Shown piece by piece: positions 1 through 64,000 of a stretch of 64,000 nucleotides of DNA; within the stretch, counting starts at the first letter, position 1; each line of letters opens with the position of its first letter. The stretch covers positions 72,662 to 136,661 of the forward strand of contig JAKVBX010000004.1 in NCBI GenBank assembly GCA_022446795.1. Direction: 5' to 3'. The translations under genes and the position numbers were made by a program. This DNA comes from Phycisphaerales bacterium (GTDB taxonomy: Bacteria > Planctomycetota > Phycisphaerae > Phycisphaerales > SM1A02). The notes beneath the pieces are model-generated. The model was not told where the DNA came from. It saw nothing but the letters and a program-made list of their open reading frames with translations, and did no database searches.

Positions 1-2660
1 CAGGCGCCACCGACCGTCGGCTGGACGATGCAGGACTGGGCCGTGCAGATCGTGCCGGGACCCTGGAAACCGCCGCCCTGCGCTTCGCAGTCCTCCACTG
101 AATCTGCAAAGGTACAGAGGGTCTCGATGCAGCAGGCGCCATCCGAGCGGGACGGCTGATCCAGCCAGATGTAGATCTCACCGCCTTGCCACGTCCCATC
201 GGATTGACCGGGGAAATCATCCTGCTGTTCATAGAACTCAATGACGACCACGCCATCAGCCGGCGTAAACCGGTAGTCATTCGTATCGAAATCCAATCGC
301 ACGGCGCCACATACCGGGACATTCTCCACCCACGTCACGTCCGCGAAGGGGTCGATGTCAACCGGATCGTTGAGCTCGTTCTCGTTGTCCACGTTCAAGC
401 GGAATCGCGTATCCGGTGGGTTCAGCCCGGCTGGCTGGTACACCGCCTCAACCCAACCGATGGCAATCACCTGGATACCCGGGGGAACCGAGAACGTGAC
501 GTTCTGATTCGCCGGATCGGCCTGCACACCGATACTGTCGATTCCGAACAAGGGCGCCGTGTAGACTCCCGGATCCGTGTCCTGGGGATAGACCAACCGG
601 ACTCGGACGGTGGCGTTGTCATTGAGACCCGCCGGGGCACCGGGACTGGTGGACTCGATGGTGTAGTCGAACAGGTCAAACTGCGGAGCACTGGCTGTCG
701 CCAGGCCGCATGGCGGAACGTACTCGATGAACTCCCTCGGATCAGAGCCATCCGGGGGCGTGACCTCCACGATCTCGACCGTACCACCGAGAATCGATGT
801 TGGTGACAAGTCCGTCGGGTCGATCGTGACGTTGTCGTTATCACACAGGTAGCCCCGGTCATTGCGGAGCACGTCCACATTGATGGGCAGCCCGGGGTAG
901 CTCCAGTCCAGATCGTCCACGGCCAGCAGGTCACCATCGACCTGCTGCCAGGCACAGGACAGGTTCCGCAGGAAGTTGTACATCTTGCCGCGGGTGTAGG
1001 GATGAAAGCGAAGTTGAATCGAGGCGGTATAGCTGTTGCCATTGATGTTCGGGCAGAGGTGGCAATAGCTCATGATCGTCGCGTTGTAGTTGACCGGCCC
1101 CACGCAGTTGTAGGCACACGAGTCGATCAGGTCACCGCTGAGGTCATAGGGATAGCTGTGGGTATGACCGGTACCGAAATTGTGACCGAGTTCATGCGTG
1201 AACACGATCAGGTCCCAGTTGGTCCCGTTGAAGTCGGTGATGGGATAGGGAAACTCGCCCAGGAGATTGGCCGAGACGGAGTAGCCATTGCCACTGCAGA
1301 CTGCCGAGAGATAGGCGATGCCGCCGCCGAGTGGTCGCCCCGACAGCAGGTGCATCAGGTCCCGCTCGACCGGAGGCGCTGCGGCGCTCTGCCAGTAGTT
1401 GCGAAACTGCGAAAGTTGGCCACTGGTGTTGGTCGACGTCCAGGGCTCGCCGTCCCCCTCCCAGATCTCGTAGTTGGGCTTCTCGACGACGCCGTCCGTT
1501 TCGGCGGACCACAGTCGGATCCACGGAACGTGCAGGCGGAGCGTGAGGTTGTGATCATAGATCTGCGATGACGCACCGGTCAGCATGTAGATGTAGTTGA
1601 CCGCAGCCTCGACATCGCCACCGAAGGCCGGGAGGTTGAGGAACTCGACGTCGGTGTCGATGGCCACCCGGACCCGGAAGCAGTCGAAGGGCTCGTTGCT
1701 GCAGGCGGCATCTCCGCCAAGAGTGCTGCAGTTGGTGTTGTGGCCCAGGTAGATGCCTACTTCACCGTTGGTCTCGTTGGCGATGTTCTCGCATTCCCAC
1801 AGGGTGGTGGTGATGCACTGCCCCAGTTCATCACCGGAGCCGATATTCGCGATACAGCACGCGCCGGTGTACTGGTTGTCCGGCGTACCGTTCGAGTTGC
1901 GTTGGTCGCCAGTGCCTCCACCGGGAGGAGGCGTGCGGGAGGTCTCCCATCCCCCGGCCAGGTCCGGAAGAACAGGCGGACGAAGGTCGTCGATCTCGGC
2001 GACCTGCGGGCCATGGGGCAATCCCCGGAGTTCCTCGACGTGGCAACTGAACTGGTCCATGGGGAGCCTCAGCGAGCCAGGCTCATCGCCAACACGGTAC
2101 ACGGCCACCGGCCCATCACCCTTGGGTGGCGAAGCGATGATGTGCATGCCGTCATCACTGCGGATGTACCCCTGGCAACTTTTCTCTGACAGTCCCAGGA
2201 ACACCATGGAGTCCGGCTGACCGGCGACCCGTCCGGCCCACAGGCTGGCGGTCGGCCGATCGAGCTCGCGCTCGCGCACAACACCGTCGGGACCGCGTTC
2301 CATCAGGACGATCCGGGCATCAGGCGTCAGGACTTCGTACGGCTTGAGTTCCAGGTCGACAACGTGCCCAGGTGCCAGGGGGAAGGATTCGACGAACACG
2401 GAACCAGCCGCCTTGCGGCTCTCCATCATTCGGAAGATCTCTGCATCCAATCGAAGCGGCATCGCTTCTGGACGGATGATGCCCCGCGGCGTGATGACAT
2501 TGGCGAGATCAGCCTTCAACGGCGTGGGTATCACGCGGGCCACGGTTGGCTTGCCGGTGTTCTGCTTGCCGACGATGCCCTGGGCCAGGACCTGTGTCGA
2601 TCCGAGCAGTCCCACCAGGATTACGGCCAGCAGCCCCGTCAAACTCGTTTTCATCATCAT
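1..2660 (-). CDS. Secreted M12-type (reprolysin-like) zinc metalloprotease, 3' end cut by window edge
   Basis: The reading frame is open from the ATG at 2660 to the left edge, giving about 886 residues with no stop, so the C-terminus lies outside the window. The N-terminus (MMMKTSLTGLLAVILVGLLG) is a typical signal peptide. A long pro-region follows, then Cys-rich catalytic sequence with the zinc motif HELGHNFGTGH at residues 489-499, matching HExxHxxGxxH of metzincins; a downstream Met in IMSYC could be the Met-turn. Visible C-terminal sequence includes a Cys-rich GACC...C...DCEAQGG...C segment, a module often repeated in planctomycete secreted proteins. Three ATG codons are stacked at the start and no strong ribosome site is visible. 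Likely an extracellular protease; the substrate is unknown. Confidence 0.85.
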   Translation of the reverse strand, partial: MMMKTSLTGLLAVILVGLLGSTQVLAQGIVGKQNTGKPTVARVIPTPLKADLANVITPRGIIRPEAMPLRLDAEIFRMMESRKAAGSVFVESFPLAPGHVVDLELKPYEVLTPDARIVLMERGPDGVVRERELDRPTASLWAGRVAGQPDSMVFLGLSEKSCQGYIRSDDGMHIIASPPKGDGPVAVYRVGDEPGSLRLPMDQFSCHVEELRGLPHGPQVAEIDDLRPPVLPDLAGGWETSRTPPPGGGTGDQRNSNGTPDNQYTGACCIANIGSGDELGQCITTTLWECENIANETNGEVGIYLGHNTNCSTLGGDAACSNEPFDCFRVRVAIDTDVEFLNLPAFGGDVEAAVNYIYMLTGASSQIYDHNLTLRLHVPWIRLWSAETDGVVEKPNYEIWEGDGEPWTSTNTSGQLSQFRNYWQSAAAPPVERDLMHLLSGRPLGGGIAYLSAVCSGNGYSVSANLLGEFPYPITDFNGTNWDLIVFTHELGHNFGTGHTHSYPYDLSGDLIDSCAYNCVGPVNYNATIMSYCHLCPNINGNSYTASIQLRFHPYTRGKMYNFLRNLSCAWQQVDGDLLAVDDLDWSYPGLPINVDVLRNDRGYLCDNDNVTIDPTDLSPTSILGGTVEIVEVTPPDGSDPREFIEYVPPCGLATASAPQFDLFDYTIESTSPGAPAGLNDNATVRVRLVYPQDTDPGVYTAPLFGIDSIGVQADPANQNVTFSVPPGIQVIAIGWVEAVYQPAGLNPPDTRFRLNVDNENELNDPVDIDPFADVTWVENVPVCGAVRLDFDTNDYRFTPADGVVVIEFYEQQDDFPGQSDGTWQGGEIYIWLDQPSRSDGACCIETLCTFADSVEDCEAQGGGFQGPGTICTAQSCIVQPTVGGA

Positions 2661-2797
2661 CGATTTGTTGTCCCAGCAACCTGTTGACCCACAGGCAGTA
2701 CGGGTCTCGTGCCGCCACGGTTTAGCATATCCCGAAATCGGCCCCGAGCAACGCTCAAAGGCCTTTCAGCAGCCCTGGGAGGGCTTTCCAGTTCAGC

Positions 2798-3613
2798 CTA
2801 CTCCGGGAAGAGAGGCCCGATGACCGCCTCACCGGCGCGAATCAGCAGCCGGCTGGTCTCGGGCACTTCCTCCCAGTTCTCGGCCAGGGTATCGAGGGGC
2901 TCTGAAAGCACCAGGAAGGCCCGGTCCGCCAGCGTGATTCGATCACCGTCCGCGGTCTTGAGTTCCACTCCCGGGGTGCTGTGGTAGAGCGATGGTTGAG
3001 GTCCATGGCTGGCATAGCGGGCGGCGTAGATCGTCTCTCCATCCGCCGCCGCCACGGTCATGTGGAAGGACTCCTCGATGCCCGCCGCCTCCCGGGCCTT
3101 CTCCACTTCTTCGATCATCCGGCAGATCCCGCCGAACGGATCCTCCGCCAGACCCAGGCTCAACGCGAGCAGGAACATCGTTTCGGAGTCGGTCTGGCCG
3201 ATCTTCTCCGCGTACAGGTCGTCTCGGATCGACATGTCGAGGCGGTGCTTGATCAGATCGAATCCGGCAATCGCACCGTTGTGCTGAAACAACCAGTTCC
3301 CGTGGCGGAACGGATGGCAGTTGCACCGCACGACCTCGCTGCCGACGGCAGCCCGGATATGACCAAAAAACAGGGGTGAACGGATATGAGCGGAGAGGCT
3401 GGCCAGGTTCCAGTCATTCCAGGCGGGACGCGTGTCGTGGTACACGCCGGGAGTGGCACGATCGGTGTACCACCCGATTCCGAAGCCATCGGCGTTGACT
3501 TCAAAGGTCGCCTCGCGGGCATGTCGGCTCTGCGTCAGCAACGAGTGCTCGGGCCGAAGCAGCAGTTCATCCATGAAGATCGGTGATCCCGAGTACGCCA
3601 ACCAACGACACAT
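2798..3613 (-). CDS. Class II glutamine amidotransferase (YafJ/Gn-AT_II type)
   Basis: 271 residues from the ATG at 3613. The frame stays open upstream, but the class II fold needs the catalytic Cys directly after the initiator Met, and the internal start gives MCRWLAYSGSP, so this start is chosen. It is supported by GGGAG seven bases upstream. Conserved features include a GFGIGWY segment, RSPLFFGHIRA, and CHPFRHGNWLFQHNGAI, all typical of the glutaminase domain that hydrolyses glutamine and delivers ammonia. There is no synthase domain, so it is a stand-alone glutaminase-type protein of unknown acceptor, as in the YafJ group. A highly structured interval lies upstream and could act as its leader. 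Confidence 0.9.
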   Translation of the reverse strand: MCRWLAYSGSPIFMDELLLRPEHSLLTQSRHAREATFEVNADGFGIGWYTDRATPGVYHDTRPAWNDWNLASLSAHIRSPLFFGHIRAAVGSEVVRCNCHPFRHGNWLFQHNGAIAGFDLIKHRLDMSIRDDLYAEKIGQTDSETMFLLALSLGLAEDPFGGICRMIEEVEKAREAAGIEESFHMTVAAADGETIYAARYASHGPQPSLYHSTPGVELKTADGDRITLADRAFLVLSEPLDTLAENWEEVPETSRLLIRAGEAVIGPLFPE

Positions 3614-3724
3614 GGCATTGCTCCCAGTTGCAGTTCCGGCCGGATCATCCCGGGCGGCACAAGGTAGCCGCATGCGGCGTGCGTCGCCCGTGACGATCCT
3701 GGCCCAATCCACCGGGCCCAGGAC

Positions 3725-3881
3725 CCTCCACGACACAGGCCGGCTTTCGGGGTTCCGTCCGAAGCCGGCCTGGCCGTGGAGGCAGGGGTTCCCGGGTCCC
3801 GGGGAGCCGACAGCGGCCTGAGGATGCCGCTGTCGCCCCCGGGGGCACCGAGGTGCTCACCGGCCCTCAAGGCCCGGTGAG
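3725..3881. other. Candidate structured RNA: three stacked hairpins
   Basis: First stem: CCTCCACG (3725-3732) pairs with CGTGGAGG (3775-3782) and encloses a second helix in which 3736-3750 pairs with 3759-3772. Second stem: CGACAGCGGC (3808-3817) pairs with GCCGCTGTCG (3826-3835). Third: CTCACCGG (3856-3863) pairs with CCGGTGAG (3874-3881). Strand cannot be decided from symmetry. On the minus strand it would be a 5' leader of the amidotransferase; on either strand it could be an independent RNA. It does not show the conserved core of RNase P, SRP RNA or tmRNA that I would recognise. Confidence 0.35.
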
Positions 3882-4174
3882 GCGTGAGGAGAAAGAAATG
3901 ACCCCCCCCAGCCCGTGTGTTGGTGCCAATTTCTAGCCCCTCTTCCGGGAACCGCTGCGGATCCCCCCCCGAATTCTTGAACGGGCCCTTGCGCCAAGAG
4001 ACTGCGTTTTGGCAGCAATTGACGGGGGACCCATACGTACCGGTCAAGATGGCCACGTACCGAGGGAATCGATCGTGCAGCAAACGAACACCCAATTCAC
4101 GGCACACGGATCACTGGCTATCGCTGGTGCTCAACCGATGACCCGCCCTTGGCACATTCATCAAAACATGATGA

Positions 4175-4202
4175 TGACTGAACTTTGGCAGAAGTTCGGT
4201 CA
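4175..4202. promoter_or_regulatory. Inverted repeat upstream of the HTH-TPR regulator gene
   Basis: TGACTGAACTT (4175-4185) is mirrored by AAGTTCGGTCA (4192-4202), with one G-T mismatch and a six-base centre. It lies about 160 bases before the regulator start and could be an operator (possibly autoregulatory) or a weak hairpin. No T-tract follows, so a terminator is less likely. Confidence 0.35.
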
Positions 4203-4365
4203 TGTGTCCCGAGGGGGTTGTAGCGTCGAATTCCGGGTGGGAGCGCTCAAGTGAGCAAGGCGTCACCACGCACGCCGCTGTTCACGAGATTCCATCGGGA
4301 CGGGATGCAACCAGGAGTCCACCGACCCTGACGCATCGCCAAGGCAAGGAAGGAGAGTAGACACG

Positions 4366-5613
4366 ATGTCAACCACAGATGAACGAAGGCGCCGGCTGGA
4401 AAGGCTACTGGACCTGGCGCAGGTCTATCGAGGCTGGACGCGAAGGGAACTCGCGAAGGCACTGGGGCGAGATCCGACGAAGTTGATTCCCGGAAGCGGG
4501 AACCCCAAGCTCGATCTCATCGTCTCCCTGGCTGATGTCCTGGATTGGAGCATTGGCGAAGTGACCGAGTGCCTGTGGTCTCCCGCGAACGACACCAAGA
4601 AGGTGGACACGACGAGCGATCTCACCTTTGATGATCTCGATGAACTCGCTGGCGAAGCCTATCGCCGTGGCGACTACCGAGAGATGATCCGCCTGGCCAT
4701 CCGCGCCCGCAAGGCTGCGAATTCTCCGGAAGAGCGAGCTCGCTCCTGGAATCGTGAACTGGGTGGATGGGACGGCCTCGGTCGTTTCACGCGGACGCTC
4801 GAAGCGGCCCGCGAAGCCCTTCGCGAGTCACCGGTTTCAGATGACATGCGTCGCCTGCTTCAGAGCAACCTGGCCAACGCCTACTACGTGCTGTGGCACC
4901 TGACCGAGGCGAGGACGACGGCGCATGACTTGATTGACCACTATCGATCCACGCCCCCCACCTCGGACCGGGACCGTCGGACGCAGGCCTTCTGCCACTA
5001 CGTGCTCGGCCATACGCACCGTCGGCTGATCGATACCGAGCCCCTGCATGCCACTCGGCATGCCCGGATCTGCCAGCGGCACCTGGCCGAGGCGACGAGC
5101 CAGTTCGAAGCGCTCGCACCAGACCTCGGCAGTCACCTGCTCGGCATTGCCCGCACCTGCCGCGGCGGGCTGCTCGAAGCTGAGGTCCTCCTCGGCACGC
5201 GGGACTCCCGCGAGGCCCTGGCTGAGATCAACGACTGCCTCAACGAAGCCGTCGATCCCAGTGCGGTCAGTGGCGATGACCTCGAGAGCTACGGATGGTG
5301 GTGCATCTTCGGCTGCAACATCACCCTGCGACATGTTTCCGACGAGCGTGATCTCCAGCGGTTCATGGCCATGTTCACCAACAAGGCCGACGAGATCGCC
5401 AACACGCTCGATAACTGGGCGATGCGAGAACGCGTGTTCTCGATGCAGTACGCCGGCCACCGCCGATTCGTCGGCTGGACGGGTCAGCCGCTGCGCATGA
5501 CCATCGACTCTGACGACATCAAGATGATCACAGGCACCATGGGCCGATTCCCGCAGTTCCGTGAAACGGGCTGGGATATGCTCGAAAATGCCTGCGTGGT
5601 CAATGCAAGCTGA
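4366..5613 (+). CDS. HTH (XRE-like) regulator with helical TPR-like domain
   Basis: 415 residues. The ATG at 4366 follows AAGGAAGGAGAG, a good ribosome site. Residues about 15-62 form a helix-turn-helix of the XRE type (GWTRRELAKALGRDPTKL, then a second helix with LIVSLADVLDWSIGEV). The rest is alpha-helical with repeated A/L-rich pairs such as LAGEAYRRGDYREMIRLAIRA and LLQSNLANAYYVLWHLTEA, resembling TPRs. This layout, an N-terminal DNA-binding domain with C-terminal TPRs, is known from peptide-responsive regulators of the RRNPP group, although sequence assignment to that group cannot be made by eye. A small exported protein gene begins 13 bases downstream and is probably co-transcribed. Confidence 0.75.
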   Translation: MSTTDERRRRLERLLDLAQVYRGWTRRELAKALGRDPTKLIPGSGNPKLDLIVSLADVLDWSIGEVTECLWSPANDTKKVDTTSDLTFDDLDELAGEAYRRGDYREMIRLAIRARKAANSPEERARSWNRELGGWDGLGRFTRTLEAAREALRESPVSDDMRRLLQSNLANAYYVLWHLTEARTTAHDLIDHYRSTPPTSDRDRRTQAFCHYVLGHTHRRLIDTEPLHATRHARICQRHLAEATSQFEALAPDLGSHLLGIARTCRGGLLEAEVLLGTRDSREALAEINDCLNEAVDPSAVSGDDLESYGWWCIFGCNITLRHVSDERDLQRFMAMFTNKADEIANTLDNWAMRERVFSMQYAGHRRFVGWTGQPLRMTIDSDDIKMITGTMGRFPQFRETGWDMLENACVVNAS

Positions 5614-5626
5614 AGGGAGGGTTGAC

Positions 5627-6130
5627 ATGAAAGTCCGTTCATATTCAACCGTGTTGATGACCTCTCTCGCCACCAGCTTGATGGCCTTGGCATCAACAGC
5701 AAGTGCCGGGACAACGGGGATGTACAATCCCGCGTACCTGACATCACCACAGAAGACGCCCTTCACCTCCCACAGCAACCAGGATGGGGAGGAACCGCCG
5801 AAGAGCATCATCCAGGTGCCGACGCTGATCAAGGACTCGACGCCATGGGACTTCACGCTTGGCGATACGCCACGCGATGTCAGCCTGATCGATCTCGTGA
5901 TCGTCATGACGCCTCCAAGCTTCGACAGCTCGGGTACTGACATCATCGAACCAGGCCTGATCGTCAGTGTCGAGAACGTCGACGTTGACTTCATCGCTGC
6001 GGTGCCGCCACCGGCGAGCACCGGCAGTGGAGGCTTCTCGGGCTTGGGAAGCACTGGCATCCCCGCCCCGGGCGCCATCGGGCTTCTGGCCCTGGCCGGC
6101 CTGGCCACGCGGAAGCGAAGGCGACGGTGA
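5627..6130 (+). CDS. Small secreted PEP-CTERM-type protein
   Basis: 167 residues from the ATG at 5627, chosen because AAGGGAGGG lies just upstream and because the resulting N-terminus (MKVRSYSTVLMTSLATSLMA) is a clear signal peptide ending near ASA. The C-terminus has the sorting-type pattern IPAPGAIGLLALAGLATRKRRRR-like: a P-A-P-G motif, a hydrophobic stretch and a terminal Arg cluster, known to be processed by exosortase in other bacteria. A Gly/Ser linker precedes it. No catalytic motif is visible in the mature part. It lies 13 bases after the HTH-TPR regulator and before a strong terminator, so the two form a bicistronic unit. Confidence 0.8.
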   Translation: MKVRSYSTVLMTSLATSLMALASTASAGTTGMYNPAYLTSPQKTPFTSHSNQDGEEPPKSIIQVPTLIKDSTPWDFTLGDTPRDVSLIDLVIVMTPPSFDSSGTDIIEPGLIVSVENVDVDFIAAVPPPASTGSGGFSGLGSTGIPAPGAIGLLALAGLATRKRRRR

Positions 6131-6182
6131 CAAGGATTGGTTCCGGCTGATTGTCCGGAGCCCGTCGACAACTCAACTCAAG

Positions 6183-6216
6183 AGCACGCACCCCCCCGGG
6201 GGTGCGTGCTTGTTTT
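6183..6216 (+). terminator. Rho-independent terminator of the regulator / PEP-CTERM operon
   Basis: AGCACGCACCCCC pairs with GGGGTGCGTGCT with a short loop and is followed by TGTTTT. It sits about 50 bases after the PEP-CTERM stop codon. Confidence 0.85.
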
Positions 6217-6241
6217 CATCCCTGAAGCGGTCGTCGACCGT

Positions 6242-7192
6242 TCACGCCGTTCGCCGAAGCCGGGCCAGGAAGAAGGGGCTCATGTCCCCCTCGGGCACGA
6301 TTCGAATGACATGGCGTGTCCACTCCGGGAGCATCGTGCCATCCCAACTCGTGATCCCGGGCCGCCGCCCGGCACATGGGAGATCGATTGGCTCGACCAC
6401 CACCGGAACCGGAGGTCGACCCAGGACATCGGCAAGCACCAGTTCGTTTTCCTCGGGCGCAAGTGTGCAGGTGGAATAGACCAGCACCCCGCCGGGTCGC
6501 AGGGTCTGCAGAGCCGACCGCAGCAGTCGCTTCTGTAGACGAGCCAACCGACGGATCTTGCCCGTCTCCCAATCGGCCCATGTCGACGGCAAGGACACCT
6601 GGAACAACCCCTCGCCGCTGCATGGCGCATCGAGCAGGACGCGATCAAAGCACGCCTCATGACTGCCACCCAGCGTCTCGGCCGCCTGCTGATGGAGATC
6701 AACACCAGTCACGCCGAGTCGTTCGAGTACGCGCTCCATCTTCCGAATGCGATTTCGGCTCAGGTCATTGGCCACCAGGATGCCCTGGCCATCCTGCTTC
6801 ATCCGGACGAGAGCGGTCTTCCCCCCCGGTGCTGCACAGCAGTCAAGAACATCCAGGCCGGGCTGAACGTCGAGCGCCACCACCGCCGCCATGCTGGAGA
6901 GCGACTGGATGAAGAGGCGTCCATCGCGAGCGAGCGGGAGGTCCTGGAGTCGCCGTCGATCGGCGGGTCGAACCGCCAGGGCGGATGGCATCCAGTCAAC
7001 GCTGGAAGCGGACAGGCCGGCCGCTTCCAGTTCCACCTGGACTTCATCGGTGCCGAGATTCGGGTCAACGATGCGAATGGAAAGCGGCCGCCCCGCCATG
7101 AAGTCGTTCATTCGCGATTCATCATCAGGCTGCAGGATGAGCGGCAGGCGTTCCAGGAATGCAGCAGGAATGTCATTGGACACGTCTGTCAC
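6242..7192 (-). CDS. RsmB/RsmF-family (NSUN-type) RNA m5C methyltransferase
   Basis: 316 residues from a GTG at 7192; the frame is open further upstream but that part overlaps the kinase gene and looks like a shadow. The SAM-binding motif DCCAAPGGKT is at residues 117-126. Motif IV DAPCSGEG gives Cys191 and motif VI YSTCTLAPEENE gives Cys242, the two cysteines needed for the covalent m5C mechanism (release and nucleophile). The family methylates cytosine C5 in rRNA or tRNA; which substrate is not evident. No separate N-terminal NusB-like domain is present, so it is shorter than RsmB and closer to RsmF/YebU core size. It starts 20 bases after the kinase stop and probably belongs to the sigma-kinase operon. 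Confidence 0.85.
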   Translation of the reverse strand: MTDVSNDIPAAFLERLPLILQPDDESRMNDFMAGRPLSIRIVDPNLGTDEVQVELEAAGLSASSVDWMPSALAVRPADRRRLQDLPLARDGRLFIQSLSSMAAVVALDVQPGLDVLDCCAAPGGKTALVRMKQDGQGILVANDLSRNRIRKMERVLERLGVTGVDLHQQAAETLGGSHEACFDRVLLDAPCSGEGLFQVSLPSTWADWETGKIRRLARLQKRLLRSALQTLRPGGVLVYSTCTLAPEENELVLADVLGRPPVPVVVEPIDLPCAGRRPGITSWDGTMLPEWTRHVIRIVPEGDMSPFFLARLRRTA

Positions 7193-7211
7193 CCGGACTG
7201 ACCCACCACGC

Positions 7212-9803
7212 TCACGGGCTCTTGGCCGAGTTGGCAGTGCCCTCGTCGCGGGCGACCTGGTATCGAGTCCGCCAGGTATCGGCCTCCTCGGTCTTGGACT
7301 GCCCGTCGCACGCCTTGGCCAGGTTCGACATGCAGACCAGGTCTTCGCCAGCCGCTGCGCGAGCCCGCCGCTTGTCCTGGGCCACGTGCCCGAAGGCGTC
7401 ATGCGCCTCAAGCAGAACCTGCTCGGCTTCCGCGAAGGATCCCAGTTCGACCAGCGCCGCCCCCTGGATGTTCAGTGCTCGCCCGATCTGCAATCGGGTG
7501 GCATAGTTCTCCTCGTCACCCTCTCCGTAGATCTCCGCCGCCTCCGCGGCCCGATCACGTGCTCCGGCATAGTCCCCGAGGCGAAGCTGCGAGATGGCAT
7601 ACGGCACCAGTGTCTTGGCCAGGTCGGGCCGCTTGCCCGCATGGTCCCGATAGATCTCGACCGCTTCCGCCAGGTCGCGCTCCGCGAGGACGTGCAGTTC
7701 CCGATCCTGTCGAGTCAATCCCAACTGGCGAAGCAAACCCGCCACTCGCGTATGGGACTTGTTCTCGGTCTCGTAGTACTTGCGGCAGATCTGGACAGCC
7801 CGTAGTTGCAGTTCTTCGGCCTGTTCAAAGTCCCGGGAGATCCGCTTGCACATGGCGAGGTTGTTCAAGGGAGTGATCAGTTCCGGAATGTCATCCCCCT
7901 GGTCTTCGCACAATTCGCGGGCCGTCAAGGCGATCTGCTCGGCCAGTTCAAACTGCTTGCGATTGAACAGGATGGACACCTTGTAGTTGAGCAGCCGGAC
8001 CTTCTGTGTCAGGTCCTCGACGTTGCCCTGCTCCAGGACTCCCATCCCGCGATCCACGAGTTCCATCGAGCGATCGTAATTCCCCAACTGGTCCTCGACG
8101 CGAGCCAGGGACAGCATGGCCTTCGCCACGAGCGCCGGATCAATGGGATCCGCGGACTCCCTCAGTTCAAGCACACGCTCAAACCGCGTCATCGCCTCGG
8201 CGGGGCCCCGTTCCTCGTAGTCGAGCCATCCCAGCAGTTCCTCGGCATCCGCCACCTGCTGCGAGTCAGGCTGAAGTTGCGAGGCGATCTCGAACGCTCG
8301 CTCCGCCTGCGTGCGGGCTTCCCTCGGCAGGTCCAGGCTCAGGTAACTGCGGCCGACCGCCAGTTGGATCGCCACGACAATGTCCGGACGCCCAATCGCG
8401 CGGGCCTCGACGGTATTGGCCGCGTTATCCAGCATGTCACGAATCGTGGGTTCTCCCCCGGCTTCCAGCCCCCCACGCTCGGGACGAATCGCCTCGATGA
8501 TGTTGGTGAACATCTCGATCACCGCGGCACGCTTGTCCGCTTCCATCAAGGCCGACTGCAGGCCCCGCTCCGCTTCCCGCTCCGCGGTGGCGGCACGAAC
8601 GTACAGCAGGGACATCCAGATCGAGACACCCACGAGCGCCAGCACCAGGACCGAGGCCAGGGCGATCGGTCCGCGGTGCCGTCGAGCCAACTTGGCCATG
8701 AGATAGGCCGTGCTGTCACGACGAGCCTCGATTGGCTCGCCATCGAGATAGCGCCTGATGTCGGCCCCCAGGCTGCCACACGACTGGTACCTCCGGTCGG
8801 GTGACTTGGCCATGGCCGAGGCAACGATGGCATCGATGTCGGCATCCAGCCACTCGACCACCTTGGATGGAGCGGTCGGATCGGTATCCGTGATGTTCTT
8901 GATGGTCTCGGAAACCGGTCCAGAGATCTTGTACGGAAAACGTCCGGTCAGGGTCTCGTACAGGACGACGCCGAGCGCGTAGATGTCACACCGCGTATCG
9001 ATGTCACTGGCGCCACCGGATACCTGCTCCGGTGCCGCGTACGCGAAGGTCCCGACGAACTCGCCGGTCATCGTGGCATCCGGGGTATCCGCGATGCCCA
9101 GGACCTTGGCCACGCCGAAGTCCAGCACCTTCGGATTGCCCTCGCGGTCGATGAGTATGTTGCCCGGCTTGAGATCCCTGTGGATGATGCCTCGGAGGTG
9201 GGCATACTGCACGGCATCGCAGATCTGGGCGAACTGCTTCAACTTCGTCCGAATGTTGTTGGAACGTGCCTCGCTGTCCATCCTCCGCTCGAAAGCCTCG
9301 GCCTTGACCAGCGGAACCCCCCGGATGAACTCCATGGCGACGAAGCACCCGCCATCGGGCAGGTCACCGCCATCGAAGACGGTCACGATGTTGGGGTGGC
9401 GAAGCGAAGCGATCAACTCGACCTCACGGGCAAAGCGGGCCCGACTCTTGTCGGATGCCGACGCCCCACCATGCATCACCTTGAGCGCAACGGTTCGCTT
9501 GGTCCGTTCCTGGATCGCCCGGTACACGGTCCCCTGGCCACCCCGGTGCAGTTCGCCGAGAACCCGGTAGCCCGGCACCATGTCTGATGCCGGTGGCGCC
9601 CCGCGTCCGCTTCCATCGGGAGCATCGGACCAGGCACCGGCCAGGCGTGTCAGGAACTCATCATCCGTCTGGATCTGGCGGACGAGGTGCATGGCTTCCT
9701 CGTCGCCCTCGATCCGGGCCTTCTTGTTGTCGTCCGCCAGTTCACCGCGGGCGTAGGCCGCGATGTCCTCGATCGGAAAACGACCTGAGGGATCATCGGG
9801 CAT
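7212..9803 (-). CDS. Membrane-anchored Ser/Thr protein kinase with TPR domain
   Basis: 863 residues. An N-terminal 70-residue helical segment precedes a Hanks-type kinase domain (about 78-355): glycine loop GELHRGGQGTVY, Lys108 in VALKVM, catalytic loop HRDLKPGN at 208-215, DFG at 228-230, and APE at 257-259. A single hydrophobic span at about 379-402 is followed by a long tetratricopeptide region to the C-terminus. The kinase would be cytoplasmic with the TPR part outside the membrane. The ATG overlaps the end of the ECF sigma gene, so the two are translationally coupled. In planctomycetes such kinases commonly pair with ECF factors in place of classical anti-sigma factors; a control role over the upstream sigma is an inference. 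Confidence 0.92.
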   Translation of the reverse strand: MPDDPSGRFPIEDIAAYARGELADDNKKARIEGDEEAMHLVRQIQTDDEFLTRLAGAWSDAPDGSGRGAPPASDMVPGYRVLGELHRGGQGTVYRAIQERTKRTVALKVMHGGASASDKSRARFAREVELIASLRHPNIVTVFDGGDLPDGGCFVAMEFIRGVPLVKAEAFERRMDSEARSNNIRTKLKQFAQICDAVQYAHLRGIIHRDLKPGNILIDREGNPKVLDFGVAKVLGIADTPDATMTGEFVGTFAYAAPEQVSGGASDIDTRCDIYALGVVLYETLTGRFPYKISGPVSETIKNITDTDPTAPSKVVEWLDADIDAIVASAMAKSPDRRYQSCGSLGADIRRYLDGEPIEARRDSTAYLMAKLARRHRGPIALASVLVLALVGVSIWMSLLYVRAATAEREAERGLQSALMEADKRAAVIEMFTNIIEAIRPERGGLEAGGEPTIRDMLDNAANTVEARAIGRPDIVVAIQLAVGRSYLSLDLPREARTQAERAFEIASQLQPDSQQVADAEELLGWLDYEERGPAEAMTRFERVLELRESADPIDPALVAKAMLSLARVEDQLGNYDRSMELVDRGMGVLEQGNVEDLTQKVRLLNYKVSILFNRKQFELAEQIALTARELCEDQGDDIPELITPLNNLAMCKRISRDFEQAEELQLRAVQICRKYYETENKSHTRVAGLLRQLGLTRQDRELHVLAERDLAEAVEIYRDHAGKRPDLAKTLVPYAISQLRLGDYAGARDRAAEAAEIYGEGDEENYATRLQIGRALNIQGAALVELGSFAEAEQVLLEAHDAFGHVAQDKRRARAAAGEDLVCMSNLAKACDGQSKTEEADTWRTRYQVARDEGTANSAKSP

Positions 9804-10420
9804 CAGTCAGCCTCGTAGAGATTCCGCAGTCGTTCAGCGACCTCGCGAAGTCGAGCGGTGATCCGGCTGCGGGACACGTAGATGTCGTGAGGCGTCATGC
9901 CGAGATCTTCCGCAACGGCATTCACAGAACGTCGATCAAAGACGACCTGTTCAAAGGCCCGGATGGACTTCTCGCTGGTCTTGCTGGTTCGCCGAAGTTC
10001 CTCGACGGCCTGCCGCAGGATCGAGCGATCAAGTTCCTCGTCCCAGAGCTTCTCCATCTCGTTGTCCTGGGGCATTCGCTCCATGGCGGTCGCACCGGGA
10101 ACTTCCTTGCGGCGGCCACGGGCCCGCTGCATGTCGATGACCCGATGGCGAGCGATACCCACGATCCAACCCCGCAGGCGACCACGCTCACGCTGGTAAC
10201 GATTCGCGCGGTAGTCCCGGACGAACTGGATGAGGGTCTCCTGGGCCACATCGTCCGCATCAGAACCGGACAGGCCCAGCCGACGAGCCACGGCCGTGAT
10301 GATCGGTCGATAGCGAGTATCGAAGGCCTGCCAGACCACGTCATCATCCGGGTCGAACAGCCCCTCAAGCAGGGACGTGGTGGTCGTCGTTCTCAGCAGT
10401 TCGCGATAACGCTCTTCCAT
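9803..10420 (-). CDS. ECF RNA polymerase sigma factor
   Basis: 205 residues from ATG 10420 with AGGG close upstream. Region 2 spans about residues 25-95, with DADDVAQETLIQFVRDY (core-binding 2.2) and LRGWIVGIARHRVIDMQRAR (-10 recognition 2.4). Region 4 is about 140-195, with FEQVVFDRRSVNAVAEDLGM and SRSRITARLREVAERLRNL forming the -35 binding HTH. There is no extra-long C-terminal extension. It is the first gene of an apparent operon with the kinase-TPR protein (1 bp overlap) and the RNA methyltransferase. Target promoters cannot be named from this window. Confidence 0.93.
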   Translation of the reverse strand: MEERYRELLRTTTTTSLLEGLFDPDDDVVWQAFDTRYRPIITAVARRLGLSGSDADDVAQETLIQFVRDYRANRYQRERGRLRGWIVGIARHRVIDMQRARGRRKEVPGATAMERMPQDNEMEKLWDEELDRSILRQAVEELRRTSKTSEKSIRAFEQVVFDRRSVNAVAEDLGMTPHDIYVSRSRITARLREVAERLRNLYEAD

Positions 10421-10509
10421 TGACCCTACTGTACCAGAGCGACATTCCAGCCCCTCATGGGACTGGCTCAGGCAGGTACAGACGCACCACTGACCGCCGC
10501 GATGGCCGA

Positions 10510-10728
10510 TCAGTGGTCCGTGGCCTCCAGCAACTCGACATTCGCCGCACGAAGGCCATTCGTAGCGTCACCCTCCTCGAAGGTCACACGTGATCCCTCC
10601 GAGACGTTGCACATGGGTGAACATGCGGCAGCATCCACGACCACGATGTAGTCGCCGTCGCTGTTGTCTGGTGTGATGTACCCGAAGCCCTGTTGCGTGA
10701 AGAACCGAGTGATGGTCCCTGTGGGCAT
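10510..10728 (-). CDS. Cold-shock-domain protein
   Basis: 72 residues. MPTGTITRFFTQQGFGYITPD corresponds to strand 1 and the RNP1 motif (KGFGFI in classical Csp; here QGFGYI). The RNP2 region is atypical: DYIVVVDAAA replaces the usual DVFVHFSAI. The end GLRAANVELL matches the usual GPQAANV. Such proteins bind single-stranded RNA or DNA. GAGG lies eight bases before the ATG. The modified RNP2 makes its binding preference uncertain. Confidence 0.8.
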   Translation of the reverse strand: MPTGTITRFFTQQGFGYITPDNSDGDYIVVVDAAACSPMCNVSEGSRVTFEEGDATNGLRAANVELLEATDH

Positions 10729-10910
10729 GAGAGGTCCTCGCCGCCACCGCGTTGGATGGCTACTTGCATGCTAGGGCGATCAGCCGTCCGTTGACAAGGA
10801 AATCCGCCGGCTTCGCTGCCGCGGTGGACAACTGGAATGCCACGAAGATGGAACTCCCTGGCGTACCGCAACTTCGATTGAATTTTTCAATGTGACAGGC
10901 CAGCGCCCGC

Positions 10911-11027
10911 TCAGCCCAGCACACCGTCCGTGAAGACCTGAATCAGAAAAAGCAGGCTGATCACGAACGTGCACAGGATGCCGATGAGCGTCATGATTCG
11001 GAGTGGATGTTGTGAATCGTCGTGCAT
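10911..11027 (-). CDS. Small single-span membrane protein, 38 residues
   Basis: The frame reads MHDDSQHPLRIMTLIGILCT then FVISLLFLIQVFTDGVLG and a TGA stop. It has one clear hydrophobic span of about 20 residues with a short polar N-terminus. GGAG is placed six bases before this ATG; an in-frame ATG four codons earlier (11039) has no such site. It stands between the cold-shock gene and tRNA-Lys on the same strand. The function is unknown. The ribosome site plus a membrane-type composition argues for a real gene, but its small size leaves room for chance. Confidence 0.5.
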   Translation of the reverse strand: MHDDSQHPLRIMTLIGILCTFVISLLFLIQVFTDGVLG

Positions 11028-11094
11028 CTCAAGCTCCATCTGGCGGTTCCGTCAGGCCAATCGCCCTCTCCCGGCGATTGACACTGCCCCTGAA

Positions 11095-11167
11095 TGCCCT
11101 GTGTAGGATTCGAACCTACGACCGGCTGATTAAGAGTCAGCTGCTCTGCCAACTGAGCTAACAGGGC
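11095..11167 (-). tRNA. tRNA-Lys (anticodon CTT)
   Basis: 73 bases. The acceptor stem GCCCTGT pairs with ACAGGGC and the discriminator base is A. The D-arm contains AGCTCAGTTGGCAGAGC, the anticodon loop is CTCTTAA, and the T-arm contains GGTTCGAATCC. The CCA end is not encoded. Confidence 0.97.
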
Positions 11168-11199
11168 CCGGGCGGGAGTCTACCGCTGCGCCAGATCAA

Positions 11200-12432
11200 C
11201 TACAAGCGGTCGGAGGCCGTGGAACGACAGGCCTCCAGGGGCCACTCTCCTCCGGGCGACAAGGCATGCAGGCGTCCAAAGACCTCGGTGACGACCGCGA
11301 CCGCCTTCTCGACGGTCGAAGCCCCGATGCTGCGGTCGAGACTGAACCTCACCGAGCCATAGGGCTGATCGCCGGTCTGGCACGGCTGCCGACCGATGGC
11401 ATCAATCACACTGGATTCCTTCAAGGCCCCGGATGAGCACGCGGAACCGGCCGAGGCACAGACACCTGCCTCCGACAGGCCCAGCAACATCAATTCCGCT
11501 TCGATGCCCGGGAAGCCGATGTTCGAGGTCGACCAGAGTCGTTCGGCATCGACAGCATTGATGCAGCAGGCCGGTACCTGCTTGCGGACCAGCCGCTCGA
11601 AGGTGTCGCGAATCCCGAACATCGCCTGGTGCCCACCCTGTTCAAGCCACTCTCGCGCGGCACGGCAGGCCACACCCAGTCCCGCGAGGCTGGCAACGGA
11701 TTCCGTTCCGCCCCGCCGCCGCCGCTCCTGGCCGCCACCGATCACCATCGCGTGCAGGTCGATCCCCTCTCGCAACCACAACACGCCGGTGCCCTTGGGA
11801 CCGTGGAACTTGTGACCCGCGCAGGAAATCATGTCCACCGGACTCGCGTGAACATCGACAGGCATCTTCCCGACCCATTGCGTGGCATCGGAGTGAAATG
11901 GAATACCAGCAGCGCGACACCGATCGCCGATCTCCTCGATGGGCTGAATCACGCCAGTCTCGTTGTTGGCCCACATGATGGTGACGAACGCCACATCGTC
12001 CGCCCGGGTCGCCAGCAGTTGATCCAGGGCATCGACCTGGACGACCCCGGCGTTGTCATGGGGCAGAACAACGATCTCATGATTGGCAAATTCCGCCAGG
12101 TCATCCAGTTGCTCACGGACCGCGGCGTGCTCAATGGCGCTGGTCACGATGACGGGCTTACGCCGCCAGCGAGCCAGTGATTTCAGACAGGTGTTGATCG
12201 ACTCGGTACCACCGCTGGTAAAGACCACCTCGGACGGTCGAGCGCCGATGAGTTGGCAGACTTCATCGCGGGCGGTGTCGACTTCCCGACGAGCCATCTG
12301 TCCAGCCCGGTGAATACTCGACGGGTTCGCCCACACGTCTCGCATCACCCGGCTCATCGCCTCCATCACCTCTGGCAGAGGCTGGGTCGTGGCATTCGAG
12401 TCGAGATAGATGGGTGCATCCTGGCCGGGCAT
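11200..12432 (-). CDS. Cysteine desulfurase (NifS/IscS family)
   Basis: 410 residues. A PLP enzyme that takes sulfur from cysteine to a persulfide for Fe-S cluster or tRNA thiolation. Visible features: YLDSNATTQPLP at the start, TSGGTESIN (PLP phosphate), WANNETG, SDATQWVGK, PLP lysine Lys208 in CAGHKFHGPKG, RGGTESV, and the catalytic loop CASAGSACSSG. The C-terminal region is near normal length. No iscU or other Fe-S assembly gene is adjacent. It lies between two tRNA genes on the same strand, which may be fortuitous or could reflect a tRNA thiolation role. Confidence 0.93.
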   Translation of the reverse strand: MPGQDAPIYLDSNATTQPLPEVMEAMSRVMRDVWANPSSIHRAGQMARREVDTARDEVCQLIGARPSEVVFTSGGTESINTCLKSLARWRRKPVIVTSAIEHAAVREQLDDLAEFANHEIVVLPHDNAGVVQVDALDQLLATRADDVAFVTIMWANNETGVIQPIEEIGDRCRAAGIPFHSDATQWVGKMPVDVHASPVDMISCAGHKFHGPKGTGVLWLREGIDLHAMVIGGGQERRRRGGTESVASLAGLGVACRAAREWLEQGGHQAMFGIRDTFERLVRKQVPACCINAVDAERLWSTSNIGFPGIEAELMLLGLSEAGVCASAGSACSSGALKESSVIDAIGRQPCQTGDQPYGSVRFSLDRSIGASTVEKAVAVVTEVFGRLHALSPGGEWPLEACRSTASDRL

Positions 12433-12569
12433 CCCGCCAGTGTATCCGTCAGGCCATCGAGAACGAAACCACCACTACCCAACCGCGGGCTTGATGGGGT
12501 GAAAAATGCCGCCTGGAGCTCAAACCGAGGGAACGACAGCTGTCGCCGGAGCGAGAGACCTGGTTTGCC

Positions 12570-12609
12570 AACAAACAAGGCGAGCGAGCTCATGAAGCTC
12601 TGCTCGCCT
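12570..12609 (-). terminator. Rho-independent terminator downstream of tRNA-Leu
   Basis: On the minus strand AGGCGAGC (complement of 12602-12609) pairs with GCTCGCCT (12578-12585), with extra inner GAGCT/AGCTC pairing, then TTGTTTGTT. It begins about 10 bases after the tRNA 3' end. Confidence 0.75.
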
Positions 12610-12618
12610 GCTTGAAAG

Positions 12619-12704
12619 TGCGGCTGAGAGGAGTCGAACCTCCACGGGATTTTACTCCCACTAGAACCTGAATCTAGCGCGTCTGCCAATTCCGCCACAG
12701 CCGC
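12619..12704 (-). tRNA. tRNA-Leu (anticodon CAG)
   Basis: 86 bases with a long variable arm. The acceptor stem GCGGCTG pairs with CAGCCGC; the anticodon loop is TTCAGGT; the variable arm TGGGAGTAAAATCCCG forms a stem; the T-arm carries GGTTCGACTCC. Discriminator A. CCA is not encoded. Confidence 0.97.
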
Positions 12705-12778
12705 CGGGATCGGGCGAGACATGGTACACGAAGTACCGTCGCTCGATGCAAGCCCCGGCGACCGCCAGCAGACGGGAC

Positions 12779-13993
12779 TCAGGCCTCCTGTTCGACCGCG
12801 GCCTCAGCCTCAGCCGGCTCCGCAGCCGCGCCCTCGATCACACCCTTCTGGACCAGGACCTTGTTGCGGATCTCGTCGAACAGATCCGGGTTCTCGCGGA
12901 GGAAGGCCTTGGAGTTCTCACGCCCCTGCCCCAACCGCACCTCGCCGTAGCTGAACCAGGCCCCGGACTTGGCGACGATGTTCTCGGCCACGGCCAGGTC
13001 CAGGAGGTCGCCCGAGGCACTGATCCCCTCGGCAAACATGATGTCGAACTCGGCATCCCGGAAGGGCGGTGCAATCTTGTTCTTGACCACTCGAGCACGA
13101 ACACGGTTACCGACGTTCTGATCACCATCCTTGATGGCGCCGATGCGACGGATGTCGATTCGTACAGATGAGTAGAACTTCAGGGCACGGCCACCAGGCG
13201 TCGTCTCCGGACTCCCGAACATGACGCCGATCTTTTCACGCAACTGGTTGATGAAGACCACCGTCGTATCGCTCTTGGCGATCGCACCGGTGAGCTTCCG
13301 GAGGGCCTGGCTCATCAGCCGGGCCTGCAGTCCCACGTGACTGTCGCCCATCTCGCCCTCGATCTCCGCCCGCGGAATCAGGGCCGCAACCGAGTCGATG
13401 ATGATGATGTCAACCGCGTTGGAACGCACGAGCAGTTCACAGATCTCCAGGGCCTGTTCGCCCGTATCCGGCTGGGATACAAGCATATCGGTGAGGTTCA
13501 CACCCAGTCGCTTCGCCCAGGAGGGATCCAGGGCATGCTCTGCGTCGATGAACGCGGCCGTTCCTCCGGAGGCCTGGCAGTGTGCCAGCGTCGTCAACGC
13601 CAGCGTGGTCTTACCGGATGACTCCGGGCCATACACCTCGATGATCCGCCCCTTGGGGATACCCCGGCCACCAAGGGCCAGGTCGAGACTGATGGTGCCG
13701 GTGGAGATACCCGGGATCACACGTTGCTCACCATCGAGCCGCATGATCGAACCGGAGCCGAACATCTTGTCAATCTGGCCGAGCGCTCGGTCAAGCGACT
13801 CCAGCCGTGCCTTGTCCTCTACGGACACGCCGTTCTTGGCCATGGTCTTCGCATCCTGTGCCTGACGCTTTCCTTCCGTTGCGGGCGAGCCCCGCCGCGT
13901 CTCAGCAGCCACCATACCACGACCCTTCGTGGCCTCTGACTTGTCGCTGCTCTTTCCCTTGCCGTTGCGTGATGACTTGACTGCCTTGACCAT
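12779..13993 (-). CDS. recA: Recombinase RecA with basic N-terminal extension
   Basis: 404 residues. The ATP-dependent strand-exchange protein of homologous recombination and SOS induction. Walker [10 protein letters not shown] is at residues 122-130, Walker B in [15 protein letters not shown], loop L1 [20 protein letters not shown]-like sequence and loop L2 [20 protein letters not shown] are intact. Compared with E. coli RecA, there is an extra Lys/Ser-rich N-terminal tail of about 50 residues; an in-frame ATG at residue 51 would remove it. The longer start is preferred because AGGAAAGGA lies directly upstream and the frame shows no other site. The C-terminus is Glu/Ala-rich, as in other RecA proteins. 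Confidence 0.97.
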
Positions 13994-14304
13994 GTGGTGG
14001 ATTCCTTTCCTCGTTGCCGGCGGGCGTCGTCCTGGCCCTTTGCGGATCGTGTTGTCGTCTACCGGCCCTGGGTGGTGCTGACTGTCGCCGACCCCATAAT
14101 CTGGTCGACCGACCGCACCGCTTCTGTTCGTGTTTCGTACGGGTCTCGCATGATGCCCGCTGACATCGGATACCGCAAGCCCTGTTCGGTATATTTTAGG
14201 TGTCTTTTTGGGCCGAATGACATTCGGGGGCTGGAACAGCCCTCATGTAGCCACCAGGGCCCCTGGAGAGCCTCCTGGCGACCCGAACATGAGATGTGGG
14301 GAAA
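13994..14304. other. Intergenic interval upstream of recA
   Basis: No gene is supported here. It contains an AT-rich patch around 14187-14201 that stands out from the GC-rich surroundings and could hold the recA promoter (minus-strand TATACC-like -10). I could not find a convincing E. coli- or Gram-positive-type LexA box. Confidence 0.4.
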
Positions 14305-15297
14305 TCAGGCCTCCAGCGGAGGAGCCTCCCAGAAGGGCGTAGGCGGGCTCCAGCGGGACAGGTCCAGCCCCGCCAGGTACTCCGTCGTGTGCTTCAGGCC
14401 TTCCTCCAACGGCACCACCGGCTCCCAGCCGAGACGCTCCCGGGCCAGGGTGATGTCCGGCCGTCGACGGGTCGGGTCATCGGGCGGCAGCGGCTTGCGG
14501 ACGATCGAGGAGGAACTGCCGGTCAGCTGGATCACGCCCTCCGCCAGTTCCAGGATCGTCTGCTCCCGGGGGTTCCCGACATTCACGGGGCCGTGGAAGT
14601 CGTCTGGCGAGTTCATCATCCGCACCAGGGCGTCAATCATGTCGCTGACGTAGCAGAAGGAGCGGGTCTGGCTGCCATCGCCGAAGACCGTGATGTCATC
14701 CCCGGCCAGGGCCTGCCGGATGAAGTTGCTCACGACGCGACCGTCAAAGGGATGCATGTGCGGCCCATAGGTATTGAAGATCCGGACGATCTTGATATCC
14801 ACGCCGTGCTGGCGGTGATAGTCGAACATGAGGGTCTCGGCAGCCCGCTTGCCTTCGTCGTAGCAGGACCGTCGCCCGATGGGATTGACGTTGCCGTTGT
14901 AGTCTTCCCGTTGAGGCGAGACCTCCGGGTCCCCGTACACCTCGCTCGTAGACGTATGCAGAATCCGAATCCCCTTGGCCTTGGCCATGCCCAGCATGTT
15001 GATGATCCCGACGACCGACGTCTTGAGCGTCCGGACGGGGTTGTACTGGTAATGGCCGGGCGCGGCGGGACACGCCAGGTTGTAGATGGCCTCGATGCCG
15101 TCCAGGTAGAGCGGATCGACGATGTCATGTCGAATCACCTCGAACCCGGGGCGTTTCAGCAACGGCGCAATGGTCTCTTCCTGGCTGGTCGCGAAGCTGT
15201 CAACGCATACGACCTGATGACCCTCATCAAGCAGTCGTTCGCACAGGTGCGAACCCAGGAATCCTGCACCACCGGTGACGAGCAGTCGTTGTCCCAT
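14305..15297 (-). CDS. NAD-dependent epimerase/dehydratase, UDP-glucuronate decarboxylase-like
   Basis: 330 residues from the ATG at 15297, which gives [17 protein letters not shown] with the NAD-binding GGAGFLG at residues 9-15, and which follows GGGAG by nine bases. The extended frame upstream lacks similarity and is rejected. Short-chain dehydrogenase catalytic residues are visible as [14 protein letters not shown] and [11 protein letters not shown] (YxxxK). The sequence [12 protein letters not shown] with [10 protein letters not shown] fits UDP-glucuronate decarboxylase (UXS), which yields UDP-xylose; a dTDP-glucose 4,6-dehydratase-like role cannot be excluded. Role: nucleotide-sugar supply for surface or exported polysaccharide. 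It is divergent from anmK. Confidence 0.85.
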
Positions 15298-15383
15298 GTC
15301 GTCAATCGTCTCCCTTCGACAAGACCTTCTTGTACCAGAAAGACAGGCAGGAGTCTCGTGCCAGACCTGTCGGGCCCCCCGAC

Positions 15384-16505
15384 ATGACCGACCGTCGACA
15401 CATCGTGGGCGTGATGACCGGAACCAGCCTGGATGGAATCGACGCGGCATTGGTCCAGGTGGACGGTCATGGGCTGGAGATGAACGCCAGCCTGGCTCGA
15501 CACCAGGCCGGTCCACTGGGCCCGGCCCGGGAGTCGCTTCAGCGCCTGGCCTCCGGCGAACCGCTGACCGCCGCCACCTATGCCCAGGCTGGCCGTGAGC
15601 TGGGCGAGGCCTGTGCCGAGGTTGCCGCCACCGCCGCCAACAACACCAGCCCGGACCTGGTCGCCGTACATGGCCAGACGGTTCATCACGCACCGCCCGA
15701 CTCGCTGCAGATACTGAATCCCGCCCCCATCGCCCGCCGGTTGCGTTGCCCGGTCTTCTTCGACCTGCGGGCTGCGGACCTCGCCGCTGGAGGGCAGGGC
15801 GCGCCCATCACGCCGCTGGCGGACTGGGTGCTGTTCCGGTCCGAGGTCCCGACCACGGTCATCAACCTCGGAGGCTTCTGCAACCTGACTCACCTCCCCG
15901 CGGTCGGGTCGCCCGACGCAACGCCCTCGAGCATCCGAGCCGAGGATGTCTGCCCGTGCAACCATGTCCTGGATACCGCTGCTCGCGAACTCCTGGACCG
16001 CCCCTTCGATGCCGAAGGCGAAGTGGCCTCCCGCGGCCAGGCGGACGACCGCATCGCCGCCACCATCGCCACCCAACTCCGGCCCGAATCGGCGCAGGGC
16101 CGGTCACTCGGCACGGGCGACGAAGGACGGGCCGTCGTCGATGCGATTCGCTCGATGAGCCGGCCCGAAGACGCCCTGGCCACGCTGGTCAGCGGCATCG
16201 CCACGGCGATCCTGGACCGTGTTCCCCACGACACACGAAAGATCATCCTGGCCGGAGGCGGCGCTCGGAATGCCACGTTGTTCCGCGCGATGGAACACCT
16301 GCGGCCCGGCACCGTCTGTTCGACGGACTTGTTCGGGATCCATGTCCAGGCCCGGGAGGCTGTGGCCATGGGCGTTCTTGGCGCCCTGGCCTTGGATGGC
16401 GTTCCACTGACATTGCCCTACGTGACGGGACGACCGACCGACTCCGTCTTCGATGGATCCTGGTGCCTTCCCCGCCGACTGTCCGACCAGTCGGTTGAAT
16501 CGTGA
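15384..16505 (+). CDS. anmK: Anhydro-N-acetylmuramic acid kinase
   Basis: 373 residues from the ATG at 15384; an earlier in-frame TTG is less likely since the family begins at the [11 protein letters not shown] motif. It phosphorylates and opens 1,6-anhydro-MurNAc from cell wall turnover to MurNAc-6-P. Visible motifs: [16 protein letters not shown] (phosphate-1 loop), [18 protein letters not shown], and [11 protein letters not shown] in the C-terminal ATPase half. Length is typical. Its presence implies peptidoglycan recycling, consistent with the current view that planctomycetes have peptidoglycan. No murQ or other recycling gene is adjacent. Confidence 0.9.
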
Positions 16506-16586
16506 GGCCGTAACCGCCGCCCGCCTCCTCATGGGTCCTACCATGAGACTCATGACTCGACCCAGACGAATCGGGAGGTTCCGTCC

Positions 16587-17714
<1,128 letters not shown>

Positions 17715-17723
17715 GGCGACTGC

Positions 17724-19277
17724 TCAGACGCCGTACAGCGGACGCAACTTGTCATTGAGATGCTTCACCAGCGGCGCCGACTCCAGCGGACGCCCGGTGA
17801 CCACCTCGCACAGGTCCCCAGCCCGATACCGCTGTCCATGCTCGTGGATATTGGTCCGCAGCCACGACAGCAACCCACTGAACTCGCCACGGGCGAACTG
17901 GTCGTGCAGGTCGGGCATGTCGGCCATGGCCTTCTCGAAGAACTGGGCGCAGTACAGGTTGCCCAGCGTGTACGTCGGGAAGTAGCCCAGCGAGCACATG
18001 GACCAGTGAACGTCCTGGAGACACCCCTTGGCATCATTCGGTACATCGATGCCCAGGTAGTCCCTGTACTTCGTATTCCAGGCGTCCGGAATATCCGCCA
18101 CGGCGAGGTCGCCACGCATCAGGGCCCGCTCCATCTCGAAGCGGATCATGATGTGCATGTTGTAGGTCGCTTCATCAGCCTCGACCCGGATGAAGTCCGG
18201 CCGGACGATATTGGCGCCGCCGTAGACGTCCTCGAAACTCAATGAGGAGACGCAGTCACCCAGGATGTCCTTCATGCGGGGATGACACCATCGCCAGAAC
18301 GCCTCGGAGCGACCGACCTGGTTCTCCCACATCCGGCTCTGGGACTCGTGGATACCCAGCGAAACCGAGGTGCCCATGGGCGTTCCGATGTGGCTCGCCA
18401 GCAGGCCCTGTTCGTAGAGGCCATGACCCGTCTCGTGCATCGTGGAGCCGAGCGCGTCATTCACGTTGTTCTCATGGAACCGGGTCGTCATCCGAACATC
18501 GTTGCAGTGGGAACCACTGCAGAAGGGATGCGTGGACTCGTCCAGTCGGCCACGATCAAAGTCGAAACCGAACTGCGTCGCCACGTCCCGGACAAAGGTC
18601 TTCTGCTTCTCGATGGGCACCTTCACCTCGTTGAACGCGTTGCTCGGCGTCGTGCTGGAACCCATCAGATCATCCAGCAGGGCCTGCAGGTCCTTCCGAA
18701 GAGGCGTGAACACCGTCTCCACCTCGGCAGCCGTGCAACCCGGTTCGTAATCCTCGGCCAGGGCATCCCACGGCTCGCCACCTTCCGGCCAGCCATAGCA
18801 CTCCGCCTTGCGCTTCATCAAGGCCACGACCTCCTCGAGTTCCGGCAGGAACATCGAAAAGTCGGCGGCCTTCCGAGCATCGGCCCACTTGTGCATGGCC
18901 CGCGAACTCAGGGCCGCTTCTTCCTCGACAAGCGACGCTGGCAAGCAGGTCTTCCGGTCATACTCCCGGCGGATCTCGCGGATGTTCACGGCCTCGGGAG
19001 CATTCGGATCCCCGGTCAACTCGGCAATGGCCTCGCACGCCGAGAGGGCCTCACCGGTCGCCTCGCTCGTGAACGCCTCGTGCGCCAGCCGTGACAACAT
19101 GGCCAACTGGGCGCCACGGTATTCCACGCCGCCGGATGGCATCATCGTCTCCTGGTCCCAGCCCAGGATGGCGGCGCTCGACCCGATGAGTTGGGCCTCC
19201 CGGATTCGTTCAAGAAGTCCCTGGTACGCCGGGTGGGTTGAGGTCGTCGATTCGTGAGCTGGTGCGGTCGTGGCCAT
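17724..19277 (-). CDS. Carboxypeptidase Taq, peptidase family M32
   Basis: 517 residues, typical for the family. The zinc motif HETGHGLYEQG is at residues 281-291, and the M32-specific HPFCSG motif at 250-255 is followed by DVRMTTRF. A cytoplasmic metallocarboxypeptidase removing C-terminal residues of broad type. The start at 19277 follows GGAG by eight bases. It converges with the HtrA gene, with stops only nine bases apart, and no terminator is visible between them. Confidence 0.93.
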   Translation of the reverse strand: MATTAPAHESTTSTHPAYQGLLERIREAQLIGSSAAILGWDQETMMPSGGVEYRGAQLAMLSRLAHEAFTSEATGEALSACEAIAELTGDPNAPEAVNIREIRREYDRKTCLPASLVEEEAALSSRAMHKWADARKAADFSMFLPELEEVVALMKRKAECYGWPEGGEPWDALAEDYEPGCTAAEVETVFTPLRKDLQALLDDLMGSSTTPSNAFNEVKVPIEKQKTFVRDVATQFGFDFDRGRLDESTHPFCSGSHCNDVRMTTRFHENNVNDALGSTMHETGHGLYEQGLLASHIGTPMGTSVSLGIHESQSRMWENQVGRSEAFWRWCHPRMKDILGDCVSSLSFEDVYGGANIVRPDFIRVEADEATYNMHIMIRFEMERALMRGDLAVADIPDAWNTKYRDYLGIDVPNDAKGCLQDVHWSMCSLGYFPTYTLGNLYCAQFFEKAMADMPDLHDQFARGEFSGLLSWLRTNIHEHGQRYRAGDLCEVVTGRPLESAPLVKHLNDKLRPLYGV

Positions 19278-19375
19278 GGTTCAATCTCCGCTCGTCCGAG
19301 GTTTGGTGTATCGAAGCTGGCCATGATACTCGCTACGACTCCCGGCTCATGGCGTGCCGAGGCCCCAAATGAGAC

Positions 19376-19407
19376 CGCGGGGGCGACTCGGCCGAGCCGC
19401 CCCCGCG
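19376..19407 (-). terminator. GC-rich hairpin downstream of the first DUF1573-ankyrin gene
   Basis: A CGCGGGGGCG arm pairs with CGCCCCCGCG-type sequence around a GGCCGAG centre. Following minus-strand bases (GGTCTCATTTGG) give only a weak T-tract. It lies in the gap after the ankyrin gene stop and probably terminates it, or acts as an mRNA 3' end stabiliser. Confidence 0.5.
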
Positions 19408-19433
19408 AGTTCATGACATGATCTCGAAGCCGT

Positions 19434-21077
19434 TCACTCGTCCTGGACAGGCGTCGGTGTCATCCGCTCCTGCAGGAGTTGCACGATGGCCGCCGCGCGA
19501 GCGTCACGCCTGGACCGGGCCGCCTCCAGGGCGGTCAGGCCCGCGGCATTGGCGTGCGTGACGACCGCCCCGCTGTCCAGCAGCAGGCGGATCTTCTCAA
19601 CCGTCCCCGTGCGATGTGCAGCGGCCACGATCAATGGGGTCTTCAACTGTCGATCAGTGACCTGCACGTCAGCCCCGGCAGCGATCAAGGCCTTCATGCC
19701 CTCGAGGTCACCCGTCCGGGCGGCGTGCATCAATGCCGTCGCGCCTTCGACAGTGTCGCGAGCCTCGATGTCGGCGCCCGCTTCCAGCAGCAACGGAATG
19801 GACTCGTGATCGCCAAAGCCGGCGGCCCAGATCAACGGCGTGTAGCCGTTTGCCGTCGCCCGGGTCTCCAGGTGGGCGCCCGCGTCCAGCAGGATCCGGA
19901 CGCCGGCTGCATCACCGAAGCCGCAGGCCCATGCGAGCGGGCCGCCGATGGCGATATCACGAGCATTGACATCAGCACCACGATCCACCAGCAACTGCAT
20001 GATGTCCACGCGCCTGGCTGTCGCCGCATGCATCAACGGCGTTCGTTGAACACGATCGGATCCATCGATGGCCGCACCGGCATCCAGCAGTAGTTGCACG
20101 ATCTCAAGTTGCCCACTCTTGGCCGCCAGGCACAGCGGCGTCATGCCGCTGGCATCACGCTTCTCCAGGTCGATCCCGCCGTCCTTCACGAGCCGGGAGA
20201 CCTGTGACCGTCGCCCCTGCCGGACCAACGTGAACAGATCCGTCGGCGGCGTCACCGTAGGCTTGGTCTTGTCCTCGTCGGACGTGACGCCACGCGATTG
20301 CTGGATCTTCCGCCTGTGGATACGCGTGCGATCCTCCCTCGTCATGTCGACGTTCGTAAAGAACGAGGTACACAGTGGGTGCCCGGCAATCGTGAATGTC
20401 AACTTCCCATTGACGGCCACTTCCTTCCACCGGTCCCAGTCGATGATGAGTTCATGACGGCTCCTGGCTTCGACCGGTGTCGACACGAGGATCGGCGGCG
20501 TGACCTTGGCAACCCGGAACGGCTGTCCGTCGATGGACTCCAGGACGATCCGGCCGTCCGGATGCCTTTCATGCCCCACCCTGGCCGGGATCATCTTGAC
20601 GTAGTTGACGGATTCCCCCTGCACCGGAACCCGCAACGGCAGATAGCCATCAAGCGTGAAGGTCACGGCCTTGCGCAGGACCTTCGCGGCCGGACCACCT
20701 CGGAGCCGAACCGTCACGGTCGTCGACTCCCCCGGACCAAGAACCGTGTTGCGGGCGAAATCAGTCGTCGTACATCCGCAATCACCCCTGGCGGATCGAA
20801 TCGTCACCGGGACGGTTCCCGAGTTTCGAAGGGACAGTGGCGCCTCGGCCGTCTCGGTCGTCGAGAACACGCCAAGGTCGATCACCGGTGGATCCGCAAC
20901 GATGGCCGACTCCAGGTCATCGATCACTGGATCAGAAACGGGCTTGATTGGTACTGGCAATCCTGGATTCGGATCCGGCGGCGATGACGCCTGTGCCCGA
21001 GCCAGGGACGACGACATCCCCAGGGAGGCCATGGTGAAGGTGAGGAGCAGGACACGGGATGGCACGATGAGTTTCAT
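19434..21077 (-). CDS. Secreted DUF1573 - ankyrin-repeat protein, copy 1
   Basis: 547 residues; AAGGA lies eight bases upstream of the ATG. A signal peptide (about 1-28) is followed by a DUF1573-type domain at about 60-170, with the invariant GDCGCTT-type motif, NTVLGPGEST and a beta-rich immunoglobulin-like pattern. A middle region (170-270) has no recognised domain. Residues about 290-535 form roughly seven ankyrin repeats, with recurrent TPLxxAA and LLxxGAxx signatures. The fusion of DUF1573 to ankyrins in an exported protein is unusual, since ankyrin repeats usually mediate protein binding. A second copy with the same architecture lies 280 bases upstream. Confidence 0.85.
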   Translation of the reverse strand: MKLIVPSRVLLLTFTMASLGMSSSLARAQASSPPDPNPGLPVPIKPVSDPVIDDLESAIVADPPVIDLGVFSTTETAEAPLSLRNSGTVPVTIRSARGDCGCTTTDFARNTVLGPGESTTVTVRLRGGPAAKVLRKAVTFTLDGYLPLRVPVQGESVNYVKMIPARVGHERHPDGRIVLESIDGQPFRVAKVTPPILVSTPVEARSRHELIIDWDRWKEVAVNGKLTFTIAGHPLCTSFFTNVDMTREDRTRIHRRKIQQSRGVTSDEDKTKPTVTPPTDLFTLVRQGRRSQVSRLVKDGGIDLEKRDASGMTPLCLAAKSGQLEIVQLLLDAGAAIDGSDRVQRTPLMHAATARRVDIMQLLVDRGADVNARDIAIGGPLAWACGFGDAAGVRILLDAGAHLETRATANGYTPLIWAAGFGDHESIPLLLEAGADIEARDTVEGATALMHAARTGDLEGMKALIAAGADVQVTDRQLKTPLIVAAAHRTGTVEKIRLLLDSGAVVTHANAAGLTALEAARSRRDARAAAIVQLLQERMTPTPVQDE

Positions 21078-21293
21078 GGAGAGGTTCCTTTGGGACGACC
21101 CGGTATCAACGGCTCCGGGTCATTCACGCCGTTGTGCTGATGGCATGTGGCCGACCCAGCACACGTACCGCCGCCCCGGTGAACCCGGGGTTGGGCAGGC
21201 ACTCATCCCATGAACCTTGCCGACAACGTGATAGGAACGACGCGAAGAAGCCGACTATTGCCATCACCGGCAACTTTGTCCCAGCGTCTGCTG

Positions 21294-21331
21294 CAAAAAG
21301 AACAGGGGCCGATCCCGAAGGATCGGCCCCT
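21294..21331 (-). terminator. Rho-independent terminator of the second DUF1573-ankyrin gene
   Basis: AGGGGCCGATCC pairs perfectly with GGATCGGCCCCT around a four-base CGAA/TTCG loop, then TTCTTTTT on the minus strand. It lies about 30 bases after the stop codon of the second copy. Confidence 0.9.
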
Positions 21332-21357
21332 GGCCAGTTACGAAATCGTGACCGGAA

Positions 21358-23094
21358 TCACTTCTTGTCGCCAGCTGCCTTGGCAGGCATCTTCTCCTCG
21401 AGGAAGGCCACCACGGCTGCGGCATTGCCATCACCGCGATAGCGGGCATGGTCCAGTGCCGTCTTGCCGGATGAATCGACCACGTCGATCTGGGCGCCAT
21501 TGTCCAGCAGAAGCTTGATCTTCTCGACCGTGCCACTGCTATGCTCCGCCGCAACCATCAACGGGGTCTTTCCGTTGCGATCCTTGATGTTGACATTGGC
21601 ACCACCCTTGATCAGGTGCTGCATGCCCTCGATCTTGCCGGTACGTGACGCATGCATCAGCGGGGTTGCCGCATCAACGCCGTCGCGAACCTCGATGTTG
21701 GCGCCCGCTTCCAGCAGGATCGGAATGGAGTTGTAGTCGCCGAAACCGGAGGCCCAGATCAACGGGGTATAGCCGGTGGCCGCACCAAGCGTCTCGAGCT
21801 CGGCACCCTCGTCGACGAGGATCTGCACGCACTCGGCATTGCCGAAGCCTGCTGACCACGCCAGGGGCCCGCCGATGACGAGATCACGGGCATTCACGTC
21901 GGCATCCGCCTCGATGAGCATCATCACGGCCGCCGGATTCTTCGATGTGCCGGCATGCATCAGCGGAGTCCGCTGGACACGATCGGTGGCGTCGACACTG
22001 GCACCGGCTTCAAGCAGCACCTGCATGATCTCGACATTTCCGTTCTTGGCCGCGAGACCCAGGAGCGTCATGCCCTGCGAATCCCGATTGTCAACCTCGA
22101 CCTTGCCGGCCTTGAGCCGCTCGCCGAGTTCCTTGACCCGACCCTGGCGGACCAGGGTCGGTGGATCGGATTCGCGGGCCTGGACCGTGGTATTGGTCGT
22201 CGAAGGCTTCTTCGGGTTGGCCTTGTTGTTCTTCTCCCGCTTTTCGCGGATCCGTCGCTGGATCTCGGCTCGCTGTTCACGGTTGAGATTGATGACGGTG
22301 AAGTACTGGTTACAGCGAGGATGGCCCTCGATGTAGAAGGTCAGCTTCGCGTTCTCAGCCGACCTCCACCACTTGTCCCAGTCCACGGCCAATTCATGCC
22401 GCGGCTGCGACTCGGCCGGAATCGCCGCCAGGACGTTGGGCAGGGTCCGAGTGATCTTGAAAGGCTGGCCATCGATCGACTCCAGGACGAGCTTGCCGTC
22501 GGGATTCGCATCGATGCCGATCTTGTCCGGGGTCATCTTGACGTAGGAGATGGACTCGCCCTCGACCGGGACCTTCAACTGCGGGTACCCGTCGATCGTG
22601 AACGTGACGGTCTTCTTGAGCTTGCGGGCGGTCGGGCCACCACGCATCCGGATCGTCACCTCGGTGGTCTCGTTCGGACCCAGGACGGTGTTGCGCTGGA
22701 AGTCAGCCGTCGTGCAGCCACACGATGCCTTCGCCGAGCGAATGGTCACGGGTTCGCTGCCGGTATTGCGGAGGACAATGGTCCCCTCTTCCGTCTCCGT
22801 CGTTGAGAAGGTTCCCAACTGGATGGACTCCGGCTCGGACACGATGACCTGCTCCAGGAGCACATCACCGGCGGCCGGTTGGGTGGCACCACCCTGGATA
22901 CCAGACGGCGGAACGTTGATCGGATTTGCACTGGGCGTCAGCCGACCTGGTGGTGGCGGTTGCGGCTTGTCCTGCTGCTTTTCCTGCTGGACCGCGGCTG
23001 GGGGATTGGGAGTGTCCTGTGCGTTCGTCACCGGGGCGAGAAGCCCACCGGCGAGAATCACGGCACTTCCAACAATGCTGAGACTGAGGTGCAT
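21358..23094 (-). CDS. Secreted DUF1573 - ankyrin-repeat protein, copy 2
   Basis: 578 residues, the same architecture as the downstream paralogue: signal peptide, Pro/Gln-rich linker, DUF1573-type domain with KASCGCTTADF and NTVLGPNET, a connecting region, then about seven ankyrin repeats with TPLMHA and TPLIWAS signatures. Long blocks are nearly identical between the two copies (for example the ESIDGQPF and NAKLTF-type segments), showing tandem duplication and later divergence. A strong terminator ends this gene, so the two copies are probably transcribed separately. Confidence 0.85.
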   Translation of the reverse strand: MHLSLSIVGSAVILAGGLLAPVTNAQDTPNPPAAVQQEKQQDKPQPPPPGRLTPSANPINVPPSGIQGGATQPAAGDVLLEQVIVSEPESIQLGTFSTTETEEGTIVLRNTGSEPVTIRSAKASCGCTTADFQRNTVLGPNETTEVTIRMRGGPTARKLKKTVTFTIDGYPQLKVPVEGESISYVKMTPDKIGIDANPDGKLVLESIDGQPFKITRTLPNVLAAIPAESQPRHELAVDWDKWWRSAENAKLTFYIEGHPRCNQYFTVINLNREQRAEIQRRIREKREKNNKANPKKPSTTNTTVQARESDPPTLVRQGRVKELGERLKAGKVEVDNRDSQGMTLLGLAAKNGNVEIMQVLLEAGASVDATDRVQRTPLMHAGTSKNPAAVMMLIEADADVNARDLVIGGPLAWSAGFGNAECVQILVDEGAELETLGAATGYTPLIWASGFGDYNSIPILLEAGANIEVRDGVDAATPLMHASRTGKIEGMQHLIKGGANVNIKDRNGKTPLMVAAEHSSGTVEKIKLLLDNGAQIDVVDSSGKTALDHARYRGDGNAAAVVAFLEEKMPAKAAGDKK

Positions 23095-23501
23095 GACTCT
23101 CTATTCCTCTTCGCTTCGTGCGGGGCAGTCCTGTCGGACCCCCGGCTCATGGGGAGTGTGTCAACGACTATCGTCCGATACTTCACTTCGTTTTACCGGG
23201 CCCACAAGGGCCTGGCACGGGTGATATACGGACGCCGCAACTCCGGACCCTCCGGATAATGCGGAAACAGCAATGCTATCCGAAAGAACACCTTTCGGTT
23301 CGCGCCTTTCCCCCTGTTGAGCCAACGCTCCAATTTGGCGTTGAATTGGCGAAAACCGCCAAAATTCGGCCACAACAGAACTTTATCGCTCCACCTGAAG
23401 GCGGCATCGGCCGGCGACTGACGATGGCCTGCAGGGCGGCGGCTGGGGCAGGGCATGCCCTCGTTGGCTATGCTCTCGGCCCCTTCAGCGAGAGGTCGGC
23501 C
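23095..23501. other. Divergent intergenic region with several palindromes
   Basis: No gene is supported. Palindromes: CCGAAAG-aacac-CTTTCGG at 23280-23298; a near-palindrome centred on CCAATTTGG at 23330-23338; and TTGGCG-aaaac-CGCCAA at 23346-23362, with a direct TTGGCG copy at 23335-23340. This is AT-richer than its surroundings and sits between the DUF1573-ankyrin gene and the MEMO-like gene, so it likely holds promoters and operators for one or both. Confidence 0.5.
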
Positions 23502-24701
23502 ATGAGCGAGATTCCAGAGCACATCCAGCGACCCCACCTGCGACGAGTGCAGCCGATCCCGGGCACCGATCCCAACGGCCGCCAGATCGTGCAGTTACGG
23601 GACCCATTCATGTTGGCCATGGATCGGATACTCGCCGTACCCATGCAGGCGATGAAGGCCATCCAGCAGTTCGATGGCGATCATGACCTCTCCATGATCG
23701 CGGATTCCGTCAAGCGGTCCGTGGCAGACATCCAGGTGCTCGCCGAGAACATGGATGAAGCCGGGCTCCTCTGGGGCCCCACCTGCGACCGCATGGAAGA
23801 TGAACTCAAGGCCAAGCTCCACGAGATGGGTCGCTTTCCGCTCCGTCACAGCCGGGCCCTGGGCGATACCGAGGACGCGGCTCGCACGAAGTTGCGGCAG
23901 TGGATCCACGACACGGAGGATCCCGAGATCGAGGGTGAGGTTCGAGGCCTGGTCGTTCCCCGCCTGGATTTCAATGCCATGTGGCCGGTCTACGCCGGGG
24001 CCTACCACACGGTCCGCAGTCAACAGATCGATCACGTGCTCATGCTTGGATGCAACCAGTCCGGCCTGGGGACGGGCGTCATCCTGACCGGGCTGGGCTT
24101 CCAGTCTCCGCTGGGCATCATGGACGTCGATACCGCGATGATCAATGGACTGGTGGAACGGCTTGGTGACCGGGTCCTCCGACACGAGCTTGACCACATC
24201 ACCGAGCACGGTCCTGAGATGCAGGTCCCCTGGTTGCAGGAGTGCATCGGTCCCGCAACGCCCATCGCGGCGGTACTGGTTCCGGATCCACTGATGCCGG
24301 AAGACGAGGAAGACCCCGGCGTCAGCCATGAGGCCTTTGCCGACGCAGCCCGCGACGTCATCGCATCACTGGGCGGCCGCACGCTGGTCGTGGCCGCCGT
24401 GGACCTCAGCCATGTCGGACCACAGGCCGGGGAGCCCCGACCGGTCGATGAACAGCGCCGGTTCGACGTGGAACGACATGATCGCGAGTTGCTCGGCCAG
24501 TTCACCGGCGGTGAATCCGGACCGTTCCTTGACGAGGTCAGGCGAACCCGGAACCCGACTCGTTGGTCTGGCCTCGGCCCGATGACCATGCTGCTGGACA
24601 TCGTCCAACCCAACTCGGTCGAATTGATCGACTACCGCCAGATGATGCTGGATGAAAAGGGACTCGCGATGCTGTCCGACGCATCGCTGGCCCTGGCATG
24701 A
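23502..24701 (+). CDS. MEMO1/AmmeMemoRadiSam-B-like protein with N-terminal extension
   Basis: 399 residues from the ATG at 23502, preceded by GAGAGG. The C-terminal part (about 130 onward) carries MEMO-like sequence: GLVVPRLDFNAMWPVYAGAYHTV, LMLGCNQSG, HELDHITEHGPEMQVPWLQ (typical of EHSxExQxPfL), and VAAVDLSHVGPQ. The family is related to extradiol dioxygenases and occurs with AMMECR1 and a radical SAM protein; neither partner is adjacent here. The N-terminal 130 residues have a helical, possibly PqqD-like or winged-helix character and are not assigned. The last four bases overlap dtd (ATGA), so the two are co-translated. Confidence 0.8.
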   Translation: MSEIPEHIQRPHLRRVQPIPGTDPNGRQIVQLRDPFMLAMDRILAVPMQAMKAIQQFDGDHDLSMIADSVKRSVADIQVLAENMDEAGLLWGPTCDRMEDELKAKLHEMGRFPLRHSRALGDTEDAARTKLRQWIHDTEDPEIEGEVRGLVVPRLDFNAMWPVYAGAYHTVRSQQIDHVLMLGCNQSGLGTGVILTGLGFQSPLGIMDVDTAMINGLVERLGDRVLRHELDHITEHGPEMQVPWLQECIGPATPIAAVLVPDPLMPEDEEDPGVSHEAFADAARDVIASLGGRTLVVAAVDLSHVGPQAGEPRPVDEQRRFDVERHDRELLGQFTGGESGPFLDEVRRTRNPTRWSGLGPMTMLLDIVQPNSVELIDYRQMMLDEKGLAMLSDASLALA

Positions 24702-25141
24702 TCGCCGTTGTCCAGCGGGTGTCGTCCGCAAGCGTCACCGCACCAGAGGCGAATCACCGCAAGGACATCGAATCGGGGCTCGTCGTGCTCCTGTGTGTCG
24801 AGCAGGAGGACACGTCGAAAGACGCCGCATGGATGGCCGCGAAGATTGCGAAGCTTCGCGTGTTCGCCGATGACCAGGATCGATTCCACCTCTCGGTTCA
24901 AGATGTCGGTGGCTCGGTTCTCCTGGTCAGCCAGTTCACGCTCGCTGGCGACTGCGCCAAGGGAAACCGCCCCAGCTTCATCTCGGCGGCTGATCCTGAG
25001 CGTGGCCGCTCACTGTGCGATGAAGTGAGCCATGCACTGAGTGCCGAGCATGAGGTCCCCGTCGAGGAAGGTGTCTTCCAGGCCAAGATGCAGGTGACGC
25101 TCGTCAACGAGGGGCCCGCCACGTTCATCCTCCGCCGGTGA
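24698..25141 (+). CDS. dtd: D-aminoacyl-tRNA deacylase
   Basis: 147 residues, the normal length. It removes D-amino acids mischarged on tRNA. N-terminus MIAVVQRVSSASV, the first active-site motif SQFTLAGDCAKGNRPSF, and the C-terminal cross-subunit motif NEGPATF (usual form NxGPVT) are all visible. Its ATG overlaps the TGA of the MEMO-like gene, indicating translational coupling. Confidence 0.95.
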   Translation: MIAVVQRVSSASVTAPEANHRKDIESGLVVLLCVEQEDTSKDAAWMAAKIAKLRVFADDQDRFHLSVQDVGGSVLLVSQFTLAGDCAKGNRPSFISAADPERGRSLCDEVSHALSAEHEVPVEEGVFQAKMQVTLVNEGPATFILRR

Positions 25142-25163
25142 TGCCGCACTCCAGAGAGGCCCA

Positions 25164-25206
25164 ATAAAAAAGAGAGCCCGACGCTGCTAAGCAACTAGTC
25201 GAGCTC
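25164..25206 (-). terminator. Terminator downstream of the uracil-DNA glycosylase gene
   Basis: GAGC-CGAC pairs with GTCG-GCTC around a 15-base loop, and the minus strand continues TCTCTTTTTTATT. It also lies 3' of dtd on the other strand but there lacks a T-tract. Confidence 0.55.
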
Positions 25207-25296
25207 CTTGTGGGGGGGGCATTTGGGGGAGGCGTTTGCCTCTGGATGACTGTTCGCTTCTCGGCAGCCTGTGGTTCCCGATGAAGCAAAAAAAAG

Positions 25297-26010
25297 TCAT
25301 TCCGACGCCCTTTGAAGCCTCTCCAGGACCTGCTGCATATCGTTCCAGACCTGGCCACGGACCTCCGGGGTGTATTGGCGGAGCAGGTAGGCCGGGTGGA
25401 ACGTGGGCATGACATCAATGCTGACGTCCTCGTGCCGCCAGGTGCCCCAAATCCCGCGGAGACGGGATATTGGAGCCGTGCTCTCAAGCAGAAAGTGGGC
25501 TGCTGGACGCCCCAGCGCTACGATCACCCGAGGCCGTATGGCCAGGATCTGCTCGACCAGGAATGGGCCGTGGGCCGCCACCTCATCGGGCTGGGGCGTG
25601 CGATTTTCCGGAGGTCGAGCCTTGAGAACATTGGCGATATACACCTGCTCTCTCTTGAATCCCATGGCCTTGATGATGTCATCCAGCTTCCGGCCGGCTG
25701 CCCCCACGAAGGGGCGTCCAAGCCGATCCTCGTCCGCACCGGGAGCCTCTCCTACGAACATCAGATCCGCATTTGCATTCCCTTCACCAAACACGGGTTG
25801 CGTAGCGTCTCGAAGAGAATCCACCAAGGGAAAAATCGCTCGAAATCGATCCTCGATGACTTGGAGCCCCGTGGGCTCCGGTGCCGATGTGTCATGGAGG
25901 ACGGCTGGTGGAGAAGTCGAGAGAGGAAGAAATCCAGGCCCTAGAAGATCTTCGGTTTCAAGCTGCTGTTCTGCAGCTCGTCGTATTCGAATGGAAGTTG
26001 TTGTGTCCAC
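25297..26010 (-). CDS. Family-4-type uracil-DNA glycosylase without cysteines
   Basis: 237 residues from a GTG. It excises uracil from DNA. Motif [18 protein letters not shown] is at residues 87-103 and motif B HPAYLLR at 205-211, both of the family-4 thermophilic type. That family normally binds a [4Fe-4S] cluster through four Cys; here the usual KCRPP is KARPP (Ala131), the Cys of EVAAC is His147, and the N-terminal CxxC is missing. The whole protein contains no cysteine, so no such cluster can form. The N-terminal 50 residues are low in similarity. A T-rich hairpin terminates the gene. Confidence 0.85.
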
Positions 26011-26194
26011 TGGAGATCTGGTCCCCGTCAGGCGACCCGCAATCGGATCATCCGCAAGTACGTTTGAATGGAATGAGAATTCTGGTCATTTCATGCTTGA
26101 ACCAGCCGCAGAAACGGCAACAATGCCCCGCATCTTCTTGGGAGGGAAGAGAAGGAGAAGCTCGAGAGAGTCGAGGTTTCTGAAGGGATAACGA

Positions 26195-26776
26195 ATGAGC
26201 TTCACCCAACGTTCAACCAGCCTGCAAGCCTATCACACGCTCATCTATCGAGCTCCGCTGCACCCGGAGTTCTTCCAGATCGAAACGCGTGAAAAGGGTG
26301 GGCAAGGCGACTACGAGTTCGAGTCGTGGCTGTTCCAGGGCGGACACTCTTTCCGCTTCGAGCATGACGGCATCGGCATCACCGAGGTGGTGACGCCGGA
26401 TCCCGGATCACTGCCCGACCGCGGACTGATCACCACGCTCCCGTGCGCGGGCGAGAAGGACCACGAGGCCGACTTTGCTGATCGCATCAGCTACGTCACC
26501 TCCATCCAGACGGAAACGCTCTCCAGTCACCTCTACATGGGGACCTACCGGGAGATGCTCGATCACGGCCGGATGGGCGAGGGCCTGCTGAAGATCTGGG
26601 ACGAGGATGGAAGGCCCAGCCTGTCACTGATCGAACACCAGCGATACATCAACGAGATTCACTTCCAGGGCTATCACCTCCGAAGTGACTGCCTCATGGT
26701 GCTGAGGACCCAGTCCATCTTCCAGATCGGTTGCCCGGAGCGCGATGACGAGACGGACCAGCACGAGGACGAATAG
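26195..26776 (+). CDS. DUF2617-like protein of unknown function
   Basis: 193 residues; AAGGG lies seven bases before the ATG. No enzymatic motif is seen. The pattern YRAPLHPEFFQ, a GHSFRF segment, an ITEVVTP segment, a C-terminal QRYINEIHFQ and VLRTQSIF resembles planctomycete DUF2617 proteins from memory, but this was not verified by search. No signal peptide, so probably cytoplasmic. The C-terminus is acidic. It stands alone between convergent and divergent neighbours. Confidence 0.6.
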   Translation: MSFTQRSTSLQAYHTLIYRAPLHPEFFQIETREKGGQGDYEFESWLFQGGHSFRFEHDGIGITEVVTPDPGSLPDRGLITTLPCAGEKDHEADFADRISYVTSIQTETLSSHLYMGTYREMLDHGRMGEGLLKIWDEDGRPSLSLIEHQRYINEIHFQGYHLRSDCLMVLRTQSIFQIGCPERDDETDQHEDE

Positions 26777-26808
26777 TCCCGCTCGCTGACGACTCCTGAA
26801 GAACTGAC

Positions 26809-26839
26809 CCGGCCCCCGCTGATCATCGGCGGGGGCCGG
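26809..26839. terminator. Hairpin between convergent genes, possible bidirectional terminator
   Basis: CCGGCCCCCGC pairs with GCGGGGGCCGG with a short loop. T-tracts on either side are weak. It sits between the stop codons of the DUF2617-like gene and the membrane-protein gene. Confidence 0.55.
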
Positions 26840-26866
26840 TTGCATCTCTGCACCAGGTGTTCAACA

Positions 26867-28279
26867 TCAATCCTCGTCGGAGGGATCAACCTTGTCGGGT
26901 GCCAGCGTTCCCGGGATCAGTCCGGCGAACCAGATCGTGTCCTCTTCCAACCCGTCGCAGGCCCGGCGCATCAGCAGGTAGACCCGGGTCCAGGCCGCAC
27001 ACACGTAGCTGAAGATCCAACCCAGCACGATGCAGACGACGACAGATTCCCAGAAGCCGATCAGCCACGCTGCTCCAGACGTCCACCAGGAACCGTAGGC
27101 CGGCTCGGGCCGGTCAATTGACGAGAAGATCTCGACGATGCCACCGGCACCGGCAAAGGTGTCGTTCCAGGCCCACTGTCCCTGCAGTCCAGCCGCCACC
27201 GCGAGGGTGGCATTGGCCACGGTCAGGACCAGCAGGAGGCCCAGGCCAAGACCGATCAAGCCCATGCCCACGTACAGGATCAGGTGCAGCGGTCGCGAGA
27301 CCATGTACGAATAGGCCCGCTGCATGGCGTCACCACCATCGCAGTTCTCCACCGCCACTGCCGGAACCAGCAGACCGCCACCGGAGAGGTAGCCGAGCAG
27401 GAGCAGCGCCATGCCGAGTCCCAGCAGAAGGCTCAAGGCATAGAACACCGCCACGATGACATTCAATACGGGGACGTTCATCAACAACCCGAGCAGGAGC
27501 AGGATCCCGCCGAGAATCGCGGCCATGATCAAGGGCACCACGAGGCCACCGAAGAAGCTGACGAACCTGGCCAACGCGAAGTCGGTCGCTTCCAATGGAC
27601 CGAGCCGCTGTCCCCCTGCTGCCAGCACGGCTTCCATCCGGCTCATCGCGCCACCGAAGATGGCCACCAGCAACAGGAACCACAGGCCCATGAACAACAT
27701 GAACCACCATTGGCCGTGCGACCAGAGTTGACGTGGAGTGTGCCACATGATCCCGATCGCACCATCCGCCACCATCACGGGCGACAGGGTCACGGTGCCT
27801 TCCACGATCGTGGCCAACTGCAGGCCGACCCAGTCGACGGTTGCCTCGAAGGGTCCTCGCCCCCGCGTCCCGTTGACGTCATTGAACGCCTCGACGAAGG
27901 ACGCCATGTCACTGGCTTCGACGGCCCCCGCCGTACCGAACTTCGCCCGCATGGCCGACAGCACCGTCACCGCGTCGATCTCCTGGTCGAAGCCGACGTC
28001 CAGGTCCGTCCACTTGTCCGCCGCGCGACGAAGGGTCCGGTTCTGGGAAACCGTCAATTCACCATCCCAAGGTTGAGCCGCCAATCCAGTGGGCGGAATC
28101 TCCGAGCCGACCCAGTCACAGACCTGGCCGCCGACGCCCATCAAGGCGATGACGAGCACCCCGAGGGCCAGGCGTCCCGGCTGAAGCGATGAACCGATCG
28201 CCTTCAACACGCGACCGAATCGATACACCTTGCCGAACTCCATCTCGTCAACGGTCATGCGGTGAACTTCGCGAGCCAT
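26867..28279 (-). CDS. Multi-span membrane protein of unknown function
   Basis: 470 residues from the ATG at 28279, chosen because AAGGAG is placed seven bases before it; the longer frame lacks such a site. Hydropathy by eye shows one span near residue 40, a long polar soluble segment (about 55-180), then about five or six spans (for example a QWWFMLFMGLWFLLLVAIF-like span and an IMAAILGGILLLLGLLM-like span) and a final span near 430. No enzymatic motif is recognised. The C-terminus is acidic. It is on the same strand as, but separated from, the DUF1501 gene. Confidence 0.65.
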   Translation of the reverse strand: MAREVHRMTVDEMEFGKVYRFGRVLKAIGSSLQPGRLALGVLVIALMGVGGQVCDWVGSEIPPTGLAAQPWDGELTVSQNRTLRRAADKWTDLDVGFDQEIDAVTVLSAMRAKFGTAGAVEASDMASFVEAFNDVNGTRGRGPFEATVDWVGLQLATIVEGTVTLSPVMVADGAIGIMWHTPRQLWSHGQWWFMLFMGLWFLLLVAIFGGAMSRMEAVLAAGGQRLGPLEATDFALARFVSFFGGLVVPLIMAAILGGILLLLGLLMNVPVLNVIVAVFYALSLLLGLGMALLLLGYLSGGGLLVPAVAVENCDGGDAMQRAYSYMVSRPLHLILYVGMGLIGLGLGLLLVLTVANATLAVAAGLQGQWAWNDTFAGAGGIVEIFSSIDRPEPAYGSWWTSGAAWLIGFWESVVVCIVLGWIFSYVCAAWTRVYLLMRRACDGLEEDTIWFAGLIPGTLAPDKVDPSDED

Positions 28280-28402
28280 GCTGTTCTCCTTGGAAGCCTG
28301 ATGGGACAACGGCATGATCACCCCGATGCCCACACCCGGCAAGTCCGGCCACCGGGATATCCCGGGGACCCGGACGCGATGCGGTACCGCCCGGGGATCG
28401 GG

Positions 28403-29881
28403 CTACGCCAGGATGTCCGTCACCACGCGAGCCGGTTCGACACCGGTCAGCTTGACGTCCAGGCCCTGGAAGGGCATCGACAGTCGCTCGTGGTCGATTC
28501 CCAGGAGGTGAAGCATGGTTGCGTGAAGGTCGCGAACATGAACAACGTCTTCAACCGCGTGATAACCGAGATCATCCGTCGCACCGTATGAGGTACCGCC
28601 ACGGATGCCTCCACCGGCCAGGAACATCGAGAAGCCCTTGATGTGATGATCGCGGCCCGGATCGGTGCCGCTTCCCTGTGACATCGGTGTTCGCCCGAAC
28701 TCACCGCCCCAGACCACGAGCGTGTCCTCGAGCATCCCGCGGCTCTTGAGGTCCTTGATCAGGGCCGCGGTTGGCTGGTCACTGACTCCACAACAGACGT
28801 CCATGTACTTGCGAAGACCATCGTGGTGGTCCCACCCGCGGTGATACAGGTGAATGAACCGCACGCCCCGCTCGGCCAGCCGCCTGGCCAGAAGGCAGTT
28901 GCTCGCAAACGAACCGTCTCCCGGCGTTGCCCCGTACATCTCGAGCACCTCCGGAGGTTCATTCGAGATGTCCATCAACTCGGGAATCGACATCTGCATG
29001 CGAAAGGCCAGTTCGTACTGGGCAATGCGGGAGTCGATCTCGGGATCATGGGTCTGGCTGGCCCGGAGCGTGTTCAGGTCCCGAACCGCGGAGACGAAGT
29101 GCTCCTGTCGATCCCGGCTCACGCCCGGGGGATTGCCGATGTAGTGAACCGGATCCCCCTTGCTGTTGAACTCCACCCCGGAAAACGTGCTCGGCAGGAA
29201 CCCGCTGGACCACTGTCGAGACGCGATGGGCTGGGGATTGCGACCAGCCACGCTCGTCAGCACGACGAACCCGGGGAGATCCTGGCTCTCCGTGCCCAAC
29301 CCGTAGGTCACCCAGGAACCCATGCTCGGGCGACCGGGAAGGATGCTGCCGGCATTCATGAAACTATGAGCCGGGTCGTGGTTGATCTGCTCGGTCACCA
29401 TGGAGCGGACGATGGCGATGTCATCCGCCACTGACGCGATGTGCGGCAGGTAGTTGCTGATCGACTGGCCGCTCTGGCCGTGACGGGAAAACGTCGCACG
29501 GGGGCCCAGGCAACGGAGTTCCTTGCCCTGCAACTGCGCGATGGGCATCCCCTGGGTGAACGAGCCAGGCATGGCCTGTCCATCAATCTCGGCGAGCTTG
29601 GGCTTCTCGTCGAAGGTCTCCAGTTGACTCGGGCCACCGGCCATGCACAGGAAGATCACCCGCTTGGCCCGGGGAATGAGATGCCGTGGATCGACGACTC
29701 CCCGGTACGGGCCGGCCGGGATCATGTCCTGGCCGAACGACACGCCGGGCAGTTGGCTCAGGGCGGCCGCGCCCAGGCCCATCGACAGGGATCCCAGGAA
29801 CTGGCGACGATTGACCGCCGCCAACTGGTCGAGGATCAACTGGTGATGTGGAGACTGGTTACTCACGAGTGATCGTCTCAT
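28403..29881 (-). CDS. DUF1501 protein, Tat-exported
   Basis: 492 residues. A twin-arginine signal is visible (NRRQFLGSLSMGLGAAALSQ). The body has DUF1501 features (sulfatase-like alkaline phosphatase fold): HLIPRAKRVIFLCMAGGPSQLETFD, DDIAIVRSM, HDPAHSFMNAGSILPGRPS, VVWGGEFGRTP and GRDHHIKGFSMFLAGGG. This pair, DUF1501 plus DUF1549/DUF1553, is common in planctomycetes and often sits near sulfatases; its biochemical role is not settled. The ATG overlaps the end of the preceding gene by about 23 bases; a GTG five codons later (29866) is an alternative start. Confidence 0.9.
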   Translation of the reverse strand: MRRSLVSNQSPHHQLILDQLAAVNRRQFLGSLSMGLGAAALSQLPGVSFGQDMIPAGPYRGVVDPRHLIPRAKRVIFLCMAGGPSQLETFDEKPKLAEIDGQAMPGSFTQGMPIAQLQGKELRCLGPRATFSRHGQSGQSISNYLPHIASVADDIAIVRSMVTEQINHDPAHSFMNAGSILPGRPSMGSWVTYGLGTESQDLPGFVVLTSVAGRNPQPIASRQWSSGFLPSTFSGVEFNSKGDPVHYIGNPPGVSRDRQEHFVSAVRDLNTLRASQTHDPEIDSRIAQYELAFRMQMSIPELMDISNEPPEVLEMYGATPGDGSFASNCLLARRLAERGVRFIHLYHRGWDHHDGLRKYMDVCCGVSDQPTAALIKDLKSRGMLEDTLVVWGGEFGRTPMSQGSGTDPGRDHHIKGFSMFLAGGGIRGGTSYGATDDLGYHAVEDVVHVRDLHATMLHLLGIDHERLSMPFQGLDVKLTGVEPARVVTDILA

Positions 29882-32800
29882 GCAGGTTCAGGATGACTCG
29901 AGCGACCCCGGTCCACGCTGCGCGGGCGCCGCTGTCCAGCGTACCCTCGGAAACGCCCGCCGCTGCATCCGCCTCCGTGGGATTGGCCAGGTAGTAGGCC
30001 CGGTTCTCCGCAAGGAGATCCACCAGGACGTCAATCTCCTCCTCCGTGGGCCATCGCCCCACCGCTTCACGCACCGCCCAGGACAGCCGGGATCGATCAT
30101 CGGCCTGTTCCGACGCGAGGATGCGATCCGCAAAGGCCCGGGACGCCTGGACCACGACCGGATCGTTCAATAACGCCAGGGCCGCCTGCGGTGTATTGGA
30201 GACGGATCGTCGCGCCGTACAGTCCTCGCGGGCCGGCGCGTCGAAGGCACGAAGCATGGGGTGAAGGTACTGTCGCTGCCAGTGCACGTACACGCCGCGC
30301 CGCCACTGCTCGGCGCCCCCATCGGCGTCGTATCGACGAACCGGGAAGTTCAGGTGCTGGTAGTAGCCCTCTGGCTGCGGCGGCTTGACGCTCGGCCCCC
30401 CGATCTTCTCGACCAGCAATCCACTGACGGCCAGGATCGTATCGCGCACCGATTCCGCTGGAAGCCGGCCACGGGCCTGTCGCGCGAACAGGGCATTGGT
30501 TGGATCCTGCTCAACGAGTACCGATGGTGGAATCGATGACAGTCGGTAGGTCCGCGTCAGCACGAGTCGTCGAATGAAGTCCTTGATGTTCCAGTCGGAC
30601 TCGACGAAGTCGATGGCCAACAGGTCGAGCAACTCGGGGTGATTGGGCGGTTGCCCCTGCCCGCCGAAGTCATCCAGCGACGGGCACAAGCCCTCGCCCA
30701 GGAAAAGCGCCCAGAGTCGATTCACCAGGACGCGGGCGGTCATCTCACCAACACCATCCTCCTCGCCGGGTCGGACCAACCACCGGGCCAGGTCCAGCCG
30801 AGTGGCGGGACCATCGGTCGCCAGGTCCCCGAGGAAAACGGGTACAGCCGGCTCGACGATCTCCCCGGATTCATCCAGCCAGTTGCCACGGGGCAGGACC
30901 CGGACCTCTCGGGGTGTCTCCAGCCTCTTCGTGTACATCGTCCGCGGCAGCGCCGCCTCGACGGACTGCCGGTCCTGTTCAAGCGTCGAGATCGCCGCAC
31001 GTCGATCCCGGACATCCGGCGAGGTCTCCGCCTGGTAGTGCCGGACCAGGTCCACCTGTTCGGGCGTGCGGTCTTCCCGCGGGAGTGACAGCACGTCCAG
31101 TACCTCCCGGGGAACCGCGTGACCTTCGACACCAGCACGATCCCAGTAGACCGTTCCGCCGAACTGCGTGAAGGCCATGCCACTGACGATCTGTCCAGGG
31201 GCCAGGCCCACCTCATCCGCCGAGATCTCCAGGCGGACCCACTGGCCCGTCGGCGGCAGGTCGCCCTGCCGGCGATAGCCTGCCCAGTCTTCGTCGCGGC
31301 GGCCGTACTCGATCTGGTCGCCGCCCCACGTCGCTCGATGCAACCAGTCCGTTCCCCCCGCGTTGAACTGCAGCATCACGGCGCCAGGCGGATCATCCGG
31401 TGACAGGTAGACCCAGGCGAAGAACCGTTCCCCGCCGTGGATCGGGATCGTCCGGTTCGTCGTCCCGACGGTGTAGTGCTGGATCAACCCGGTGCTGGAC
31501 TGCTTGCGATAGGTCTCGCCACTGTGCGCGGGCAACGCCGGTTCGCGAACGAATGTCCAATCGCCCTGGGCGTCTCCCCCGGTGGCAAGAACGTCATCAA
31601 CCCAGGTCGTCTCCTGGATCTCATCCGCCTGGACCTGGATGGTCTCTTCCCACTCGGGTTGATGGTCCTCGAGTCCCGCCATCACCCGCTCCAGTTCCGC
31701 CTGCGCCTGCTCGCGTCGCGCCTCGATGGCCGCGACCCGGGCTCGCGAGGCCGCTGACGAGACGCCCATCTCGGGCAGGCGACGGGTCGGCAGCGTATTC
31801 AGGCCGCCGTACTGGTTTCGCAGGTGCTCCTCGTCGTCCACGTCCGCGAAAAAGGCACCGAGCGTGTAGAAGTCGCGGGCCGTGAAGGGGTCGTACTTGT
31901 GGTCATGGCATTGTGCACAGCCAACCGTGGCGCCCATCCATGTCTCCGAGACATTGCGAACGCGATCGGCCATGTAGATGGCGCGATACTCCTTGAGTTG
32001 CACACCGCCCTCGTGCGAGGTCTGGATGAGTCGGTTGTACCCGGTGGCGACCAACTGGTCCTGGTTGGGAGCCGGGAGGAGATCACCAGCCAGTTGCTCG
32101 ATCGTGAACTGATCAAACGGTAGATTTCGATTGAAGGCGTTGATGACGTAGTCGCGATAGGGCCAGATGCGATGCGTCTGATCACCGTGGTACCCGACCG
32201 TGTCGGCGTAACGCACCAGGTCCAACCAATACATCGCCATTCGCTCCCCGAATCGATCGCTGGCCAGGAGGCGGTCAACAACCCGCTCGTAGGCACCGGG
32301 TCGGGTGTCCTGCAGGAAGTCATCGATCTCCTTCGCTGTCGGCGGCAGTCCCGTGAGATCGTGCGTCAGTCGCCTGATCAACGTAATCCGATCCGCCTCG
32401 GGCACCGGCTGCAGCCCCTCCGCCTCCAGCCGGGCCAGCACGTGATGGTCGATGGGATCCAGTGGCCACTGGTCATCCGAGACCTCGGGAATGATCGGTC
32501 GCTGCGGCGGAACATAGGCCCAATGCGGCGAATAGCTGGCCCCCTCGCGAATCCACTGCTCCAGCAGTTCAAGTTCCCGCGCGTCGAGCGGGTTGTTCTC
32601 CTCGACCGGAGGCATCGGATCCTCATGATCCGTCATTCGTCGCCAGGCTTCACTTGAATCCGGATCGCCAGGAACGATCGCACGCATTCCGCCACGATCG
32701 CTTGTCGCTTCATCAAACGTGAAGAGGCTCAGCTTCGCCTGGCGTGCCTGTTCGTCGGGACCGTGGCAGGGGAAGCAATGCTGGGACAGGATGGAACGAA

Positions 32801-32942
32801 TGTCGCGGGTGAAGTCGACGTCGCCACTGGTCACGGGGTTCATCAACGCCAGGGCGATGATCGCCGTCACCAGGTGACACGTTCTCATCCCGGATCCCGC
32901 CATCATGTTCGATCCGAACCACGACGCATGACTGGATGGCAT
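29859..32942 (-). CDS. Planctomycete cytochrome-c / DUF1549 / DUF1553 protein
   Basis: 1027 residues. An N-terminal signal-type segment (about 19-40) is followed by a PSCyt1-type haem-binding CFPCH at 56-60. DUF1549 is about 140-360 (RLTHDLTGLPPT, DRLLASDRFGERMAMYWLDLVRYADTVGYHGDQ), with a CAQCHDH motif within it. A laminin-G-like beta-rich region lies about 460-630, and DUF1553 is C-terminal (LDLARWLVRP, NRLWALFLGEGL, NTPQAALALLND). The start is uncertain: ATG codons at residues 13, 14 and 19 are also possible, and the one at 32888 gives the best signal peptide. Partner of the DUF1501 protein; both probably act in the envelope. Confidence 0.9.
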   Translation of the reverse strand: MPSSHASWFGSNMMAGSGMRTCHLVTAIIALALMNPVTSGDVDFTRDIRSILSQHCFPCHGPDEQARQAKLSLFTFDEATSDRGGMRAIVPGDPDSSEAWRRMTDHEDPMPPVEENNPLDARELELLEQWIREGASYSPHWAYVPPQRPIIPEVSDDQWPLDPIDHHVLARLEAEGLQPVPEADRITLIRRLTHDLTGLPPTAKEIDDFLQDTRPGAYERVVDRLLASDRFGERMAMYWLDLVRYADTVGYHGDQTHRIWPYRDYVINAFNRNLPFDQFTIEQLAGDLLPAPNQDQLVATGYNRLIQTSHEGGVQLKEYRAIYMADRVRNVSETWMGATVGCAQCHDHKYDPFTARDFYTLGAFFADVDDEEHLRNQYGGLNTLPTRRLPEMGVSSAASRARVAAIEARREQAQAELERVMAGLEDHQPEWEETIQVQADEIQETTWVDDVLATGGDAQGDWTFVREPALPAHSGETYRKQSSTGLIQHYTVGTTNRTIPIHGGERFFAWVYLSPDDPPGAVMLQFNAGGTDWLHRATWGGDQIEYGRRDEDWAGYRRQGDLPPTGQWVRLEISADEVGLAPGQIVSGMAFTQFGGTVYWDRAGVEGHAVPREVLDVLSLPREDRTPEQVDLVRHYQAETSPDVRDRRAAISTLEQDRQSVEAALPRTMYTKRLETPREVRVLPRGNWLDESGEIVEPAVPVFLGDLATDGPATRLDLARWLVRPGEEDGVGEMTARVLVNRLWALFLGEGLCPSLDDFGGQGQPPNHPELLDLLAIDFVESDWNIKDFIRRLVLTRTYRLSSIPPSVLVEQDPTNALFARQARGRLPAESVRDTILAVSGLLVEKIGGPSVKPPQPEGYYQHLNFPVRRYDADGGAEQWRRGVYVHWQRQYLHPMLRAFDAPAREDCTARRSVSNTPQAALALLNDPVVVQASRAFADRILASEQADDRSRLSWAVREAVGRWPTEEEIDVLVDLLAENRAYYLANPTEADAAAGVSEGTLDSGARAAWTGVARVILNLHETITRE

Positions 32943-32989
32943 TGACTGGCCGTCATTCCGCCATCATAGCGGGCGGCGGCAATCCCCCA

Positions 32990-33790
32990 TCACGCCCCGC
33001 TCACACGCAGGAACAGCAGGATGCGCTCGTCGATGTTCTCCAGGTCCGGTGACAATTCCACCACCGATCGAGCACCGCCGGCATCGCGCCGCACGACCTG
33101 CTCCACCGTGAAGCCGCCTGCCGCCGCCAGTTCGGTCCAGTCTTCTGCCCGGGTCATGAGCATCTCATAGCGGCTCTCGGAACGGTTGACACACTCGCCA
33201 TCGACATGCCGCTCGAACCGACCGTACTCCCAGACCCGCCGTGTCGCGAGATCCGCCCGCTCGGCCCCCCACCATGCCAGCACCGTTGAACCATCAGGTT
33301 GCGGCATGGACCAGTGGTACTCCGGAACATCTTCCAGCGAACCATCCTGGTCCTGGAGATCCGTTTCGACCAGGTACAGGCCGTCATCCGACACGTGTCG
33401 TCGAACACATTGAAGGTGTTGAACCAGGTCGGACGGCGTCGGGAGATGCCGAATCGAGTTGATGGGACACCAGGCGATGTCATACGGGCCCCGGGGCACA
33501 TCGAACTTCCGGACATCACCGCGGGAGGTCGTCACGTCATCGTGAAGCGTGGCTCGCTTGAGCATCTCTTCCGAGGCATCCACACCGTGGTACCGGACAC
33601 CACGGTCCGCGAAGGCCTTTCCGTATCGTGCGTTGCCGCACATCGGTTCCAGCACGGCGTTGGGCGAACGACCCAGCAGGCGTTCGCACTCACCGATGAC
33701 CCACTGGACCTCCTGTTCGACGGGTTCGTCGAATGCCGCGCAATAGAGATCCGCTTCGCCATAGACATCTGGAAGGTTGGACTCTGACAT
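32990..33790 (-). CDS. SAM-dependent methyltransferase
   Basis: 266 residues from the ATG at 33790 (GAGGTGGA nine bases upstream). A class I methyltransferase: motif I region AVLEPMCGNARYGKAFADRG, acidic ribose-binding GVDASEEML, then DVTTSRGDVRKFDVPRGPYDIAWC (motif II/post-motif) and HLPTPSDLVQHLQ. The glycine-rich loop is E-P-M-C-G-N in place of the common D-xG-x-G. The substrate is not evident. It lies between the cytochrome/DUF1549 gene and the glycosidase-like gene on the same strand, so an operon is possible but the gap sizes (27 and 47 bases) and functions leave it unclear. Confidence 0.8.
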   Translation of the reverse strand: MSESNLPDVYGEADLYCAAFDEPVEQEVQWVIGECERLLGRSPNAVLEPMCGNARYGKAFADRGVRYHGVDASEEMLKRATLHDDVTTSRGDVRKFDVPRGPYDIAWCPINSIRHLPTPSDLVQHLQCVRRHVSDDGLYLVETDLQDQDGSLEDVPEYHWSMPQPDGSTVLAWWGAERADLATRRVWEYGRFERHVDGECVNRSESRYEMLMTRAEDWTELAAAGGFTVEQVVRRDAGGARSVVELSPDLENIDERILLFLRVSGA

Positions 33791-33816
33791 GTCGATGAAT
33801 CCACCTCTGCTCACGA

Positions 33817-36189
33817 TCAAGGACGTATGGTCACCCGGGCCAGGTAGATTCTCGCCTGACCCTCGTGGCTGGAATAGTACGACACCCACACGGTGTCACC
33901 ACGACGGACCAGGCCGGGATAGCTCGTATCACCACCGGACGGCAGCGTGGCGAGGACCTCCCAACGGCCATCGTTGCCGAGCTCGCCAAGAATGGTCCGG
34001 GGACCATCGGAACGATACTGACGTGCCGAAACCAGCCAGGTGTCATCGGTCCACTGGACGAGACCCGGACCACCGAGCCGCTCTGGAAGATCAGTGAACG
34101 TCCACTCGGCATACGGCGGCGACGATCGGCCAAGCACGGCGACGGCACTGTCCCGTCGGATCAACGCAATGAGTTCATCTTCATCCGTGAATTGCAGCGA
34201 GACCTCGTTGGGATCAGCCGCGACGTCCAGGGTGCTGACCAGGTCATAGTTCACGCCATCGCGTGTCGACACCAGGTGGGCATCGGTCCCGGAGGCCGTG
34301 GCCTGGTAGACCACGCCATAGCCGATCCCCTTGTGCCAGGTCACCCGCCACAACCAGTCACGGTCCGAGCGGATGGCCTCGTCGATCACAACCGGTTGCA
34401 TCGATCCGAACTCGCCCGCCACGGGATCGCCAAAGGCCACCCTGGACTGCAGACCACGAAGCGTCGGCCCGTCATAGTCCGAGGCGCCGCAGGAGAGCAT
34501 GATTCGCCCGTCCGGTGCGAGGCTCAACTTCGGGTCACGCAGGTCGATGCCCGGCTCTTCGAGCAGGGCCACCGACGTCCAACGTCCGTCTTCCTCCCGC
34601 CGGATCACGCGGATGGTGCCGTTGGTCCCACCGACATGACTCTCCCCCTCGCGGAAGGTGCAATACAGTCGACCGTCGACCTCCAGGAGATCGGTGAAGG
34701 CATTGTGCGGCCCGGATCGCCAGATCTCCTCGACTGACTCGACAGCCAGCAGTGGCCCCGGCGCGAACTGGAAGGCATACAGGTCGGCGTCCTGCATGAC
34801 GAATCGAAGTCGAACCGGTCTTCCCGCCAGCGACGAGACGTCGGTTCCAGACGTCCAGGCCACGACTCGGTCGATCTCGTTCCCGATCTGTTCGATCGAT
34901 TCCGCGAGCGTGTACCCCGGGATCGGGGTCCCCGACTCGTCCTGGATCTCCACCTGGATACCGCCACGGGCCGAAGTCGCGAAGTTGATCTCCAGGTGAT
35001 CACCATCGAAGACCAGCGGATGCGTACGCCACTCGCCACCGGCGGCCCCGGCCGACATCGAGGCCAGTCCGTCCAGGCGCATCGAGTATCGACGCAGTTC
35101 CGCCGTCGGCTGGGCGTAGTTCTGGTTGACGTAGAGCGACATCTCCGCCGGACCGGTCTGCACGATGTTGAGCGCCGGGTAGTTGGATCGCGACACCCAG
35201 TTCTCCAGCCCGATTCCCGGCCGGATGAAGGACTCCATGAACGTGCGGTCGTAGTGCTCACCACCCCGGGAGGTCATCAACACGGCATCGGAACAGTCCT
35301 TGAAGTACCGGGGATTGACCCCGAGCCGCTCGGCATCCGCATCGGAAATGACCTGTCGACCCGGCATGAAGCGTGCCGCAACCGCGACGTAGATCTGCGG
35401 CGCACGGAAGTAGGGATGCGTCTGGTTGGTGTACAGGTGTTCCAGTGGCGTATCACCGAAGTCCATCGGTACTGGTTCGGTCCACTCCAGGAAATCCGGC
35501 GACGTCGATCGGCTGATGGTTCGGTAGCCCGAGTACCCACCCCCCGTCCAGGTTCGCAGGTAGCAGACGTATTGCTGCTCGGCATCGGACCAGAACGCGA
35601 CGTTCTGGGAATCGAACATGCCGCCCGTCACCACGGGATCGTCCTGCAGGCGCGTCCAGTGCAGGCCGTCGGGCGAGACATAGGCGATCAGGCCGGTGTG
35701 CTCGTTGCCACCGAGGCCCTTGAAACGGTGCTCGGCCGCCACTCCGGCGCGGGTATCCAGGAACGGGCTGAAGTTGTGCGTGACCGGCGCCGCATCAGCG
35801 AGCACGACGTTGTTCTGCCGTGAGCCGTCGACCTCGAAGAGGTCCAGTTCAGGTCTCGACCACGTCACCCCGTCAGTTGAGGTGGCCACGCACGTCACCT
35901 CGCGGGAGGTGCCATCGGCGCCCGCCTCGGGAAGCCCGCGGTAGTAGAGCAGGTATCGGTCCCCGTCCTGGATGACCGTGGAGTACCCGCAGAACGGGCC
36001 CTCCCAGGGCTCATCAAAGTGGAAGACCGGACCCTCGTCCCGTGGTGCACCAAGTTCCAGTCGCACGCCGTCCATCGTGTCAATGAGATGATGGTCAACG
36101 AGGAGTTGACGGTCTGATCGAATGATGCGGGCTTCCGTCCCATGAACATCCGAGAGCACCAGCACGGTCATCAAGAGGCAACTGATCAT
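33817..36189 (-). CDS. Secreted BNR/glycosidase-like beta-propeller protein
   Basis: 790 residues; GGGA is six bases before the ATG. A short signal peptide is present. The N-terminal half resembles GH32/GH43-like five-bladed propeller sequence (GYSTVIQDGDRYLLYYRGLPE, VATSTDGVTWSRP, DFSPFLDT-type and ENVAFWS-type blocks). Residues about 415-520 form a beta-rich linking domain. The C-terminal half has BNR-type blades (LSLAPDGRIMLSCG, VSTRDGVNYDLV). Catalytic acids could not be assigned. Likely acts on exported or environmental polysaccharide; it lies next to a sulfatase, which supports a role on sulfated glycans. Confidence 0.75.
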   Translation of the reverse strand: MISCLLMTVLVLSDVHGTEARIIRSDRQLLVDHHLIDTMDGVRLELGAPRDEGPVFHFDEPWEGPFCGYSTVIQDGDRYLLYYRGLPEAGADGTSREVTCVATSTDGVTWSRPELDLFEVDGSRQNNVVLADAAPVTHNFSPFLDTRAGVAAEHRFKGLGGNEHTGLIAYVSPDGLHWTRLQDDPVVTGGMFDSQNVAFWSDAEQQYVCYLRTWTGGGYSGYRTISRSTSPDFLEWTEPVPMDFGDTPLEHLYTNQTHPYFRAPQIYVAVAARFMPGRQVISDADAERLGVNPRYFKDCSDAVLMTSRGGEHYDRTFMESFIRPGIGLENWVSRSNYPALNIVQTGPAEMSLYVNQNYAQPTAELRRYSMRLDGLASMSAGAAGGEWRTHPLVFDGDHLEINFATSARGGIQVEIQDESGTPIPGYTLAESIEQIGNEIDRVVAWTSGTDVSSLAGRPVRLRFVMQDADLYAFQFAPGPLLAVESVEEIWRSGPHNAFTDLLEVDGRLYCTFREGESHVGGTNGTIRVIRREEDGRWTSVALLEEPGIDLRDPKLSLAPDGRIMLSCGASDYDGPTLRGLQSRVAFGDPVAGEFGSMQPVVIDEAIRSDRDWLWRVTWHKGIGYGVVYQATASGTDAHLVSTRDGVNYDLVSTLDVAADPNEVSLQFTDEDELIALIRRDSAVAVLGRSSPPYAEWTFTDLPERLGGPGLVQWTDDTWLVSARQYRSDGPRTILGELGNDGRWEVLATLPSGGDTSYPGLVRRGDTVWVSYYSSHEGQARIYLARVTIRP

Positions 36190-36218
36190 GGTCTTTCCCG
36201 TAACTCCCTGTCAACGCA

Positions 36219-37658
36219 TCACGGCGTCGACTGCTTCTTCTCTGACGGCGCTCGCCAATGTGGCGAGCGAGTGCGTGACTGCTGCATCAGTTCCGTGGCT
36301 CGAGCCACCTGGTCCGGATGGACCGCTGCCACATCAGTGGTCTCACCCAGGTCTTCCTCGAGGTTGTAGAGCTCGATTGGACCCGTGAGCATCGGCTTGC
36401 GAACCGCCTTCCACGGCCCGAATCGGACCGCCTGGCTTGAACCCTGTCCGTAGAACTCCCAGTACAGGTGGTCATGCTTCTCCTGGTGTTCCACCTCGCC
36501 CCGCAACGTCGGCACGACGCTGATGGAGTCCAGGTCGTCCGGGAGTGCGCCGCCAGATACGTCAGCAGCCGTCGCGAAGAAATCGGCGAAGCTCGACGGC
36601 AGATCGGTGCGCCGACCGGCCTCGATCGTCCCGGGCCACCACATGATCGTCGGCACCCGGATACCCCCTTCGTAGAGATCACGCTTCTTTCCCCGCAGTG
36701 GACCGTTGGCATCGAAGAACTCCGGGTTGTTTCCGCCCTCGCGATGATGTCCGTTGTCGCTGGTGAAGATCACCAGCGTGTTCTCCTCGATACCCAGTTC
36801 GCGCAGCCGAGTGAGCAATCGACCGAGGTCCCGATCCAGGCGCGTCACCATGGCCGCCTGTCCCTTGTCGGGGTTCTTCCAGTCACGATCCTCGTAGACG
36901 CCGTAATCGGGGACCTCCTGGCCATCGCCCAGCACGTACTGCCGCTCGTTGTTGGCATGAGGGGTATTCAAGGCCCAGTAGAGAAAGAACGGTCGATCAG
37001 CCCTGGCCTGTGTCGTCACCCAGTCCATGACCTTGTCCGCAACAAGGTCCGGAACATACTGCGCCTGGTTCTGGGAAAACCCCGTACCCGGGTGAGGATG
37101 ATGCCCTCGGGCCGCCATGGCTGCCTTCCGCTCCACCCACTTGGGATGCTCGTCATTCGCCAAGGGGATCTCGACGTCATCCTGCACGATGATCGGCGGA
37201 TAGAAATTGTGCGCATGGCCCTGGTTGAGGTACCCGAAGAACGTGTCGAAGCCCTGGAGCGTCGGAACACCCTCGGTTCCCAGTTCACCCAGCCCCCACT
37301 TGCCCATGAGCGCCGTGGCATACCCCTGTTCACGGAGCATCTCTGCCACCGTGACCTCGCTGTCCGGCAACGTCCGGGCAGCGGCACTGCCCCCGTTGGC
37401 CCGAACCCAGGCATGCCCCGTGTGCTTGCCCGTCATCAGCACGCAGCGGGAAGGTGCGCACACGGTCGAGCCGGCGTAGAAGTCGCTGAACACGATGCCA
37501 TCGGCGGCCATGCGATCAAGATGAGGAGTCTGGATCTTCTCCTGACCAAAGGCACCGATATCGCCGTACCCGAGGTCATCGGCCAGGACGAACACGATGT
37601 TGGTCGGCTGCGGGGCAACCGGGACAACCAGTAGAAGCAATGCCGCAAGAGAGATCAT
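36219..37658 (-). CDS. Arylsulfatase-type sulfatase with formylglycine site
   Basis: 479 residues. The N-terminal signal peptide is short (MISLAALLLLVVPVAPQ). Metal-binding ADDLGYGD begins at residue 26. The maturation motif C-A-P-S-R is at 67-71, so Cys67 would become formylglycine. Other typical motifs are GKWGLGELG, FFLYWALNTPH, FTSDNGHH and a GKKRDLYEGG segment. It hydrolyses sulfate esters; the substrate is not known but the glycosidase-like neighbour suggests carbohydrates. No formylglycine-generating enzyme or anaerobic sulfatase maturase is seen in the window. The sulfate it releases could feed the sat/cysC genes at 46126-47980. Confidence 0.93.
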   Translation of the reverse strand: MISLAALLLLVVPVAPQPTNIVFVLADDLGYGDIGAFGQEKIQTPHLDRMAADGIVFSDFYAGSTVCAPSRCVLMTGKHTGHAWVRANGGSAAARTLPDSEVTVAEMLREQGYATALMGKWGLGELGTEGVPTLQGFDTFFGYLNQGHAHNFYPPIIVQDDVEIPLANDEHPKWVERKAAMAARGHHPHPGTGFSQNQAQYVPDLVADKVMDWVTTQARADRPFFLYWALNTPHANNERQYVLGDGQEVPDYGVYEDRDWKNPDKGQAAMVTRLDRDLGRLLTRLRELGIEENTLVIFTSDNGHHREGGNNPEFFDANGPLRGKKRDLYEGGIRVPTIMWWPGTIEAGRRTDLPSSFADFFATAADVSGGALPDDLDSISVVPTLRGEVEHQEKHDHLYWEFYGQGSSQAVRFGPWKAVRKPMLTGPIELYNLEEDLGETTDVAAVHPDQVARATELMQQSRTRSPHWRAPSEKKQSTP

Positions 37659-37738
37659 GCCCGCATGGTACGGGCTGCGCGGCAGCCGTCAGGCACCGGT
37701 GCCGGATTCACTGGATGACCTGCTTGGCGCCAATCCCA

Positions 37739-39388
37739 TCAGGCCGGCGGGATGCTCTGGGCGAACCGCCAGAAGTTCTCCGGGTCGTACATCGCCTTGA
37801 CCTTGCGAAGTCGCGGGACGTTCTCCCCGTAGTAGGCATACAGCCAGTTGGGCTGTTCCTTGTCGATGTAGTTCTGGTACGCGTGACCATTGCCCTTGGG
37901 CCAGAGATTCTCGAAGGCCTCGGAGATCCACTCCATGCTGCCATTGGAGACGTCGCAATAGGTGAAGGTCGAGTTGTCATCGAACCAGGAGTCACCTTCG
38001 ACGGGCCAGTAGGCCAGGTACTGGCAGTGCATCAGGCAGTCCCGATGCATGAAGGCCGTGGCATCCTTGGGAACATCACCCATGATGCCGCCCTCCGAGT
38101 CGAACTGGAGGGCACAGGTGAACTTGGAACTGTTGGTCGGAAGTCCGGAGGTGAACCGCTGATCGATCGCATCGATGCAGACCTGGATGCCCTCCTGGGA
38201 AAGAACATCGCCGAAGAACGTCGACTTGGCCTTGTAGGTCTCACGTGGCAGGGACGCCATCGGGAACGCCGGGTTCCCCACCGTGTGGCAACGAAGGAAC
38301 TCGGTATCGGAGTCCGTCTTCGGCCAGGCACAGCCCGCCATGACCTCCATCGTGACATCGAAGAAGTCGTCATTCATGATGGTCTGGCTGATGATCTTGT
38401 CATGCGCCGTGTTCAGCAGCGGCGCCATCAAGGCCTCGATCTCGCCGGTTCCCGTGTTGGACTGGCTGTCGAACTGGACGATCAGGTTGACCTTCGGATC
38501 AAGTCCGCCATCGCCGGTGGCATTGACGAGGAACTTGAAGATCGAGAAATTGCGGTAGTCCACGCCGGGCCCCTTGAGCCAGTTCTGCCAGGCGTCGAAG
38601 GCCTCCGCCGCAGCAGACCACTCCCACGTCACGATGCCGTAGGACAGGCGATCAACCGGATGGCACTTCAACTTGAAGTGCGTCACCACGCCGAAGTTGC
38701 CGCCACCGCCGCCACGGTAGGCCCAGTAGAGATCCGGGTGATTCGTCGGACTGGCAACGACGTACTCGCCACTGGCCAGCACCACGCCAATCTCCAGGAC
38801 CACATCACAGCCAACGCCATATGTCCGGCTCTGCAGGCCCACGCCGCCACCAAGGAGATACCCGGAAATGCCCACGGAGGGACAGGAGCCACCAGGCACG
38901 CTCAACTTGTGGGGGTAGTACAGCGCGTGATACACGTCGATGAGAACACATCCGGAACCGACGACCGCGGTCATGGCCGCGGGATTGACCGACACCTGGT
39001 TCATGCGGGACAGGTCCAGGACCAGGCCGCCGGTGACGGAGTAGCCTTCGTAACTGTGGCCACCACAACGCGAGACGACATGCAGGCCGTACTCGCGAGC
39101 GAAGAGAATGGCCCTGGACACGTCCTGCGGGGTCTCGCAGAAGACGATGCCGACGGGGTAGACGCCATCGAAGTTCGTGTGGTGGGTCAGCCTCGCCCAG
39201 TCGTAGAGCGCATCAGTCGGCAGGACCAGGTCACCAGTCAGTTCATTGTTGAATGCCTGCAGGATCGCATCGGTCAACTGGTGGGTGTTGCACACCTGCT
39301 GCCAGGCCACCAGTGGCGCGGCACTGGCAATCATGGCAGTCGCGCTGGTAGCGCGCAGGAATGTACGTCGACTGGTGTGTTTGGCCAT
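37739..39388 (-). CDS. Tat-exported FAD-dependent oxidase with BBE domain (sugar oxidase type)
   Basis: 549 residues from the ATG at 39388, supported by GGAGG upstream and a twin-arginine signal (SRRTFLRATSATAM). FAD-binding domain of the PCMH type: RCGGHSYEGYS puts His111 at the first covalent site and GGSCPSVGISGYLLGGG puts Cys169 at the second, matching bicovalent flavinylation in gluco-oligosaccharide and berberine-bridge-like oxidases. The C-terminal BBE motif is YDPENFWRFAQSIP. Substrates of this family include oligosaccharides and alcohols, so a sugar oxidase is likely but not proven. It is divergent from the lectin gene. Confidence 0.88.
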   Translation of the reverse strand: MAKHTSRRTFLRATSATAMIASAAPLVAWQQVCNTHQLTDAILQAFNNELTGDLVLPTDALYDWARLTHHTNFDGVYPVGIVFCETPQDVSRAILFAREYGLHVVSRCGGHSYEGYSVTGGLVLDLSRMNQVSVNPAAMTAVVGSGCVLIDVYHALYYPHKLSVPGGSCPSVGISGYLLGGGVGLQSRTYGVGCDVVLEIGVVLASGEYVVASPTNHPDLYWAYRGGGGGNFGVVTHFKLKCHPVDRLSYGIVTWEWSAAAEAFDAWQNWLKGPGVDYRNFSIFKFLVNATGDGGLDPKVNLIVQFDSQSNTGTGEIEALMAPLLNTAHDKIISQTIMNDDFFDVTMEVMAGCAWPKTDSDTEFLRCHTVGNPAFPMASLPRETYKAKSTFFGDVLSQEGIQVCIDAIDQRFTSGLPTNSSKFTCALQFDSEGGIMGDVPKDATAFMHRDCLMHCQYLAYWPVEGDSWFDDNSTFTYCDVSNGSMEWISEAFENLWPKGNGHAYQNYIDKEQPNWLYAYYGENVPRLRKVKAMYDPENFWRFAQSIPPA

Positions 39389-39600
39389 GAGTGGTTCCCT
39401 CCTCCCGGAAATCAATCAACAGCCAGGCGCCTGCCTGACCGGGTACTCCAGACTACGACATGGATGGCCGCGACCAAAGCCCGAGAGAGCTGAATTCTCG
39501 TCAAATCTCACCAGATGATCAGATTGGGCCTTGCAGGCAGGGCCAGGTTGGTCGAAGATCGTTGTGTGTTGATCGCCACGTGAGGTCTGGAGGGGAAGAC
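39389..39600. promoter_or_regulatory. Divergent promoter region between oxidase and lectin genes
   Basis: A 212 bp interval without a gene. It must carry promoters for both divergent genes. AT-richer stretches are at 39490-39530, but no confident -35/-10 pair was assigned. The ribosome site of the lectin gene (GGAGGGG) is at its right end. Confidence 0.4.
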
Positions 39601-40503
39601 ATGTTCACCAGCACGAACGCCATCCAATCCGTCATCGGTGCCGTTGTCCTCGGCGCCTCGCTCAGCCTTGCCGGAGAGCACTTCCAGGAACCGCCGTGCG
39701 ATGTTCCACAAGGCGATGACTCCTGCTGGCCCAACGAGTTCGGTGCCACCGAATTCACGCAGTGGACCGTTGCAGAAGGTGGCAACGATCACTGGTACTG
39801 CGTTCATGTCTTCGACGGCCCGGTGCCGTGGTGGAAAGCCAATCGGAAGGCCCAGTCGATGGGTGGCTACCTGGCCACGGTCGAGTCCATTGGTGAAAAC
39901 AACCACATCTACTACCTGTCGCTCCAGGCTGAACACGCCTGGTCCGATTGCTTCGGTCCGTGGATCGGCCTGTTTCGATGCCCCCCCGCCGGCGGCAACC
40001 CGCAAGCTGGCTGGACGTGGTGCAACGAGCACATGAACAGCATTGACTTCACCACCGACGACTACGAGAACTTCCCACCGGGTGCCCTGGGCGGGTCAAC
40101 GGTCCTGTCCTATCGCACCTGCCTTGATGGAAGTGATGGACCATCGTCCTTCTGGCGAGCCGTCATGCCCACGCCCCAGGGCGGAAGCCTGGTCCGGTCC
40201 GCGATCTTCGAGATGGACATGGGCACCATGGCGGACTGCAATGGGAACGGCATCCCCGACAGCAACGACGTGCTGAACGGTGCCGCGGACATCAACGGCA
40301 ACCTGGTTCCGGATGAATGCGACTGCCTCTCGGACATCGATGGTGACCAGCAGGTCTCCGTGGATGACGTCCTGGAAGTGCTTTCCGCCTGGAACACCTC
40401 CGGCGTTCCGGGCCTGAACGGTGACGTCACCTGGGACGGCCAGGTCGATGTCAACGACATCCTCGCCGTGATCGATGCCTACGGCCCCTGCGACTCCGAC
40501 TGA
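39601..40503 (+). CDS. Secreted C-type lectin-like protein with dockerin-like calcium repeats
   Basis: 300 residues from the ATG at 39601 (GGAGG eight bases upstream); an upstream ORF extension is rejected. Signal peptide 1-24. Residues about 55-215 form a C-type lectin-like domain with WWKANRKAQSMGGYLATVES and WIGLFRCPP, and paired cysteines. The C-terminus holds DCNGNGIPDSNDV with DINGNLVPDECDC and DIDGDQQVSVDDVLEVLS with DVTWDGQVDVNDILAVI, EF-hand-like loops known as dockerin-type repeats in planctomycete exoproteins. Possible role: binding carbohydrate at the surface and assembling into a complex; no cohesin partner is in the window. Confidence 0.85.
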   Translation: MFTSTNAIQSVIGAVVLGASLSLAGEHFQEPPCDVPQGDDSCWPNEFGATEFTQWTVAEGGNDHWYCVHVFDGPVPWWKANRKAQSMGGYLATVESIGENNHIYYLSLQAEHAWSDCFGPWIGLFRCPPAGGNPQAGWTWCNEHMNSIDFTTDDYENFPPGALGGSTVLSYRTCLDGSDGPSSFWRAVMPTPQGGSLVRSAIFEMDMGTMADCNGNGIPDSNDVLNGAADINGNLVPDECDCLSDIDGDQQVSVDDVLEVLSAWNTSGVPGLNGDVTWDGQVDVNDILAVIDAYGPCDSD

Positions 40504-40530
40504 CCAGGGCCGCCGCGATAACAAGTGATG

Positions 40531-41739
40531 TCACCCGACGAGCTGTTGATAGACGGCTGGATCGGTAGCGCCTTCAGTGCCGAAGAGCAGCACGCGGCTG
40601 TCCGATGCCAAGCCCAGCGCCACCGACAGATCCATATCCGCACGGGCCTCGATCAGACCCGCGAGGCCCGCGACGGCAGACTCGCCGGCGACGATGGACG
40701 CCTCCGCCAGTCGCCGCATCACCGGGCCGACCGGATCGTCCGAAATCGTGAGGAAGTCGTCCGCGCCCACGGAGAGGATCGGCCAGGCAATCAATGACAC
40801 CTCGCCGCAGGACAATCCCGCCATCACGCTCTCGGTCGTGATGTTCACCACCTTCGGTTCACCGGCACGAGCACTCCGGAACAGGCAGTCCGCGGGATCG
40901 GGTTCCACGACCACGACCCGGGGCTTGTCCGGACCGTAGCGGTACCAGACATCGGCGCACACGGCTCCGGCCAGGCCGCCGCAGCCGCCCTGGATGAACA
41001 CGTGGGTCGGCGGCAACTCGTGCGGCCACTGGTCCATGGCCTCACCGCTCATCACCGTGTACCCCGCCATGACGTCGCGGGGGATGTCCTCGTATCCCGG
41101 CCACGAGGTATCCGAGATCATGAGCCAACCATGCGCTTCGGCATCAGCATTGGCCGCCCGCACCGAGTCATCGAAGTTCCCCGGCACACGCTGGACTCGG
41201 GCGCCCAGCGCCTCGACCGCCGCCTGGCGGCCGGGGCTCACGTGCTCGTGCATGTAGACCACGCATCCGCAACCGAATCGCCTCGCTCCCCACGCGACGG
41301 ATCGACCATGGTTGCCGTCCGTCGCCGTGACCACCGTCACGGCCCCCGCCGTGTCGCGATGCCGGACCTGGTCGATCTCCTGGAGCGTGACCGGCTGGCC
41401 ACTGGTCGCCTCGATCGCCTGCTGCAGGACCACCTGCACGGCATAGGCGCCGCCGAGCGCCTTGAAGCTGGACAGCTCGAAGCGAGCGCTCTCATCCTTG
41501 TAGTGCACGGTCGCGAGATCCAGTTCGCGGGCCATGTCCTGGAGATCATGCAACGGTGTCGGCTGGTATCCCGCCCACTGGCTGATCGTGTCTCGAGCCC
41601 TGCAGCGAACCGACTCGGGCAGGACGTCACGAATCCGATCAGGACATCGCTGCCCGGACAGGACCTGGTCGTTGTGACAATGCTGCTGAATCGTGATGCC
41701 GACCTCCTGCCGGTGCTGGCCAGGGCACGTTGACCCCAA
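40531..41739 (-). CDS. Diaminopropionate ammonia-lyase-like PLP enzyme
   Basis: 402 residues. The frame has an in-frame TGA just upstream and no ATG or GTG near the N-terminus; a TTG at 41739 with GAGGGGAG six bases upstream is the chosen start. The PLP lysine is in ELSSFKALGGAYA (Lys93), with TDGNHGRSVAWGARRFG, HGWLMISDTSWPGYEDIP, QGGCGGLAGAV and SGESAVAG-type motifs, matching the YgeX/DpaL group that converts 2,3-diaminopropionate to pyruvate and ammonia; a threonine-deaminase-like relative remains possible. A possible nitrogen or carbon catabolic role. The DUF418 gene ends 60 bases upstream on the same strand. Confidence 0.85.
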   Translation of the reverse strand: MGSTCPGQHRQEVGITIQQHCHNDQVLSGQRCPDRIRDVLPESVRCRARDTISQWAGYQPTPLHDLQDMARELDLATVHYKDESARFELSSFKALGGAYAVQVVLQQAIEATSGQPVTLQEIDQVRHRDTAGAVTVVTATDGNHGRSVAWGARRFGCGCVVYMHEHVSPGRQAAVEALGARVQRVPGNFDDSVRAANADAEAHGWLMISDTSWPGYEDIPRDVMAGYTVMSGEAMDQWPHELPPTHVFIQGGCGGLAGAVCADVWYRYGPDKPRVVVVEPDPADCLFRSARAGEPKVVNITTESVMAGLSCGEVSLIAWPILSVGADDFLTISDDPVGPVMRRLAEASIVAGESAVAGLAGLIEARADMDLSVALGLASDSRVLLFGTEGATDPAVYQQLVG

Positions 41740-41798
41740 GGGGGGCTCCCCTCGATCGTAGCGATTTCACATGGCGCCTGGATCTACTGCCTGCTCGC

Positions 41799-43037
41799 TC
41801 ACGTCCGCCGCATCGGCTGGAGCTTCCAGTAGGTCATGCTCCTCCAGGCCCACTCGAGTGGACCGAAGCGGAAGACCGTCAACCACCATCCGCTCAGGGC
41901 CGCCTGCGCCGCAAAGATGACCAGGGACACGATGACGCACCCGGTCGCACCGATCTCGCCGACCAGGCCAAGACCGATGCCGTAGAGCACCAGGATGAAG
42001 AGAACGCTCTGCATGATGTAGTTGGTCAGCGCCATGCGTCCCACCGGAGCCAGCAGCCCGAGAACACGAGCCACACCGCCACGATTCCACAGGATGACCA
42101 GGACGCAGGCGTAGGCGATCGCCAGCAGGACGGCCGCGAATTCGACCAGCACCCAGAGGAGCCGGGCCACGAGGCCGCCCTCGGTCAACCAGAGCCCCCA
42201 TCCGATGAGCGCGATGGCCGGAATCAGGCTGCCCGCGAGGCCCAGTACCAGGGTCCAGGGCAGCCACCGCTTCGCGAGACGAAGTAGATCATCGCTTCGT
42301 TCGTGCAGGCCCGTCGCCCCGATCGCATATCCGAGCATGGCTTTCCAGAGGGGAACAAGGAACCAGTAGAGCGAACTGTTGGCGACATCGGTCACGACGC
42401 TCGCGTAGTCGTTCAGGGTGATCGCGACATTCATGCGGATGATGTCGAGATAGGACCCCTCGGTGATGACGAGGTACTTCGGGTTGATGTCGCCTGCTGC
42501 CTCCGGAATCGAATCGACCTCCGGAGCGACCGCATGAAGAACCCAACTCAGCACGGGCAGCAGGCTGCACAAGACGCCCAGGACAATCGCCGTCACGACG
42601 ATGGTGCGAATCGATAATCGGCTGAGCAGGAGCAGGACCACCCCCACCATCGCGTAGTACTGGAGGATGTCGCCGGACCAGATGAGCGTCGAGTGGGCGA
42701 CGCCGATGATCCAGAGCAGGATCATGCGTCGCAGGAAGGTCGGCGCAAACGCCTGGCCACGCGCCTGGGCGCGGCGGATCTGCAGCGCCAGCCCCAGTCC
42801 GAACAGCATCGAGAAGAGCGTGAGGAACTTGAAGTCGACGAAGACCACGAGGAAGAGGTCAACGATCTCGTTGAGCGCGGCCGTGGGCAGGGCCGCGAGG
42901 ACTTCCTCCGGAGTCGCGAACCACTGGGCGGTATAGACCAGGTTGGCGACCAGGACGCCCAACAATGCAAACCCACGCACGATGTCCACGATCTCGTGGC
43001 GGCTGGATGGGGCGACGGGGTTGAGGCTCGTGACCAT
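41799..43037 (-). CDS. DUF418 (YeiB-type) membrane protein
   Basis: About 412 residues with roughly 8-10 hydrophobic spans. It begins with an EIVDIVRGFALLGVLVANLV segment, the usual opening of this family, and ends with FGPLEWAWRSMTYWKLQP, the DUF418 C-terminal signature GPLExxWRxLTY. A GTG directly precedes the ATG (GTG ATG), so the start could be one codon earlier (43040). The function of the family is not established; some members lie near transport or acyltransferase-type genes. It is a separate unit from tRNA-Asn. Confidence 0.85.
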   Translation of the reverse strand: MVTSLNPVAPSSRHEIVDIVRGFALLGVLVANLVYTAQWFATPEEVLAALPTAALNEIVDLFLVVFVDFKFLTLFSMLFGLGLALQIRRAQARGQAFAPTFLRRMILLWIIGVAHSTLIWSGDILQYYAMVGVVLLLLSRLSIRTIVVTAIVLGVLCSLLPVLSWVLHAVAPEVDSIPEAAGDINPKYLVITEGSYLDIIRMNVAITLNDYASVVTDVANSSLYWFLVPLWKAMLGYAIGATGLHERSDDLLRLAKRWLPWTLVLGLAGSLIPAIALIGWGLWLTEGGLVARLLWVLVEFAAVLLAIAYACVLVILWNRGGVARVLGLLAPVGRMALTNYIMQSVLFILVLYGIGLGLVGEIGATGCVIVSLVIFAAQAALSGWWLTVFRFGPLEWAWRSMTYWKLQPMRRT

Positions 43038-43116
43038 CACGCGGCGAAGATAGGCGAACCGGCGGACCTTGGCAGCCGGCCCGGGACGGAGCCCTGATCA
43101 CGTTTCCCCCTGGAAA

Positions 43117-43148
43117 CGACACGGCCTCCGTCATTCATGACGGAGGCC
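43117..43148 (-). terminator. Terminator downstream of tRNA-Asn
   Basis: GGCCTCCGTCAT pairs perfectly with ATGACGGAGGCC (43123-43148), followed on the minus strand by GTGTCGTTT. A smaller hairpin CGTTTCC/GGAAACG adjoins it at 43101-43118. Confidence 0.75.
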
Positions 43149-43153
43149 GAAAG

Positions 43154-43226
43154 CTCCCCCGGCTGGACTCGAACCAGCAACCTAGCGGTTAACAGCCGCT
43201 CGCTCTACCAATTGAGCTACAGGGGA
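43154..43226 (-). tRNA. tRNA-Asn (anticodon GTT)
   Basis: 73 bases. The acceptor TCCCCTG pairs with CGGGGGA (one G-T pair), discriminator G; the anticodon loop is CTGTTAA; the T-arm contains GGTTCGAGTCC. CCA is not encoded. Confidence 0.96.
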
Positions 43227-43296
43227 TCAGGATGCCCTTTCGCGGACTTCAAGCCCTCAGAATACCGGTCTCGGTCCACCGAGGCAATGACTGGGG

Positions 43297-43324
43297 TTGA
43301 TTTCCTGCGGGGAGAACCTACCCT
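43297..43324 (+). promoter_or_regulatory. Candidate sigma-70-type promoter of rpmE
   Basis: TTGATT (43297-43302), a 16-base spacer, then TACCCT (43319-43324), about 50 bases before the rpmE ATG. Plausible only; no experimental support. Confidence 0.4.
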
Positions 43325-43374
43325 ATGGGGCTTCCCGCCGCGGAATCGCCGGTGGGCCAGGAGATGGAACGATC

Positions 43375-43608
43375 ATGAAGAAGGACATTCATCCCGAGTA
43401 CTACCCCGAGGCCAAGGTCTTCTTCCGGGGTGAGCAGGTCATGACGGTCGGGGCTACGGTTCCCGAACTCAACGTCGAGATCTGGTCCGGGTCCCACCCG
43501 TTCTATACCGGCAAGTCGTCCTTCGTGGACACCGCTGGCCGGGTCGAGAAGTTCCAGAAGAAGTTCCAGGGCAACTACTTCAAGAACAAGGACAAGAAGT
43601 CCAAGTAG
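43375..43608 (+). CDS. rpmE: Ribosomal protein bL31 (zinc-independent form)
   Basis: 77 residues from the ATG at 43375. N-terminus MKKDIHPEYYPEAKVFFRG and SGSHPFYTGKSSFVDTAGRVEKF match bL31 of the large subunit. The four zinc-binding cysteines of the C+ form are all absent, so it is the C- type that does not need zinc. The C-terminal tail is Lys-rich. AGGAG lies 11 bases upstream. A strong terminator follows, so prfA downstream has its own promoter or depends on read-through. Confidence 0.95.
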   Translation: MKKDIHPEYYPEAKVFFRGEQVMTVGATVPELNVEIWSGSHPFYTGKSSFVDTAGRVEKFQKKFQGNYFKNKDKKSK

Positions 43609-43627
43609 CCCCGTGGCAATCATTTCC

Positions 43628-43660
43628 AAGACCGTGTCCCATCCGGGGCGCGGTCTTTTC
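43628..43660 (+). terminator. Rho-independent terminator of rpmE
   Basis: AAGACCG (43628-43634) pairs with CGGTCTT (43651-43657), followed by TTTTC, 20 bases after the rpmE stop. Confidence 0.8.
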
Positions 43661-43743
43661 ATGCGCATGGTCCACGCGCCCATCTCTTGCGTCTACGCTG
43701 CCCACCAACTGACTGAAGATCCAACCAGGACTCCAAGGCAATC

Positions 43744-44826
43744 ATGTCCGTACCCAACGAGAACCTGCTCCGAAAGCTTGAGGAAATCGACCAGCAGTTC
43801 GAAGCCCTGCAGGCGGAGTTGCTCGACCCCGAGATCCTCGCGGACCACAACAAGGTCCGGACGCGATCGGTCCGACGGGCCGCCATGGAACCGATCGTCG
43901 AGGGCTTCCGCGGCTGGACGAAGACCCGGGGGGAGATCGAGGACCTGGAGCAGATGCTCGAAACGGAGACTGACGATGATCTCCGCAACATGGCCCGGGA
44001 AGAGCTCCCCCAGCTCCAGCAGCAGGCCGAGGACCTGCTGGAGCAATTGCAGCAGAAACTCGTCATGGCAGATGACGAGACCGTCGGCAGCCTGATCCTG
44101 GAGATCCGAAGTGGCGTCGGCGGCGACGAAGCCGCCCTCTTCGCCGGAGACCTGCTGGACATGTATCGCCGCTTTGCCGGGGCCCGGAAGTGGGCCATCG
44201 AAGACCTTGAATTCAACGCTGGTGAGCAGGGCGGGTGCCGGAATGCCGTCATCTCGATCTCGGGAGAAGGCGCCTGGGCCAGCCTCGGATACGAGGGGGG
44301 GACGCACCAGGTCAAGCGGGTGCCCGCCACGGAGACACAGGGCCGCGTCCATACCTCAACCGCGACGGTCGCCGTGCTGCCCGAGCCCGAGGACGTGGAA
44401 GTCGACCTGGATCCGGATGATGTCAAAGAGATGATCACCACGGCCACGGGGCCCGGTGGCCAGAACGTCAACAAGGTCTCGACGGCCGTGCACCTGATCC
44501 ACCAGCCCACTGGACTGGAAGTGCGGATGCAGGACACCAAGAGCCAGGCGCAGAATCGCCAGAAGGCGTGGCAGCTTCTCCGAGCCAGGCTCTGGGAACG
44601 CCAGCGTGCCGAGGCGGAAGCCGAACGGGCCGAGGCCCGCAACAAGATGATCGGCAGCGGTAACCGTGCTGAGAAGATCCGGACCTACCGCTACAAGGAC
44701 AACCTCGTGGTGGACCACCGCGTCGGTTCATCCTTCAACCTCTCCGAGACGACCGGAGGCAACCTCCAGCCACTCGTGGACGAACTCATCGAACTGGATA
44801 CCGCCAAACGGCTGGCGGCCCTCTGA
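43744..44826 (+). CDS. prfA: Peptide chain release factor 1
   Basis: 360 residues. It recognises UAA/UAG and triggers hydrolysis of peptidyl-tRNA. The GGQ motif is at 238-240 in ATGPGGQNVNKVSTAV. The codon-recognition tripeptide, usually PxT in RF1, is Pro-Ala-Thr at 194-196, within VKRVPATETQGRVHTST. C-terminal MIGSGNRAEKIRTYRYKDN is conserved. The N-terminal domain (1-110) is coiled-coil-like and acidic. AAGG lies just upstream of the ATG. Confidence 0.97.
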   Translation: MSVPNENLLRKLEEIDQQFEALQAELLDPEILADHNKVRTRSVRRAAMEPIVEGFRGWTKTRGEIEDLEQMLETETDDDLRNMAREELPQLQQQAEDLLEQLQQKLVMADDETVGSLILEIRSGVGGDEAALFAGDLLDMYRRFAGARKWAIEDLEFNAGEQGGCRNAVISISGEGAWASLGYEGGTHQVKRVPATETQGRVHTSTATVAVLPEPEDVEVDLDPDDVKEMITTATGPGGQNVNKVSTAVHLIHQPTGLEVRMQDTKSQAQNRQKAWQLLRARLWERQRAEAEAERAEARNKMIGSGNRAEKIRTYRYKDNLVVDHRVGSSFNLSETTGGNLQPLVDELIELDTAKRLAAL

Positions 44827-45053
44827 CCGCGATCGGGCCCCTGGGAGCGGATCCTGCGACCGGCCAGGGCCACTCGGGCGCCCTTTTCGCAGCCCTGCTT
44901 GGCCCCCGCCCAGTCCAGTTGTATCCTGAACGTGGCAGCGACGATGTGCAACGGGACGGACATGGATTCTCCCGGGCCGGCTACTCGGTAGTCACCCGGT
45001 GTGTTGGTCCGTGTGTACCCCCCGGTACACCCTGTGAACAGGATACTTTCAGC

Positions 45054-46109
45054 ATGCCCCTCTCCCCGACTCGCTCCCCGCTCTCCAGCACGATCACCCG
45101 TGGCTTCACCCTGATCGAGGTCCTGGTTGTCATGAGCATCATCGTGGTCCTCGCCGGCATCCTGCTGGTGGCCCTGGGCTCGGCAACCGAGACCGCCAAG
45201 CGGGCCAAGAGCACGACCGGTCTCAACTCCTTCCGGGCCGCCTGCGACGCCTTCGCCTTGGACCACAACACCTATCCAGGTGTGCTGCCGGCAACCGCCC
45301 TGGACGGCTACCAGCTCACGAGTACGCAGAATGCCCTGCTCCACCTCATGGGTGGGTACCGGGTCTGCAACGACCAGTCACCCGCCAGTGAAATCGCGGC
45401 CTGTGATGCATATGAATCTGACTCGCTGAATGAAGGCCACACCGTCGTACCGATCCGGGACCTGGTCGATCCTGCTACCGGACTGACCTGGACACTCATC
45501 GTCGTCCCAACGCGAATGGGCGAAGGGCCCGTCATCAACAACAAGCCCTACAGCCCCTACTACGCGCCCAAGGAAAGTGAACTGGCCTTCAACGTCATCG
45601 GCGCTGATGACTACGCCTCCGGCCTGAACCGGATTCCCAACCTGGTCGATGCCTGGGGAACGCCGGTGATCTACATGCGGCGGGAGCGGACCGTCGGCCC
45701 CATGATGGCCTCCGATACGGAATCCGGCATGTTCTCGGTCAACGGGCAGCAGCTCTACCTGGCCTCCGAACGACTGGGCGAACTGGGACACAGCCAACTG
45801 CTGACACCGGGACCGGGCAGCCGACTGGCCTTCACCGCCGCTGGTGGATCGGAACCCGAGCCCACCGACGAACAACTTCGATGGCTCACGCTGCTCCTGA
45901 GCCACCCGAGCTTCTACGACCCCGACGTCCCGGAGTATGGCACGCCCCGCTCCGCCTACGTCGTCCTGTCAGCTGGCGAAGATGGCGTCTACATGGCCCG
46001 AAATGACGGACCAGTGAATTCCAGCGGTGCCTTCGACTACGACTACGAGGCGGCCACCCACGAAGACCTGAGTGACTTCGATGACATCGTCCTCTACGGC
46101 GGAGGCTGA
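45054..46109 (+). CDS. Type II pseudopilin-like protein with prepilin N-terminus
   Basis: 351 residues from the ATG at 45054, chosen because it gives a short basic leader, STITRG before FTLIEVLVVMSIIVVLAG. This fits the prepilin peptidase site G|F with Glu at position +5 and a hydrophobic helix. The rest is soluble, with many Gly, Pro and Tyr residues and repeated metal- or glycan-type motifs absent. Longer than a typical pilin, it resembles the planctomycete GspG-like/DUF1559-like proteins, but the DUF1559 signature is not clear. Role: pilus or type II secretion component or a surface protein. No secretion machinery is beside it. Confidence 0.75.
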   Translation: MPLSPTRSPLSSTITRGFTLIEVLVVMSIIVVLAGILLVALGSATETAKRAKSTTGLNSFRAACDAFALDHNTYPGVLPATALDGYQLTSTQNALLHLMGGYRVCNDQSPASEIAACDAYESDSLNEGHTVVPIRDLVDPATGLTWTLIVVPTRMGEGPVINNKPYSPYYAPKESELAFNVIGADDYASGLNRIPNLVDAWGTPVIYMRRERTVGPMMASDTESGMFSVNGQQLYLASERLGELGHSQLLTPGPGSRLAFTAAGGSEPEPTDEQLRWLTLLLSHPSFYDPDVPEYGTPRSAYVVLSAGEDGVYMARNDGPVNSSGAFDYDYEAATHEDLSDFDDIVLYGGG

Positions 46110-46125
46110 ACCCGTTCCGACCGGT

Positions 46126-46743
46126 TCAGGAAGACAACAGGCCGCGTTCTTCCAGCATTTCCAGGAGCCGGGCAACGGATTGCTCGATCGACAGTTCATG
46201 CGTCGGCAGCATGAGCTCGGGATCGGCCGGCGCCTCGTACGGATCATCGATGCCGGTGAACCCCTTGATCTCACCAGCGCGGGCCTTCTTGTAGAGCCCC
46301 TTGGGATCCCGCTCCTCGGCCACTTCAAGCGGCAGGTTGACGTAGACCTCGATGAAGTCGATGTTGGCCTCATCGTGTAGATCACGGGCGGCCTTGCGAT
46401 CAGCCTCGTAGGGGCTGATGAAGCTCGACAACGTGATCATGCCGGAATCAGCAAACAGCTTGCAGACCTCACCGATGCGACGGATGTTCTCGGCCCGGTC
46501 CTCGGCGGAGAATCCGAGGTTCTTGTTCAAGCCCATTCGGACGTTGTCGCCATCGAGGCGATAGGCAGGATGGCCGCGACTGATCAGGACCTGCTCCAGC
46601 GCGACGGCGATGGTGCTCTTGCCAGAAGCGGACAGGCCTGTGAACCAGATCGTGCAGCCCTTCTGCTGGAGACACGCCTGGCGTTCTTCCGTGGTGACAT
46701 TACCTTCATGCCACGTGAGATTTGTTCCAACCTGCTCAGCCAT
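46126..46743 (-). CDS. cysC: Adenylylsulfate kinase
   Basis: 205 residues. It phosphorylates APS to PAPS. P-loop GLSASGKST is at 36-44, followed by [36 protein letters not shown] and [36 protein letters not shown]. The start follows AGGGG. It is next to sat on the same strand, so both likely form a sulfate-activation operon; the 46-base gap lacks a terminator. PAPS is the donor for sulfotransferases such as the one at 60632-62116. Confidence 0.96.
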
Positions 46744-46789
46744 GTCCAGTCCCCTGGTAAAAATTCGTTACTCGTAGTAGTCGGCGACG

Positions 46790-47980
46790 TCAGGCGGTCG
46801 CGGCAGTCGAAGAGGCCCACTCGATCAGCACATCCGCAACCTCGGGGCGACTGAACTCGCCAGGTGGACGCTCACCCTTGGACAGCATCTCACGGACCTT
46901 GGTCCCGCTCAGGAAGACCTGGTCGTCCTTGATCTTCGGGAAGGTCTTGGCGGACACCATGCCCTGGGCCCGGTGGCTCCAGGCCGCATGTTCGAACCGC
47001 AGCGGCTCGACGAGGATCTCATCACGCCCGAACTGATTGAAGATCAGCTGGGCGTCATAAGTGCCGTAGTAATCACCGACCCCGGCGTGGTCCCGGCCGA
47101 CGATGAAGTGGCTGGCACCGTAGTTCTGGCGAATCAACGCGTGCAGCACGGCCTCGCGGGGACCGGCGTACCGCATGGCCGCCGGCATCACGGAGAGCAT
47201 CGTGCAGTCAGCGACGAAGTAATGCTCAATGATGGTCTCGTAGCACTTCATCCGGACATCCGCCGGAATATCGCCTGGCTTGGTCTCACCCACGAGCGGG
47301 TGGATCAGGATGCCATCGCAGATTTCCTGGGCACACTTGCAGAGATACTCGTGGGCCCGGTGAATCGGGTTTCGGGTCTGGAACGCGGCGACGCGTGACC
47401 AGCCGAGCTTGCTGAAGGCCTCACGAGTCTGGGCCGGCGACAAGCGGTAGGTCTCGAAGCGCTCGGCATCGCCGGACTCGGGCTCGGTTGTCAGGACCCG
47501 AACCGGGCCACCAACCAACCACTCTCCCTCGTCCATCACGGCCTTCACACCAGGATGCGCTTCATCCTCGGTACCGAAGACGTTGGGAATCTCGAGCTTC
47601 TTGTCGTGGGCATAGATGGACTCGATGTCGATGACTGCCAGAAGCGTGCCATCGGGATGGTGCAAGGCCGCCATCCCACCCTCCGAAAGGGTCGCCTTGG
47701 TCTCATCGTCCACGGCCAGCGTGATCGGAATCGGCCAGACTGTTCCATCGCTCAACCGCATGTCGCGGCAGATCGAAGTGAAGTCATCGGGGCCGACGAA
47801 TCCCTCCAGTGGACTGAAGGCGCCGGTGGCGATCATCTCCAGGTCGCAGACCTGCTTGGCCGAGAGCTCGATCTTCGGTGAGTCAGCAGCCTTCTGGCGG
47901 AGGGCGTCGGCATCGGCGCCCGATGCCATGCGGTCCACCAGCGAGCCACCATGCGGTGAGATAAGCGTTGATTGTGCCAC
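46790..47980 (-). CDS. sat: Sulfate adenylyltransferase (ATP sulfurylase)
   Basis: 396 residues from GTG 47980, with AAAGGGG nine bases upstream. It forms APS from ATP and sulfate. Motifs: VAAFQTRNPIHRAHEYLCK (the ATP-binding QTRNP and HxxH), GRDHAGVGDYYG, and the N-terminal PUA-like segment LSAKQVCDLEMIATGAFSPLEGF. It matches the single-subunit dissimilatory/assimilatory Sat family rather than CysD/CysN. Together with cysC it supplies PAPS. Confidence 0.96.
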   Translation of the reverse strand: MAQSTLISPHGGSLVDRMASGADADALRQKAADSPKIELSAKQVCDLEMIATGAFSPLEGFVGPDDFTSICRDMRLSDGTVWPIPITLAVDDETKATLSEGGMAALHHPDGTLLAVIDIESIYAHDKKLEIPNVFGTEDEAHPGVKAVMDEGEWLVGGPVRVLTTEPESGDAERFETYRLSPAQTREAFSKLGWSRVAAFQTRNPIHRAHEYLCKCAQEICDGILIHPLVGETKPGDIPADVRMKCYETIIEHYFVADCTMLSVMPAAMRYAGPREAVLHALIRQNYGASHFIVGRDHAGVGDYYGTYDAQLIFNQFGRDEILVEPLRFEHAAWSHRAQGMVSAKTFPKIKDDQVFLSGTKVREMLSKGERPPGEFSRPEVADVLIEWASSTAATA

Positions 47981-48104
47981 GAGATCAATCCCCTTTCGCC
48001 ACCCTGAAAAATGGCCAAGAGAGAAGCATAGGGAGACTCGGTATGGAGTGCAATGACATCCCCGGCAACCCCGCGGGAATCATCAGCCCAGTGGTTGGTG
48101 CCGA

Positions 48105-49154
48105 TCAACCCTCGCGATTGGAATCCGCGTCCTGATCCTGCTGGCGGGCCTTGCGACGCTCCTCCAGCAGCAGTCGCAGCCGCTTCCGCGTGGCCTCGTC
48201 CATGCCATCCTCAGCCGGGGATTCGCCACGACGATTGCCACGGCCTCTTCTGCCATTGTCACGACCGTCACGTCGGGTGCGTTGCTCAAGCGCCTTCCGC
48301 ATGACCTCCTGCTGCTGAGGGGTCAGGCCATTCCACAGCTGTTCCTGGAGCACCTTGGCCTCGGGCTGCTTGGCCTGGAGGGCCTGGAGCTCCTGCCGCA
48401 GCTTGAGCAGTTCCTCGGTCGGGTTGCTCCGGTCGGCGTAGCCTCGGATCTTCTTCTGGAGCTCCTCCATCTGAGCGCCGTACGTGTCACGGAACTTGCG
48501 GATCGATCGCTGCAGTTCCTGCGTGGAGTCCCGGGCAGTCGATCGCTGCTCCGGCGTGAGATCCAGTTCCATGTAGGCCGCCATCCACGCCCGCATGGGA
48601 AGCTGCCGGCTGCCCTGTCGTCCGGACCGACCAGTCCTGGGGAGCCCACCGCCTTCACGGGCGGCTTCCGGCTTCGCGCCCTGCGCGATCCACTTCTCGA
48701 TGGCGGCCACCTGTTCAGTGGTCAGCGGCTGACCATCTGGAGGCATGATGTCATCGTGTCCATCAGGCAAGGCGATGCGTTCCAGCAGACTGCTCTGCTG
48801 CGGCTTCCCGGGTACAACCACCCAGTCCCGCTCGGGACCGGTGAACATGGCCTCCACCGGAACAACCTGGACTCCGGCCTTCTGCTTCTGCTGACCATGG
48901 CAGTTGGCACAGCGGGCTTCCAGCAGAGCCTCAACAGACACGCCTGCCATCATGCCCGGTTGCATCTGGCCACCACCCCGGCTGGGACGGCCCATGCTGT
49001 CAGGCTCAATCGCCGGACCAGACAGGTCGTCGGCAGCATCACCGGATTTCGACTCGGATTCGGCCACCTGCGAGGGATCTGTCGGGTCGTATGCGGGCTC
49101 ATCCGCCGCCAAGCCGAGGGCCATCATGCCTGCCAGTACGAGAGTTGTGACCAT
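48105..49154 (-). CDS. Secreted c-type cytochrome-like protein with C-terminal coiled coil
   Basis: 349 residues; AGGAG is eight bases before the ATG. Signal peptide 1-17, an acidic linker, then haem-binding CANCH at 82-86 and a PDGHDDIMPPDGQPL segment, as in planctomycete cytochrome-c (PSCyt1-like) domains. Residues about 190-320 are helical, with Gln/Glu/Arg-rich sequence like Spy/LTXXQ-type periplasmic proteins (LTPEQRSTARDS, LTPQQQEVMRKAL). The C-terminus is strongly basic and disordered. It may serve as an electron carrier or haem-binding envelope protein; the exact role is unknown. Confidence 0.75.
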   Translation of the reverse strand: MVTTLVLAGMMALGLAADEPAYDPTDPSQVAESESKSGDAADDLSGPAIEPDSMGRPSRGGGQMQPGMMAGVSVEALLEARCANCHGQQKQKAGVQVVPVEAMFTGPERDWVVVPGKPQQSSLLERIALPDGHDDIMPPDGQPLTTEQVAAIEKWIAQGAKPEAAREGGGLPRTGRSGRQGSRQLPMRAWMAAYMELDLTPEQRSTARDSTQELQRSIRKFRDTYGAQMEELQKKIRGYADRSNPTEELLKLRQELQALQAKQPEAKVLQEQLWNGLTPQQQEVMRKALEQRTRRDGRDNGRRGRGNRRGESPAEDGMDEATRKRLRLLLEERRKARQQDQDADSNREG

Positions 49155-49269
49155 GGGGACTTCTCCTGGTCATCCGATCGCCGGCGACCGCTATCATCCT
49201 ACGTTCCCAGTGGGTCGTTCATCCCCGTCGAAACGGGAAGACGCGGCCCTCGGTACGTGAAACGGCGAC

Positions 49270-50355
49270 ATGACCCTCTCGAATGACCAACTGATGGCGG
49301 CGATGGCAACGGTCCAGGACCCTGACCTGGGGAAGGACCTGGTGACCCTGGGCATGGTGCGGGAGGTCTCCTGCACCGGCCAGGAGGTTGCTGTTCACGT
49401 CGAACTCACCACCCCCGCGTGCCCGATGAAGGACCGGATCCGGGACGACATCCATGCGGCCATCAAGGCAGCGGCCCAGTCGGCCGGTGTCGCCGAGCCC
49501 ACGGTGGACGTCACCTTCACCGCATCCGTGCGAGGTGGTGGTGACAGCGGTGCGCCCCTGCCGGGCGTTCGTCACGTGATCGCCGTGGGCGCCGGCAAGG
49601 GCGGCGTCGGCAAGTCCTCGGTCTCGGTCAACCTGGCCGTCGGACTCGCGAAGCTCGGCGCCCGGGTCGGACTGCTCGATGGTGATATCTACGGTCCTTC
49701 GCTGGAGACGATGCTCGGACTTGGCAACACGTCGCCGACCGCGCGGGGCAACATGCTGGACCCCTTCGAGGTCGCCGGCATCAAGGCGATGACGATCGCC
49801 CGGCTGGTCGATCCCGAGAAGCCGATGATCTGGCGTGGCCCCATGGCTCACAAGGCTTTTTCACAGCTCCTCATGCAGACCACCTGGGGCGAACTGGATT
49901 ACCTGTTCGTCGATCTGCCTCCGGGCACCGGCGACGTTCCGCTCTCGCTGGCCCAGCAACTCCCGTTGACCGGTGCGGTGATCGTCTGCACGCCCCAGCG
50001 TGTCGCACAGGATGACGCACGTCGTGCCGTCCGCATGTTCCAGCAACTGGAAGTGGGCATCCTCGGCGTCGTGGAGAACATGAGCTGGTTCCTGGCCGAT
50101 GACGGCACCGAGTACGACCTGTTTGGTCGAGGTGGTGCCGAGTCCATGGCCGCGGGCATGAATCTCCCCTTCCTCGGGGCCATCCCGTTGCACACCAGCA
50201 TGCGTCGACATGCCGACGAGGGAACGCCGGCGAAGAACTACGAGATCAACGACACCGTCACGACCGCGCTGACCACGCTCTGTGAGTCAACCGCGCAGCA
50301 GGTGTCGATCACGGCCATGAGTGGGTTGGTTCAGCCCACGATCTCCGTGCACTGA
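49270..50355 (+). CDS. Mrp/NBP35-type P-loop ATPase (ApbC) lacking the CxxC motif
   Basis: 361 residues. N-terminal MIP18/DUF59 domain (about 1-90, with ACPMKD), then the ATPase with GKGGVGKSS at 109-117 and DLPPGTGDVPL. The family carries Fe-S clusters bound at a CPxC in NMSYFxCPxC. Here the site reads NMSWFLADDG (about residues 270-279), so both cysteines are missing, while the rest (GTEYDLFGRGG, PFLGAIPL) is conserved. It may still work as an ATPase but is not expected to bind the cluster in the usual way. The gene is divergent from the cytochrome-like gene. Confidence 0.88.
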   Translation: MTLSNDQLMAAMATVQDPDLGKDLVTLGMVREVSCTGQEVAVHVELTTPACPMKDRIRDDIHAAIKAAAQSAGVAEPTVDVTFTASVRGGGDSGAPLPGVRHVIAVGAGKGGVGKSSVSVNLAVGLAKLGARVGLLDGDIYGPSLETMLGLGNTSPTARGNMLDPFEVAGIKAMTIARLVDPEKPMIWRGPMAHKAFSQLLMQTTWGELDYLFVDLPPGTGDVPLSLAQQLPLTGAVIVCTPQRVAQDDARRAVRMFQQLEVGILGVVENMSWFLADDGTEYDLFGRGGAESMAAGMNLPFLGAIPLHTSMRRHADEGTPAKNYEINDTVTTALTTLCESTAQQVSITAMSGLVQPTISVH

Positions 50356-50362
50356 ATCGAGA

Positions 50363-51811
50363 TCAGCTGAGAATCAGGACGGTGACCATCGTGATCACCA
50401 GGCCATTGCTGATGGCATGCATGATCATGGGCGCGATCAGGCTCGAACGCCATTCGCGAGCCAGGGCCAACGCCACACCAATGGTTCCCAGCACCGGAAT
50501 GGCCACCCAGCCCTGCGGGTGAATCGCGGCGAAAATCAAGCTACTCAGTGCCGCCGAGAAGACGATGCTCAACCAGGTCGACCACCGCTGTGTACCGCCT
50601 CGAAGGTGCCGATACAGGACCCCGCGGAACATGACCTCCTCGACCACCGGTGCGGCGACCGCCGCCAGCAGGTAGATCAGGATCAGTTCGCCCGTCGAGC
50701 CACCGGCGACGATTTCGAAGATGGGATGCGCCGGCCCGACCTCCGTCTGGAATCCGTTGGCACCATCGGCCAACCACTCGGAGAGTTTCAACAACCCCAG
50801 CGTGCCCGCGATGCCCATGGTGAGCAGCGGCAGCATCATGATGTACCCCGCGACACCGGAGCCGAGTTCACGCCAGAGCCCGCGTCCACGGGTCAGTCCG
50901 ACTTCGGTCATGACGGTCGACCAGGACAGGCCACGGATCGGAAGCCAGGCCAACGCCAGCAGGCTGAGCCAGAATCCGACGAATGCGCCACCCAGTCCCG
51001 TCCCGGTCTTCGCGGCAAGCAGCGAGAAGAGCAGGAAGAGCACGAGCCAGGCCGCGAAGGTCTCGACGAAGACGCCGGATGGGGTCCCACCCATGGCCAG
51101 TGGTTTCAACATGCGCCTGGCCACGAGGATGATCCCGACGATCAGGCCAGCCAGGCCAAGCAGTGCGAATAGACCCGCGAGGCAAAGCACGAGCACCAGG
51201 ATGATCGCGAGGCCCAGTGCCGCCGATCGCAACGCCTTCAGCGTTTCTTCGCCACCGGGCTGCGTCCCGGCTACCGTCAACTTCCCGAACCAGCCCAGGC
51301 GGTCGATGAGATGATCGCGGTCAGCCTGGGAAAGGACTGCATCATCCGACGTGAATGCCACCCCGAGCAGGTTGTTCGTGTCCTGCTCCCCCGGAGTCAA
51401 CTGAACACCCGCGTCCATGACCCTCACCTCGAGGCGGTGCAGGGCGTCAAGACCTTCCGAAGGACCGGCGAGGACGCCGGTCAATGCCACGGCCCGCTGC
51501 CGCTGTGCGACCGAGCCCATCTCCAAGGTTCTCAACTGTTCACTCGGGATCGCGTCTCCCTGCGATGACGCGAGTTGCTTGGCCCCCAGGAGAAACTTGC
51601 CTTGGAAGGTCATCAACCGGTCAGCCAGGGAAGACTCCTGCGCCTCCGTGGCCGATGGCTCCGGTGCCTCTTCGGGCATCACTGCCGGCAGCACTCCTCT
51701 CCAGACCACGACCAGGATCACGATCGCCCAGGCGATCCAGGCCAGCAGGGCCATGGGGCGTGGAGCAGACCGAGTACGATCAAGATCAGGGGGTGGGAGG
51801 TGTTCCGACAT
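50363..51811 (-). CDS. CPBP-family intramembrane protease-like protein
   Basis: 482 residues. One N-terminal span (about 22-42), a soluble region of about 140 residues, then about 7 hydrophobic spans. The CPBP/CAAX (Abi) motif EEVMFRG lies in VVEEVMFRGVLYRHLR, with a second conserved block FAAIHPQGW and a third in APMIMHAISNGLV, giving the Glu-Glu and His residues of the glutamic-type active site. Such proteins process prenylated or other membrane peptides or take part in bacteriocin defence. It is convergent with the Mrp gene, with eight bases between stop codons. The large soluble N-terminal extension is unusual. Confidence 0.85.
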   Translation of the reverse strand: MSEHLPPPDLDRTRSAPRPMALLAWIAWAIVILVVVWRGVLPAVMPEEAPEPSATEAQESSLADRLMTFQGKFLLGAKQLASSQGDAIPSEQLRTLEMGSVAQRQRAVALTGVLAGPSEGLDALHRLEVRVMDAGVQLTPGEQDTNNLLGVAFTSDDAVLSQADRDHLIDRLGWFGKLTVAGTQPGGEETLKALRSAALGLAIILVLVLCLAGLFALLGLAGLIVGIILVARRMLKPLAMGGTPSGVFVETFAAWLVLFLLFSLLAAKTGTGLGGAFVGFWLSLLALAWLPIRGLSWSTVMTEVGLTRGRGLWRELGSGVAGYIMMLPLLTMGIAGTLGLLKLSEWLADGANGFQTEVGPAHPIFEIVAGGSTGELILIYLLAAVAAPVVEEVMFRGVLYRHLRGGTQRWSTWLSIVFSAALSSLIFAAIHPQGWVAIPVLGTIGVALALAREWRSSLIAPMIMHAISNGLVITMVTVLILS

Positions 51812-51915
51812 GGAGGCGGCATCCTAGCCTCCAGCAGCGTCGGCCCGAGGGCCCGAGAATCACCCGTAAACGGGTCTGATGGTGCCTCCCCGGGGGGTGA
51901 AACCCCCTCTGGACC

Positions 51916-51943
51916 TTGACAGGGACGCCGTGAGCGGTATCCT
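51916..51943 (+). promoter_or_regulatory. Candidate sigma-70 promoter of rplM-rpsI
   Basis: TTGACA (51916-51921), a 16-base spacer, TATCCT (51938-51943). It lies about 95 bases upstream of the rplM ATG. The -35 box is a perfect match to the sigma-70 consensus. Confidence 0.6.
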
Positions 51944-51959
51944 CGTGGATTCGTCAGGC

Positions 51960-51985
51960 GGCCCCGCTGTCGGGGCCGTGTTGTT
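51960..51985 (+). promoter_or_regulatory. Hairpin in the rplM leader
   Basis: GGCCCCG (51960-51966) pairs with CGGGGCC (51971-51977) around a CTGT loop, followed by GTGTTGTT. It lies between the promoter and rplM, so it could be an attenuator or a ribosomal-protein binding leader. The alternative is a weak terminator of an upstream transcript. Confidence 0.4.
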
Positions 51986-52038
51986 CATTCGGATTCGAGT
52001 CCCGATGCCGGGACCTTGCCAGGAAAGGGCGGTTGGTC

Positions 52039-52470
52039 ATGCCACGCCAGACCACATTCGCCAAGAACGGTGACACCGATCGCGCGTGGCGTCATGTTGA
52101 CGCCGACGGTCAGATCCTTGGCCGCATGGCCGTCAAGATCGCCACGGTCCTCATGGGCAAGCATCGCCCTGGGTACACACCGCACGTCGATACCGGCGAC
52201 TACGTCGTCGTGACCAATGCCGAACATGTCGTTGTCACCGGCCGCAAGGCTGAGCAGAAGAAGGTCCTCCGCTACTCGGGTTACCCCGGTGGCCTGAAGG
52301 TCCGGACACTCGGCAGCGAAATGGAAAAGCATCCTGAGCGCGTCATCGAGTCCGCTGTTCGCCGCATGCTCCCGAAGACCCGGTTGGGCCGAGCCATGAT
52401 CAAGAAGCTCAAGGTCTACCGTGGTACCGAGCATCCGCACAACAACGCGATGCAACCGCTTGATTCCTGA
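52039..52470 (+). CDS. rplM: Ribosomal protein uL13
   Basis: 143 residues from the ATG at 52039. Conserved segments: RAWRHVDADGQILGRMAVKIATVLMGK, GDYVVVTNAEHVVVTGRKAEQK, and RRMLPKTRLGRAMIKKLKVYRGTEHPH. Length is normal for bacterial uL13. It is followed 41 bases later by rpsI, the classical uL13-uS9 pair. Confidence 0.97.
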   Translation: MPRQTTFAKNGDTDRAWRHVDADGQILGRMAVKIATVLMGKHRPGYTPHVDTGDYVVVTNAEHVVVTGRKAEQKKVLRYSGYPGGLKVRTLGSEMEKHPERVIESAVRRMLPKTRLGRAMIKKLKVYRGTEHPHNNAMQPLDS

Positions 52471-52511
52471 ATCCTCACTTCACCTAATCCCGTACAAGTG
52501 ACCTCGCCAGC

Positions 52512-53102
52512 ATGACCAGCGAAGAACAAGCCAAGCCCGCCCCGAGCGAACAGCCCAACGACGTTCCCGCGACGCCCGACTCGACCGAGTCCGTGGCGCC
52601 TGCACCCGAGGCCACGCCCGCCGAACCCGTCACACCTCCGGCTGACACGCCGACCATGCCCAGCGAACACCTGGAGCCGGCTGCGTCTCCCGCCGCCACC
52701 AAGCCCGCCACCTCCGGTGGTTGGTTCTGGGGTACCGGCCGCCGTAAGGCCGCCGTCGCCCGCGTGCGTATTCGCCCGGGAGACGGCAAGTTCGAGGTCA
52801 ACAAGCGTCCGATGACTTCCTTCTTCACCGAGGAACGGGACCACCAGGATCTCCTGAAGGTCCTGGAAGCCACGCGCACGACCGGACAGGTCGAGATCCA
52901 GGTCAATGTTCGTGGTGGTGGCTACACCGGCCAGGCCGGTGCGATCATCCTGGGACTGGGACGAGCCCTTCGCAACTACGACGGCTCGCTGGAACCGATC
53001 CTTCGCGATCATGGGTTCCTCACCCGTGACCCCCGCCGCGTGGAACGCAAGAAGCCCGGTCAGCCCGGCGCCCGCAAGCGTTTCCAGTTCTCCAAGCGTT
53101 GA
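52512..53102 (+). CDS. rpsI: Ribosomal protein uS9 with long N-terminal extension
   Basis: 196 residues. Residues about 71-196 are typical uS9: GTGRRKAAVARVRIRPGDG, NVRGGGYTGQAGAIILGLGRAL, and the C-terminal RFQFSKR that reaches the P-site tRNA. The first 70 residues are an Ala/Pro/Thr/Glu-rich low-complexity acidic tail not found in most bacterial uS9. No start codon with a good site lies between 52512 and the core, so the extension is probably translated. Function of the tail is unknown. It is the second gene of the rplM-rpsI unit. Confidence 0.95.
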   Translation: MTSEEQAKPAPSEQPNDVPATPDSTESVAPAPEATPAEPVTPPADTPTMPSEHLEPAASPAATKPATSGGWFWGTGRRKAAVARVRIRPGDGKFEVNKRPMTSFFTEERDHQDLLKVLEATRTTGQVEIQVNVRGGGYTGQAGAIILGLGRALRNYDGSLEPILRDHGFLTRDPRRVERKKPGQPGARKRFQFSKR

Positions 53103-53128
53103 TCGCGTTTACGCCGTCGACCGCCCCG

Positions 53129-54748
53129 CTACCGGTTCATCCGTAACCGGATCTCTATCGCGTGCACTCGTCGCTGCGCCGCCGTCGCGGTGGAACCATC
53201 CGCTTCGGCCAGTTCCGCAATGCGGTGCGGACGACGACCATCCAACCCCCACCGCCGTGAGATCAACTCGCGGTCGGTCGCGTCCAGCCGATCGACTCGA
53301 GCCACCCAGGTTGACCGGGGCTCCAGCCACGACCACGCAACCAGTTCACGGATCGGCCATGACGTCTGGAGTTCACCCACCGCATGTCGAGCAGCCGCTC
53401 GACCCGGATCGGGAGGTGTTCGCGTGGCCAGCGTGCGATCCACGGCCGCCACGCATCGAGCTTCGAGACGATCGGCCAACTTCGGCTCCAGGCCCTCGAC
53501 GACGTCCCACGTGACCTGAAGGCACTGGAAGAGGAACGCCATGACGCCATCGCGAGGCAGCGATCGAACCGGTCGGCCCAGCCAGTGTTCACACGCCTGC
53601 AGCGCCGCTGGAAGTCCCTCCATGACCAGTGCGCTCCTGATGCGGCCGGTCCAGGCCAGGTCCGTCTCGATGGCGTCGACGTCACGGGCCGTCGGCTGAC
53701 CGGGAAGACCCGCCAACGCATTCGCCGCGCGAGCAACCAGGCGATGACCGGCGGCGACCAGGCGTTCCCGATCGGTGGTGCTCGGCGTGGATACCACGTT
53801 GACCACGTCGATGACGTGATCCGGACCGGGCAATCCACTGCGTACCAGGGGTGTTTCCAGCAGGACCTCGTCGGCATCGACCCGACCCAGGATCGGCAAC
53901 TCGATCCACCGCAGCGGAAGCGACTCCAGCCGGGCCACGCGTTCGCGAAGCATGGCCCGGTGAATCGCGGGAACGCTCTTGCCGAATCGCTCACCACAAC
54001 GAGCCAGGGGAATGCCCATCGCCTGGGCCCGTGCACACAATCGCGCGTCGCGATTGGTCAGTGGGCCATGCTCGCCGAAGGTCGGTTGTACCGCCTGGCG
54101 ATCATGGGCCCGCAGCACGCGTCGAACGGTGGAACGGGCTCGCCCGGTGCGAGCGGCGATCGTGACCGCTGCAGCATCCAGGCTGCAGCCTGTTTCGTCA
54201 TGCATGACCTGGGCCTGCTGCACGATGTCCTGTCGCTCATCATCCTGGACCCGTCGCCACGGGACCGCTTCTCGAACCGTGGTCCCAACACCTTCCAGGA
54301 ACCGGTCCAACGCATCAGGAAAACACGCCAGGTATCGGCCACCCGCCTCATCGCGAACCCAATGCAGCACGAGTCCCCTGCTGCGTCGACGCTGCAGCGT
54401 CCGGCGAGCCACTCCCAGTCGCCCGGCGACCTCGTCGAGTGGAATGGCACGCCCGGCACCCCGGTCCACCGGCAGATCGATCTCGGCACTGAGCGTCTGG
54501 ACGAAAACGCCCAGGTCGCGAATGAGCGCCCGGCCAACGACGGTGGCATCGAAGGCGTCGGTGTCGGGTCGATAGCCCGTGACCCGGTAGACCACGAAGT
54601 CCATCGGGTAGAGCAGTTCCGGACGGATGCGGCCGATCAGTTCCTCGGCCGCGTCCATCTGCCGCAACTTGGTCTTCGCTGGTGCGAACCGCAGGTCGCG
54701 GTGAAGCGCCGCAACCACGCTGGCCAGGAAACGGGGTGCCTTGGGCAC
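53129..54748 (-). CDS. Sigma-70 region-4-like HTH regulatory protein
   Basis: 539 residues from a GTG at 54748, right after the MqnA stop, with GAGG six bases upstream; a longer frame through mqnA is rejected. It has several HTH-like parts: GRLGVARRTLQRRRSRGLV (about 115-135), ITIAARTGRARSTVRRVLRAH (about 200-220), FGKSVPAIHRAMLRERV, and a C-terminal sigma region-4-like block (LDATDRELISRRWGLDG, IAELAEADGSTATAAQRRVHAIEIRLR). Region 2 is not clear. It looks like a divergent sigma-factor-related or HTH repeat protein; such proteins occur in planctomycetes. Role unknown. Translationally linked to mqnA. Confidence 0.6.
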   Translation of the reverse strand: MPKAPRFLASVVAALHRDLRFAPAKTKLRQMDAAEELIGRIRPELLYPMDFVVYRVTGYRPDTDAFDATVVGRALIRDLGVFVQTLSAEIDLPVDRGAGRAIPLDEVAGRLGVARRTLQRRRSRGLVLHWVRDEAGGRYLACFPDALDRFLEGVGTTVREAVPWRRVQDDERQDIVQQAQVMHDETGCSLDAAAVTIAARTGRARSTVRRVLRAHDRQAVQPTFGEHGPLTNRDARLCARAQAMGIPLARCGERFGKSVPAIHRAMLRERVARLESLPLRWIELPILGRVDADEVLLETPLVRSGLPGPDHVIDVVNVVSTPSTTDRERLVAAGHRLVARAANALAGLPGQPTARDVDAIETDLAWTGRIRSALVMEGLPAALQACEHWLGRPVRSLPRDGVMAFLFQCLQVTWDVVEGLEPKLADRLEARCVAAVDRTLATRTPPDPGRAAARHAVGELQTSWPIRELVAWSWLEPRSTWVARVDRLDATDRELISRRWGLDGRRPHRIAELAEADGSTATAAQRRVHAIEIRLRMNR

Positions 54749-54749
54749 G

Positions 54750-55604
54750 TCAGCCCTCGAAGAAATCCAGCGGGCGGGCGTGTACCGCAAGCCCGTGGCT
54801 GGTGGCCCGATCCAGGAACGTCTCCAGGCCCTTGAGTTCGCGGGGACCGAGCCGATAGCGGATCAAGCCGTTGAGATACGACATGGCCATCTCCACCGAC
54901 CAGCCACGTGGCCCCGCCTCCCGCTCGACCAGTCGGTCCAGGTCCTGGAGGTTGGCCTCGAGTTGATCGGCCAGCGTGCGTGAAACGGTCCCGAGCATGT
55001 CCGTGCAGGCATCGGCTCGAGCCATCCAGATGGCAAAGACAAATGGCAGGCCCGTCATCTGCTTCCAGGCTTCGCCCAGGTCGACGTGATGCGGATGTGT
55101 CTGTTCCGAGGGCGCATCCTGCACCACCTTGTCGCCGATGAGCATCACGGTCTCGGGCCAGTGCCCATCACGGCTTCGGGCATCAAACTCGACGATGTCC
55201 GGGTCGACACTCCAATGATCTCGCATCAGCACGCGGAGCAGCGCCACGGACGTGTGGCTGTCGGTATCGCAATGAACCCGGGTCGTCTCGGTCAGCGGCA
55301 CGGCGGAGAACACCCGAACGGTCAACGTCGCACCATCACTCGTCAACGGTGCGACCCGCAGGGCCTTCAGGGGTACGGGCGACCGCAGGTAGTCAACGCT
55401 TGAGCACAGGGCCACGTCGACGGCATCCTCCAGGAGATGATCCAGGAGCAGGCTGGGAACAGCCTGGATCAGTTCCAGGTCATCCCGAGACTCCAGGCCG
55501 CTGATGATGGGACGAGTGTTGAGAAACGACACCACGCCCAGCCTGGCCACGGCCAGGGCGGCGGTCGGTCGATTCGGTTCAACTGTCCGGGCATGCGTAG
55601 ACAT
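54750..55604 (-). CDS. mqnA: Chorismate dehydratase of the futalosine menaquinone pathway
   Basis: 284 residues from ATG 55604 (a GTG immediately precedes it). It turns chorismate into 3-enolpyruvylbenzoate, the first step of the futalosine route to menaquinone. N-terminus ARLGVVSFLNTRPIISGL, DVALCSSVDYL, and a C-terminal MAMSYLNGLIRYRLGPRELKGLETF block are typical of MqnA. No mqnB, C, D or E is adjacent. The downstream regulatory protein starts two bases after its stop, which hints at co-expression. Confidence 0.9.
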   Translation of the reverse strand: MSTHARTVEPNRPTAALAVARLGVVSFLNTRPIISGLESRDDLELIQAVPSLLLDHLLEDAVDVALCSSVDYLRSPVPLKALRVAPLTSDGATLTVRVFSAVPLTETTRVHCDTDSHTSVALLRVLMRDHWSVDPDIVEFDARSRDGHWPETVMLIGDKVVQDAPSEQTHPHHVDLGEAWKQMTGLPFVFAIWMARADACTDMLGTVSRTLADQLEANLQDLDRLVEREAGPRGWSVEMAMSYLNGLIRYRLGPRELKGLETFLDRATSHGLAVHARPLDFFEG

Positions 55605-55638
55605 CACTACAGCGTACCCCGCTGGGAGCGACAGGTCT

Positions 55639-56859
55639 TCAGCCGGCAGCCACTTGAGCCACCGTGATCGCCGGACTCGCTGGGTCCGAGACTGCCCGCG
55701 TGTACTCCCGAATCACCTGGGACTGAACCTGGACCAACAGGGCATGCGGTGGCCGCTGGAGACGACGAGAGAGGTTCTCCAGCAGGCTGGGCGAGCCAGG
55801 GTTGGTCGAGATCAGCTCAACGGGAGAGCCGGCCTCCATGGCTCCTGGAGCATCGGTGAGATCAACGACAACCTGGTCCATGTTGACCGAACCGATGACC
55901 GGAACCGTCTCCCCGGGGCCAGCCTCCGGCAGGCCGATGGCCAGGCCCGGGCCACCATCCGCTGGATGGCCAGCGTCATGGGGATAGCCGTCCCCGTAGC
56001 CCACGGGAATCACCCCGAGACGTGTCGGTCGATCAGCCGTCCACCGGCCGCCGTATCCCACGCGTTCCCCGGCAGCAATGGTGCGGACCAGCGCGATCTG
56101 ACTCCGCCAGGTCACCGCGGGTCGTAGTGGTTCCGGCAGGTGATCCCGAAGATGCTCACCACGCGACGTGAGATGCCCCGTCCAGCCCAAGCCCACGCGG
56201 ACCATGTCGGCGTGATAATCGCCACCACGAAGCAGGCCACAGCTTCCCGCGGCATGGACGATCAACCGACCGGACAACTCCGGCCTGATGGAATCGAGAA
56301 TTGAGCAGAGCTGTCGCATCTGGCTGGCGGTGACCTGCTCGCTCGATGCCGCCTCGGCAAAATGCGTCATCAGGCCCGCGAGGGCCAACGTTGTGGAGCG
56401 TTGAATGGCCCGGATCAGGACGATGGCATCCCGCGGATCACACCCCCCGCGATGCAGGCCGGTATCAATCTTCAAGTGAACCGGTATCGTCGTTCCCAGC
56501 CGGGCACCCAATTGCTCCAGCGATTGCATCTGGCCGGCGTCATGGATGACGAGATGAAGACGTTCCTGCTTCAGGGCCGCCGCCAGTGGCGGAGAAAAGC
56601 TGTCAGCCCGAGTCGGCATGAGGATCAGCAGCGGTACACCCTGCGGGAGCAGGGCCTCGGCCTCACTCGGTGAGAACACCGCGAACATGGAGACGCCAGC
56701 GGCGGCCAGCGTCGGTGCGACCGCGGACGCTCCCAGGCCGTAGCCATCACCCTTCAAAACGGCACAGAATCGCACCTCCGGGGAGCAGAGCCCCCGGAGT
56801 ACGGCCACATTGTGGGCAATGGCATCGAGGTCGATTTGAAGCGTGCTGGTAGCGTCCAT
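55639..56859 (-). CDS. alr: Alanine racemase
   Basis: 406 residues. A PLP enzyme that makes D-alanine for peptidoglycan. The PLP lysine is Lys36 in AVLKGDGYGLG; the second catalytic residue, Tyr, is in AGERVGYGGRW; SVNMDQVVVD and the VRVGLGWTG substitution for the usual RPGIxLYG are visible. It starts with IDLDAIAHNVAVLRGL. Length is near the family norm (about 370-400). It stands alone; its direction suggests its own promoter in the gap upstream of the helicase gene. Confidence 0.93.
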   Translation of the reverse strand: MDATSTLQIDLDAIAHNVAVLRGLCSPEVRFCAVLKGDGYGLGASAVAPTLAAAGVSMFAVFSPSEAEALLPQGVPLLILMPTRADSFSPPLAAALKQERLHLVIHDAGQMQSLEQLGARLGTTIPVHLKIDTGLHRGGCDPRDAIVLIRAIQRSTTLALAGLMTHFAEAASSEQVTASQMRQLCSILDSIRPELSGRLIVHAAGSCGLLRGGDYHADMVRVGLGWTGHLTSRGEHLRDHLPEPLRPAVTWRSQIALVRTIAAGERVGYGGRWTADRPTRLGVIPVGYGDGYPHDAGHPADGGPGLAIGLPEAGPGETVPVIGSVNMDQVVVDLTDAPGAMEAGSPVELISTNPGSPSLLENLSRRLQRPPHALLVQVQSQVIREYTRAVSDPASPAITVAQVAAG

Positions 56860-56987
56860 GCCGTCCTGGGATACGTCCTACTGCCGATAGTTGTATCGGC
56901 CGCCCGCTCACCGTACCATGACGACTCGCGCGGTTCGAATCGGATCGCCTTCGGCAACTCCGAGAACAACGCACTCGCGGCCAAAAC

Positions 56988-58331
56988 ATGAGCGAGATTT
57001 TTGACTCCCAGAGCACGTTTGCTGACCTGGGCCTTTCGGAGGACATCTGCCGAGGGGTCAAGGACTGTGGGTTCGAACACCCCACTCACATCCAGGCCAA
57101 GCTGATTCCCAAGGCCGTCGAGGGTCACGACATCCTCGGCCAGTCCAAGACCGGAACCGGCAAGACGGCGGCCTTCGGCCTGCCGATCCTGCAGCGGGTG
57201 AATCACGACGAACCCTTCGCCGGGCTCGCCCTGGTCCCGACCCGTGAACTCGCCATCCAGGTCACCAGGGAACTGCAGAACCTCGGCCAGCACACCAACT
57301 TGAAACTGCTGGCGGTCTATGGCGGCCAGAAGATCGGGATCCAGGCCGCCAAGCTGGAGAAGAAGCCCAACATCATCGTCGGAACCCCTGGTCGTGTCAT
57401 GGACATGAACAACCGGGGTCTGCTGCCCTACAACAAGGTCCGGATCGCGGTCCTGGACGAGGTCGACCGAATGCTCGACATCGGCTTCCGCGAGGACATC
57501 CGACGCATCCTTGGGCAGATGAAGCACAAGCACCAGACGGTCTTCGTGTCCGCCACGATCTCACCGGAGATCGAGAAGCTCGCCCGGCAGTACATGCAGA
57601 AGCCGCTGGATCTCACGGCTGACGACGCCAAGCAGTTGACGGTCGACCAGGTCACGCAACGATTCGTCGCCGTCGAACCCTGGGACAAGCGTCGACTACT
57701 GCGGCACCTCCTGAAGCAGGAGAAGCCGGAACTCGCGTTGGTCTTCTGCCGGACCAAGATCACGGTCGACCGGGTGGCAGAGGATCTCAAGCGACACGGC
57801 ATCGACGTCCAGGCCCTGCACGCGGACATGCACCAGGGCAAACGCAACAGCGTCATGAAGCGAATGCGAGACGGCAAAGCTCACGTCATCGTGGCCTCCG
57901 ACCTGGCGGCCCGTGGCATCGACGTGGACGACATCACGCTCGTGGTCAACTACGACATCCCGGAAGATCCAGACATCTACGTTCACCGGATCGGCCGCAC
58001 GGCCCGCCGCGGTCGGGATGGACGAGCCATCGCATTCGTCACTCCGGAACAGGGCGAATTGCTGAACAAGGTCGAGCAGCTCACGAACGTCGAGGTCGAG
58101 GAAATGGTGTGTGCCGACTTCGAACCCGGCCCCGAGCCAGACAAGGTGAAACGCGCCCGGAAGGCCGAGGCGAAGGCCATCGACCAGAATCGCGAATCCA
58201 AGTCGCGGTCCAAGGTCGTTCTACCGGATCAGCAGACCGGCCAGGACACGACGAAGTTCCCGGGCGGCATCGTTCCCACGGCCGCCCCCAAGAAACGCAT
58301 GGGCGGGCGGCTCCGCACCCGTCGCTCCTGA
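56988..58331 (+). CDS. DEAD-box RNA helicase (RhlE-like) with DEVD motif II
   Basis: 447 residues. Q-motif FADLGLSEDICRGVKDCGFEHPTHIQ, motif I SKTGTGKT (residues 53-60), Ia PTRELAIQV, GG, TPGR, motif II reads DEVD at 157-160 instead of DEAD, SAT in VSATISPE, and motif VI HRIGRTARRGR. A basic, disordered tail of about 60 residues follows (KMGGRLRTRRS-like end), as in RNA-remodelling DEAD-box proteins. Role: RNA unwinding in ribosome biogenesis, mRNA decay or cold response. Confidence 0.93.
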   Translation: MSEIFDSQSTFADLGLSEDICRGVKDCGFEHPTHIQAKLIPKAVEGHDILGQSKTGTGKTAAFGLPILQRVNHDEPFAGLALVPTRELAIQVTRELQNLGQHTNLKLLAVYGGQKIGIQAAKLEKKPNIIVGTPGRVMDMNNRGLLPYNKVRIAVLDEVDRMLDIGFREDIRRILGQMKHKHQTVFVSATISPEIEKLARQYMQKPLDLTADDAKQLTVDQVTQRFVAVEPWDKRRLLRHLLKQEKPELALVFCRTKITVDRVAEDLKRHGIDVQALHADMHQGKRNSVMKRMRDGKAHVIVASDLAARGIDVDDITLVVNYDIPEDPDIYVHRIGRTARRGRDGRAIAFVTPEQGELLNKVEQLTNVEVEEMVCADFEPGPEPDKVKRARKAEAKAIDQNRESKSRSKVVLPDQQTGQDTTKFPGGIVPTAAPKKRMGGRLRTRRS

Positions 58332-58350
58332 ATCGACTCCGGAGGCGGAC

Positions 58351-59346
58351 GTGGATCGCCTGACTGTTCATCCCGAGGTTCAAGACGCGATGGCGTCCGG
58401 CCGGCCGATTGTCCTGCTGGAGTCCGCCGTGACGACTTGCGGTCTGCCACGGTCACCATGGACCTGGGATGAAGACGCCATCGCCGGAATTGCCCCGGAC
58501 TGGCGACTGGACCAACCGATCAACCTGGAACTGGCTCGCATGATGTCAGCCACGGTCCGCGCCGGTGGCGCCATCCCCGCCACGACCGCAATCATGGATG
58601 GGCAATGGCACGTCGGGCTCGACGCTGCGGACGTGGTCGCACTCGCGTGTGACGAGACCGCCGGCAAAGCCTCTGCATCAACGGCAGCCGGGGCACTGCT
58701 CGGTGGTGGCCGCTGCGGGACGACCGTCTCCGGCGTGCTCACCGTTGCGCAACAGATGAAGCGAGTGCTGGGCAACGCCCCGGAAGTCATGGCCACGGGC
58801 GGCATCGGTGGCGTTCATCGCGGCTGGACAGACCGCCCGGATATCTCAGCCGACCTCGGGGTCATCGCCAGCACTCCAGTGGTCGTCGTCAGTGCCGGCG
58901 TCAAGTCGATCGTCGACGTTCCCGCGACAGGCGAGTGGCTGGAGACCCTTGGGGTTCCCATCCTGGGGCTGGAGACGGCCGTGATGCCCTCCTTCATCGC
59001 CGGGGTAGATCCGGAAGCCCCAGCCGTCCGTTCCGTTCCATCGGCGGCACAGGCCGCTGCCCTGGCGAGGCTGCACTGGAGCAGCGTCAACCCCGGCGGC
59101 GGCGTCATGCTCACCGTGCCCCTGGAGGGCGATCTGGTGCTCCCGCGTGACCTCGTCGAAGAGGCCAACCAGGCGGCCGAGGAGGCCGCTGGTGACATCG
59201 ATGGCCCCGAGCGGACACCGCACCTGCTTGGCCACATGGCCCAGGCGACAGGTGGACGATCTCTCCTGGCCAACATCGCACTGCTGGTTCGAAACGCCGC
59301 CGTGGCCGCAACGCTCGCTGGCGAGCTGGGGCCGGGGTCATCTTGA
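58351..59346 (+). CDS. psuG: Pseudouridine-5'-phosphate glycosidase
   Basis: 331 residues from a GTG with GGAGG five bases upstream; it starts 20 bases after the helicase stop and may be co-transcribed. It splits or joins pseudouridine 5'-phosphate into ribose-5-phosphate and uracil. Motifs: VLLESAVTTCGLP, GAIPATTAIMDG, TAGKASASTAAGALLGGG, MATGGIGGVHRG, VVVSAGVKSIVDV and LETLGVPILG all match the family. psuK (the kinase partner) is not adjacent. Its N-terminal TTCGLPRSP replaces the usual ITHGMPYPQN. Confidence 0.93.
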   Translation: MDRLTVHPEVQDAMASGRPIVLLESAVTTCGLPRSPWTWDEDAIAGIAPDWRLDQPINLELARMMSATVRAGGAIPATTAIMDGQWHVGLDAADVVALACDETAGKASASTAAGALLGGGRCGTTVSGVLTVAQQMKRVLGNAPEVMATGGIGGVHRGWTDRPDISADLGVIASTPVVVVSAGVKSIVDVPATGEWLETLGVPILGLETAVMPSFIAGVDPEAPAVRSVPSAAQAAALARLHWSSVNPGGGVMLTVPLEGDLVLPRDLVEEANQAAEEAAGDIDGPERTPHLLGHMAQATGGRSLLANIALLVRNAAVAATLAGELGPGSS

Positions 59347-59371
59347 CGCCCGAGCGGGGCCCTGCTCTACT
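59343..59371 (+). promoter_or_regulatory. Candidate sigma-70 promoter of rho
   Basis: TTGACG (59343-59348), a 17-base spacer, TCTACT (59366-59371). It overlaps the end of psuG and lies about 120 bases before the rho ATG. Confidence 0.5.
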
Positions 59372-59493
59372 GTCCCCGGCTGAGCGGCGTGCCCACGGTG
59401 GGCCGACCAGCACCATGTTTTCCCAACTCGCCAGTTCCTGAGCCCTCCTTGGCCGGTCGTCGGTCATCGTGGCATGCGGCGACAACGCAGCAC

Positions 59494-60627
59494 ATGAGCA
59501 ACAACACCAGCAGTGGCATCCTGGAATGGACCTCCCCCACCGAATGTCGTCTTCGGCAGTTCGATAATGGCGTGGTCGCCTCCAAGGATGACCCCCTCGT
59601 ACCCGCTCCCATGCTTGAGGAATTCAAACTCCGCCAGGGTCAGCACGTCACCGTCCAGGTCGGCATGAAGCGACCTCGCAAGCGATCCGGACGACCCCGG
59701 GGCGGCATGCGGCCGGTCGTCGAGGCCATCCTGGAAGTCGAGGGCATTCCGCCCGCCGAGTACGCCAACCGGAAGCCATTCGATGAACTCACACCCATCG
59801 ATCCACAACCCCGGATGGCACTGGAGTACCCGGGCTGCCCGCCAGCGTGCCGACTGATCGACCTGTTCTGCCCCATCGGCTACGGCACCCGCGGACTCAT
59901 CGTCTCCCCGCCCAAGGCGGGAAAGACCATCCTGCTGCAGAACATCGCCTTCGGCATCAAGAAGCAGCACCCCGACGTCGAGTTGGTGGCGCTGCTCATC
60001 GATGAACGACCGGAGGAGGTCACCGACTTCCGCCGCAACGTACCCGCCGAGGTCCTGGCCTCTTCCAATGACCAGGACACCGACGCCCACATCGAGTTGG
60101 GCATCCTGGCCATCGAACGGGCCCGCCGCAAGCTCGAGGCCGGGCGGGACGTGGTCGTCCTGCTGGACTCGCTGACCAGGCTCGGCCGGGCCTTCAACAA
60201 CTCCCGCAAGTTCGGCAACAGCGGCCGGACAATGTCCGGCGGCGTCGACTCTCGTGCCCTGGAAGTTCCCAAGCAGCTCTTCGGCGCTGCCCGGAAGGCC
60301 GAGGAAGGCGGCTCGTTGACCATCATCGCCACCGCCCTGGTGGACACGGGCTCCCGAGCCGACCAGATCATCTTCGAGGAGTTCAAGGGCACCGGGAACA
60401 TGGAACTGGTGCTGGATCGCTCGATCGCCGAGCAACGGCTCTTCCCCGCGATGAACCTGGCGGCCTCCGGCACACGACACGAGGATCTGCTCCTGACCCC
60501 CACCGAGCTCAAGACGATCACGGCACTCCGTCGACGGTTGATCAACATGTCGGCCCCCATGCAGATCGAGCAGTTGCTCAAGGCGCTTGATCGCTACGAG
60601 ACGAACGAGTCCCTCGTGAAGGGGTGA
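59494..60627 (+). CDS. rho: Transcription termination factor Rho, short form
   Basis: 377 residues from the ATG at 59494; a GTG at 59389 in frame is the alternative. A hexameric RNA-dependent ATPase. Cold-shock-like RNA-binding domain about 8-85 (SGILEW, NGVVASKDDPLVPAPMLEEFKLRQGQ). ATPase domain: SPPKAGKT at 138-145, Walker B VVVLLDSLTRLGRAFN, R-loop/Q-loop NSGRTMSGGVDSRAL and ALVDTGSRADQIIFEEFKGTGNMELVLDR. The N-terminal helical domain of the E. coli type is absent, so it is shorter. It is followed five bases later by the sulfotransferase gene. Confidence 0.95.
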   Translation: MSNNTSSGILEWTSPTECRLRQFDNGVVASKDDPLVPAPMLEEFKLRQGQHVTVQVGMKRPRKRSGRPRGGMRPVVEAILEVEGIPPAEYANRKPFDELTPIDPQPRMALEYPGCPPACRLIDLFCPIGYGTRGLIVSPPKAGKTILLQNIAFGIKKQHPDVELVALLIDERPEEVTDFRRNVPAEVLASSNDQDTDAHIELGILAIERARRKLEAGRDVVVLLDSLTRLGRAFNNSRKFGNSGRTMSGGVDSRALEVPKQLFGAARKAEEGGSLTIIATALVDTGSRADQIIFEEFKGTGNMELVLDRSIAEQRLFPAMNLAASGTRHEDLLLTPTELKTITALRRRLINMSAPMQIEQLLKALDRYETNESLVKG

Positions 60628-60631
60628 TCCC

Positions 60632-62116
60632 ATGAGCAGCGAGCAGGACCGCCTGGTTCGGCAGCAGATCTCCTCGTTGCTCTACGGAGGTGATGTTGCC
60701 GCCGCCGAGTCTCTCTGCCAGCAACACCTGCGAAGCCGTGCTCGTGATCACGAGGCCATGGCCCTCCTCGCGCATATTCATCTCACTGCCGGTCGATTCC
60801 GTGACGCCGAAGCCACGCTGTCCCGAGCCATCGCCCTGGATGCGAAGCGAGCTGATTACCAGGCCCTGATGGCGGAAATCCTGACCACGACCGGACGGCA
60901 TCGCGAAGCCCTCGGTCGATACGACAAGGCGCTCAAGATCCGTTCGGACTTCGAAGCCGCACTGGCCGGCAAGGCCGATACCTACCTTCGAATGGGCAAG
61001 CCCGACAAGGCGTTGCGGGTGGTGAGTGACTCACCCCGTCCCTCGTCCGAGTCCGCCTTGCTGGCCATCGTCCAGGCCCGGGCATTGATCCGCGACGGTC
61101 AGTACGACGAAGCCGAGTCCGTCGCGAGACAACATCTCCCGGGAGATGAGCTGATCATCGAGCATCGACGTTCCCTCTGGTTCGTGGCCGCACAGGCGGC
61201 GGAACGCCGAGGTGACCTGGACGGTGCCGCCGAGACCTATCGCCAGGCCAATGCCCTCTCCGAAGACGACTGGGATCCGGAGGCCTCCACCACCGCCCGG
61301 GCCGCGGCCAGGGAGATCTTCACCGACGCCGAACGCCTGCCACGCTCAGACTGCCGAGAGGACCGTCCCGTCTTCATCGTGGGCATGCTTCGAAGCGGCT
61401 CAACCCTGGCTGAGCAGATCATTGCCGCCCACCCGGACGCAGCAGGGCTCGGTGAGATCGATACGCTGCCGACGCTGGCGGCCACGCTGCAGGAGGTCCT
61501 GGGCACCGCCCTGCCGTACCCGGCCTGCCTGCAGGAGACCAATGAACTCAGCCTCACGGGCGTTGCCCGGGCCTACCTGGACGAAACCCGTGGGATGGCG
61601 CCAAAGGCCCACTGCCGGGTCGACAAGCAGTTGGGCAACTTCTGCTTCCTTGGACTCATCTCGCTGCTCTTCCCCAATGCCCGCGTGATCCACTGTCGTC
61701 GACACCCGATGGACATGGGCCTGTCGTGCTGGACGCAGAAGTTCGCCCCAGGAACGACTGGATGGTCATCGACGCTTGAGGGCATCGCGGGCTTCCATCG
61801 CGAGTACGAGGCCTGGATGGACCTCTGGTCAGAGGTCCTGCCCATGACGGTTCTCGAGGTCCGGTACGAGGATCTCGTGGCCGACCTGGAGGGGCAGACC
61901 CGGCGACTCCTGGAGTTCTGTGACCTGGAGTGGGATGACCGCTGCCTGAAGTTCTGGGAGACCAAGCGGACCGTGCTGACCCTCAGTTCCGACCAGGTTC
62001 GGCAACCGCTCTACGGGCGTTCGGTAGGCCGACATGCCCAGTGGGGCTCACGCCTCTCACCGCTTCGCGACGCAATGGGCGACAGCATCGAACGATACGA
62101 ATCCGGACCGATCTGA
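60632..62116 (+). CDS. TPR-domain protein sulfotransferase
   Basis: 494 residues; AAGGGG is seven bases before the ATG, only four bases from the rho stop. Residues about 1-225 are TPR-like helices (LLAHIHLTAGRFRDAEATLSRAIALD, REALGRYDKALKI, GDLDGAAETYRQANAL). From 246 a sulfotransferase domain begins: 5'-PSB loop FIVGMLRSGSTLAEQII (248-264) and 3'-phosphate motif VIHCRRHPMDMGLSCW, then YEDLVADLEGQTRRLLEFCDLEWDD. It would move sulfate from PAPS to an acceptor (protein, glycan or small molecule). PAPS could come from sat-cysC in this window. Placement after rho looks like an operon. Confidence 0.88.
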   Translation: MSSEQDRLVRQQISSLLYGGDVAAAESLCQQHLRSRARDHEAMALLAHIHLTAGRFRDAEATLSRAIALDAKRADYQALMAEILTTTGRHREALGRYDKALKIRSDFEAALAGKADTYLRMGKPDKALRVVSDSPRPSSESALLAIVQARALIRDGQYDEAESVARQHLPGDELIIEHRRSLWFVAAQAAERRGDLDGAAETYRQANALSEDDWDPEASTTARAAAREIFTDAERLPRSDCREDRPVFIVGMLRSGSTLAEQIIAAHPDAAGLGEIDTLPTLAATLQEVLGTALPYPACLQETNELSLTGVARAYLDETRGMAPKAHCRVDKQLGNFCFLGLISLLFPNARVIHCRRHPMDMGLSCWTQKFAPGTTGWSSTLEGIAGFHREYEAWMDLWSEVLPMTVLEVRYEDLVADLEGQTRRLLEFCDLEWDDRCLKFWETKRTVLTLSSDQVRQPLYGRSVGRHAQWGSRLSPLRDAMGDSIERYESGPI

Positions 62117-62117
62117 A

Positions 62118-62786
62118 TCAGTCGCGACGGCGACGTGAACCAGTGATGGCCACCAGGCCGAGCATCCCGAGCATCCCGGGAGCAGGCACGATGCCGGCGT
62201 AATAGTTCCACGTGTTCCCGTCCGCATCCTTCCCCTGCAACCCGAAACCGATTTCACTGATCGTCGGCGTCCATGGCCCCTCTTCCAGGGTCAACTGCGC
62301 AATGAACACCCGCCCGTCGACCTCCTGACCCTGTGGATCATCCGGGGTGACGAACCAGGAGCCATTGTCCGTCTCCAGGGACAAACCCGCCTCGAAGCTG
62401 GTCCAGTCGATCCCGATCTCGTTGAGTTCATTGGAGCCGAAGGGATCACCGTTCTGGTACAGGGCGCCGATACTCACGTACGAATCCCACTCCAACGCGG
62501 GTACGAACTGGAAGAACGCGCTGTTGATGGCCTGCGATGTATTGCCACCGGTGGGGTCCTGGTAGAACGAGTTGCCCTCGCCCGGTGCGATGATCAGCGA
62601 ACCGGTCGCGTTGCCGTAGACCGCATCGATACGAGCCCCGGCATCGAGGTTCACGTACAGCCGATAGGTGTACCCCTGGTCACCGACGTTGACGAGATCC
62701 GCGCCAATCGACTGAAACGGTGAGCCGGAGGCGATGCCGGTGAGCAGTCCACAGGTCGCAAGAGATAGTGCTTTGGTCGTATTCAT
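62118..62786 (-). CDS. PEP-CTERM-type secreted protein, copy 1
   Basis: 222 residues. Signal peptide 1-21, then a beta-rich body with YRLYVNLDAGARIDAVYGNATG and GGNTSQAINSAFFQFVPALEWDSYVSIGALYQNGDPFG, and a C-terminal VPAPGMLGMLGLVAITGSRRRRD-like sorting signal (PAPG, hydrophobic span, Arg cluster). It is about 60 percent identical by eye to the protein encoded just upstream. The domain is not recognised; the repeated asparagine-rich SQAINSAFFQF stretch suggests a structural or surface role. Its stop is one base from the sulfotransferase stop (convergent). Confidence 0.75.
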   Translation of the reverse strand: MNTTKALSLATCGLLTGIASGSPFQSIGADLVNVGDQGYTYRLYVNLDAGARIDAVYGNATGSLIIAPGEGNSFYQDPTGGNTSQAINSAFFQFVPALEWDSYVSIGALYQNGDPFGSNELNEIGIDWTSFEAGLSLETDNGSWFVTPDDPQGQEVDGRVFIAQLTLEEGPWTPTISEIGFGLQGKDADGNTWNYYAGIVPAPGMLGMLGLVAITGSRRRRD

Positions 62787-62903
62787 GGGCTAGACCCTTC
62801 TCCCCGCCCAGTTCCAGGATCATCGTACTTGTGGATTGACGCGACTCAAGCAAGGAGCCGCCCATGGGGGGAAGATCCCCCTCCAGGCATTGAACAAAGG
62901 GTC

Positions 62904-62940
62904 CAAAAAGACACCTCCGCGAGCCAGGCTCGCGGAGGTG
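62904..62940 (-). terminator. Terminator of the second PEP-CTERM gene
   Basis: CACCTCCGCGAGCC pairs with GGCTCGCGGAGGTG, then TCTTTTTGG on the minus strand. It lies about 60 bases after the stop. Confidence 0.9.
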
Positions 62941-63002
62941 CTTCGTGCATGTGTGTGGGTTACGTGCCGGGCTCACCCGACACGCGAACCGGAACTGGTC
63001 AC

Positions 63003-63677
63003 TCAGGCGCGTCGACGACGTCCTGCGAGGCCAGCGAGGCCCAGAAGGGCCAGAGCACCGGGTGCGGGCACCCAGGTAGCACCGGTCACGGACCAAGTAT
63101 TGCCATCAGCGTCCTTACCCTGAAGGTTGACGGAACCGACGACATCCTCAGCACCAACACCACTGCCGCCTGCGACAGTGAACTGCCCCAGGAAGACGCG
63201 GCCGCCGAGCTCTTCACCCTGAGGATCCTCAGGAGTGACGAACCAGGAACCGTTGTCGGTGACCAGGCCGAGGCCAGCCGCGAAGTTCGTCCAGTCGATG
63301 CCGATGTCGTTCAGGTTGTTACCACCGAACGGATCGCCATTCTGGTACAGAGCGCCGATGCTGACGTAAGAGTCCCACTCCATCGCCGGAACGAACTGGA
63401 AGAAGGCACTGTTGATAGCCTGGGAAGTGTTACCGCCGGCTGAGTTCTGATAGAACGACAGGCCAGCACCAGGACTGATGTTCAGGTCCGCAACCGAGTT
63501 GCCGTAAACGGCATCGATTCGAGCACCTGTATCGATGTAGGCATACAGACGGTACGAGTTACCCTCGGCGCCCGAGTGAACGAGCTCCATATCCATACTC
63601 TGGAGTGGGCTGGCCGTAGCCGTTGATGCCAAGATGAGTCCGCCGATGGCTCCAGCGAACAAGCTGGTCGCTTTCAT
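63003..63677 (-). CDS. PEP-CTERM-type secreted protein, copy 2
   Basis: 224 residues from the ATG at 63677, which gives a signal peptide and follows GGAGGAGAAAG. Body and C-terminus parallel the downstream copy: YRLYAYIDTGARIDAVYGNSV, GGNTSQAINSAFFQFVPAMEWDSYVSIGALYQNGDPFGG, DNGSWFVTPEDPQG, and the sorting tail VPAPGALALLGLAGLAGRRRRA-like. Both copies sit in tandem on the same strand, each likely transcribed alone because of the terminator between them. The function is unknown; probably exported and processed at the C-terminus. Confidence 0.8.
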   Translation of the reverse strand: MKATSLFAGAIGGLILASTATASPLQSMDMELVHSGAEGNSYRLYAYIDTGARIDAVYGNSVADLNISPGAGLSFYQNSAGGNTSQAINSAFFQFVPAMEWDSYVSIGALYQNGDPFGGNNLNDIGIDWTNFAAGLGLVTDNGSWFVTPEDPQGEELGGRVFLGQFTVAGGSGVGAEDVVGSVNLQGKDADGNTWSVTGATWVPAPGALALLGLAGLAGRRRRA

Positions 63678-64000
63678 GGACTTTCTCCTCCTCCAATCAC
63701 GACTTGTGATTGGGAGTGTGGTGCTTGCTGAGTTAAAGATTTCTTCCCAATTCGGGGGCAAGAACCCGCTCAGGCACCACATCTCAGTGAGCCTGCCCCT
63801 CTCTCCACCGACCAAAGTACCGCACCCGATAGCCGCGACGCAACCCCTTAGTTGCCAAGTAGGTGAATTGTTAACAAGGTCATCAAACCGTACTTATTGA
63901 CCCCCTGGCAGCCGTTTATTGCCTCAGGAACCACGTGGATAGGGCCAAAACCGGCATCCAGGCTCCCCTCGGCCGCGATTCGGTCCAACGAAGACGCCAT
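63678..64000. other. Upstream region of PEP-CTERM copy 2, with hairpin and AT-rich stretch
   Basis: No gene is supported. An inverted repeat CCAATCAC-gactt-GTGATTGG at 63693-63713 directly abuts the ribosome site of copy 2. Further out, 63720-63745 and 63848-63895 are AT-rich, consistent with promoter or A+T spacer. The minus frame from 64000 toward 63849 is open but has no coding signal I could support; it may be the tail of a gene beyond the window or noise. Confidence 0.45.
63693..63713 (-). promoter_or_regulatory. 5' UTR hairpin next to the ribosome site of PEP-CTERM copy 2
   Basis: Perfect 8 bp inverted repeat CCAATCAC/GTGATTGG with a five-base loop, ending at the GGAGGAG ribosome site. 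Could stabilise the mRNA, hide the site, or bind a protein. Confidence 0.5.

Follow-up and report, generated by a model that had tools for sequence, protein, structure and literature searches.

The locus and its two genes

On the forward strand of the window (the whole stretch of 64,000 nucleotides analysed here), an open reading frame at positions 4366-5613 encodes a 415-aa regulator of the HTH-TPR kind, an assignment that draws on the ORF itself, on an AlphaFold2 model and on relatives in the family. Downstream, at 5627-6130 of the same strand, lies the gene for an exported-looking partner protein of 167 aa, recognised from its ORF and from the recurrence of this gene arrangement, whose residues 1-27 resemble a signal peptide and which carries the tail IPAPGAIGLLALAGLATRKRRRR, both as described in the original prediction. 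The two ORFs are separated by the 13-bp gap claimed for them (5614-5626), inside which we find the ribosome-binding-like sequence AGGGAGG, and the strong terminator of the same prediction corresponds to an intrinsic-terminator-like stem at 6182-6211 (plus strand), which ends the two-gene unit. A scan of positions 3600-6400 against Rfam gave nothing at gathering score. Further along the window, reading of the sequence indicates two ORFs on the minus strand: that at 7212-9803 resembles a Ser/Thr kinase with TPR-like repeats, and that at 9803-10420 an ECF-type sigma factor.

Distribution of the regulator and its partner

The window's genome, a 3.5-Mb assembly, holds a single copy of the regulator. 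Within the family, matches at E ≤ 0.001 were obtained in 145 of 181 genomes, and at the same threshold in 91 of the 104 high-quality genomes and in 35 of 45 genera. A draw from the order gave 121 matching genomes out of 301 at E ≤ 1e-10, 18 of them beyond the family, and a phylum-wide draw gave 9 out of 392, all from this same order. At the other end of the scale, one genome (G002) encodes 11 copies covering almost the whole profile, including that of locus L075; for ten of these copies an exported-looking partner was accepted, and the eleventh, L168, was excluded because of its gap.

The 201 loci yielded 139 distinct regulators whose C-terminal part is intact; these come from 131 loci and fall into 133 clusters at 95% identity and 101 at 70%. 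An exported-looking gene, called by a hydrophobicity rule and not by SignalP, lies directly downstream of 110 of the 139, a proportion that does not describe a random sample because the loci were picked for their similarity to the window protein and for best scores, with some copies chosen by hand. The gap between regulator and partner has a median of 11 bp. Partners were accepted when a same-strand ORF with a signal-peptide-like start followed no more than 60 bp away, which gave 112 regulators; L180 and L201, which look like false partners by eye, are inside this number and were left out of the later analyses based on 110. The other 27 regulators were set aside before any motif was counted, owing to a gap above 60 bp (14), to the lack of a signal-peptide-like ORF (10), to fragments (2) or to a contig end (1). 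Three of the 14 wide-gap regulators have another regulator as the next ORF, and at L193 and L194 ORFs bearing the motif described below lie at gaps of 79 and 102 bp. Second, more diverged copies of the regulator were also seen near the first at L174, L175, L176, L177, L178 and L192, with no accepted exported ORF directly downstream of them.

The regulator and its partner are a real, conserved two-gene module. Conserved co-occurrence of both genes had been named beforehand as the point on which the original prediction could fail, and it was found across an order. No third gene shares this conservation: after clustering of ORFs of at least 150 aa, none was shared by over 6 of the 28 diverse loci compared, leaving aside the largest other cluster (18 of 28 loci), which apparently consists of antisense frames of the regulator; the next clusters reach 6.

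Predicted fold of the regulator

No Pfam or NCBIfam model reaches its cut-off on the regulator. The best Pfam HTH match of the window protein is sub-threshold (E 0.09), and both TPR and HTH matches were weak when 37 aligned regulator sequences were scanned singly. Searched against the PDB, the profile of these 37 sequences matched an engineered TPR chain with E 6.4e-9 over profile positions 90-181. Structure prediction from the single sequence was poor (pLDDT 45.9), and we used instead an AlphaFold2 model built on the 37-sequence alignment, which reached a pLDDT of 89.4 and a pTM of 0.78 and in which an N-terminal helical region of DNA-binding-like appearance is followed by helix pairs. The putative HTH region (residues 4-71, 4375-4578, plus strand), which rests on the alignment, the model helices and the sub-threshold Pfam matches, comprises helices 4-22, 26-33, 49-59 and 63-71 and includes the conserved RDPTKLIPGSGNPK. 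The predicted TPR superhelix spans residues 88-394 (4627-5547, plus strand) and is read as seven helix pairs from the model, the profile and the fold matches. Of the XRE-type HTH with TPR-like repeats originally proposed, the repeats were borne out by profile and model, whereas the HTH stayed below the Pfam cut-off.

A TPR fold was the other point on which the original prediction could have failed, and the predicted structure is indeed TPR, near Rap, NprR, PlcR and AimR. Foldseek gave as best match LGN (E 3.6e-5), with the PlcR-PapR7-DNA complex at E 2.2e-4 (rmsd 18.4) and Rap-CSF at E 1.4e-3. By VIA Z, the model matched TSK (22.5), APPBP2 (22.0), LGN (19.4) and MalT (19.2), and the RRNPP receptors scored 18.5 (Rap phi3T), 18.4 (RapF with peptide), 18.3 (NprR-NprX) and 16.6 (AimR), with a range of 15.9-18.5 over about 260-290 residues for the AimR, Rap and NprR chains. 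The predicted fold is therefore compatible with an RRNPP-type receptor and non-diagnostic, since TSK, APPBP2, LGN and MalT equal or exceed the RRNPP receptors in match, so that the fold alone says little. At the sequence level, with E values up to 1 allowed, the 37-sequence profile retrieved 43 sequences from the PDB, designed TPRs and Hop among them, but no Rap, NprR, PlcR, Rgg, ComR or AimR, in a search whose reach across the RRNPP subfamilies may be limited. Invariant residues favour the first helices of the TPRs (18 of 135 positions, compared with 5 of 123 in second helices, p 0.015). The longest conserved stretch of the regulator outside the HTH is the near-invariant ESYGWWCIFGCN, at residues 307-318 (5284-5319) in the first helix of TPR 6.

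Partner proteins and a shared short motif

Whereas the regulators can all be aligned (2850 of 2850 representative pairs at E < 1e-5), their partners mostly cannot, with 142 of 2850 representative pairs aligning at E < 1e-3. They range from 89 to 507 aa (median 149) and carry varied cargo, including PEP-CTERM-like tails, W-rich proteins some 100-120 aa long and an M64 peptidase, the last found in the 507-aa partner at L052 (domain E 8e-49). The window partner itself ends in a PEP-CTERM-like tail at residues 145-167 (6059-6127, plus strand), which at 14.4 bits falls just under the TIGR02595 cut-off of 16; a related partner (L022) scores 21.3 bits, above it. A rough regular expression, which visibly misfits in places, finds no tail in 52 of 110 partners; among the 67 partners bearing the motif described next, it finds one in 41 and none in the other 26. 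The exosortase-type tail, central to the original prediction, is consequently not a defining feature of the pair: those 26 motif-bearing partners lack it, and it shows no coupling to the motif-coupled regulator sites. Exosortase PF09721 is encoded in the window's genome (E 7.7e-44), and its presence in all 40 genomes searched ruled it out as a discriminator.

The most recurrent feature of the partners is a short motif, H[ST]xQ[DEG], and not the PEP-CTERM tail. In the window it reads HSNQD (within SHSNQDG) and is encoded at 5771-5785 (plus strand), its assignment resting on enrichment among partners. The original prediction mentioned neither this motif nor the upstream dyad described below. H[ST]xQ occurs in 67 of 112 partners, when 300 shuffles gave a mean of 1.8 and a maximum of 6, and in 38 of the 76 representatives of regulator clusters at 70% identity (shuffle mean 1.1, maximum 5). 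Among the representatives, HT.Q is the commonest three-residue pattern, above proline-rich ones, and of 48 motif copies, 43 continue with D, E or G after H[ST]xQ. Two copies are present in 10 of the 67 motif-bearing partners (null mean 0.6, maximum 4). The motif lies behind the signal peptide, a median of 31 residues past the hydrophobic stretch, and is common to proteins with different cargo; in some clades it sits within a longer conserved W-rich segment. Its codons vary among loci, with serine encoded by both TCN and AGY and threonine by all four of its codons, so selection acts on the protein, and a role as a DNA element was ruled out.

The motif is absent or altered in 43 of 110 partners. 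Related forms, grouped after looking, occur in several of the 45 motif-less partners among the 112, namely HNEQG and GH[TIV]D[IV]PE, and at L158 such a form is present twice. Other motif-less partners show no such form, the G002 set among them: no partner identified for that genome's 11 near-full-length regulators bears the motif.

Coupled evolution of motif and regulator

Over a tree of 110 regulators we scanned an alignment of 409 columns, 378 of them variable enough, for coupling to the presence of H[ST]xQ, using a script of our own with a flat root and the majority residue set against the rest. Site 133 ranks first of the 378, with a likelihood ratio (LR) of 38.7 for 4 extra parameters (chi-square p ~8e-8, ~3e-5 after correction for 378 sites), followed by sites 129 (LR 29.0) and 92 (25.6) and then by 220, 304, 125 and 95. 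The strongest motif-coupled residues are thus Gly133, Asn129 and Asp92. Gly133 is present in all 67 motif-bearing regulators and in 9 of the 43 others; of these nine, four have partners of the HNEQG type, and another (L105) has a partner with FHVSQEQ, in which His and Gln are kept.

In 50 usable simulations out of 100, run for site 133 only, the null reached a maximum LR of 12.2. As a control, presence of the tail was scanned over 104 columns, and it gave LR values of 1.0-8.2 at the 12 top motif sites and a maximum of 21.2 elsewhere (site 369), so an LR near 20 is unexceptional on its own. In the full tree, sites 133, 129 and 92 stand clearly above that maximum; the same is true of 133 and 92 once the 14 tips of basal motif-less clades are pruned, a tree in which 133 (33.3), 92 (24.6), 129 (19.2) and 95 (17.8) lead. 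At LR ≥ 18 the coupled sites comprise 7 of 128 first-helix positions, none of 120 second-helix positions (p 0.015) and none of 56 HTH positions, a contrast between helices that is no longer significant at LR ≥ 14 (9 of 128 and 3 of 120, p 0.14).

The regulator and the motif thus seem to have changed in concert. Since the concave groove of TPR proteins is lined by their first helices, the simplest reading is that the groove of TPR 1-2 would read the motif. The candidate patch for this (4639-4773, plus strand) consists of D92, A95, A125, N129, G133 and D136, which lie on the first helix of TPR 1 or TPR 2 and count among the most strongly motif-coupled positions of the scan. The idea of peptide or protein sensing put forward in the original prediction gains support from this apparent coupling between the motif and TPR helices.

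Upstream DNA

The region upstream of the regulator contains a conserved dyad, CTGCGTTTTGGCAG, at 4002-4015 (plus strand), of general form CTGC[CG]TTTTGGCAG and proposed as a candidate operator on the basis of its recurrence. In a six-sequence alignment of the genus, TGCnnTTTGGCA is invariant and the block around the dyad is among the best conserved upstream. At 12 or more matches out of 14, the dyad occurs in 22 of 110 upstream regions (shuffle mean 0.8, maximum 5), a count that includes the set in which it was found (L031-L078 and the window) and of which 16 matches belong to that set and 6 lie outside it (L087, L145, L146, L149, L155 and L189). The orientation is the same in 18 of the 22 regions and opposite in 4 of the 6 matches outside the discovery set. 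Variants at distant loci keep TGC..GCA, as in TTGCGTTTTCGCAA and CTGCCTTTTTGCAG.

Exact copies of the dyad number 28 sites in 22 of 181 genomes, compared with 6 for the reversed control; 5 of them are at regulators and 23 elsewhere. Up to one mismatch, the window's genome has 4 sites, compared with 2 for the control. The notion of a wider dyad regulon was dropped, as the exact copies elsewhere do not precede exported genes significantly more often than random positions do (5 of 23, against 360 of 3000, or 12%; p 0.14). By eye, exact dyads were seen 25-200 bp before signal-peptide-like ORFs at L081, L240, L250, L251, L258, L259 and L260.

The upstream palindrome at 4175-4202 of the original prediction does exist as an inverted repeat (4174-4185 / 4192-4203, 11 of 12 pairs), which overlaps a weak dyad match (11 of 14) at 4178-4191. 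In the alignment of the genus it is not conserved, and none of the five other upstream regions gave a repeat at the reporting threshold. Nor is the palindrome unusual when loci are compared: of 52 upstream regions, 11, among them that of the window, have repeats that score equally well or better. It was consequently dropped as an operator, and from these comparisons the dyad is the better candidate. No sigma-70 promoter was found between 3800 and 6400. Upstream of the dyad, at 3947-3976, GGGAACC and CGAA-TC blocks are conserved in the genus; we take their spacing to be like that of an ECF-type promoter, and they may presumably represent one.

Comparison with known systems

The pair shares several traits with the RRNPP(A) systems (Rap-Phr, NprR-NprX, PlcR-PapR, AimR-AimP). 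It has a TPR superhelix, a likeness that is one of fold only, and its receptor-like gene adjoins a gene for an exported precursor-like protein in 110 of 139 regulators. All RRNPP(A) subfamilies except Rap have an HTH-like N terminus; here the helix pattern fits, while the PlcR-PapR7-DNA superposition has an rmsd of 18.4 and the Pfam HTH match is below cut-off. Rap occurs in many copies in some genomes, as does the regulator described here. A short motif is sometimes duplicated within the precursor, and duplicated pheromones are described for Rap systems (PMC11343458). Unlike the RRNPP(A) systems, the pair is hosted by Planctomycetes (Phycisphaerales) and not by Firmicutes, has no sequence match to known receptors among PDB sequences (E up to 1), and involves a long partner in which the motif is internal and often accompanied by a sorting-like tail or, at L052, by an enzyme domain. 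With partners of 89-507 aa and a median of 149, most exceed the 100 aa that RRNPP_detector takes by default as the limit for a precursor. The pair may well work like RRNPP, but it should not be filed as a member, because precursor size differs and no sequence relation to solved receptors was seen in the profile search of the PDB.

With PEP-CTERM/exosortase proteins the partners share a signal peptide and a tail with PAPG, a hydrophobic stretch and arginines, and the PF09721 exosortase is encoded in the same genome (40 of 40 searched); on the other hand, about half of the partners have no tail, and that of the window is under the TIGR02595 cut-off. MalT also has a TPR domain in a DNA-binding regulator, and its domain III is a structural match (Z 19.2). 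Its layout differs from that of a protein with an N-terminal DNA-binding part and has a nucleotide-binding part, whereas here the putative DNA-binding part is N-terminal and 415 aa leave no room for a nucleotide-binding one. The TPR domain of LGN/Pins, the best Foldseek match (E 3.6e-5), binds partner segments in its groove, although LGN/Pins is a eukaryotic cell-polarity protein without DNA binding.

A proposed mechanism and its rivals

Conserved adjacency, the TPR fold, the enrichment and duplication of the motif, its coupling to TPR residues and the recurrent dyad make up the computed support, and on this ground we lean towards the view that the two genes form a sensing module operating in the manner of an RRNPP receptor and its pheromone. 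The cytoplasmic regulator would bind the H[ST]xQ[DEG] segment of the exported protein encoded downstream, the groove of the first TPR repeats being the putative binding site, and most likely, by analogy, this groove would read the motif as RRNPP receptors read pheromones. Binding may alter the action of the regulator on its own promoter, probably at CTGC[CG]TTTTGGCAG, with occupancy by motif or dyad changing the binding of the other. The evolutionary evidence for a putative recognition between the regulator and its exported partner is good; from it and from the features above we infer that the regulator binds the motif directly and uses the dyad, as well as a route for the signal. The route that we favour, tentatively, is export of the partner, proteolytic release of a short peptide and its re-entry into the cell. 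Oligopeptide-binding proteins (SBP_bac_5) are encoded in 29 of 29 genomes searched, which permits re-import and lends no support to it, near-universal presence being weak evidence. Against a sensing module speak the TPR proteins outside RRNPP that match the model equally well or better, the length of the partners and the internal position of the motif, both unlike pheromone precursors, and the fact that 43 of 110 partners have no motif or an altered one and that fewer than half of the upstream regions contain the dyad.

A close competitor of peptide re-import is that the precursor is sensed before its export. The regulator would here monitor secretion or synthesis by binding the motif in the cytoplasm, and so sense export capacity or its own product, a reading that we hold to be somewhat unlikely on the whole. 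It needs neither cutting nor re-import, the whole of the coupling evidence fits it equally, and the motif stands behind the signal peptide, a median of 31 residues past the hydrophobic stretch. Moreover, since partners can be long, up to the 507-aa M64 peptidase, and about half of them end in sorting-like tails (by the rough expression), no obvious small pheromone is made. A sensor of the precursor, however, would hardly need exported partners of such varied design, the genomes with many copies would rather resemble sets of private signalling channels, and duplicated motifs are also described from secreted pheromone precursors (PMC11343458).

Quite unlikely, in our view, is that the partner is a mere target of an autoregulated operon, in which the ligand of the TPR domain is a different protein or a small molecule, the motif acts outside the cell and the coupling comes from lineages that switched function and ligand. 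Gene order alone would fit such an arrangement, and so would the longer W-rich segment that surrounds the motif in some clades and the best structural matches, which are TPR proteins with unrelated ligands. It is harder to reconcile with a coupling that peaks on first helices, above all those of TPR 1-2, and does not extend to the HTH, with the survival of site 133 after removal of the most divergent clades and its lack of coupling to the tail trait, or with a motif common to proteins of different cargo. Taken alone and without its relatives, the window copy could even be read as a TPR regulator of the ordinary kind whose gene happens to adjoin that of an unrelated surface protein; a chance neighbourhood is highly improbable, however, being already contradicted by a motif enrichment far above the shuffles, by the coupling scan and by the analysis of the partner set, with an exported-looking gene directly downstream of 110 of the 139 distinct regulators.

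Significance of a possible sensing module in Planctomycetota

Receptors of the RRNPP kind have been described from Firmicutes and their mobile elements. In its account of its own design, a large RRNPP survey analysed only complete Firmicutes genomes, with precursors limited by default to 100 aa in RRNPP_detector, and by that account it would not have seen this pair (PMC10075063). We found no description of the pair in the literature searched on planctomycete RRNPP or peptide sensing and on PEP-CTERM/exosortase regulators. If the sensing module is true, the logic of RRNPP would extend to the Planctomycetota, with precursors mostly above the 100-aa limit of the survey, and the pair could show how such bacteria sense kin, crowding or their own secretion. 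A broader picture, possible but rather doubtful, is that in this phylum with a Gram-negative-type envelope a cytoplasmic receptor signals through a pentapeptide-like H[ST]xQ[DEG] inside sorted surface proteins or even an enzyme, with motif and groove changed together by lineage and ten or more parallel pairs in one genome. The sensing module makes a concrete prediction open to mutation, which sets the His and Gln of the motif against regulator residues 92, 129 and 133.

The motif outside the pairs

Codons for HTNQD occur at 2 further sites in the window's genome (control 0). Five genomes of the same genus have one to three further sites each, mostly in orthologs of the two proteins concerned; there are two strays in G054, and none outside the pairs in G139, G140, G142 and G065. 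In the window's genome (L079) and in the same genus (L215, L226), HTNQD lies shortly after the signal-peptide-like start of an exported protein that reads as peptidase-like, with no regulator match at L079; it could be a chance occurrence in a propeptide domain or a second carrier of the motif. At L080, L207, L211, L216, L217 and L221 it lies in an orthologous large enzyme, so labelled by reading, just before dockerin-like repeats, where it is kept in the genus and is judged to be unrelated to the pairs.
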